From the IMG/VR virus record IMGVR_UViG_3300001533_000754, positions 1 to 32,028 of that record: 32,028 nt of DNA; one strand, 5' to 3'. The notes under the pieces are model-generated. The model searched no databases and had not been told where the DNA came from. It worked only from the letters and a program-made list of their open reading frames with translations. Origin of the DNA: a virus. A program made the position numbers and the translations under genes. Below, piece by piece: positions 1-32,028 of this stretch (the first letter of the stretch is position 1; each line of letters begins with the position of its first letter).

Positions 1-12
1 AAGGGTAACGTA

Positions 13-519
13 ATGGAAAAATTAACAGACTTAACAAGTGATTTCGCTAAACTTAGTTTAGCGGAACAAAAAGCATTATTAGAAAACATGCAAAAAGATT
101 TCGCAACTAAAAAACAACAATACGAAAACGAACTTAACAACGCTATAAGAGACTTTGAAACAAAATGTAAAAGCATTTTTAACGACGCATTAAAGCAATA
201 TAACATTAAATCAATTAATCTACAAATTAGCTATAATGCCGAAAACAATGGCTATTTGGTTTATAGTAGTGTAGGTAAAAAGACTAAGAAACGAGGAGTA
301 AATAGCAATAATGAAATTATTGCGAATAATAAAGAATTTAAAACGTTTAATGAAGTGTTAAGTCACTTCTATAGTTTCAATAACGATTATATTAAAAGGG
401 AATATGGCACTGGCAATATAAGCAATTCCAAAAAATTGCTGGATTTCGTAAAAGAGAGCGGTATAATAAACCAATATTCAATTAACGGAATTGAATATAT
501 AGCCGACGTTTCGGAATAA
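13..519 (+). CDS. Hypothetical protein, 168 aa, helical N-terminus
   Basis: I do not recognise this protein. Residues about 10-60 are rich in Lys, Glu, Gln and Leu with a helical, probably coiled-coil pattern. A short strand-like stretch follows near residues 65-90 (INLQISYNAENNGYLVYSS), then a Lys/Asn-rich half with no Cys pairs, signal peptide or membrane segment. The start is supported by an AAGGG ribosome binding site 7 nt upstream at the window edge. It is followed after 38 nt by another small plus-strand gene, and the pair ends at the terminator at 847-880. Both genes are visibly richer in A and T than the operon starting at 1817, suggesting a different module or origin. Confidence 0.75.
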   Translation: MEKLTDLTSDFAKLSLAEQKALLENMQKDFATKKQQYENELNNAIRDFETKCKSIFNDALKQYNIKSINLQISYNAENNGYLVYSSVGKKTKKRGVNSNNEIIANNKEFKTFNEVLSHFYSFNNDYIKREYGTGNISNSKKLLDFVKESGIINQYSINGIEYIADVSE

Positions 520-557
520 TAACAAATATTTATTTAACCTATTAAAAGGGCAAAGAA

Positions 558-821
558 ATGACAGTAAATAAGGAAGTGAAACAAATGCAAGTAAAAAATA
601 TCGCAAATAAATTAATGCTATTAGACGAATTTCATTTAGAAACAATTAATAGCATTTTAGCGGGGGAAAAAACATATATCGAAATAGGTATGATTAATCG
701 AATTGCCAAAGTTTTTAACCCAAATATAGATTGTGATTATGTATTGCTTATAGGAATAATAAACGAACTGTTGGAAACGAAACAAAAATTAAATATGTTA
801 ATAGAAGGGCATTACAGATAA
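558..821 (+). CDS. Hypothetical protein, 87 aa
   Basis: A small, mostly helical protein of unknown function. The middle part (ETINSILAGEKTYIEIGMI) and the hydrophobic C-terminal stretch (CDYVLLIGIINELLE) suggest a compact helical fold, possibly DNA-binding, but I see no definite HTH motif. An AAAGGG sequence lies about 9 nt before the ATG. A second in-frame ATG at 585 is an alternative start. It is the last gene before the terminator at 847-880 and shares the AT-rich composition of the gene at 13-519. Confidence 0.65.
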   Translation: MTVNKEVKQMQVKNIANKLMLLDEFHLETINSILAGEKTYIEIGMINRIAKVFNPNIDCDYVLLIGIINELLETKQKLNMLIEGHYR

Positions 822-846
822 CTAAATAGCTAAATAGCAATATAGC

Positions 847-880
847 AAAAGAGAGTAATTAAATGTTACTCTCTTTTTTT
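847..880 (+). terminator. Intrinsic terminator, possibly bidirectional
   Basis: A perfect 9-bp stem (AGAGAGTAA at 850-858 pairing with TTACTCTCT at 866-874) encloses a 7-nt loop and is followed by six further T residues (875-880). Four A residues precede the stem (847-850), so it could also work on the minus strand. It sits 26 nt after the stop of the gene ending at 821 and closes the left-hand transcription unit. Confidence 0.88.
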
Positions 881-895
881 GTTTGTAACAAGTAA

Positions 896-992
896 CAAAT
901 AAATATTTATTCTGATGATCAGGCAAATAAATGTTTATGCCATCAGACAAATAAATGTTTATGCCATCAGTCAAATAAATGTTTATGTAATG
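896..992. repeat. Four tandem 24-bp iteron-like repeats
   Basis: Four copies beginning CAAATAAAT start at 896, 924, 948 and 972 (spacings 28, 24, 24). Copies 2 and 3 are nearly identical over 24 bp and share CAAATAAATGTTTATG and then CCATCAG. Copy 1 contains a perfect 14-bp palindrome, AATAAATATTTATT, where the others have the one-base variant with GTTTAT. Copy 4 diverges after GTTTATG. Repeats of this length and phase usually bind a replication initiator or a repressor. No protein partner is demonstrated here. Confidence 0.85.
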
Positions 993-993
993 T

Positions 994-1088
994 AATGCTA
1001 ATAACCTGATCCCCAACAATGTGAATATTAAAGAATGCTAATAACAATGCTAACAATGTTAGTTCTAAACCACTAAACCACTAAACCA
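994..1088. repeat. Short direct repeats and CTAAACCA triplet
   Basis: AATGCTAATAAC occurs at 994-1005 and again at 1034-1045, 40 bp apart. Partial copies follow (AATGCTAAC at 1046-1054), including a small inverted repeat CTAAC/GTTAG around 1050-1062. Three perfect tandem copies of CTAAACCA occupy 1065-1088. These extend the repeat cluster of the preceding 24-bp array. Their function is unknown. Confidence 0.7.
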
Positions 1089-1346
1089 CCTACAAATTAC
1101 AGAAATTATACAATGTATATACGTTTAATGTTATGTGTAAAATACAAAACAATTTGTATAGCCGCATTCCCTTACACACCTATATATATACATAGAACTG
1201 CAAATTTTGATATATATACTACGTTTCAAAGTAATAATTACTATTTTACTCTGGGGAAACAACTAACAATAATTTTTGTTGCAAACAACAATAACAATAA
1301 ATGAAACTCAAAAAAAAGTTAATCGAAAGTGCCAGCCCACCACCCA

Positions 1347-1398
1347 TGCGATTTTTCCTGCTAAGGGTGTTACCCATCCCCGACAGGATCGCATTTTT
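1347..1398 (+). other. Compound hairpin followed by T-run
   Basis: TGCGAT (1347-1352) and CCTG (1357-1360), separated by a TTTT bulge, pair with CAGG (1384-1387) and ATCGCA (1388-1393). Inside this, GGGT (1365-1368) and ACCC (1372-1375) form a 4-bp hairpin. Five T residues follow (1394-1398). This may be a plus-strand terminator or a structured leader or operator. The bulge makes a simple terminator uncertain. Confidence 0.45.
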
Positions 1399-1402
1399 CA
1401 AA

Positions 1403-1530
1403 GTAGTGTTGCCAAAACCACACCTCTTAGGGACTGGTTCACTACTGCTAAGGGACAACGTCACCACCTCTTAGGGACTGGGGTAGAATGTAGGTGCTTT
1501 ATTTTCGGGGGTTTAGGGTAGTGTTGCCAA
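1403..1530. repeat. 13-bp direct repeat flanking the 22-bp array
   Basis: GTAGTGTTGCCAA is found at 1403-1415 and 1518-1530, 115 bp apart, bracketing the CTWAGGG array. The inner part of the second copy (GTTGCCAA) is inverted at 1561-1568. Between these last two lies a short hairpin, AGTCT/AGACT (1541-1545 with 1550-1554). Confidence 0.7.
1426..1491. repeat. Three 22-bp units with CTWAGGGAC core
   Basis: CTTAGGG, CTAAGGG and CTTAGGG begin at 1426, 1448 and 1470, exactly 22 bp apart, each followed by AC. Units 1 and 3 share the longer word CTTAGGGACTGG. Related heptamers lie outside at 1361 (CTAAGGG) and 1512 (TTTAGGG), 65 and 42 bp away, roughly three and two periods. Two-helical-turn spacing places the cores on one face of the DNA, as expected for a cooperative DNA-binding protein. 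Confidence 0.7.
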
Positions 1531-1584
1531 TTCTAATAAGAGTCTAATAAGACTTTAAGTTTGGCAACGTTTGAATTGTTCAAT

Positions 1585-1616
1585 AAAAAAGGGCACAAGG
1601 TATTAGCTTACGCCCT
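1585..1616 (-). terminator. Minus-strand terminator-like hairpin
   Basis: Read on the minus strand, AGGGCGTAAG and CTTGTGCCCT form ten consecutive pairs (two of them G-U) around a 7-nt loop and are followed by six T residues (plus-strand A run, 1585-1590). On the plus strand the two G-U pairs become A-C mismatches, so the structure fits minus-strand RNA better. No minus-strand gene is visible just upstream (1617-1816), so it would end an antisense or small RNA, or block incoming transcription. Confidence 0.55.
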
Positions 1617-1769
1617 CTATGAACCACACTATTAGAAAGGATTACGTACATTGGTCACTACTCAACATACGGTATGCAATATAAGGAATATTTTTTACAG
1701 TTAAAAGGAATTGTTACAACAGGGTTTGTTATTATGGAGTGATAGGGTTAAGTTGTTGTATATATTTAT

Positions 1770-1786
1770 TAATTTTGTACTATGAT
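1770..1786 (+). promoter_or_regulatory. Candidate promoter core upstream of ssb
   Basis: The AT-rich stretch before the first early gene contains TATGAT (1781-1786), a reasonable sigma-70 -10 box. It also contains TAATTTTG (1770-1777), which matches the TAnnTTTG -7 box of Bacteroidetes promoters. No convincing -35 or -33 partner is seen at the right distance for either (TTGTAT at 1756 is weak). The position, 30-47 nt before the ATG, is suitable. Which type is real would indicate the host phylum, but the sequence does not decide it. Confidence 0.3.
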
Positions 1787-1816
1787 TTTTGTTGAATTTA
1801 TTATTAGGAGGTTTTT

Positions 1817-2194
1817 ATGTATTTGAACAATTTAGAGTTAATGGGTTATGTAGGCAGTGATCCTGAGCAGAAGACTGTAGGGGACAAGGCATTAGCCAAG
1901 TTTGCATTAGCGGTGAGCAGGGGTCGGGACTCTGATACATTATGGGTTGACTGTGATGTATGGGGCAAGCAGGCGGAGGTAGCTTTAAAGTACGTAAAGA
2001 AGGGTATGCCTTTATATGTCAGGGGTACTTTGAATATGCGTAGGGTCAAGCAGGGGGACGAGAGTTTTCGGACGTTTGTATCGTGCAGTGTATTTGACTT
2101 CCAGATGTTGGGTAGCAAGGGTGATGTAAGTACGAAGGTTAAGAGCAATAGCAAGGATGCTGAGGAGGGCAAAGATGGCGGAATCCCGTTCTAA
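1817..2194 (+). CDS. ssb: Single-stranded DNA-binding protein (SSB)
   Basis: A 125-residue OB-fold SSB. The N-terminus (LNNLELMGYVGSDPE), the central strand block (LWVDCDVWGKQAE, residues about 43-55) and the segment KGMPLYVRGTL match the bacterial/phage SSB family. A Ser/Lys-rich linker ends in an acidic tail, GKDGGIPF, the phage counterpart of the bacterial DDDIPF tip that recruits replication partners. It would coat single-stranded DNA during phage replication and recombination. The start is fixed by a strong TAGGAGG site. It opens the early operon immediately after the repeat-rich region and overlaps the next gene by 20 nt. Confidence 0.95.
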   Translation: MYLNNLELMGYVGSDPEQKTVGDKALAKFALAVSRGRDSDTLWVDCDVWGKQAEVALKYVKKGMPLYVRGTLNMRRVKQGDESFRTFVSCSVFDFQMLGSKGDVSTKVKSNSKDAEEGKDGGIPF

Positions 2195-2777
2195 ACGACA
2201 TGTAGTAATATGTGGTCCAGGCAGGGCTGGGACGAGTTTCATTATGAGCATGTTAACTGGCTTGGGGTTTGATACTGGTTTCAGCAGCACAAGGGAAATG
2301 TGGTTTAACCGGAGCAGGTGTGGCATGGAGTTCATCGGAGACCGCATTTTGGACGACAGTATGCCTTATTATGTCAAGAGAGCTTTTTACGCAACTTCGG
2401 GAGCATTAAAGGGTAGTATAGATGTTATAGATAGAATTGTTCTACCTGTTAGATCTGTGGGTGCTATTGCCTCTTCGAGAAAGGCTGTAGAGGAGTCTGG
2501 GGTCAAGGAGGGTGGATACCATTGGGCAGACAACGAAGGTCGTCAGGCAGTGGTTGCGGAGCGTGACATAGGCAGGACGGCGTGGATAGGCATAACGAAT
2601 GGTGTGCCTGTTATAGTGGCAGCATATCCACGTTTATTATTAGACAGGCGATATTTGCATACTTTTTTAAAGGATGTGACAGCAACGGAAATTGACAGGG
2701 GAGTATTTAATGTTGTGTATGACAAGGTTTTCGATAAAGATATTTTAAACAATAGTTATGGAAAGGGAGAAATATGA
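2175..2777 (+). CDS. Sulfotransferase-like P-loop protein
   Basis: A 200-residue protein with an N-terminal P-loop, GPGRAGTSF (residues 14-22), of the kind that binds the 5'-phosphosulfate of PAPS in sulfotransferases (GxxRSGTT). The following words LTGLGFDTGF, LPVRSVGAIASSRK, the GGYHW segment and the late AAYPRLLLDRRYLH fit bacterial and phage proteins annotated as sulfotransferase family. Sulfo-transfer has not been shown for this subfamily, and nucleotide kinase-like activity remains possible. I place the start at 2175, not the upstream in-frame ATG at 2157, because GGAGGG lies 5 nt before it. It overlaps ssb by 20 nt and joins the next ORF by ATGA. The PP-loop enzyme at 7273 belongs to the PAPS-reductase family, which hints at shared sulfur chemistry. 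Confidence 0.72.
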   Translation: MAESRSKRHVVICGPGRAGTSFIMSMLTGLGFDTGFSSTREMWFNRSRCGMEFIGDRILDDSMPYYVKRAFYATSGALKGSIDVIDRIVLPVRSVGAIASSRKAVEESGVKEGGYHWADNEGRQAVVAERDIGRTAWIGITNGVPVIVAAYPRLLLDRRYLHTFLKDVTATEIDRGVFNVVYDKVFDKDILNNSYGKGEI

Positions 2778-2950
2778 GGATATTGATGTTACAGAACAGT
2801 GCATGTATTCGGAATATTAAGTATTCGATAGCGTTGAGGGCGGCGGGGCATAGTGTTTCGCTGGCATACAGGGGCAATCCTACGAGGTACGTAGGGTTAC
2901 GATTATTAGTTAATTATTATGAAAGGGTTATCAATGAATACAGAAGTTAA
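2774..2950 (+). CDS. Short GT-B glycosyltransferase-like N-terminal fragment
   Basis: A 58-residue ORF. Its start (MRILMLQN, then YSIALRAAGHSVSLAYRG) looks like the first beta-strand and helix of GT-B glycosyltransferases, which normally run to 300-400 residues, so this is probably a remnant of a longer gene. It overlaps the sulfotransferase-like gene by ATGA and the next gene by 17 nt. It could still be translated as a small protein. Together with the GT2 gene at 3131 it suggests a glycan-related cassette. Confidence 0.5.
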   Translation: MRILMLQNSACIRNIKYSIALRAAGHSVSLAYRGNPTRYVGLRLLVNYYERVINEYRS

Positions 2951-3134
2951 TCAGCCGGTGGTGGCAGGAAGACCACCGACACTATGCCCTGTAATGATGG
3001 CAGGGCTTATAGCAAATCCCTCCATGACTATCAATAAGTTAAGACAGGGAGCAGATGTTTACCTGTGCGTAAAAAACAGATGTCAGATGTGGGATGAAAT
3101 TGCTGCGGATTGTGGGTTTAAGGTGCGGCGATGA
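2934..3134 (+). CDS. Small Cys-containing protein, 66 aa
   Basis: An unrecognised short protein with the pattern LCPVMMAGL ... CVKNRCQMWDE ... DCGF. A CP-x-M segment followed by a C-x4-C-x-M-W segment resembles small phage proteins that appear to bind metal, but I cannot name the family. I choose ATG 2934 because AAAGGG lies 7-8 nt upstream; ATG 2919 is an in-frame alternative. It ends 4 nt inside the following glycosyltransferase gene (ATGA), so the two are translationally coupled. Confidence 0.6.
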   Translation: MNTEVNQPVVAGRPPTLCPVMMAGLIANPSMTINKLRQGADVYLCVKNRCQMWDEIAADCGFKVRR

Positions 3135-3931
3135 TAGTAGCAATGATGTTATATAATGGTGAGCCATGGTTTGGCGAGTGTCTGATGTCGGTATATCAAC
3201 ACGTTGACAGGGTGGTGATAGGGTGCTCTAAAACAAAGCCTTCTATCCTGTCGAACAACTGGGAGATCGTTGAGTTCACGTGGGAAGATGATTACTCCAA
3301 GGCACGTAACCTGCTGATAAAGTTTGCCGAGACGAAGTGGGGGGCTGTTCACGATCACAAAAACCTGTGGCTCTATTGGATAGACCCTGATGAAATACTT
3401 ATTAGAGGCGAGTACCTAAGGCGTGCTATAGCTAATGAAGGATATCAGGCATACGAAATAGAGTATATGGTGCCGGGTCATGGGTTGCTCTATGATGGTG
3501 TTGTTGTTGAACGCCCTTGGATGCTGAGACTGTTCAAGGCAGGTATTGGTATTCGGTACGAAGGCAAGGTGCACGAGGAAGCAATTAGTACTATCGTAAG
3601 GAATAAGTATAAGATAGGCAGGGTGGCAAATGCGTATGTGTATCATCATGGATACGCCATCAGCAAGGACGATATGTACAGGAAGAACAAGATGTATGAG
3701 GCGAAGATACAAAAAGCTCTTGTCGTCGGTCTCCCCGATAACGAAAGGAGCAATCTGTGGTATCATTTAGGAAAGGAACAGTTATGTATGGGAAAGTTAG
3801 GCAGTGCTAAGAAATCTTTTGAGGAGTGCCTAAACTGCATGAATGAAGATAATTCGTTTGCAAAAGATAAAACAATTAAGTATATTAACGAAATAAAAGA
3901 AGGAAAGTATAATGCAATTAAAAGCGATTGA
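3131..3931 (+). CDS. Family 2 (GT-A) glycosyltransferase with TPR-like tail
   Basis: 266 residues. The N-terminal MIVAMMLYNGE and CLMSVYQHVDRVVIG give the opening Rossmann-like strands of GT2 enzymes. TWEDDYSKARN (residues 50-60) corresponds to the family's (F/W)xDDFSxARN motif, and WIDPDE (83-88) supplies the metal-binding DxD. The C-terminal part, LWYHLGKEQLCMGKLG followed by AKKSFEECL, is a tetratricopeptide-like helical pair, as in SunS-type and other enzymes that combine GT2 with TPR. It should transfer a sugar from a nucleotide sugar; the acceptor (phage protein, DNA or host surface) is unknown. It is coupled upstream by ATGA and overlaps the GroES-like gene by 20 nt. Confidence 0.85.
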   Translation: MIVAMMLYNGEPWFGECLMSVYQHVDRVVIGCSKTKPSILSNNWEIVEFTWEDDYSKARNLLIKFAETKWGAVHDHKNLWLYWIDPDEILIRGEYLRRAIANEGYQAYEIEYMVPGHGLLYDGVVVERPWMLRLFKAGIGIRYEGKVHEEAISTIVRNKYKIGRVANAYVYHHGYAISKDDMYRKNKMYEAKIQKALVVGLPDNERSNLWYHLGKEQLCMGKLGSAKKSFEECLNCMNEDNSFAKDKTIKYINEIKEGKYNAIKSD

Positions 3932-4280
3932 ATTTAAGCCGCTCTTCGACGATTTGCTTGTAATAGAGTTGAAACCGGAGCGAGAGCGATCAGGGATCAT
4001 TATCCCCGAAACGGTAAATGAGAAGAAACATATAGCACTGGTTGTCAGTGTCGGGCATGGCAGGATAGACCGCATGACAGGCACACTTAAAGGGATGTTG
4101 CCTAAGGTGGGTGATGTTGTTAAGTTCAGGGAAGTACCTGAGGAATTGGTGGAGGTTAGCGGAGACAAGTTCCTGCATATAAAGGAGTTCGATATAGAGG
4201 GCTTTTATACAGGCAGTCTGCAGCAGCAATATCGGAGTTTAATAGAAGGGCAGTACCCACAACTATTCACGGAGGAATAA
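3912..4280 (+). CDS. groES: GroES-like cochaperonin
   Basis: 122 residues with a Cpn10 core: FKPLFDDLLVIEL at the N-terminus, a mobile-loop-like segment RERSGIIIPETVNEKKH, VVSVGHGR, and LPKVGDVVKF with the conserved VGD turn. A C-terminal addition of about 30 residues (after IKEFDIEGFY) is absent from bacterial GroES. Phage cochaperonins such as T4 gp31 replace host GroES in folding the capsid protein with host GroEL. That role is inferred here; no GroEL gene lies in the window. The gene overlaps the glycosyltransferase end by 20 nt, with an AGGAAAG site just before its ATG, and is joined to the next ORF by TAATG. Confidence 0.92.
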   Translation: MQLKAIEFKPLFDDLLVIELKPERERSGIIIPETVNEKKHIALVVSVGHGRIDRMTGTLKGMLPKVGDVVKFREVPEELVEVSGDKFLHIKEFDIEGFYTGSLQQQYRSLIEGQYPQLFTEE

Positions 4281-4675
4281 TGCCGAAGATTAAAGACATA
4301 AAGAAGGGTTACAATGATCCTTTTGAGAATATTCGCAGCAATGGTTACGACGGAGAGACAACGTGGTCTTTGCAAATAAACATGGAAGCTATAACAGCCC
4401 GTGTTGTTGACGTACTTACAGAAAGAATGTCTGCATTTGTGCGGGACGAGATATTCAGCAAAGGTAAGTCTTACCCTGCTACGAAAGGAACGAGAGTCAT
4501 TAACGCTCTGACCGTGGACGAGCTAAATTGTTTAGCTGCCAAGACTGAGGTATTTAGCACTGTGCGGCTACCCAAGACCTATGAAGACTATATTCACTAC
4601 ACAGCAAAACAAGTAGTTCAGACCATAGCTTATGTTATGTTCAAGGATTTTGAGGGCAACAATGAAGAAGAGTAG
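4280..4675 (+). CDS. Hypothetical protein, 131 aa
   Basis: An unrecognised soluble protein, helical in the middle (ITARVVDVLTERMSAFVRDE) and near the C-terminus, with an acidic end (NNEEE). No cysteine pair or nucleotide-binding motif stands out. The start is well defined: GGAGGA lies 4 nt before an ATG that overlaps the GroES stop in TAATG. It overlaps the next gene by 14 nt, so the operon is continuous. Confidence 0.75.
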   Translation: MPKIKDIKKGYNDPFENIRSNGYDGETTWSLQINMEAITARVVDVLTERMSAFVRDEIFSKGKSYPATKGTRVINALTVDELNCLAAKTEVFSTVRLPKTYEDYIHYTAKQVVQTIAYVMFKDFEGNNEEE

Positions 4676-4886
4676 ATACCCTACGTTGTACGTGCAGTGT
4701 CTGGAAAATGGGCTAAAGTATGGGAATTTCTTTTATTACAAGAATACAAGGATGCTCATGGACAGACACTATAGCATAGCGAGGAATCAATATTATTTGA
4801 CTCCTGAGGGAATAGATAAGTTTAAAGAATTAGAAAGTAAAACTGTGGATCACTATGGACCACACAAAGTATATTGGTTAAATTAA
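4662..4886 (+). CDS. Hypothetical small protein, 74 aa
   Basis: A small Tyr- and Lys-rich protein, beginning MKKSRYPTLYV and containing YYLTPEGIDKFKELE, a helix-like element reminiscent of winged-helix C-terminal parts; no family is recognised. I use ATG 4662 (with GAGGG 6 nt upstream) rather than the longer in-frame ATG at 4632, which lies well inside the preceding gene. It is followed after 15 nt by the next gene. Confidence 0.65.
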   Translation: MKKSRYPTLYVQCLENGLKYGNFFYYKNTRMLMDRHYSIARNQYYLTPEGIDKFKELESKTVDHYGPHKVYWLN

Positions 4887-4901
4887 TAGAAAGGATTTAT
4901 T

Positions 4902-5093
4902 ATGAAGTCGAACAGATATGTAAAGATGGAAACAAGCATACAGGATGTGTTAGATGAGCTTGTAGAGGAAGTGTTTTTGTACAGGAACAAAACAGCATCG
5001 GAGCTAAAAGAGAAGTACGTGCCGGGCAGTACGGAAAGGTTGTTGCAAATCATGGGTAATTATATGCAGGAGTTGCTTAGTGGCAAGCAGTAA
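4902..5093 (+). CDS. Hypothetical helical protein, 63 aa
   Basis: A short acidic, helical protein (SIQDVLDELVEEVFLYRNK, then GSTERLLQIMGNYMQELL), without a recognised domain. AAAGGA precedes the ATG by about 7 nt. Its last codons overlap the GTG start of the DnaA-like gene by 14 nt, suggesting coupled translation. Confidence 0.65.
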   Translation: MKSNRYVKMETSIQDVLDELVEEVFLYRNKTASELKEKYVPGSTERLLQIMGNYMQELLSGKQ

Positions 5094-5646
5094 AGAGATA
5101 TTGGCGGCGGTAGCGTCTGTGTATGGCATAACAAAAGAGGAAATGCTCGGCATGTCGAGAAAGCGACCCTGCGTTGTAGCCAGACAGTGCTATTGTTATA
5201 TCCTCAACAGAACGCTTGGCTTTTCGCCACCTGAGATTGCAAAAGAAGTTGGTATGCACAGGACGACAGTGATATACAGCATAGATACGTATAGTCAGTT
5301 TATTAAGGTGTACCCAAAGGAAAGGGAAAGGGTGGCAAGGGTAAACAAGATGCTTAACGCCAAGGAAAGCCCTGACAGCACCAAGGACTATGTGGCGAAC
5401 GTATTGGTTGAAATAAAGGCAGTGGTAGTGGAAGGCAGGCAAAGCCAGATGTGTGAAAAGAACAGGGAAATATTTTCAAGTCTTATAGATCATGCCACAA
5501 AGTTAATTGAGGCACTGTGCAAAGACAAGGGCGACTGGATTGAATGGTGGCTCTATGAAGATGTTGAGAAGGTGGTGCATATAGACGGCAAACCTCGTGA
5601 CGTAGAAGACGTATATAGTTTTTTAGATTTTTTAAATAATAAGTAA
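5080..5646 (+). CDS. Orphan DnaA domain-IV-like DNA-binding protein
   Basis: 188 residues starting at GTG, with AGGAG 7 nt upstream. Residues about 5-70 resemble the C-terminal DNA-binding domain of DnaA: an LAAVASVYGITKEEML helix, RKRPCVVARQ (the basic loop and helix of domain IV) and GMHRTTVIYSI, matching the DnaA signature around RDHTTV. The AAA+ domain is absent, so it cannot act as a full initiator. Phages carry such orphan domains; they may bind DnaA-box-like DNA or regulate replication or transcription. The remaining ~115 residues are helical and unrecognised. It is immediately followed by the tRNA-like RNA at 5653. The arrays at 896-992 or 1426-1491 could be its targets, which is inference only. 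Confidence 0.8.
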   Translation: MASSKEILAAVASVYGITKEEMLGMSRKRPCVVARQCYCYILNRTLGFSPPEIAKEVGMHRTTVIYSIDTYSQFIKVYPKERERVARVNKMLNAKESPDSTKDYVANVLVEIKAVVVEGRQSQMCEKNREIFSSLIDHATKLIEALCKDKGDWIEWWLYEDVEKVVHIDGKPRDVEDVYSFLDFLNNK

Positions 5647-5652
5647 TCACAA

Positions 5653-5707
5653 TGGCAGTCGTTTCGGGTGATGTGGCGCCAGCAGGTTCGAGTCCTGCCG
5701 ACTGCCA
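5653..5707 (+). ncRNA. tRNA-like minihelix (acceptor plus T arm, no anticodon arm)
   Basis: GGCAGTCG (5654-5661) pairs with CGACTGCC (5699-5706), an 8-bp acceptor-like stem that T5653-A5707 can extend to 9. Directly stacked on it is a perfect T arm: GCAGG (5682-5686), the canonical seven-base T loop TTCGAGT (5687-5693) and CCTGC (5694-5698). The 20 nt between acceptor and T arm hold only a possible 4-bp hairpin (GGTG 5667-5670 with CGCC 5677-5680). There is no room for both D and anticodon arms, and the total is about 54 nt against about 75 for a tRNA. It lies exactly in the gap between two operon genes. It may be a processing signal for RNase P or RNase Z, a tRNA mimic, or a decayed tRNA or attachment site. 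Confidence 0.7.
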
Positions 5708-5729
5708 GTATTTATGAAAGGAAAACAAC

Positions 5730-6122
5730 ATGAGAGAGATTAAGTTTAGAGTTTGGGACTCACGTGACAACCAAATGGAACCTGTCTATGGTTTTGTCCA
5801 GTGCGACACACATGTCAAGATATTTATGAGCCAAGATGAAGAGGAATGGATAAGCGACTTAAAGGACAACCTTATTCTTATGCAAAGCACAGGTCTAAAA
5901 GACAGCAACAAGGTTGAGATATATGAGGGGGATATTGTCCGTGAAACACGCAGACCTCCAGCAAAAAATGAGCTATATACAGTAGAATATAGAGAGGAAG
6001 TTGGGGCATTCATGTTCAAAGATCAATATAATGACTATGATCCATATATCGACATGGGAGAGATAGAAAAGATTGGTAATATCTACGAGAACCCGGAACT
6101 AATCGAAAGGAAAGAGAAATGA
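5730..6122 (+). CDS. YopX-like phage protein
   Basis: 130 residues matching the YopX family: MREIKFRVWDSRDNQM at the start, LMQSTGLKDSNKVEIYEGDIV in the middle (the family's hallmark 'LMQyTGLkDknGkeIYEGDIv', residues about 51-71) and a C-terminal IGNIYENPELI. YopX proteins occur in phages and mobile elements of Firmicutes and Bacteroidetes; their function is unknown. A GAAAGGA site precedes the ATG. The last codons (IERKEK) carry the ribosome binding site of the next gene, and the junction is repeated 200 bp downstream. Confidence 0.9.
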   Translation: MREIKFRVWDSRDNQMEPVYGFVQCDTHVKIFMSQDEEEWISDLKDNLILMQSTGLKDSNKVEIYEGDIVRETRRPPAKNELYTVEYREEVGAFMFKDQYNDYDPYIDMGEIEKIGNIYENPELIERKEK

Positions 6123-6322
6123 AGATGAACAAATGTGCAGTTAGTTATTATTGCTATTGCGTTGAAGATGATACTCCAGAACAGGATTGTAGTTTTTATG
6201 AAAAAAGCGATTACAGTAATTCCTGTATGTTTAAAAGCACAGGAGAATGTTCCAATGTAGAAGCTAATGAACACGCACTTGAAATAGCTTATCAAGATAT
6301 GATTGAAAGGAAAGAGAAATGA
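6119..6322 (+). CDS. Small Cys-rich protein A, 67 aa
   Basis: A 67-residue protein with six cysteines (positions 6, 12, 14, 24, 36, 44). The spacing C14-x9-C24-x11-C36 and the word DCSFYE are shared with the next gene, so the two appear to be tandem paralogues. No signal peptide is evident, so intracellular metal or Fe-S binding is more likely than disulfides. The function is unknown. It overlaps YopX by ATGA and ends in IERKEK like YopX. Confidence 0.75.
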   Translation: MKMNKCAVSYYCYCVEDDTPEQDCSFYEKSDYSNSCMFKSTGECSNVEANEHALEIAYQDMIERKEK

Positions 6323-6534
6323 ACTACTGTGAAAAAGAATGGGGACGGTATAGATGCCATGCAACGGCTGCCAATAAGCAGGAATGCGAATATTACGTAC
6401 CAGACATGAACCCGGATCTATGTGGCTACGAAACAGTTTATCAGGGAGGGACAGATACGAGTTATATTCACATGTGCAATAATCCTGAAGCATGGCAACA
6501 TTGTAGAGTAAGATACGAGGAGGATAAAAAATGA
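6319..6534 (+). CDS. Small Cys-rich protein B, 71 aa
   Basis: A paralogue-like neighbour of the preceding gene, with cysteines at 4, 13, 23, 35, 53 and 62 and the same C-x9-C-x11-C core (ECEYYVPDMNPDLC). It is joined to its neighbours by ATGA overlaps on both sides. Its start lies within GAAAGGAAAGAGAAATGAA, a 19-nt word also present at the previous junction. The metal-binding idea is inferred from Cys content only. Confidence 0.75.
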   Translation: MNYCEKEWGRYRCHATAANKQECEYYVPDMNPDLCGYETVYQGGTDTSYIHMCNNPEAWQHCRVRYEEDKK

Positions 6535-6731
6535 AAACTAATCACTATGAGAAAGGAGTATTCTGGGACATGGATGACTACTGGTTACAGCACCAATGCC
6601 AATACCCTAAGTGCGACAAAAAAGCCGTGGGCAGAGTTAATTCAGGGGCGACAAAAAAATATGATGTTATGGGCTACATGCTCGTATGTAAAGATCACTT
6701 AAATGAATTTAGAAACAAATACGGAGTATAA
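6531..6731 (+). CDS. Small zinc-finger-like protein, 66 aa
   Basis: Contains HQCQYPKC (C-x4-C) and, about 25 residues later, CKDH (C-x2-H), an arrangement like a small treble-clef or zinc-ribbon finger. The aromatic N-terminus (FWDMDDYWLQ) is unusual. The target is unknown. It is coupled to the upstream gene by ATGA, with a GAGGAGG site 7 nt before the ATG. Confidence 0.7.
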   Translation: MKTNHYEKGVFWDMDDYWLQHQCQYPKCDKKAVGRVNSGATKKYDVMGYMLVCKDHLNEFRNKYGV

Positions 6732-6732
6732 C

Positions 6733-6921
6733 ATGAGATTAATTAAATTAACACAGATAAACGATAAGGCAGTGTACGTAAATAAGTATTGCGTAAATAT
6801 CGTGTACCAACAGAACGAAGAAACAGTTGTTCGTGTCGGTGAAACTACGTTCCTGGTCAAAGAGACGGTTTCTGAGGTGGTAGGTGCTATAAACAAAGAA
6901 GAGCAAGACTACTATGACTGA
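6733..6921 (+). CDS. Small beta-rich protein, FlbD-like pattern, 62 aa
   Basis: The order LIKLTQIND, VYVNKYCVNIVYQ, VVRVGETTFLVKETVSEVV resembles the short FlbD family (IKLTRLNGKEFVLN ... YVVKESVEEVI). FlbD is a flagellar-operon protein, but similar small proteins occur in phages without a flagellar link, so I assign no function. I place the start at 6733, after a CGGAG site and 1 nt after the previous stop; the longer in-frame ATG at 6703 lies inside the previous gene. Confidence 0.65.
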   Translation: MRLIKLTQINDKAVYVNKYCVNIVYQQNEETVVRVGETTFLVKETVSEVVGAINKEEQDYYD

Positions 6922-7273
6922 AAGAGAAATACGAATAGACGCAGTGCATGATTTTGTGGGATATATCAAGAGCCGATATCTATCGCTGATAACAGATTAT
7001 CACACAATGATCAGACAACCAGTTGGGAATATATTAGAGGACTATATGAAAGATAGAGGATTTTATAAATCAGCAGCGGAGGTAAAGGTGCTATGTAAAA
7101 ATCCCTATGGGGAAAAAGACTGCAAACACTACGAAGGCGGTTATGTCAAAGATAAGGCGAAGGTGGTGTTTGAATGCAAGACATACCAATACAGATCAGG
7201 AGAATGCCTCCATGACGAAGCCCGACAAGAAGCCATAGATAAATTCATAAAGAAACAGGAGGAAGATAAGTAA
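6914..7273 (+). CDS. Hypothetical Cys-containing protein, 119 aa
   Basis: Unrecognised. The helical N-terminal half is followed by LCKNPYGEKDCKHYEGGYV and later FECKTY and ECLHD, giving four cysteines. The words DCKHYE here, DCSFYE (gene at 6119) and ECEYYV (gene at 6319) are alike, so this may be a longer relative of the same Cys-rich group. It overlaps the previous gene by 8 nt and the next by 1 nt (TAATG), with AGGAGGAAG before the next start. Confidence 0.75.
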   Translation: MTEREIRIDAVHDFVGYIKSRYLSLITDYHTMIRQPVGNILEDYMKDRGFYKSAAEVKVLCKNPYGEKDCKHYEGGYVKDKAKVVFECKTYQYRSGECLHDEARQEAIDKFIKKQEEDK

Positions 7274-8037
7274 TGGCACTAAAAGAGCTCATACAGCTTA
7301 ACGCCAATATAAACAGAAGCATTACTATGTTACAGATAATGGAACCAGCCAAGGGTTATTATGTCGCCTTTTCTGGAGGCAAAGATAGTATTGTCCTACT
7401 ATCTATGGTGAAACAAGCAGAAGTTAAATACGATGCGCATTACAGTATAACAGGGATAGACCCAAAAGAGATCATACCGTTTATCAAGAAAAACTACCCC
7501 GAGGTATCGTTAGATAAACCCGCCGAGTCTATGTACGACCTTGTAGTAAAGCATGGTCTGCTCCCGACAAGACAGAAAAGATTTTGTTGTGGTCCTCTTA
7601 AAGAGAAACATGGCGAGGGCAGGGTTGTCGCTACGGGTATCCGATGGGAAGAAAGCATAAGACGGCGAGAAGAGTGGGATTACGTACAATTCAACAATGA
7701 TTACAATAAGATAATTATAAACCCTATATTGTCATGGACGAACAATAATGTGTGGACATACATAAAAGATAACGGACTGGCTTACCCAAAGTTGTACGAC
7801 GAAGGACACCAAAGAATTGGTTGTGTTGCCTGCCCGATGGCTAATGCTGAACAACAAAGAGAAGACTTACGCAAATACCCAAATATAAAAAAAATGTATA
7901 TGCGGGCTATAAAAAAACATGCCCAAATAAACCCTGACAGCTTCTTTGCGTCAATGCCTCCAGAAGAGATAATCAGCTGGTGGGTATCCGGGATGACCGT
8001 AGATAATTACAAAAAATATAGAAAGAAACCACAATGA
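7273..8037 (+). CDS. PAPS-reductase-family ATP pyrophosphatase (PP-loop)
   Basis: 254 residues with the PP-loop SGGKDS at positions 34-39 (FSGGKDSIVLLSM), which binds the pyrophosphate of ATP. Further family features are RFCCGPLK (about 109-116), VVATGIRWEES, the CGPLK-type loop and, near the C-terminus, RIGCVACPMA, a Cys pair often seen in phage and DndC-like members. The family adenylates a substrate or handles activated sulfate (PAPS reductase, DNA phosphorothioation, tRNA thiolation). Which reaction occurs here is unknown. It sits two genes upstream of a radical SAM protein, a pairing I recall from other phages, and in the same operon as a sulfotransferase-like gene. It overlaps its neighbours by 1 and 4 nt. 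Confidence 0.88.
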   Translation: MALKELIQLNANINRSITMLQIMEPAKGYYVAFSGGKDSIVLLSMVKQAEVKYDAHYSITGIDPKEIIPFIKKNYPEVSLDKPAESMYDLVVKHGLLPTRQKRFCCGPLKEKHGEGRVVATGIRWEESIRRREEWDYVQFNNDYNKIIINPILSWTNNNVWTYIKDNGLAYPKLYDEGHQRIGCVACPMANAEQQREDLRKYPNIKKMYMRAIKKHAQINPDSFFASMPPEEIISWWVSGMTVDNYKKYRKKPQ

Positions 8038-8081
8038 CACAGATAATAAACTTCGGAAACTTTATAAAGGAGATTAAATGA
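8034..8081 (+). CDS. 15-aa mini-ORF, truncated copy of the 8550 gene start
   Basis: ATG (8034, ATGA overlap with the previous stop) to TGA (8079-8081, ATGA overlap with the next start) encodes MTQIINFGNFIKEIK. The gene at 8550 begins MTQIMNLGNFIKEL, so the first ~45 nt are a diverged duplicate of that start. The mini-ORF contains AAAGGAG, the ribosome binding site of the 8078 gene, and bridges two coding regions without a gap. It may be a leftover of gene insertion or duplication, or a translation-coupling leader. Confidence 0.5.
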   Translation: MTQIINFGNFIKEIK

Positions 8082-8539
8082 AAGAAATAACAGTAAAAAA
8101 GGAAGACTTAATCGAAGCGATTGAGAGCAACATGCAGAAATACAAGGAATTGTATGCAGCGATGAAAACTAAGTATTTTGAAAACAGTAGGGAATTGCTG
8201 TACGATGCCATATCTAAAATAGAAGCTGGGTCTGAAAAACGGGTAATTATAGATTTGCATTTACCCACGAATCAGGAGGATGGCTATAAAAATGTCATTT
8301 CGATGCTCAAGATGGATGTGAGCGACACCGTTACTTTAGATCAGAATGAGTATGCTAAATATGTGTTAAATGAATGGAACTGGAAAAAGGAATTTGTAGC
8401 ATCAGCAGCAGCCCTACTGATAACCACTAACAATAGATATTATGGGTATTCAGGATATAGCGGCTCTGCTGGCAAGCAAGGAAACCACGAAGAAAGCGAA
8501 GAATACATCTTGTTAAAAGAAAAATTAAAAGGATTTTAA
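8078..8539 (+). CDS. Hypothetical phage protein with GYS repeat, 153 aa
   Basis: The N-terminus (EITVKKEDLIEAIESN, helical to about residue 50) resembles small phage proteins of unknown function that begin with a 'KV.VKKeeLlekl..N' pattern. A middle region with VTLDQNEYAKYVLNEWNWKKEF may wrap into a short beta-helix unit. Residues 121-129 are YYGYSGYSG, the same Gly-Tyr-Ser triplet that dominates the tail protein at 30982. An acidic end follows. Start: AAAGGAG 7 nt upstream, inside the mini-ORF at 8034. Confidence 0.75.
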   Translation: MKEITVKKEDLIEAIESNMQKYKELYAAMKTKYFENSRELLYDAISKIEAGSEKRVIIDLHLPTNQEDGYKNVISMLKMDVSDTVTLDQNEYAKYVLNEWNWKKEFVASAAALLITTNNRYYGYSGYSGSAGKQGNHEESEEYILLKEKLKGF

Positions 8540-8549
8540 AGGAAATTAA

Positions 8550-8837
8550 ATGACACAGATAATGAACCTCGGAAACTTCATAAAGGAACTTAATTCACAG
8601 CCGACACCGGAATACATCCCTAAGGGGAGAATAAACAACGAGATAGTAACTATTACCGATTGGGGCACGTGGCTTCAAAGACACGATCCAAAACTCCTGA
8701 GATCAATGTATCGTGAATATCTTATGGATTGGAAATGTGTAGCTAAACACAACGTTTACAAGGGAAGAGTTAATACACTATTGCACGAACTTGATACTGG
8801 TTTCCCATGTGGCAGGAGAGGAAAGAAACAACAATGA
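8550..8837 (+). CDS. Hypothetical protein, 95 aa
   Basis: Unrecognised. It has an aromatic, basic middle (DWGTWLQRHDPKLL, YREYLMDWKCVAKH) and a very basic end (GRRGKKQQ), consistent with nucleic-acid binding though not proven. Its first 14 residues are duplicated in the mini-ORF at 8034. AAAGGA lies before the ATG. It overlaps the radical SAM gene by ATGA. Confidence 0.7.
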   Translation: MTQIMNLGNFIKELNSQPTPEYIPKGRINNEIVTITDWGTWLQRHDPKLLRSMYREYLMDWKCVAKHNVYKGRVNTLLHELDTGFPCGRRGKKQQ

Positions 8838-9715
8838 AAGTAGGTATTCATGCCGTGGACTCTGTCTATGCAAATTTCGCATTACTAAAAGTAGCAGGGT
8901 ATTACAAAGATTGCGTGGAATGGCACAACCCTATGGAAATATACGATGAGGTATATATATCCAAGATATTTGTTAAAAGTATGGACTATCCCTATGCGCC
9001 AGACCACGCATTCAAAGGAGGACCGGGATACCAGAAGCCGTCCTTTCTGCCAGAGCACATAGAGAATAGCCAGCCAAACTACGCTATATACCCAACTATA
9101 GATTATTCTATTCAGCGATATAGCTCTGGCTGTGTCCGTAAATGCTCTTGGTGCATTGTGCCTAAGTATGAAGGTAAACTGAAAGTCCACAGCCCTGTTA
9201 ATCTTAACCCTAAAGGCAAATGGATATTTGTTATAGATAATAACTTTTTTGCTTCTAAAGCATGGCGAGAGTCTATCCACCATTTGCAAAGCTGTAACCA
9301 GCCAGTTCATTTCGATGGTATAGACGTAAGGTTATTAAATGAAGAAAAATGCTACGAACTAAATAAGCTAAAGCTACATAAGCAGTTGCACATAGCATGG
9401 GATGATCCTCGTGATACGAAGACATTAAAGAAAATAGAACAGGTAATCCAATGGCTACCGCCAAGAAAGCTGATGTGCTATATATTAATAGGGCATAGCT
9501 CGACAGAAGAAGAGGATGTGTACAGAGCAACCAAGTTGAAAGAAATGGGGATAGACCCTTATGCTATGCCCTTCGACAGAAAGCAGTTGTATCAACAAAA
9601 GTTTTGCGGCTGGGTTAATCACAAACCGACATTTAAGAAAGTAGAGTGGAAAGACTACGTACATAGAATGAAAAAAAATACACCAGACATATACACAGAA
9701 AGACTATTTACATGA
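8834..9715 (+). CDS. Radical SAM protein
   Basis: 293 residues. The N-terminal MKVGIHAVDSVYANFALLK and IYDEVYISKIF fit a phage radical SAM family with a short Rossmann-like front domain. SSGCVRKCSWCIVP carries the CxxxCxxC cluster that binds the [4Fe-4S] used to cleave S-adenosylmethionine. Later segments (VIDNNFFA, HFDGIDVRLLNEEKC, KLMCYILIGHSSTEEED) follow the usual TIM-barrel order. The substrate is unknown. I start at ATG 8834, inside the ATGA overlap and after AGGAGAGGAAAG, rather than the in-frame TGG-region start at 8807. Being near the PP-loop enzyme suggests a joint modification pathway. Confidence 0.88.
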   Translation: MKVGIHAVDSVYANFALLKVAGYYKDCVEWHNPMEIYDEVYISKIFVKSMDYPYAPDHAFKGGPGYQKPSFLPEHIENSQPNYAIYPTIDYSIQRYSSGCVRKCSWCIVPKYEGKLKVHSPVNLNPKGKWIFVIDNNFFASKAWRESIHHLQSCNQPVHFDGIDVRLLNEEKCYELNKLKLHKQLHIAWDDPRDTKTLKKIEQVIQWLPPRKLMCYILIGHSSTEEEDVYRATKLKEMGIDPYAMPFDRKQLYQQKFCGWVNHKPTFKKVEWKDYVHRMKKNTPDIYTERLFT

Positions 9716-9966
9716 AAGAAAGCGAAATAACAGCACACGCCATTTCTCTTGCAGAACTATTAGCGGCACTTGTGCCTGCACGGATGAATGGCGAACCACC
9801 AAACAAAAAACAACTCAAAGCAATAAATAAGCTAATGGAATTAATTGTGAAAAATTCTAAAAAAGATTTAGGAATATTGCTTGATTTTTTGTTAATTTAC
9901 GGAATAGAATTTAACAACATTATTGAAGTTCGGAATACCACCGAAATCGAATTATATAACAATTAG
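9712..9966 (+). CDS. Hypothetical protein, 84 aa
   Basis: A small helical, Leu-rich protein (SLAELLAALVPAR, then LGILLDFLLIYGIEF). The last stretch is hydrophobic but short and probably buried rather than transmembrane. No family is recognised. It is joined upstream by ATGA and followed 8 nt later by the replication initiator, whose AGGAGG site overlaps the end of this gene. It is somewhat AT-richer than its neighbours. Confidence 0.65.
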   Translation: MKESEITAHAISLAELLAALVPARMNGEPPNKKQLKAINKLMELIVKNSKKDLGILLDFLLIYGIEFNNIIEVRNTTEIELYNN

Positions 9967-9974
9967 GAGGATTT

Positions 9975-10499
9975 ATGAACCACTCATTCGACACAGATGT
10001 AGCGTATTCGATAGGGATAAACGCCGCTATCTTGCTGAGTCTGCTTGAGCAAAAAATCGCAGAAAACGCAATGATGGAAACGGATGTTTATGATGGGATA
10101 CCATACGTAAAGATGTCTCATCGAGTTGCAGAAAACATGATCTACTACTTATCCAAAAAGACAATACGGATAGCATTCGACAAGCTCATCAGCAATGGCT
10201 ACATAACAAAAAAGCACGGGCTAAACGGCGATGGTTTTGACAGAACAAGTTATTACACTACGCAGGACTTCATAAGAGGCAAAAGAGCTAAGTACCTTAA
10301 AAAGCGCCCATTTGCCCCGGAGGACAAATGCATATGCCCCACAGGGCAAATGGCAACACTTTCTACCGACGACGAGCTAACTGGTAGTGATGACAAGAGT
10401 ATAGCACCTGCCCCCACAGAACAAGTATTGGAAGATGAAAAGAAATGTGGGATTGAAGTACCCCTAAATAAGGATATATATATATACTGGTGCTATTAA
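9975..10499 (+). CDS. Winged-helix replication initiator, N-terminal part (frame broken)
   Basis: 174 residues. Residues about 5-95 form a winged-helix domain as in phage replisome organisers: YSIGINAAILLSLLEQKI, MSHRVAENMIYYLSKKTIRIAFDKL (recognition helix SKKTIRIAFDKL) and NGYITKKHG. A low-complexity linker follows. The frame then runs through an alternating AT run (10474-10486) and ends abruptly in IYWCY-stop. The +1 frame continues without a stop into a basic linker and a second conserved domain (10468-10917), so the natural protein is probably one ~310-residue chain. It would bind the origin and load the helicase encoded next. The start is fixed by TTAGGAGG. See the companion feature for the break. 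Confidence 0.8.
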   Translation: MNHSFDTDVAYSIGINAAILLSLLEQKIAENAMMETDVYDGIPYVKMSHRVAENMIYYLSKKTIRIAFDKLISNGYITKKHGLNGDGFDRTSYYTTQDFIRGKRAKYLKKRPFAPEDKCICPTGQMATLSTDDELTGSDDKSIAPAPTEQVLEDEKKCGIEVPLNKDIYIYWCY

Positions 10500-10917
10500 T
10501 TCTTCTATTAAGCATAAAGAAAGAAAAATAAAACAAAAAGAAAGAAAAAACAATAGCACCTTGCCACATTCGCAATTTGAAAAGCAACCACCGAAACCCA
10601 AAACTGCGAAAAAGAATTTGTATGCTTTTGGCGCAGGCGGAGAATTACCTGACGAACCACATGTGCCGGAACCCTTGCTCATGGACGAAAAGTTCGAGGT
10701 GAAGTGGCGGGAGTTCGTAGAGCATCGCAATGACATACGCAAGCCAATGACCAAGCGAGCAGCTTCAAACATGCTGTCAAAACTAACACGACTGGGGTTT
10801 CAGGGATATGCACCACGCCTGCTATTGGAGCGTGCTATAACGAATATGTGGCAGGACGTGTACCCCGATAAGTCGTGTATTGACAGAGAGATGTCATCAA
10901 TGATTATGCCATTATAG
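10468..10917 (+). pseudogene. C-terminal part of the replication initiator, no own start
   Basis: An open frame from 10468 (just after a TAA at 10465) to TAG at 10917. It begins with IYIYTGAINSS and a Lys/Gln linker and leads to EVKWREFVEHRNDIRKPMT and SNMLSKLTRLG, a C-terminal pattern seen in phage replication proteins. The first possible start is TTG 10561, with no ribosome binding site before it. The frame lies +1 relative to the winged-helix ORF, and both share the (AT)n run at 10474-10486: loss or gain of one AT unit would join them. It may be one gene with a natural or sequencing-derived dinucleotide indel, or a recoding site. Confidence 0.6.
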
Positions 10918-10925
10918 GGGGTGCT

Positions 10926-12614
10926 ATGATTGAATTATCAATGAACGAGAACATAATAAACAAAAATTCACCGTGGAAATCAGGGTGGCGAAATAAGCTC
11001 GTTTCCGAAGCCGAGATTATGCGAAACGTGAAAAAAGGTATTGCGATATGCCCCGGGGTGTTAAAACCCAACCACGGGCTTGAAAATGCGAAAAAAGGGG
11101 ATATTATAGCTGCTGAGTCATTGCTTTTAGACTTTGACAAAAATCATGGGTTGAATTTCGAGGAGTTACGAGAGCATGAATTTATTGCAAATAATGCTTT
11201 GTTTGCCTACACTACGTGCTCTCACACCGAAGAGCAGCATCGCTTTCGTGTGTTCTTTAAGCTGGACAGACGAATAGACGTTGAGGATTACGACAAATTG
11301 ATACGATCTCTGATAGACGAGTTTAAGGCAGACAAGAATTGCAAAGATGTTTCGAGGATATTCTATGGCAATACGAATGCAAAAGTAATGTGGTTTGGAA
11401 AAGAATTTAAAATTGCGGGATACAAAGTGAAAGAAAACCAAGCGTGTAAAATAGACCGTTCATGTTGCGACCCATCGAAAACGGATGCTAAATGGTCAGT
11501 AGATGATGTTAAGAGCATGTTGGCGGTAATACCTAAACAGCAGGAGTATCAGGACTGGTTGCTTGTTGTGTCGGGGATTGCTAATGAGTTCGATCATATA
11601 ACGGCGACGGAACTGATTGAGGAGTGGTCGCCTGACAAAGATAAGGGGACGGCTATAAAGGTGGCTCACGCTATCCCTACGATCAACATGGGTGCTGTGG
11701 TAAACATGGCAAAGAAATTTGGCTGGGAGCCAAAATGCCAACCAACAAAGGAAGATAAAACCAGGATGGAAAGATTAACGGCAGACAATTATTACGACGA
11801 GTTTATGCGAATATACCAGTATGGCTTTGAAAACGGAGATCATGCAGGAGTACCTAAGCTCGATAACTTGTTCAAGTTCTACCGAAAGATGCTGACGATA
11901 GTAAGTGGTATTCCAAGTCATGGCAAGACTGCATTTTTGAAATACCTCATGGTGCAATTAGCAAAGAATGCAGATTGGCGATTTGCCGTGTTTAGCCCGG
12001 AGGACTCATCGGCAGCGATGTATATGTCGTGTCTGGCAGAGATATATATAGGCAAGCCATTCGAGAAGGGCAAGTCAAATCAGATGACGCAAAGCGACGT
12101 AAGACAAGCATACGACTTTATCAGAGAACATTTTTACTTTATTTTCCCCCCGAATTACGATCACAAGTTTAGCGTTATCATAGATTCTGTCAACGAGATA
12201 GCATCCAGGAAAAAGATAGACGGGCTTATAATAGACCCATGGAACCAGATAAATCATTCATACGGAGAGGTTACAGAGCACGAATATATAGGCAAGAAAC
12301 TAAACTTGCTCAAGTACTTCTCAAGGGAAAGGGACATACATACGATCGTCGTTGCTCATCCCCGTAAACCGATGATGGACTACAGCGACAACCGGAAATC
12401 TTACAAAGTACCAAGCCCTTATGACGTGTCTGGTTCGGCTAATTGGTACAACGTGGCAGATAATTTTATAATGGTTTACCGACCAGCAGACGAACAAACC
12501 GGGACTCTGTGCAACCGGTCAACTATATTTGTATCCAAAGTAAAGCACAGGTACGTAGGTAGGACAGGTGCTTTTACTATGGCTTTTGATACTAATACAC
12601 AAAGATATATGTAG
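10926..12614 (+). CDS. Primase-helicase (primase-like N-terminus plus DnaB-type ATPase)
   Basis: 562 residues. N-terminal part: LLLDFD (residues 66-71) gives a D-x-D like archaeo-eukaryotic/PrimPol-type primases, followed by TTCSH and HRFRVFFKLD. A PriCT-like helical domain spans about 188-265 (WSVDDVKSMLAVIP, DWLLVVSGIANEF). C-terminal part: a RecA-like DnaB helicase with Walker A GIPSHGKT (328-335), SPEDSSAAMY and Walker B LIIDPWN (434-440), then HTIVVAHPRKP. It should prime and unwind at the phage fork. The primase catalytic set is only partly recognisable, so that half is less certain. GGGGGTGCT before ATG 10926 supports the start; ATG 10944 is an alternative. It directly follows the initiator gene. 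Confidence 0.88.
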   Translation: MIELSMNENIINKNSPWKSGWRNKLVSEAEIMRNVKKGIAICPGVLKPNHGLENAKKGDIIAAESLLLDFDKNHGLNFEELREHEFIANNALFAYTTCSHTEEQHRFRVFFKLDRRIDVEDYDKLIRSLIDEFKADKNCKDVSRIFYGNTNAKVMWFGKEFKIAGYKVKENQACKIDRSCCDPSKTDAKWSVDDVKSMLAVIPKQQEYQDWLLVVSGIANEFDHITATELIEEWSPDKDKGTAIKVAHAIPTINMGAVVNMAKKFGWEPKCQPTKEDKTRMERLTADNYYDEFMRIYQYGFENGDHAGVPKLDNLFKFYRKMLTIVSGIPSHGKTAFLKYLMVQLAKNADWRFAVFSPEDSSAAMYMSCLAEIYIGKPFEKGKSNQMTQSDVRQAYDFIREHFYFIFPPNYDHKFSVIIDSVNEIASRKKIDGLIIDPWNQINHSYGEVTEHEYIGKKLNLLKYFSRERDIHTIVVAHPRKPMMDYSDNRKSYKVPSPYDVSGSANWYNVADNFIMVYRPADEQTGTLCNRSTIFVSKVKHRYVGRTGAFTMAFDTNTQRYM

Positions 12615-12623
12615 GAGTGAGAC

Positions 12624-12869
12624 ATGGAAACAGTAGTAGGTGTTATAGCTGTTACAGTAGCGGTAGCAGCGTTGGTGTCTGCCATAGTGCTAATGGTGGC
12701 AGGCATAGATAACAGACGAGAGGGTATTGTCTATCGGCAGAGACACGTGGAGGGATTCGAGCCGAAGAATCACTGGCCGACCACATGGTGCTATACATTA
12801 AACGAAACAGATATTAAGCGACACAGACAAAAAGGCGACAGTACTGCCCGACCCGGAAGCGGAATATAA
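12624..12869 (+). CDS. Small protein with N-terminal membrane segment
   Basis: 81 residues. Residues about 4-26 (VVGVIAVTVAVAALVSAIV and following) form a clear transmembrane helix, followed by a basic, soluble tail with GFEPKNHWPTTWCYTL. GGAGTGAG lies 6-9 nt before the ATG. No family is recognised. The last ~20 residues overlap, in another frame, the upstream end of the endonuclease-domain ORF. A one-base change in the AAAAA run near 12830 would fuse the two frames, so the true C-terminus is uncertain. Confidence 0.6.
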   Translation: METVVGVIAVTVAVAALVSAIVLMVAGIDNRREGIVYRQRHVEGFEPKNHWPTTWCYTLNETDIKRHRQKGDSTARPGSGI

Positions 12870-13107
12870 ATTCCTAAAGAACAGGAAGTTTAAATTCGAT
12901 TATGCTTATCCCGAGAAAAAGATTGCCATCGAAATAGAGGGCGGTCTATGGATCAAAGGTAGGCATAATCGTGCTTCTGGCTATATCAAAGACATGGAAA
13001 AATACAACCTCGCCGCTCTTAATGGGTGGCGAATACTTCGTTATACCCCACAGCAAACAACAAGCGAAAAGACCATAAAACAGATACAGGAAATTCTTAG
13101 TCAGTAG
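12802..13107 (+). pseudogene. Endonuclease-domain ORF without start codon
   Basis: An open frame after TAA 12799-12801 encodes PDPEAEYKF, RKFKFDYAYPEKKIAIEIEGG, GRHNRASGYIKDMEKYN and LNGWRILRYTP. It closely follows a common phage endonuclease-like family (pattern RKWRFDFAWP...VAVEIEGG...GSGFxKDMEKYN...GWRvLRyTP) with PD-(D/E)xK-type acidic residues (D in FDYAYP, E-x-E in IEIEGG). The domain is complete to its stop, but no ATG, GTG or TTG exists in frame. Either it is fused to the preceding membrane ORF by a frameshift near the A5 run at about 12828-12832, or the 5' end is lost. Nuclease activity and a role in DNA processing are inferred. Confidence 0.65.
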
Positions 13108-13300
13108 CTTCCCTCATTGCATCTTCCAATCTATCCGACAACTCCCTAAACTCTTTTAGTGCTTTATATGCCCATGACGGTATTTTTTTCTCGTTACCAC
13201 TAATGTACTCTTCGATATGAGCACCCATATTTAGCAATCTTATCATAAGAAGATAATACTCATCGAGCAATAATTTCAATTTCTTTATGTCGTTATCCAT
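13097..13300 (-). CDS. Small helical protein, minus strand, 67 aa
   Basis: MDNDIKKLKLLLDEYYLLM followed by GAHIEEYISGNEKKIP and SWAYKALKEFRELSDRLEDA: an amphipathic, acidic/basic helical protein with sensible composition, unlike the out-of-frame readings elsewhere. No plus-strand gene covers 13108-13300, which supports it. It converges on the endonuclease ORF, overlapping by 11 nt, and diverges from the late operon. It has no clear ribosome binding site. It could be a small regulator at the early/late boundary; no family is recognised. Confidence 0.55.
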   Translation of the reverse strand: MDNDIKKLKLLLDEYYLLMIRLLNMGAHIEEYISGNEKKIPSWAYKALKEFRELSDRLEDAMREATD

Positions 13301-13307
13301 AAATAAT

Positions 13308-13336
13308 TTGCTTTATGTTAAAATTATTCTTATGTT
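13308..13336 (+). promoter_or_regulatory. Candidate late-operon promoter with direct repeats
   Basis: In the 47-bp gap between the minus-strand gene and the late operon, TTGCTT (13308-13313) and TATGTT (13331-13336) are spaced 17 bp apart, a weak sigma-70-like pair. TTATGTTAA occurs at 13313-13321 and 13330-13338, so the -10 region overlaps a 17-bp-spaced direct repeat that could be an operator. Minus-strand transcription would also start in this gap. Confidence 0.4.
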
Positions 13337-13347
13337 AATATACGAAA

Positions 13348-13641
13348 ATGAAGTCAATCGGACAAATACAAGAGAAAGGACGACTTGCGGTAATAGCCGA
13401 AAATAGTCTGGAAGTACCGACACTTGAACAACAACAGCAAGTGTTAGATGCTTTATTGTACGATGGGTTATGTAAGATATACAACATCATGCAGACTGGT
13501 TCTTTCGATGAACAGATAAAATCATTTAATTCAATGATATCGCATTCAAGGCTCGTAGAACAGCGGAGAATGAATACAGCAGAAGAGGACCAGATGATAA
13601 TGGATGATCCTAACTTAGTGTTAGTAGAGCAAGATGAATAA
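13348..13641 (+). CDS. Possible small terminase subunit (by position), 97 aa
   Basis: 97 residues, helical and acidic toward the end. VPTLEQQQQVLDALLYDGL and FDEQIKSFNSMISHSRLVEQRR suggest helical packing, and the C-terminus is DDPNLVLVEQDE. It overlaps the start of TerL by 8 nt and is the first gene of the late operon, the usual place for the small terminase subunit, which recognises DNA for packaging. I see no convincing HTH and it is short for TerS, so the assignment rests on position only. Confidence 0.55.
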   Translation: MKSIGQIQEKGRLAVIAENSLEVPTLEQQQQVLDALLYDGLCKIYNIMQTGSFDEQIKSFNSMISHSRLVEQRRMNTAEEDQMIMDDPNLVLVEQDE

Positions 13642-16207
13642 AATATCAGACTATATAAGCTATGCAAGAAATCCTAAGCAGCAGAAAGCCTACCAATACG
13701 TAGGTAAGGGTAAGTTTATATTCTACGGAGGAGCGAGGGGCGGGGGTAAGCTAAGTCCTTTACATTCAAAGGTTTGCACGCCCAAGGGTTGGAAAAAAAT
13801 AGGAGAAATTAAAGTAGGAGATACTATATCTGATCCTGTTACGGGCGGAACCACGAAAGTCATTCAGATACATCCTCAGGGCAAAAAAGATATATATAAA
13901 GTAACATTTGATGATGGGGCAAGCTGTTTGGTCGGGTTAGAACATCTGTGGGCATATAAGCGACCAAACCATATAAGACCAAATACCAAAAAATCATCAG
14001 AACGAGAATATGCAGAAGAAAATCTCGGAGCAGAGATGCCACAAGATCAATGGTCGCACTATAGGATCGGGACAACAGAAGAACTTATCACTTTAGTAAG
14101 AGCAGGAGAGCGACCAAGAATACCGCTTACAAAACCAGTTATATATACAGTTAATGGAAGAACGGGCAAAGGTTTAGACCCTTATTTATGCGGATTGTTG
14201 CTTGGTGACGGGCACATAGATACTTACACAATAACAAATGAAGACAAAGAGATACGGGACTACCTGATATCGTTAGGATTTACGGAATACGGTAAGGATA
14301 GTGATAAATGCAATCAGTATCGTGCAGCGGGTGAAATACGCAAGTCCCTGCAAAACTGGGTGTATAACAATAAATTGGAGCACAGGCGGTCATGGGAAAA
14401 ATTTATACCCAAGTATGTACTTACCTCATCTTTGAAATATCGCACAGAGTTTGTACAAGGGTTGATGGACAGCGATGGCTATGTAGATGAGCGGGGTAGG
14501 TGCTATTATTGTACGACATCAGATGAATTAGCAAAAGGCGTTATAGATATTATTAGGAGTCTTGGTGGTAAAACGTATGACAGAATAAAATATCCCAAGT
14601 ACACACACAACGGAGAAAAGAAGGATGGTCGTCCTGCCCATGACATATTAATACAGCTTCCCAGGAGCAGTGCGTTGTTTAGGCTAAGCAGGAAGAAAGA
14701 TAGGTGCACTGACTCATGGAATGGCGGACACGAAATGATGCGTGCTATAGTATCAATAGAGTATCATAGCCATGAAGAAGCCCAATGTATCACTGTAAGC
14801 TCGCCCAACGGCTTATATATTACAGACGACTTTATCGTAACGCACAACAGCCATTTCGCTTTAACATCAGGCATTCTTGTTGCTATGCAGTTCCCCGGTA
14901 TCCGTGTAGTTATAATGCGTCGGCATTACAGTGAGCTAAACGAGCTGTTTATACAAAGACTCATGGAAAACTATCCAGAAGATATATTCGGATATAACTT
15001 TAGGAAACAGGATCGCACGGCGTATTTCCAAAACAAATCAAAAATTATATTTAGAGCAGCAGAAAGAGATACCGACGTACAGAAAGTACAGGGTCTGGAA
15101 TATCAATACATGATCGTGGACGAAGCCAATCAGTTTTATCCCGAACAATTAGAGATGTTGCTCGGCTCGCTGCGTAATGCAGGCATTAAAAACTTTACAT
15201 CTACATTCCTTATGACGGGAAACCCCGGTGGGTTCTCAGACGTATGGTTTAAAACACACTTCATAACGCCAGACTATAAGTACTGGACAAAGAACTCCCT
15301 AAAGAATAAACACAAATACATATTTATACCAGCCAGTGTTTACGACAATCCTTATATAGAAGAAGACTATATAGATAACCTGAAAGGCATGGGTGAAGAT
15401 CGTAAACGGGCATGGCTTGATGGTGATTGGAATGTGTTTACAGGGCAGTATTTTAGCGAGTGGAATGAAGAAAAGCACGTGGTAAAACCCTTTGAAATAC
15501 CAAAGCACTGGAGGACAGTAGGCGGGCTTGATCTTGGTTTTAGCAAGGAACATCCGACAGTATTCCTGCTTTCTGCGCAAGACCCGGATACAGGGAGGTT
15601 GTATATCACTGACGAGTACGTTGATTATGGTGTTCTCGAGCAATATGTACGAGGCATAGGCGGGATGCTTGGAGACAAAATAGACCAGGTTAGAGAGATA
15701 TATGCCGACCCTTCTATGTGGGGCGCTTCGGGCAGAGCGAAAGAAAACGAGCAGACATCAGAACAAATATTTACAGTCGGTGGGCTGCCGCTTCTTAAAG
15801 CTAACAATAAAAGGGTGGAAGGATGGCGGATATTGAAACAGTGGTTACACTGGGACAAACGAAGGCAGGTGCCCTTCTTGCAGGTTTTTGAAAACTGTCG
15901 CACATTAATAGACACGTTGCCGCTTAACAAATACAACAATCACAACATGGTCAACATAGAAGACCTCGACACAAGAGGACCTGACGATGCGGTAGATGCT
16001 TTGAGATATATAGTGGCGAGTGCTTTTGGTTACCCATTGAATTCGATACGGCATGTGGACATAGATATACCCGAACAACACTCAGGTATAGACTACGAAG
16101 CGATGTACGATACTAATTACGAGACAGAAAAGAAATATGAAGACAATGGGATAATAGAAATAAGAGGAAGACAATTTAATAGGTACCACACATTTGCGGT
16201 GTATTGA
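13634..16207 (+). CDS. terL: Terminase large subunit, interrupted by an intein
   Basis: An 857-residue precursor; without the 366-residue intein it is 491 residues, normal for TerL. The ATPase domain has Walker A GGARGGGK (32-39) completed by S406 after splicing, Walker B MIVDE (493-497) and coupling motif LMTGNP (526-531). The nuclease domain shows GGLDLGF (D633), YADPS (D692) and DDAVDALRY (D784-D788), the acidic residues of the RNase H-like fold. It powers DNA packaging through the portal and cuts concatemers. The intein splits the P-loop between Lys39 and Ser406, so packaging ATPase activity should need splicing. It overlaps the upstream gene by 8 nt and is followed 1 nt later by the portal. 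Confidence 0.95.
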   Translation: MNKISDYISYARNPKQQKAYQYVGKGKFIFYGGARGGGKLSPLHSKVCTPKGWKKIGEIKVGDTISDPVTGGTTKVIQIHPQGKKDIYKVTFDDGASCLVGLEHLWAYKRPNHIRPNTKKSSEREYAEENLGAEMPQDQWSHYRIGTTEELITLVRAGERPRIPLTKPVIYTVNGRTGKGLDPYLCGLLLGDGHIDTYTITNEDKEIRDYLISLGFTEYGKDSDKCNQYRAAGEIRKSLQNWVYNNKLEHRRSWEKFIPKYVLTSSLKYRTEFVQGLMDSDGYVDERGRCYYCTTSDELAKGVIDIIRSLGGKTYDRIKYPKYTHNGEKKDGRPAHDILIQLPRSSALFRLSRKKDRCTDSWNGGHEMMRAIVSIEYHSHEEAQCITVSSPNGLYITDDFIVTHNSHFALTSGILVAMQFPGIRVVIMRRHYSELNELFIQRLMENYPEDIFGYNFRKQDRTAYFQNKSKIIFRAAERDTDVQKVQGLEYQYMIVDEANQFYPEQLEMLLGSLRNAGIKNFTSTFLMTGNPGGFSDVWFKTHFITPDYKYWTKNSLKNKHKYIFIPASVYDNPYIEEDYIDNLKGMGEDRKRAWLDGDWNVFTGQYFSEWNEEKHVVKPFEIPKHWRTVGGLDLGFSKEHPTVFLLSAQDPDTGRLYITDEYVDYGVLEQYVRGIGGMLGDKIDQVREIYADPSMWGASGRAKENEQTSEQIFTVGGLPLLKANNKRVEGWRILKQWLHWDKRRQVPFLQVFENCRTLIDTLPLNKYNNHNMVNIEDLDTRGPDDAVDALRYIVASAFGYPLNSIRHVDIDIPEQHSGIDYEAMYDTNYETEKKYEDNGIIEIRGRQFNRYHTFAVY
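13751..14848 (+). other. TerL intein with LAGLIDADG homing endonuclease, class-3-like
   Basis: TerL residues 40-405 (366 residues). Block A begins LSPLHSKV, with Leu where standard inteins have Cys or Ser. Block B is GLEHLW (His104, Trp106). Two LAGLIDADG motifs are LCGLLLGDG (185-193) and FVQGLMDSDG (273-282). Block F is CITV (Cys385). Block G is FIVTHN, with Asn405 before Ser406. Trp at B:12, Cys at F:4 and a hydroxyl +1 residue are the marks of class 3 inteins, in which the F-block Cys replaces residue 1 as nucleophile. The +1 residue is Ser rather than Thr. The insertion point is the Walker A Lys/Ser junction of TerL. Confidence 0.93.
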
Positions 16208-16208
16208 T

Positions 16209-18269
16209 ATGGGAATGGAAATAAAAGATAAAGTGCATTATATATTAAGTGATCTTGAGTCTGTGAAAGATGTGTTTCACAGGAAGTTTAACAAGCACTT
16301 GGAAAATGTAGATTACTATGCTGGACGCCAATGGACAGAGGAAGAGGAGGAGTTGCACAGAATGCAGTTCCGCCATCCCTACGTGTTCAATGAAATACAG
16401 CACAAGGTGGATCACTTAATTGGTATGCAGACCCAAACAAGGCTGGACGTAATGGCGGTGGGTCGTGAAAAGACAGACCAGCAAGGGGCAGATATATTAA
16501 CATTGTTGATAAAATGGGCAAATCAGATAAACAATGTAGAAAAGGTAGAAACAGAGGTGTTCTTAGATGCTGCTATTGGTGGCGTTGGGGCATCTGTTGT
16601 TTACTGGGCTTATAACGATATGGCGTATGGCTTTCCCAAGATTGAGAAAGTACCTATAAATGAGCTCTATTGGGATGGTGATGCTAAAAAGCAAGACTTG
16701 TCTGATGCAAGGTGGATGGCTCGTGTGATGAATGTTTCACGTGGAACGGCAAATGAGCTATACCCCGGCTACGAAAGCACCATAAAGAAGGTGGTGGGTG
16801 GCACAGGCAGCAATGCGATAACAGGATTTATAGATCAGGAAAAAACTAAGCGTCAGGAAGACATGGCGTTGTATGGGTTCCCTAACGAGAACGAAAGCAG
16901 GGACATCATACAAATAATAGAGTACTACGAACAATATAAAAAGGGCGTATATGTAGTTCTCGACGACGTTATTGGCGACAAATATGAATTCGACGATGAA
17001 AAATATGCAATAAAATTTGCAAATGGTTTAATAAAAGGATATATTGAGGGAGACATTGATGTCTATCACGAAGATAGTTCTTTGAAAATCAAGGTGCAAT
17101 GCGTAGAGATACCAGCAATAGAGCAATCTGTGCTGGCTTCGGACATATTGTTATTTACTCAGGAAATAGACATACCGTTTTTTCCGTTCGATGTTAATTT
17201 CGCTTATCATATAGACGGAGACTACTGGGGCTTTATAGATAATCTTGTTAGCCCCCAGATAGCAGTGAATAGATTTTTCTCGATGTGGGACTATGCGGTA
17301 GGGGCATCTGCTAAAAGCCCGATAACCGTAATGGAATCTCTTTTGCCGAGAGGTAAGGATATAGAGGATGTCCGCAGAGAGATGAAGAATGTTTCACCAG
17401 TTCTGCCAGTGTTAAATCATAGTGCTATAGACTTCAAACCTAACGTACCTGTAAGACCTGAGTTGTTTCAGGGGATACAGTTTGGTATAAATAGGATGAA
17501 CGATTATGCTGGTGGCAGGAATGTGTTAGGATTTCAGGAAAATGCAGCAGAATCCGGGAAAGCCGTAATGGCAAGAGCGGAGCAGGGAGGGTTAGCTCGC
17601 CTGCCTTTGTTTGACAACCTGAGACAGTGGCGAAGAGATTTGACATACAAGATGGTATGGTGGATAAAAAACTATATGGACAAAAGACAACAGTTGAGGA
17701 TTATAGGCGGAGATAAAGATGTCCAATTTATGGAGATAGACGACGGAGTCCTCGACACAATAAGAGAATTAAAATACGATATAATAGTAGATGAGGTGGC
17801 GAGATCAGAAAGCATGAGAGAGCGCAAATTTGAACAGCTAAAACAGTTATTCAGCGTAATGCCGGGGATGCCACCAGAACTAATAACCGAGTTTATGTTA
17901 GAATATTCAGACATACCGGAGGCAGTAAAGAAAGAGCTGCTTAACAAGCTCGAACACTATAAAGATTATATAGCTAAGAAAGCTCAAATGCAGGAAGAGG
18001 AAAAAATGCAAAAGTCCGTAATGGACTCTATCAAACGCAAGGAGTTAAAGGATGCCGCTGAACGAGGCGAAGAGCTATCGGAAAAACAAGCGGAAGTAGA
18101 AAAAGAACAAGGAAAGTTTGAAAAGCAATTAAAAGAAACGGAAAAGATGAAAGAAAAATTGAGAGAAGAAAACACTCAACTGGCGAGAGAAAAGGCGATC
18201 AACGCCGCAAATACAAAGCCAGAATTACAACGTCTTATTCCGAATAATATAATGTCAACATTTATGTAG
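16209..18269 (+). CDS. Portal protein, P22 type
   Basis: 686 residues. RQWTEEEEELHRMQFRHPYV, FNEIQHKVDHLIGMQTQTR and GVGASVVYWAY follow the P22-like portal family. GDYWGFIDNLVSPQIAVNRF and a long RRDLTYKMVWWIKNYM helix fit the wing and stem. The last ~110 residues are a highly charged helix (about 585-660), as in portal barrels. The portal forms the dodecameric DNA channel at one capsid vertex and binds terminase and adaptors. I take ATG 16209, just after the TerL stop; an upstream TTG at 16194 would overlap TerL. Gene order TerL-portal-scaffold-capsid supports the call. Confidence 0.92.
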   Translation: MGMEIKDKVHYILSDLESVKDVFHRKFNKHLENVDYYAGRQWTEEEEELHRMQFRHPYVFNEIQHKVDHLIGMQTQTRLDVMAVGREKTDQQGADILTLLIKWANQINNVEKVETEVFLDAAIGGVGASVVYWAYNDMAYGFPKIEKVPINELYWDGDAKKQDLSDARWMARVMNVSRGTANELYPGYESTIKKVVGGTGSNAITGFIDQEKTKRQEDMALYGFPNENESRDIIQIIEYYEQYKKGVYVVLDDVIGDKYEFDDEKYAIKFANGLIKGYIEGDIDVYHEDSSLKIKVQCVEIPAIEQSVLASDILLFTQEIDIPFFPFDVNFAYHIDGDYWGFIDNLVSPQIAVNRFFSMWDYAVGASAKSPITVMESLLPRGKDIEDVRREMKNVSPVLPVLNHSAIDFKPNVPVRPELFQGIQFGINRMNDYAGGRNVLGFQENAAESGKAVMARAEQGGLARLPLFDNLRQWRRDLTYKMVWWIKNYMDKRQQLRIIGGDKDVQFMEIDDGVLDTIRELKYDIIVDEVARSESMRERKFEQLKQLFSVMPGMPPELITEFMLEYSDIPEAVKKELLNKLEHYKDYIAKKAQMQEEEKMQKSVMDSIKRKELKDAAERGEELSEKQAEVEKEQGKFEKQLKETEKMKEKLREENTQLAREKAINAANTKPELQRLIPNNIMSTFM

Positions 18270-18277
18270 GAGGACTT

Positions 18278-18499
18278 ATGGCTGATATATTCAGTAGCGG
18301 ACTAATGCAGTCGTTCACAGAAGAAGATCGGGAAGAGTATTTGGAAAATCAGGAAAAAGGAGAAGAGGATGTATCTGAACTCGCTGACGATGAGGATGAG
18401 CAGGAAGATGAAACAGACGAAGAACAAGATAGTGGCGATGATTCAGAAGACACGGAAGAAGACATAGAGGACGAACCTGATGAGGAAGAAGGAGTCTGA
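18278..18499 (+). CDS. Very acidic ORF, possibly N-terminal part of the scaffold protein
   Basis: 73 residues. After MADIFSSGLMQSFTEEDREE it is almost entirely Asp and Glu. It ends at TGA 18497-18499, but the +1 frame continues with the same acidic character (SDEDEDYEMTV) and a conserved helical protein. The overlap in which a frame change is possible is 18468-18499. AGGAGG precedes the ATG. Scaffolding proteins of phages often have acidic ends and lie between portal and capsid, so this is probably the N-terminal part of one protein with the next ORF, split by a frameshift, error or recoding. Confidence 0.65.
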   Translation: MADIFSSGLMQSFTEEDREEYLENQEKGEEDVSELADDEDEQEDETDEEQDSGDDSEDTEEDIEDEPDEEEGV

Positions 18500-19304
18500 C
18501 GAGGACGAAGACTATGAGATGACTGTAACGTATAAATCGGCAGAGGGCAAAGACGTAGAGAAAACGATCAAACAAAGTGATTTGCCGGAGCTGTTGAAAA
18601 AGGCAGAGTCACCTGCAGATGAAGAGTACATTGATTTTATTCGGGATGCAACACCGTTTGTAGAAAACCTAAATAAAAGCATATTGATGCAACACGTGGA
18701 CTATTATTTGTCCAGAGGATATTCCGACAAGGAAATACAACAGGGCTTATATCAGATGTGGCAAAAAACATTTGAGCAACAGCCACAAGAAGAAGAGGAC
18801 GTAGATATATACGACAAGGATACCTTTAATCGTAAGGTAGAAGAAACGGTGCAGAAAAGAATAGCACCTATTGAAAATCATTTAAAACAACAACAACAAC
18901 AGCAATACACTAACAGTATTATTGCACATAACGACAACACGTTTGCTAAGGCATTACAAAACCATGGGTATAACCCCAATGAATTATCGCAAGAGCAACG
19001 TGACGCTTTAAAAGAGGCGTTTATTACATACTACGGCAATGATAAAGGGCAGGTAGATGTAGCGAATATTAAATATCAGCAACACCAACTTAACGGGGTG
19101 GTGAAGGCAGCGTTAGTAGATCAAAAGTTTGGCAACAAGCCAGAGGAGAAAAAGACCAAAGGAAGCAGACCGGTAGTTAGGAAAAAAGTTCCTAAAATAG
19201 CACCGGGTAATGCAAGTACGAAGCGAGGTAACGCAAAGATAAAAATACCAAAGATAGATAATGTAAGCATTCAAGACAGAAGAGCAAATTGGAAGAATTT
19301 ATAA
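18480..19304 (+). CDS. Probable scaffold protein (main part)
   Basis: 274 residues, highly charged and helical: KTIKQSDLPELLKKAE, the polyglutamine-like LKQQQQQQY, NELSQEQRDALKEAF, and a basic tail (KTKGSRPVVRKKVPK and onward). An acidic or helical body with a basic C-terminus is typical of scaffolding proteins, which assemble the procapsid and leave before DNA enters. ATG 18480 has GAGG 9 nt upstream, so independent, coupled initiation inside the previous ORF is possible. It sits directly before the major capsid gene. Confidence 0.7.
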   Translation: MRKKESDEDEDYEMTVTYKSAEGKDVEKTIKQSDLPELLKKAESPADEEYIDFIRDATPFVENLNKSILMQHVDYYLSRGYSDKEIQQGLYQMWQKTFEQQPQEEEDVDIYDKDTFNRKVEETVQKRIAPIENHLKQQQQQQYTNSIIAHNDNTFAKALQNHGYNPNELSQEQRDALKEAFITYYGNDKGQVDVANIKYQQHQLNGVVKAALVDQKFGNKPEEKKTKGSRPVVRKKVPKIAPGNASTKRGNAKIKIPKIDNVSIQDRRANWKNL

Positions 19305-19319
19305 TGAAGGAGAATCAAG

Positions 19320-20612
19320 ATGGCATATAGCAGTAGGCATAGGCCAGGTACCAGAACATCCGTAACAGTTGATCCGCTTTCGCTGGTTGCTGATATTGAT
19401 GAGAAGGTGCGTAGGTTAGACCCTGAAGCAGCTCCTTTTCAAGCTATAGCTAAAGTGATAGGCAGAGGGAAGAAACCCCATAGTCATAAAGTGCAGGCAA
19501 CTCAGCTTCACTCATTTGACCACTGGGATTTTTGTAGCTCTGTTACTATGGGCGTAACCGTTGATGCGAATCTTTCGAGATTTGCGTTAATGACATTGGA
19601 TCAGAGTTCAAGACCATTAACGAACGACGTGATGTATTACGCACCACAGGATAAGTTTACTATACTTGAAACGGGACAATCAGTAATGGTTGTTTCAACA
19701 CCAAGAGCAGCTTTACAGGTAAACGGAGCAGATGCTACATTCGACACAGGGCTTACCGGCAACACGGCGTCAAGAACGTCAGACGGCACAGTGCTTGTGA
19801 TGAACGTAGAAGCAGCCCCGTTGTTAGACTTTACTACATCGGACGTAATCTATACTGGTCGTACCATTAAGGAAAGCCAGGACATAGAGGCAGAATCGCA
19901 TCAGACCGACATCCTTTATGACTACAACTTCGTAGAGCATAAAGAAGCCGTGCTGATATTTACAGAGGATCAAAAGAAATGGATTAAGACTACAGGAAAG
20001 ATGGGCGACTTTAACCTCCATCAGGAAGAGACTATTCGTAACTTCAAAAAGTCAGTTGACTATAACGCATTCTGGTCAGAGAGATCAGTGGACTTTACAG
20101 ACCCGATGAGACCACTTCGTCACATGAGGGGACTGTTCCACGCCATTCAGACCAACGTGAGTTATTATGTGCCTGCGGCAGTAACTGATTTTGAGATGCT
20201 TATGGTGAACTTCCTGCACGAGCAGGCATATCGTTACAATCCATCCGGTCAGAAGAAAAAGCTCGGCTTTGCTGGCGGTAGGTTCTTAATTAATTTCAAT
20301 GACTTTTTCAGAGAATACCGTAGAACCGGCAGCCTTGAGCTGGACGGCAAGGTAAAACTGGACTTAGATACATACGTAATTCCGGGCGGATACGCTCTTA
20401 CGATGGTTCGTAATGAGACCTTACGTCAGGATACAGACGCAGAAAATTGGTTGTTTGTCGTAGATCCCGTACAGGCAGAATGGGCTGTGGTAAAAGATTA
20501 TGAGTCAAGGCTCTGGTCTGCCCCACACGAAAGAGATGTTAAGTACATGATCGAATGGCAGGGAACTATAAGATGGCACTTAGAGCAATCACATGCACTT
20601 TTAAGAACCTAA
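19320..20612 (+). CDS. Major capsid protein (SU10/N4-like HK97 fold)
   Basis: 430 residues. Position after scaffold, length and sequence fit the major capsid family that includes phage SU10-like proteins (DUF5309): VTVDPLSLVADIDEKVRR, FQAIAKVIGRGKK, the middle KESQDIEAESHQTDILYDYNF and FVEHKEA, NYNAFW-type and RHMRGLFHAI segments, and a C-terminal RWHLEQSHALLRT. It would form the icosahedral shell. The family assignment rests on remembered pattern, so fold-level confidence is higher than exact family. GAAGGAG lies before the ATG. The window's GroES may assist its folding. Confidence 0.88.
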   Translation: MAYSSRHRPGTRTSVTVDPLSLVADIDEKVRRLDPEAAPFQAIAKVIGRGKKPHSHKVQATQLHSFDHWDFCSSVTMGVTVDANLSRFALMTLDQSSRPLTNDVMYYAPQDKFTILETGQSVMVVSTPRAALQVNGADATFDTGLTGNTASRTSDGTVLVMNVEAAPLLDFTTSDVIYTGRTIKESQDIEAESHQTDILYDYNFVEHKEAVLIFTEDQKKWIKTTGKMGDFNLHQEETIRNFKKSVDYNAFWSERSVDFTDPMRPLRHMRGLFHAIQTNVSYYVPAAVTDFEMLMVNFLHEQAYRYNPSGQKKKLGFAGGRFLINFNDFFREYRRTGSLELDGKVKLDLDTYVIPGGYALTMVRNETLRQDTDAENWLFVVDPVQAEWAVVKDYESRLWSAPHERDVKYMIEWQGTIRWHLEQSHALLRT

Positions 20613-20627
20613 TAGGAGGAATGGAAA

Positions 20628-21302
20628 ATGAGGTACATAACACCACATGCTAACTATGTTGTTAGCAAGAGAAATGGCGACCCATTGTATAAGTTCGGTC
20701 CTTCCGGGGTTCTTGTAGTGGGTAGCTTAACGACTGCGATAGGTGCAGGCAATTCAATGACACAGACATACGATAGTGACGAAGTTGGCAACAATGCCAT
20801 CAGTCTTTTCCCGACTGGTCTCGATGGTACAACTAACACTCCGCCAGTGGAGTGCTGGGGTCAGGGATCGCTCGACGGGCTTGATGCAGACGGAAGTTCA
20901 TTGACCTACGTAACCGATGGTTATAGAGGTAAATTCTTCCCGTCGCCGATCATAACCCTTACTGCATCATCTACAGACTCTGTATCCGCAACAGCGAATA
21001 TATGGTACGAGGTGCTATTAGGTAAGGTGACATACGACGGAGTAACTTACAAGAAGGGTGAAATCTTCAAAACAGATGGTGCCGAAAGGGACGCTGTTTC
21101 TGTAGGAACTTCTGCGCAGATAGCACTCACATTGCCACCGGCATTACAGAACCGTGCTATATATGATCGTGATGGCGACTTCCATAACAAGAATCTTGGA
21201 CATGGAGATGAGCCTTATGATTACTATGACTTTTCGTCAGGATATGAACCAAGGAGTAGCATAACCAACAGTGATGCTGACTTCTTTGGGTATGTTAGAT
21301 AA
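20628..21302 (+). CDS. Virion structural protein, possibly capsid decoration
   Basis: 224 residues, rich in Gly, Ser, Thr, Asp and Tyr, beta-strand-like (VLVVGSLTTAIGAGNS, SPIITLTASSTDSVSA, WYEVLLGKVTYDGVTYKKG). No family is recognised. Its place immediately after the major capsid gene, with a strong AGGAGG site, favours a decoration, cement or minor head protein. No cysteine pattern, membrane segment or enzymatic motif is visible. Confidence 0.7.
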   Translation: MRYITPHANYVVSKRNGDPLYKFGPSGVLVVGSLTTAIGAGNSMTQTYDSDEVGNNAISLFPTGLDGTTNTPPVECWGQGSLDGLDADGSSLTYVTDGYRGKFFPSPIITLTASSTDSVSATANIWYEVLLGKVTYDGVTYKKGEIFKTDGAERDAVSVGTSAQIALTLPPALQNRAIYDRDGDFHNKNLGHGDEPYDYYDFSSGYEPRSSITNSDADFFGYVR

Positions 21303-21320
21303 TAAATAAAGGGCATTAAC

Positions 21321-21704
21321 ATGGCAAGACAAGAAGCCGCACAAGTGCGGTATGTTGAAAAGCCGTCATATAACCAGAAAGCACGTCCCATCAAAAAGGT
21401 GGGGCGTGAACCTGGTCTAAAGCTGACGGTCATAGACAAAGATGGAAAATCCATACCTAATCCAAAGGTAAAGAGATTTTTTGCAGACAAGAAAAAGATG
21501 ATGCTAATGAACTTAGATGTAGAGCATCCCATATTGTTGATCTTCAATGATTATATATACGAGACAGACAACAAAAAGGACATCGAATACTTAGAAACGC
21601 ATCCACAGTTCAATGTGCATATGTGGCACAACGCTCCACCGGAAGCGATAGCTAAAAAGTTAAAAAAAGACAGAGAGTCTTTGACACGTGATCCTGATTT
21701 TTAA
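21321..21704 (+). CDS. Small basic structural-operon protein, 127 aa
   Basis: A basic N-terminus (VEKPSYNQKARPIKKVGRE) is followed by a compact domain (LKLTVIDKDGKSI, MMLMNLDVEHPILLIFNDYIYE) and a Lys-rich end. No family is recognised. Lying in the head operon, it may be a head-completion or internal protein, but nothing proves this. The spacer to the previous gene contains AAAGGGC, about 7 nt before the ATG. Confidence 0.7.
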   Translation: MARQEAAQVRYVEKPSYNQKARPIKKVGREPGLKLTVIDKDGKSIPNPKVKRFFADKKKMMLMNLDVEHPILLIFNDYIYETDNKKDIEYLETHPQFNVHMWHNAPPEAIAKKLKKDRESLTRDPDF

Positions 21705-21723
21705 TTAGAAAAGGGCGTATAAG

Positions 21724-22173
21724 ATGAAAGATATTAAAGGTGGTCAGTACAGGAAAAAGCCCGCTAAGAAAGACGAGCACGAAGAGAAATACTTTGCACT
21801 CGGAAAGCAAGCGGCTAAAGTAGAGTCTGACAAAAAGGAAAACGAGCAGCTTGCACAAATGAATATGATACAGTCGCTTATGCTGGCTGATAAAACTATT
21901 CAACTAAAGCAAATGCTTGCTGAAATAGAGCTAAAGCAAAAGATGTTAGATGAACAAATGGCAGCTATGATGGCTCCTCCTCCGCTTCCGGGTATGCCGA
22001 TCCCGGGCGGCGACCCAATGGGCGGAATGCCTCCGGGTGATCCGATGATGGGTGGAATGCCTCCTGACGCTATGGGTGGCGGAATGCCCCCGGGTGACCC
22101 AATGATGGGCGGTATGCCTCCACAGGGTGGACCAACGCCTGGGATAGACATGGGAATGACAATGCCGATGTAA
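21724..22173 (+). CDS. Coiled-coil protein with Met-Gly-Pro repeats
   Basis: 149 residues. The first ~95 are charged and helical (KQAAKVESDKKENEQLAQ, then IQLKQMLAEIELKQKML). The C-terminal ~60 are a low-complexity array of GGMPPGDPMMGG-type units (at least three copies from about residue 100) ending in GIDMGMTMPM. Such Met/Gly/Pro tails are flexible and unusual for structural genes. The function is unknown; it may be a head-tail linker or internal virion protein. AAAGGGCGTATAAG precedes the ATG. Confidence 0.75.
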   Translation: MKDIKGGQYRKKPAKKDEHEEKYFALGKQAAKVESDKKENEQLAQMNMIQSLMLADKTIQLKQMLAEIELKQKMLDEQMAAMMAPPPLPGMPIPGGDPMGGMPPGDPMMGGMPPDAMGGGMPPGDPMMGGMPPQGGPTPGIDMGMTMPM

Positions 22174-22174
22174 T

Positions 22175-22888
22175 ATGCAGGCAGAAGCACTCATAACGAG
22201 GGCGAGGTTATATCTGCGAGACGTAACATCCGCCAGTATTCAAGGCGAGTTCTATAGTGATAATGAAATTGAATTATCACTGAATGTGTCGCAGAATATG
22301 TTTGTCAATTATTGCATCGAAACTGAAAAGAGATATTTACTAAATTCACTTATACGCAATACAGGTTTCTCCACCGGTGCTGTCACGCTTTCATCATTAC
22401 AAGACTCCTACTTGCATTATTTAAGCGCCAGAGTTGGAAGCATTGATCAGCTTGCGAGGATGGCTCAAATATATTTGGGTGGCACCGGTTGGGGCTTTAT
22501 TTACACAGACCACAGGGCGTGTATCATAATAAACGACACCTGCACATTTTACGAGGACAGACAAAGCACCAATGGAATCCTTTATTACTACAAAGTTCCT
22601 GTTAGTATAACCAGCGACACATCAGCCGCCGACTACCCGATACAGGACTTTTCTCTGTTTACCTATACCAATATCATCACCAAACACGCCTGTACGATGC
22701 TGGGCATGAAAGAGATACAAAGCCAGCGAGAGTTCAAGGAATACAGCTATAAGAAGATGCAGCAGATAGTGGAAACCGAGGACTATGTACGATACACAGG
22801 CAAGGATATTAAAGAGATCATGGATACAACTCTGAACCAACAGCCGCCTGTATATGTAAACGCACAGCAGCAAGGGAGGCAGATATGA
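22175..22888 (+). CDS. Head-tail adaptor/ring-like protein 1, 237 aa
   Basis: First of five similar-sized adjacent genes. The N-terminal helices AEALITRARLYLRDV and NDNEIELSL-like ITS-type segment (DNEIELSLNVSQNMFVNY) fit the opening of adaptor (gp6/gp4-like) proteins, which clamp below the portal. The later IQDFSLFTYTNIITKHACT helix replaces the usual PAEYxxxV segment, making this the most divergent member. The start lies 1 nt after the previous stop. It overlaps the next gene by ATGA. Confidence 0.7.
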   Translation: MQAEALITRARLYLRDVTSASIQGEFYSDNEIELSLNVSQNMFVNYCIETEKRYLLNSLIRNTGFSTGAVTLSSLQDSYLHYLSARVGSIDQLARMAQIYLGGTGWGFIYTDHRACIIINDTCTFYEDRQSTNGILYYYKVPVSITSDTSAADYPIQDFSLFTYTNIITKHACTMLGMKEIQSQREFKEYSYKKMQQIVETEDYVRYTGKDIKEIMDTTLNQQPPVYVNAQQQGRQI

Positions 22889-23541
22889 CATCCATAGAAA
22901 CAATGCGTTATATCAGGATGCTTCTTGATGATTCGAGAGATTGGTTTCCTACAACTGACTTTATGGTGAACATGATAAACGAAGCTCAGATCAGGAAGGT
23001 CCATGAGTACTATATTAAGATGGACGAAAGAGCTTTGCGACCACTTTACACAACAAGCACAGACAGACAGAACGGCAACACGATCACGGGAACAACGCCA
23101 TTGCTCTATCCACGTGCAGCGAGAATGAATAAATATTTAGAAGATGCCGACTATTCTGTGCTGGCACGATATGTGGAGCCAGATTTATATTTTAACTATA
23201 CTCCTCCCGGCATATTGCCTGACGACGAGTTCCCAAGAGCAGCTTATTACACGATAACCAAGCAGTACAACACGAGTAGCGATGTGTACGAAACGTATGT
23301 GTGGCTTTCTGACACAGGAGCAAGATTAGATTTACTGTGGATACGTGAGCCAGACACATTTGTTTACGATGACGATGACGACGGGAACAACGTCCCATTA
23401 TCGCTGCCTGCTGAATATCACCACGAGGTATGTGTTATGGCGGCAGAGTTGATAAACATTATAGACGTTGGCGAAATGCAAAGAGGCATGGCTGTATATC
23501 AGAACCAAACACTTACGTTAGATAAATTGGATGAAGCATGA
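22885..23541 (+). CDS. Head-tail adaptor/ring-like protein 2, 218 aa
   Basis: N-terminal helices (TMRYIRMLLDDSRDWFPT, MVNMINEAQIRKVHEYY), a strand-rich middle, and a C-terminal SLPAEYHHEVCVMAAELINI. This last segment is the family's conserved 'P-x-EY' followed by a helix that packs the ring. The acidic loop DDDDDG lies before it. I infer an adaptor or connector ring protein between portal and nozzle. ATGA overlaps exist on both sides. Confidence 0.75.
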   Translation: MTSIETMRYIRMLLDDSRDWFPTTDFMVNMINEAQIRKVHEYYIKMDERALRPLYTTSTDRQNGNTITGTTPLLYPRAARMNKYLEDADYSVLARYVEPDLYFNYTPPGILPDDEFPRAAYYTITKQYNTSSDVYETYVWLSDTGARLDLLWIREPDTFVYDDDDDGNNVPLSLPAEYHHEVCVMAAELINIIDVGEMQRGMAVYQNQTLTLDKLDEA

Positions 23542-24275
23542 TACAGTATTCAAAAATGACCCTAAGGCGTGTTGTAGATGACGTCATGATCAGGCTGAAC
23601 AAGCACCGCAGTGCTGTCAACATGGACTGGGATACCGTTATACGTGCTGTGAATCATTCCGTAAAGGAAGTTGCGTCGCTTATTATGCCTTATGACGGGG
23701 AATCCTTTATACGCAGGATGGATGTTGTTAACGGTACTTCAATGCCAAGAGAGTTTGTGCGTAGGTCCCGATTGCTTGTGGAAAGAGAAACTGATGTATA
23801 TGACGAAGCTCGTTATGTAGATATAAAAGAATACTTTAATTTAACGAACAGCATAAATGTCCACGACTTTAATCATTCTTACGATTATGCGGGGATATAT
23901 GCGTTCTGGGGTGAAGAGGCGACGAGTACCGCTACAGATTTCAGGATACATATTCACCCTGTTACTCTTACGGGGGTACTGGATTATTATGCTATGCCTG
24001 TGCTGTTGACAGCAGAGACAGACGTAGTGCCTATTCCCGAGGAATATATGGAGATAGTTATATTCTCGGCAATGCAGCGGATATACGCAAGAACAGCCCA
24101 GCACTCACAGATCACGGAAGTGCAAAAACGCATGGCAATGGAAAGGCAAAAGATATACGAATTGTATATAAATAAACGGAAGCAGGAAGACAGAGAGCTT
24201 GACTCTTTTGTGGAGCCTGTTATTCCTCTTGTTGGGACAAGACCATCCGAGGGAGAGGTGCCTAAGAAATTATGA
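23538..24275 (+). CDS. Head-tail adaptor/ring-like protein 3, 245 aa
   Basis: Same architecture as its neighbours: N-terminal LRRVVDDVMIRLNKH and WDTVIRAVNHSVKEVAS helices, beta-rich centre, then PIPEEYMEIVIFSAMQRIYA followed by a long C-terminal helix with KRMAMERQKIYELY. It is a candidate adaptor ring below the portal. It is joined to both neighbours by ATGA overlaps. Confidence 0.75.
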   Translation: MIQYSKMTLRRVVDDVMIRLNKHRSAVNMDWDTVIRAVNHSVKEVASLIMPYDGESFIRRMDVVNGTSMPREFVRRSRLLVERETDVYDEARYVDIKEYFNLTNSINVHDFNHSYDYAGIYAFWGEEATSTATDFRIHIHPVTLTGVLDYYAMPVLLTAETDVVPIPEEYMEIVIFSAMQRIYARTAQHSQITEVQKRMAMERQKIYELYINKRKQEDRELDSFVEPVIPLVGTRPSEGEVPKKL

Positions 24276-25012
24276 GAGCAAGAGATTATATAGATGATGT
24301 AAAGCTGCGGCTTATGCGTAACGACGTGATGAACGATCTCGACGATGCTACGATAATGACATTTGTTAATTGGGCACGCAGGAAGGTTCAGCACACGACG
24401 ATGTCGCTTGTTCCTGAACGGTATGGCAAGATAGTAGAACTTACGCCAACAGAGGTAACGGAAGAGGGGCTTAATAGGTATTTGTTGCCAGAGGATTGTA
24501 TTAATGTTTACGTAGCATACTTCGAGTATAATGACGAGGAAGGTGGGGACACCACTATCTCTGAGATGCGATACGTTACGAACAGGGAAATAGAGACGAC
24601 TCTTGATCACGATTTTAATGGTCCGACACTACAGTATCCGATATATACAGTATATTATGGGATATCAGGGGTATTTACAAGAGATGTTTTGGAAATGTCA
24701 TACGGAAGCTATAATTTATCTGGTGATATTGAGAAAATTATTGTATATTATATAGCAGCGGTAAACGATTTGGAATATTTGCAAACAGCAGTGCAGCCAT
24801 TAATGGATGATGACGAAACCGTGATACCCGCTGAATATGACGAGCTGGTGGTCTTGTATGCGGTGCTATATAGTTTACAGGTCATGCAGGAAGAGGTCGC
24901 CAAGACAAGCACGGAAGCGGAAATAGAGCTGGTTGTAAAGGGATTGAAACAGGAATACGATAAAGAAAAAGCAAGAGTAGGAATGTTTTTGCCAAGTAAG
25001 AAAGGAATATAA
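24272..25012 (+). CDS. Head-tail adaptor/ring-like protein 4, 246 aa
   Basis: N-terminal helices YIDDVKLRLMRNDVM and IMTFVNWARRKVQ, a central strand region, and VIPAEYDELVVLYAVLYSL, the clearest copy of the shared P-A-EY helix. It ends in a charged helix (VKGLKQEYDKEKARV). It is a candidate connector ring protein. It overlaps the gene before by ATGA and lies 1 nt from the next. Confidence 0.75.
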   Translation: MRARDYIDDVKLRLMRNDVMNDLDDATIMTFVNWARRKVQHTTMSLVPERYGKIVELTPTEVTEEGLNRYLLPEDCINVYVAYFEYNDEEGGDTTISEMRYVTNREIETTLDHDFNGPTLQYPIYTVYYGISGVFTRDVLEMSYGSYNLSGDIEKIIVYYIAAVNDLEYLQTAVQPLMDDDETVIPAEYDELVVLYAVLYSLQVMQEEVAKTSTEAEIELVVKGLKQEYDKEKARVGMFLPSKKGI

Positions 25013-25013
25013 A

Positions 25014-25739
25014 ATGCCATCTACATTTTCAGAATTGTACAGCGACTTCCAGGACGCAGTTAAGATTTACACCGAGAAGCTCGATGTGACAAAATATTCC
25101 TTTATGCGAAAGCTAACGAGGGGGGTGCAGTTGTTCCAAAGAGAGACACTGTATGTGGAAAGTATCGTAAACATCACACCTACCAGCAACGTATTCTTAT
25201 CGCCACAGGATATGTTGGTTATAAAAGAAGTTCGGGATGAGGACGGTTATCCCATGTTGCCGCAACAGTTAAAGCAGCAATATCGGACAGCCGACCACTG
25301 GGAGGCAGGCATTCAGGAAGTGCCGACGAACTACGACATGAAGATGTGGGGTACGACAGTAGAAGACAGAACAACCTTATGGACTATATGGCAGGGACAA
25401 TTTATATTCTATCCCGAATACACAAAGGACTTGATACAGGTGTATTATTGTCCTGACATGCACGCCATATCGGGCAATAGCTTTCAGTGGGCATCGTGGT
25501 ATCCGCATGAGACCAATTTTGAGCCTAACTTTTCGTCAGCACAATTAAACCCGTCATTAGATGAGTATGAGGAGGCGTTCCTTGCCTATGCCATAGCACA
25601 ATATATAAAGAGTCAGGGGAACGCTAATTACAGAGTTTACGAGGATCAGTTCCTTGCGGAGATAGAGCGAGCGAAACATAATAAACCAGTATATTTCACG
25701 GAGGGCGTAGTGTCATACATAATGGCACCGTGGGCATAA
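25014..25739 (+). CDS. Head-tail adaptor/ring-like protein 5, 241 aa
   Basis: Last of the five. ELYSDFQDAVKIYTEKLDV and MRKLTRGVQLFQRETLY form the N-terminal helical part. Then comes a strand-rich middle (FYPEYTKDLIQVYYCPDM), and SLDEYEEAFLAYAIAQYI is the counterpart of the conserved EY helix. It may contact the nozzle protein, encoded next and overlapping by one base (TAATG). Confidence 0.75.
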   Translation: MPSTFSELYSDFQDAVKIYTEKLDVTKYSFMRKLTRGVQLFQRETLYVESIVNITPTSNVFLSPQDMLVIKEVRDEDGYPMLPQQLKQQYRTADHWEAGIQEVPTNYDMKMWGTTVEDRTTLWTIWQGQFIFYPEYTKDLIQVYYCPDMHAISGNSFQWASWYPHETNFEPNFSSAQLNPSLDEYEEAFLAYAIAQYIKSQGNANYRVYEDQFLAEIERAKHNKPVYFTEGVVSYIMAPWA

Positions 25740-28700
25740 TGTATAAAGATATAAGAGTAAATGCGTTTAAGGGATTAAATTCCAATGTAGCACCAGAGCT
25801 TATAGCCGACGGTGAGGCAAGGGATATATACAACCTGCGTATGGAAAAGGTAGGCAAGCTGGTATCACGCAATGGATATATATTTGGTTTATTTGCTGGC
25901 GACCCTATTCCTGATGAAACAAGATATTATGAGGGGATAGCAAGCTATATGCGGTGTCTCGGCATAATAGGTATTGGCGAGATGGTATTGGAAGAAAAGT
26001 GGATAACCATGGATACTGACAGGTTTATGGTGTATGTAATCCGCATGGGAGATTACGATGACTCTACTATCAACCCGGAAGTAGATAATACACCACCTAC
26101 ATTACAGCTACAAGAGTATTATGAGCATTATCTATTCGTTCCGATAACAGGAGTGTATAAAAATCATATAGTAACGAGCACAGTACATACTTCGGACCAC
26201 TTATTAAAGACAAACAGAGAGGAATACCCACAGAACGATAGCGCCAGCAATGTAAGTATTTATGCTCCAAACAGGACGTTACCCGGAGAGGGAACGACAG
26301 GGGCTATTGACGACCACTGGATAAAACATTATATAGACATGACACAGTACAGGCATCGTCTAATGATCTCTGACAGGATCAATGGCGACATGGTGCTTGC
26401 AGATAAGAAAGTAGAAGATACAGATAATAATCATGGCTTTGAGCTAAGACCTAATTGCCTTGACGTATTTGAGATAGATAACGTGCTTCTTGATGATAGG
26501 ACATCGGCATCTGAGGCAGGGGCTGACGACAAAGAGAATGCTTCTGACGATGGCGTAGAGAATGGCATGGGCTTGTATGATTTTGTGTTGCCTGAAGAGA
26601 AAACTGTTGGTACTATAGATAACTTTGACAACAAATTAAGCAACCCCGAGTGGGTTGGTGACCAGTCTGGCAAAGATAAGTATGACGATATATCTTCTGA
26701 AGAATTTATGATAAAATATACTCTGTATATGAGCTACCGAGACAAGACGTCTCTGTTCATCGCTGGTAACTTTTGGCATGACGATATACCTATAAAACAC
26801 CCTGACGCAGCTACAGTAGAAGATGTGAATTGCGTCCAAATACTGAATGACGACGAAGAATATATATTCACTAACGAGCAATATGGACAGCAATACAATG
26901 ATATTCTTGGAAAATTAGAGCTCAAGGAAGACGAATACTATAATTCAGATGGCGAGTACATCACGGAGAAAGCTGCTGATGTTTATGTTTGGGAGGATCA
27001 TAAGATATCATACTATCCTTCTTCTGGTGCTGAAGCCAGAACGACAAACAAGTACTTAAAAGGTATAGATCGTTTCTTCGATAAATTGGCTCCCGGTATC
27101 CCACGGATAACAGAACTAAACGCCAAGACTGGTCGCAATAATCATGTTCCGCTATCAGTATGGAGATACAGATTCCTGTGGGAATACGAGGACGGCACAA
27201 TGTCTGCTCCCAGCCCGGTGCTATGTTGCCCTGACATGATGTGGAGTGCTGTGAAAGACGATGAAATAGACTTGGACGAAACAGCCACGTACGCTGGTCG
27301 TCCTGCGTATATGTATGATGTGGAAGATTATGATACCGGGACGCCGTATAGCTACAACATGAATTGTGATATGTACCACGACACAACAACAGGGTATCCC
27401 GACAGGCAGCCTACTGCGGGACGGTTGTATGTGTACGACTCAGGGGCTGGAGATATGGTGCCAACTGATTTTGGGTTGTTGCTGTACGGCATAAAAGAAA
27501 AACTATACGGAGGACTAAACCATAAATACGGGATAGGGACATCAGCCAGTATGGCAGCTATCACAGACGAGATAGAACGAGGTAATGTGGGCGTTTATGC
27601 AACCGCATTTATAAGTAAAGGTAATATCGTTTTAAACGGCTTTGCAGGGGAGATATTAGACATCCCGAATTATGGGCAAACAGCGGGGTTCACTGAGTTC
27701 CTAAAGGATTGTGTGCAGGATGAACATTGCTTTAAGTCGCAGACAAGACCGGGAAGACATCCCGATTATTATCCAGGTGTTAGCCTTGGCAAGACAGTGA
27801 GGTATATGCCGATACAGATAGCTGTGCCTGTGTTCCAAAAGGACGATAACCCAAGGACATATAACTCTTTGTTCGACGACGAAGGCAGGCTTCGCACAGC
27901 TTATATAAACGATACCGGTATGACTACGTTGTATGGTACTAAGAGGGCGCTGGTATTGCCAGGGTTCTTAGACCCTATCCTCGTGGAATTAAATTCCACC
28001 CCTAGTGTGGAATGGAGCAAGATATACAACTGGGTACCTGATGGAGAGTATGGGTATATATATGTAAATATAAATCCCATATTAAATGATCTAAACAATA
28101 GGGACGTGGCATATTTGAACAATAGCCGCACCAATACAGCGTTCAGAGGTGTAAAGAACGACGAGGACAGGCTGACAAGGGTTAACGCCGACATAGATGT
28201 AGATGCATTATCAAGGCTTATAAAAACTGGGATGTGCGAGATAATAGTGAGTAAATCTGGAGACAGATATGATTTATACCAGCACAATATAGATGCGATC
28301 CCATACCCTGAGCCAGAGATAGACCCTGATGGGAATAGCGAACCATGTTACATGGGGACACAGTTTGACACGGGCGTATTGGCGAGGTTGAGAGATAGAT
28401 ATAATTCGGCTTTATCTGTTTCTTCCGGGGAAGCTATATATGAAGATTGTCGTGTACTGGGAAGAATCGTGAAGGGCGCTACGATGGGAGATGCTGCGGT
28501 CTATCACGAAAATAGCGTGAATCAATTAGAAAACATAGAAATACGTGTATATGGCGAGGGAGAACGCCTTACAGCACATGAACAGCTAACAGCTTATTTC
28601 CCCTCTTCACTGCTCTTTAAAGCCCCCAGAATGGGCATAAAAATAGCAAATGCAAACGTGCCAAGCAGAGCAAAACGCCTGCACATATTCCGCACAAAAG

Positions 28701-30970
28701 CGAGCCATGGCAACAACTACAACCCAGATGATTATGGTAAGGTAGCAACTATAGATATAGACCGCTCTACAGGTAGTGATACATTCGGCAGTGTCGGTGA
28801 TGCGTATAGTGAAGCTCCGGGAGAGAAGATAACACTATCTGGAGGCAGCGAAACACTTAACTACTATGCTGGTATATACTTCTTTGATGACGTAAAAGAT
28901 AGCCAGCTTGATTTTAGCATGAACATAAACGACTACGAAGGCATAATACACCCGCTTAAATCACGGTTTAACATAGCAATAAATGAGCGTGTGTACTATG
29001 CTAACTTTGAGGAGACATGGCAGGCACAAGCCCCAAGAGGCAATGTTCTGACTGTCATAGAAGATGTTAATTTTGAGATAGCGACTGTGGAAGATGATGA
29101 CGATCCGTCAGACGGCTACACGTCAACTGATCTCGAGGGAGTCAATACGTCGTTATGGGTATCGTATAAAATTATATACAAAGACACAGAAGGCACTTAT
29201 ACAGAATCGAAAATTATTCCTGCTGATCCTGGCGTATATAGTATCGAAATTACTCCGGGTACTGACACAAAGCAAGTGGTGCTATACTTCTTGCCAAGCG
29301 AGTATGCTGGATACATAGAGGAATTGCAGATATACAGAGCTATAGAAAAGGCGACAGAGCCGACAGCGGAAATGAGCAGCTATTATTATATAGGCAGCTT
29401 AGAGCATGGCGACGAGGGTATATTTATAGACCACAACCAGCCTGGTGGCAGACGGCTAACTGATAAAGACGAAGACCCGACGACAAATGTATATGAGTCT
29501 GGTCTGCGGTGGTCAGAACCATTCCGCCCCGATTGGATAAAACTTGAGAGCTTTTCTGAATATCGTAGTGGCGACGGTATGCAGATAACAGGGCTGGAAT
29601 CGCTATATGGCAATATTGTCATATTCAAAGAAACGTCTATGCACAGGGTGGCTGTTCAGGGTGCGGAAGTGCCTATATCACGAACAGACGAGATAACACC
29701 TGAAATAGGATGTATAGCACCAATGGCTTGTATTAACGTGAACAATACAATATTCTTCCTTAGCTGGAAGGGGATAATGTATTATGACAATAATGAGCTT
29801 GTGCCTATAGACAAGAAGTTCAATGAGGAAGTCTTAGCAGCTATCAATGAATTTACTGAGGAAGAGATAAGAGACGCTTCGTGTGGTTACAATCCTTTCT
29901 ATAATGAGATATACGTGAATATCCCGAAACTCTACACACAGGGCGTTAGCAATAGTGAGATACAAGAGGTAGGGCATGTGGATATGTATCCGCATATTAC
30001 TCATCAGGATGCTGCTGATGACAATACAGATTATTTTTTACGAAAGCTATATGGCAATATATATGTTGTTAGCTTAGATAAGGGATATGCCACGAAATTC
30101 ATGCAGCAGGCATCGCTGTTGAACACCTCGACATATTATTATAGGAAAATAACAACTCCGGGGCAGATGATAAGAATGTACTACACCAACTCTCTTGGAG
30201 AAATGCGTAGTGCTGATATACTGCCTATACTGTATTCGAGCAGGAATGAATCAACTGAGATTATGATTTCCAAGTACTGGGCAGGCATATACATCGAAAC
30301 ACCTTATAACATAAACACTGCGGTTAGATATGCGAACTTATCTACGCTGAGAAGAGACGCTTCCATGCAGGGACAAATGCTTTATACGGACACTGATGAC
30401 ATCTTAGATGCTGGAAGGATACCTGATATTACTGCATTGACAGGATTGTCTGATTTTCCGCCGATAATAGAAGCACCTGTAAAAATAGGATATTATAGTA
30501 AATTCTTTACTGGCGATGTAGAAACCATGATAAAGAGAGTACGGCGTGTCATATTGAATTTATTTACACGAGGACTTGTTACAGTAAAGTGTGTGGTTAT
30601 TCCTAAGACGCATGATCTTGATACGGTTAATGGAGTAGATTACTACTATACCGGGGATGACAGAATAGAGAATCTTGTTCTCGATAGCACGGCGCAATTA
30701 GCCATACAGACATTTTCGTTCAATCCGACGATAAGGTCGTACAACCCACTGCCTAGTAGTACAACATATCTGGGGACATCTATGGATGGCATAGGAACAA
30801 ATATTATAGAAATCGTGCCGAAAAATTTTGAAGAGACAATAAAAAATGATAAATTGAATGATTGGTATGGTAAACCGATACGTATAGCCATAGACGTGGA
30901 AACGAGTATGAGAACACAGATAAACAGCTTGGTGCTATATGTTCGACCAATACACACTTATACCAGTTAG
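25739..30970 (+). CDS. Tail nozzle/hub-like protein, very large (1743 aa)
   Basis: The start YKDIRVNAFKGLNSNVAPEL, followed by DGEARDIYNLRMEKVGKLV and RNGY, is the typical opening of podovirus nozzle proteins (T7 gp12-like and P22 gp10-like), which share a 'GlN...p..l..GeA....N' pattern. A beta-propeller-like signature recurs late: LYGNIVIFKETSMHRVAV, CIAPMACINVNNTIFFLSWKG and FYNEIYVNIP. At 1743 residues it is about twice the size of T7 gp12, so additional domains are inserted, mainly in the first half. It should form the tail tip channel on the adaptor rings. ATG 25739 is used; it overlaps the previous stop in TAATG. Confidence 0.8.
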   Translation: MYKDIRVNAFKGLNSNVAPELIADGEARDIYNLRMEKVGKLVSRNGYIFGLFAGDPIPDETRYYEGIASYMRCLGIIGIGEMVLEEKWITMDTDRFMVYVIRMGDYDDSTINPEVDNTPPTLQLQEYYEHYLFVPITGVYKNHIVTSTVHTSDHLLKTNREEYPQNDSASNVSIYAPNRTLPGEGTTGAIDDHWIKHYIDMTQYRHRLMISDRINGDMVLADKKVEDTDNNHGFELRPNCLDVFEIDNVLLDDRTSASEAGADDKENASDDGVENGMGLYDFVLPEEKTVGTIDNFDNKLSNPEWVGDQSGKDKYDDISSEEFMIKYTLYMSYRDKTSLFIAGNFWHDDIPIKHPDAATVEDVNCVQILNDDEEYIFTNEQYGQQYNDILGKLELKEDEYYNSDGEYITEKAADVYVWEDHKISYYPSSGAEARTTNKYLKGIDRFFDKLAPGIPRITELNAKTGRNNHVPLSVWRYRFLWEYEDGTMSAPSPVLCCPDMMWSAVKDDEIDLDETATYAGRPAYMYDVEDYDTGTPYSYNMNCDMYHDTTTGYPDRQPTAGRLYVYDSGAGDMVPTDFGLLLYGIKEKLYGGLNHKYGIGTSASMAAITDEIERGNVGVYATAFISKGNIVLNGFAGEILDIPNYGQTAGFTEFLKDCVQDEHCFKSQTRPGRHPDYYPGVSLGKTVRYMPIQIAVPVFQKDDNPRTYNSLFDDEGRLRTAYINDTGMTTLYGTKRALVLPGFLDPILVELNSTPSVEWSKIYNWVPDGEYGYIYVNINPILNDLNNRDVAYLNNSRTNTAFRGVKNDEDRLTRVNADIDVDALSRLIKTGMCEIIVSKSGDRYDLYQHNIDAIPYPEPEIDPDGNSEPCYMGTQFDTGVLARLRDRYNSALSVSSGEAIYEDCRVLGRIVKGATMGDAAVYHENSVNQLENIEIRVYGEGERLTAHEQLTAYFPSSLLFKAPRMGIKIANANVPSRAKRLHIFRTKASHGNNYNPDDYGKVATIDIDRSTGSDTFGSVGDAYSEAPGEKITLSGGSETLNYYAGIYFFDDVKDSQLDFSMNINDYEGIIHPLKSRFNIAINERVYYANFEETWQAQAPRGNVLTVIEDVNFEIATVEDDDDPSDGYTSTDLEGVNTSLWVSYKIIYKDTEGTYTESKIIPADPGVYSIEITPGTDTKQVVLYFLPSEYAGYIEELQIYRAIEKATEPTAEMSSYYYIGSLEHGDEGIFIDHNQPGGRRLTDKDEDPTTNVYESGLRWSEPFRPDWIKLESFSEYRSGDGMQITGLESLYGNIVIFKETSMHRVAVQGAEVPISRTDEITPEIGCIAPMACINVNNTIFFLSWKGIMYYDNNELVPIDKKFNEEVLAAINEFTEEEIRDASCGYNPFYNEIYVNIPKLYTQGVSNSEIQEVGHVDMYPHITHQDAADDNTDYFLRKLYGNIYVVSLDKGYATKFMQQASLLNTSTYYYRKITTPGQMIRMYYTNSLGEMRSADILPILYSSRNESTEIMISKYWAGIYIETPYNINTAVRYANLSTLRRDASMQGQMLYTDTDDILDAGRIPDITALTGLSDFPPIIEAPVKIGYYSKFFTGDVETMIKRVRRVILNLFTRGLVTVKCVVIPKTHDLDTVNGVDYYYTGDDRIENLVLDSTAQLAIQTFSFNPTIRSYNPLPSSTTYLGTSMDGIGTNIIEIVPKNFEETIKNDKLNDWYGKPIRIAIDVETSMRTQINSLVLYVRPIHTYTS

Positions 30971-30981
30971 GAAAGGGAGTT

Positions 30982-32028
30982 ATGAGTTTAAATTTGCCAT
31001 TTGTCAGCGGAATACTCGGATACGGGTTCTCGGGATATTCGGGCTATTCAGGAATGGGCGGAGATAGCACATCTGGTTATAGTGGTTATTCAGGTATTAG
31101 CGGTTACAGTGGGATATCTGGCTATTCCGGTATGTCTGGTTATGGCGGCATGTCAGGATATTCAGGATCGGGAGAATCAGGTTATTCTGGCTACTCCGGT
31201 TATTCGGGACATAGCGGTTATTCTGGCTATTCAGGATGGTCTGGCACAAGTGGCTATTCGGGTTCTGGTGTATCTGGATATAGCGGTCTCGGCTTTAGTG
31301 GCTATAGCGGCTTTAGTGGCTATTCAGGAATATCGGGGTACAGCGGTTATAGCGGGATCAGTGGCTGGTCGGGTATATCAGGTTACAGTGGCGAAGGGAT
31401 AGTGAGTGTTGACGATACTCCTGTAGATGGTGCTACCACAGTACCTATAAGTTCAAACTGGGCGTATGACCACATTAACGATGCCGATGTTCATACGGCT
31501 GGGAACATTACAAATGTGCCTGCTGGGGATATTGCAGCAACTGATGTGCAGGCAGCTTTGAATGAGCTTGATACTGATAAACTCAATATCGCAGACATAG
31601 ACGACAGCCCTGTAGATGGAGTAACCGATGCTCCGATAAGTTCAAATTGGGCGTATGACAAGGTCGTTAGCGATGCTTTAGAGTGGCAACGATTCAAAGG
31701 CATTGACTTAACACCGAATCAGCTTCAATATATGTATAATCATAATACGAAGCTGATAGCGACTTGTGAAGCCGATGAGGCGTGGACTGATGGAAATTAT
31801 ATAGGTACATATGTTGCAACACATGGAGACGATACAGTTAATTATAAAGTAGGAACGCAAGGGATAAGCATTACTACAACATCTACTACATATAGGGCTA
31901 TTCATCTTGAAATATCAAAAGACTTGAGCGAGTTTGAAGACGGTAGTGAAAGCACTGTTGATGACTATATTGAGTTTAGTATATATTGTGCGGATGCTTC
32001 AAAAGTAACCAATTCAAATATTGTATTC
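30982..32028 (+). CDS. Tail fibre-like protein with Gly-Tyr-Ser repeats (3' end outside window)
   Basis: ATG 30982 follows AAAGGGAG and the frame is open for 349 codons to the window edge. Residues about 13-138 are Gly-X-Ser triplets, X mostly Tyr, Ile, Phe, Trp or Met, with few breaks and no proline. Then two related segments occur about 57 residues apart: DDTPVDGATTVPISSNWAYD and DDSPVDGVTDAPISSNWAYD. Between them is ATDVQAALNELDT, a motif common in phage tail fibres. Collagen-like and fibre repeats fit a host-recognition appendage. The absence of proline argues against a standard collagen helix. The adsorption domain would lie beyond the window. Confidence 0.85.
   Translation, partial: MSLNLPFVSGILGYGFSGYSGYSGMGGDSTSGYSGYSGISGYSGISGYSGMSGYGGMSGYSGSGESGYSGYSGYSGHSGYSGYSGWSGTSGYSGSGVSGYSGLGFSGYSGFSGYSGISGYSGYSGISGWSGISGYSGEGIVSVDDTPVDGATTVPISSNWAYDHINDADVHTAGNITNVPAGDIAATDVQAALNELDTDKLNIADIDDSPVDGVTDAPISSNWAYDKVVSDALEWQRFKGIDLTPNQLQYMYNHNTKLIATCEADEAWTDGNYIGTYVATHGDDTVNYKVGTQGISITTTSTTYRAIHLEISKDLSEFEDGSESTVDDYIEFSIYCADASKVTNSNIVF
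31018..31398 (+). repeat. Gly-Tyr-Ser coding repeat array
   Basis: About forty nine-base units of GGN-TAY-(AGY/TCN) type inside the tail-fibre gene. The codons vary between copies (Ser as AGC, AGT, TCA, TCC, TCG or TCT; Gly as GGA, GGC, GGG or GGT), so the protein repeat is conserved while the DNA is diversified. Frames other than the coding one remain open in places and give spurious hydrophobic ORFs. Confidence 0.9.

Follow-up and report, generated by a model that had tools for sequence, protein, structure and literature searches.

Folding and comparison with randomized sequence confirmed a genuine tRNA-like structure of only 55 bases that separates two early genes in an uncultivated phage, at positions 5653–5707 of the window (the whole 32,028-nt stretch of IMG/VR record IMGVR_UViG_3300001533_000754 analysed here). 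As a tentative explanation, to which we assign a probability of about 0.4, we favour an element descended from a tRNA, with tRNA-His as best guess, which retains an acceptor helix, a T arm and a stunted third arm and is cut within an early polycistronic transcript. The original prediction, made from the bare sequence, had placed a tRNA-like minihelix between a DnaA-like and a YopX gene; this placement is supported, and the interpretation attached to it is supported in part.

Architecture of the element

Read from 5′ to 3′, the element is laid out as TGGCAGTCG-TTTCG-GGTG-ATGTGG-CGCC-A-GCAGG-TTCGAGT-CCTGC-CGACTGCCA (Table 1). Its two acceptor-like strands form nine of nine Watson-Crick pairs, which the 5-bp T stem brings to 14. 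As no nucleotide interrupts the 3′ strand between T stem and acceptor, both helices can stack as one 14-bp rod. On the 5′ side, 20 nt (5662–5681) separate the acceptor strand from the T arm. The acceptor-like stem stacked on a T stem with TTCGAGT loop and the 20-nt spacing had both been predicted and are borne out. The accompanying claim that no full cloverleaf fits the gap also stands, yet part of the gap does fold: a third arm of 4 bp had been missed (pair probability up to 0.92). This arm may correspond to an anticodon arm (U-GUG-G) or a D arm (GG in the loop) in stunted form, or to a variable arm, and it is weak, since a 4-bp hairpin is possible in 73% of composition-matched shuffles of its 20 nt. 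At tRNA position 48, usually a pyrimidine, the element has an A.

Table 1. Positions of the element's parts, the overlapping open frame and the flanking genes in the window
Feature	Position	Strand	Basis or remark
Upstream gene, 188 aa, DnaA C-terminal (DnaA-box binding) domain	5080..5646	+	Pfam PF08299 Bac_DnaA_C, E 2.2e-15
21-codon open frame across element (MAVVSGDVAPAGSSPADCQYL, then stop)	5652..5717	+	translation
Acceptor-like stem, 5′ strand TGGCAGTCG	5653..5661	+	register U-2, G-1, G1-C2-A3-G4-U5-C6-G7
Linker UUUCG, replacing positions 8-9 and/or D arm	5662..5666	+	unpaired in minimum-energy fold
Third arm GGUG-AUGUGG-CGCC, 4 bp, 6-nt loop	5667..5680	+	pair probability 0.91-0.92
Lone unpaired A at third arm/T stem boundary	5681..5681	+	fold
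T arm GCAGG-TTCGAGT-CCTGC, canonical 5-bp stem, 7-nt loop	5682..5698	+	sequence, fold
Acceptor-like stem, 3′ strand CGACTGCCA (66-72, C73, A74)	5699..5707	+	unpaired CCA not encoded
Downstream gene, 130 aa, YopX family	5730..6122	+	Pfam PF09643, E 8.4e-24

Secondary-structure prediction, named earlier as a check, came out in favour of the proposed helices: RNA folding gave –27.2 kcal/mol (z = –2.6), and the same fold was obtained in 81, 241 and 561 nt of context, with pair probabilities of at least 0.83 that stayed nearly constant in the two longer contexts. A pattern scan of the window (5-bp T arm, TTCRANN loop, acceptor of at least 5 bp, gap of 4–59 nt) returned the element as its sole match. 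Among 300 dinucleotide-shuffled windows, one match with at least nine acceptor pairs was seen (G-U allowed, gaps of 4–59 nt). When only Watson-Crick pairs and T arms of the form GGTTCRANNCC were accepted, a null in which upstream segments were set against foreign acceptor strands led to an expectation of 0.05 9-bp runs per 219 T arms (~2 in 10,000 per arm).

The strength and stability of the helix, together with a suitable position between cistrons, would also fit a plain intergenic RNA hairpin that protects an mRNA end, couples translation or serves as an RNase III-type site, its likeness to a T loop being accidental. We consider this improbable, as a canonical T stem-loop stacked directly on an acceptor is not expected by chance and the element is followed by neither a T run nor a called terminator-like site. 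The 21-codon frame spanning the element is probably fortuitous; we set it aside as a leader peptide, because GC-rich helices are often stop-free and no further sign of coding was found. A short frame, read from the sequence, likewise spans an element in another phage locus (L062).

Genomic context and the case for processing

Pfam confirmed that the element is flanked by a DnaA-like and a YopX-like gene, as had been proposed, and AAAGGAAAA lies directly 5′ of the YopX gene start. The 83-nt gap between the two genes is the widest between adjacent genes from 2.1 to 12.9 kb, a region in which most neighbours overlap or sit at most 15 nt apart. It is composed of 6 nt, the element, and 22 nt containing the ribosome-binding region. 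No Bacteroidota-type promoter was found in the window, nor a promoter or terminator specific to the element.

In our preferred scenario, the element would fold co-transcriptionally within the dnaA-like/yopX mRNA, where host RNase P, perhaps along with RNase Z, would recognize the stacked acceptor–T helix and cut at its borders. Cleavage would separate the two cistrons, leaving the yopX message with a 5′ end ~22 nt upstream of its start codon, and free a small RNA of ~53–55 nt. Processing by these enzymes, or tRNA mimicry, is structurally plausible. Minihelices that consist of acceptor and T stems alone are textbook laboratory substrates of RNase P and of some synthetases. Processing is favoured by the 14 uninterrupted Watson-Crick pairs, the canonical T loop, and a fold that is robust to context and beyond chance; by the best Rfam match of the window falling in the tRNA clan; and by the element and the ~22 nt behind it accounting for nearly the whole gap. 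RNase P moreover has polycistronic mRNAs and phage RNAs among its established substrates (review PMC11143913), and a comparable 8-bp minihelix at L062:710–757 fills the gap between two co-directional genes, much like the element studied here. Against processing stand the missing encoded CCA and the absence of D-loop G18-G19 from its canonical position, given that work on the mammalian tRNA-like mascRNA stresses the elbow for recognition by RNase P and RNase Z (PMC11693755). Placement between operon genes on both sides is not special either, being shared by 21 of 126 isolated full phage tRNAs.

Relatives argue against processing as well, since no homologue of the element was found. Searches of viral_contigs with the DnaA-like protein, the portal, the capsid and their alignments identified L125 as the only close relative (portal 69%, capsid 85% identical). 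At its syntenic junction, the DnaA_C gene is overlapped by the next gene, and neither the element nor YopX follows; a YopX search of genome_contigs returned nothing. An exact-pattern search with the full element and BLAST against phages found no copy, and plasmid BLAST gave only short part-matches of ~25 bases. As the search set may omit records very near the window, the absence of close kin is no evidence on the phage's own clade.

The original prediction had also suggested looking for a host tRNA that shares the element's 3′ end. An exact search with the 22-nt 3′ end found no match, either among 2.9 million viral contigs or in 84,980 genomes of bacteria and archaea. Integrating phages commonly leave partial tRNA genes behind (PMC9897764), and the element might be an attP-type site for integration, copied from the 3′ end of a host tRNA. 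This origin is highly improbable in view of the failed 3′-end search, the plasmid matches being only partial, a 20-nt middle unlike a tRNA body, and no integrase family among the window proteins tested.

The phage gene set comprises terminase, portal (PHROG 156), primase/helicase, SSB, GroES-like and PAPS-reductase-like genes. Three further features of the window were recorded. The terminase large subunit (13634–16207) carries an intein-like insert of ~367 aa in its Walker A motif (residues 39–405), which is missing in the L125 homologue. Non-coding sequence preceding the SSB gene (918–989) contains three tandem 24-bp copies (ATCAGNCAAATAAATGTTTATGCC) that resemble iterons and are a possible replication origin, in a phage that also carries a DnaA_C protein. 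Lastly, repeats at 31000–31400 code for a Gly-Tyr-Ser-rich (SGYSGYSG-like) tract after a 1746-aa tail-region protein.

Possible tRNA identity and parentage

Standard tRNA detection did not call the element: ARAGORN reported no tRNA genes in the window, its mitochondrial mode, which covers the D-armless metazoan-mitochondrial type, made no call at the element at default threshold, and an Rfam scan at gathering scores gave no match in the window. Of the features of a tRNA, the acceptor stem stacked on a T arm with TTCRA loop is present; a D arm and a 5-bp anticodon arm with 7-nt loop are absent, the 20-nt gap holding one 4-bp arm with a 6-nt loop. The top Rfam match of the window, and the only one with an E-value below 1, was to tRNA-Sec (RF01852, tRNA clan) at a sub-threshold 26 bits (gathering score 47; E = 0.0023 on 201 bases, 0.37 on the whole window). 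The alignment puts the third arm at the position of the variable arm and lacks the UCA anticodon arm. The mascRNA-menRNA family scored 13 bits, below the 42.5 required.

If the acceptor is read as 7 bp long, the next pair outward is G-1:C73 (5654 G : 5706 C). Among 756 tRNAs from the fetched phage loci, this pair was present in 9 of 17 tRNA-His genes and in none of the 739 others. Only after His had been named from it was the third-arm loop inspected for an anticodon: AUGUGG contains U33-GUG-G37, the His anticodon in its usual setting, although 2.2% of shuffled middles also form a hairpin with a UGUG-plus-purine loop. Pair and loop together make tRNA-His the best guess for a parent. The His hallmark depends on the register, since with an 8-bp acceptor the same pair becomes an ordinary G1-C72 and the acceptor–T length that of tRNA-Sec.

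These features bear on two further readings. In the first, almost as likely as processing, the element is a non-functional relic of a phage tRNA gene from which deletion removed the D and anticodon arms, while the acceptor and T stems still persist. The signs of a tRNA-His parent are what such a relic would display, and the element is known in one lineage only, L125 being without it. Moreover, other phage loci (L219, L060, L194 and L236) contain tRNA-derived elements in which the middle is shortened and the acceptor stem intact. The original prediction had argued that a remnant would lose its acceptor complementarity; the first three of these loci contradict this, and because remnants can retain intact acceptor pairing, the argument from pairing to function fails. 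The middle of the element speaks differently. Compared with the sampled phage tRNA bodies it matched at best 11 of 20 positions, no better than shuffles (null mean 12.7), whereas the middles in L060, L194, L207, L219 and L236 clearly match tRNA bodies. A recent one-step deletion of a recognizable tRNA is thus not supported, and yet none of the 14 pairs is broken. Nor would an operon with overlapping genes be likely to keep a useless insert of 55 nt.

The second reading, a working tRNA mimic, would be a D-armless His-type acceptor that is processed, CCA-tailed and charged by HisRS, to act as a decoy, a signal or even an adaptor. Its length of ~55 nt is within the size range of D-armless mitochondrial tRNAs, and the U-GUG-G loop sits in the third arm. 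With the G-1:C73 pair, seven acceptor pairs and five T-stem pairs, it also has the geometry of the 13-bp minihelix that HisRS efficiently charges (PMC9976931). We nevertheless hold such a mimic to be quite unlikely: the outer pair is a His hallmark in one register only, the third arm (4 bp, 6-nt loop) lacks significance of its own, the mitochondrial mode of ARAGORN passed the element over, and CCA is not encoded. The case for charging consists of these identity-like features.

Comparable elements in phages and known systems

T-arm pattern scans of phage loci yielded a set of comparators, some of which are ordinary tRNAs, tRNA 3′ halves or chance 7-bp matches; chance accounts for a share of the 7-bp cases. 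The elements in L060, L071, L092, L194 and L236 are tRNA-like, with a recognizable D arm and no normal anticodon arm. Together with those in L173 and L207, they share with the window element the acceptor and T arm and the lack of a normal anticodon arm. They differ in that they keep a recognizable D arm and mostly tRNA body sequence, neither of which the window element keeps. A literature search found no paper on anticodon-less phage tRNA-like elements.

Several of these comparators merit description in their own right. L173:14053–14125 (–) and L207:5719–5808 (+) possess a 19-bp extended acceptor helix (TATARTAAAGCACATT.../...AGTGTGCTTTAYTATA) with D-like and T arms and no anticodon arm. Both border large tRNA arrays (27 and 8 tRNAs, respectively), a sigma-70-like promoter precedes the one in L207, and their stem differences mostly preserve pairing; this looks like a conserved, unnamed phage RNA. 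The 57-nt elements at L060:1945–2001 (–), L071:1932–1988 and L092:3824–3880 (–), from G+C-rich, probably actinobacterial phages, have D and T arms, no anticodon arm and a hairpin directly upstream of each, and in two of the three a gene start with AAGGAGG follows 19 nt downstream. The lack of a normal anticodon arm is shared by other tRNA-like elements, at L194:6096–6161, L236:5182–5241 (–), L146:313–365 (–), L235:4122–4183 (with a strong 10-bp hairpin in the gap, z = –5.4) and L053:2802–2865 (surrounded by an outer helix). At L123:6850–7008, a tRNA-like D arm and T arm are split by extra sequence (GGTCCCTTAGCTCAGTTGG... then TAGGGAAG...CTTCCCTA), an arrangement that resembles an interrupted or duplicated tRNA. 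L207, an IMG/VR viral contig, additionally encodes a permuted tmRNA (3240–3518, +; Rfam RF04321, 73 bits).

More widely, phage genomes contain a group of tRNA-like elements that have no anticodon arm and escape tRNA finders. As a kind, tRNA-like elements in phages are already known. A natural minihelix in a phage operon would, if true, mean that host tRNA-processing enzymes serve phages in cutting phage mRNAs, and would indicate the minimal size of a tRNA-like signal in living cells. The most far-reaching version, in which the element is a natural, maintained miniature tRNA-like phage RNA (a 13–14 bp minihelix with a His identity pair and a stunted third arm), excised from mRNA by tRNA-processing enzymes and maybe charged with histidine, as a counterpart of mascRNA and viral tRNA-like structures, we regard as doubtful.

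Among known systems, T4 species 1 RNA (rnaC), a stable phage RNA of unknown function, is similar in being phage-coded and in joining a canonical T arm (CCGGG-TTCGAAT-CCCGG) to an imperfect acceptor-like stem around a non-cloverleaf middle. Compared by anatomy only, rnaC differs in its length of 139 nt, its long folded middle, its location within a tRNA cluster and its acceptor with ~5 of 7 pairs (our own reading), whereas the window element is 55 nt long, isolated and perfectly paired. T4 rnaD was inspected as well and has no T arm. With tRNA-Sec, the element shares an 8-bp acceptor on a 5-bp T stem and a third arm aligning with the long variable arm; it differs in having no D arm and no UCA anticodon arm, in line with the score of 26 against 47 bits. 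The model RNase P substrates pATSer and MD1 consist of stacked acceptor and T stems of 12–14 bp, the rest of the tRNA being absent (PMC11221534). Both were made in the laboratory, and MD1 encodes a 3′ GCCA, whereas the window element is natural, has a 20-nt insertion and lacks a free CCA. The mammalian tRNA-like mascRNA and menRNA are cut from long RNAs by RNase P and RNase Z (PMC11693755). Unlike the element, mascRNA has kept a D arm, in reduced form and with two guanosines, together with a modified anticodon-equivalent stem. It likewise presents a tRNA-like acceptor and T stem-loop inside a longer transcript, and sets a precedent for a tRNA-like fold being usable as a processing signal there, the same mechanism as we propose for the phage element.
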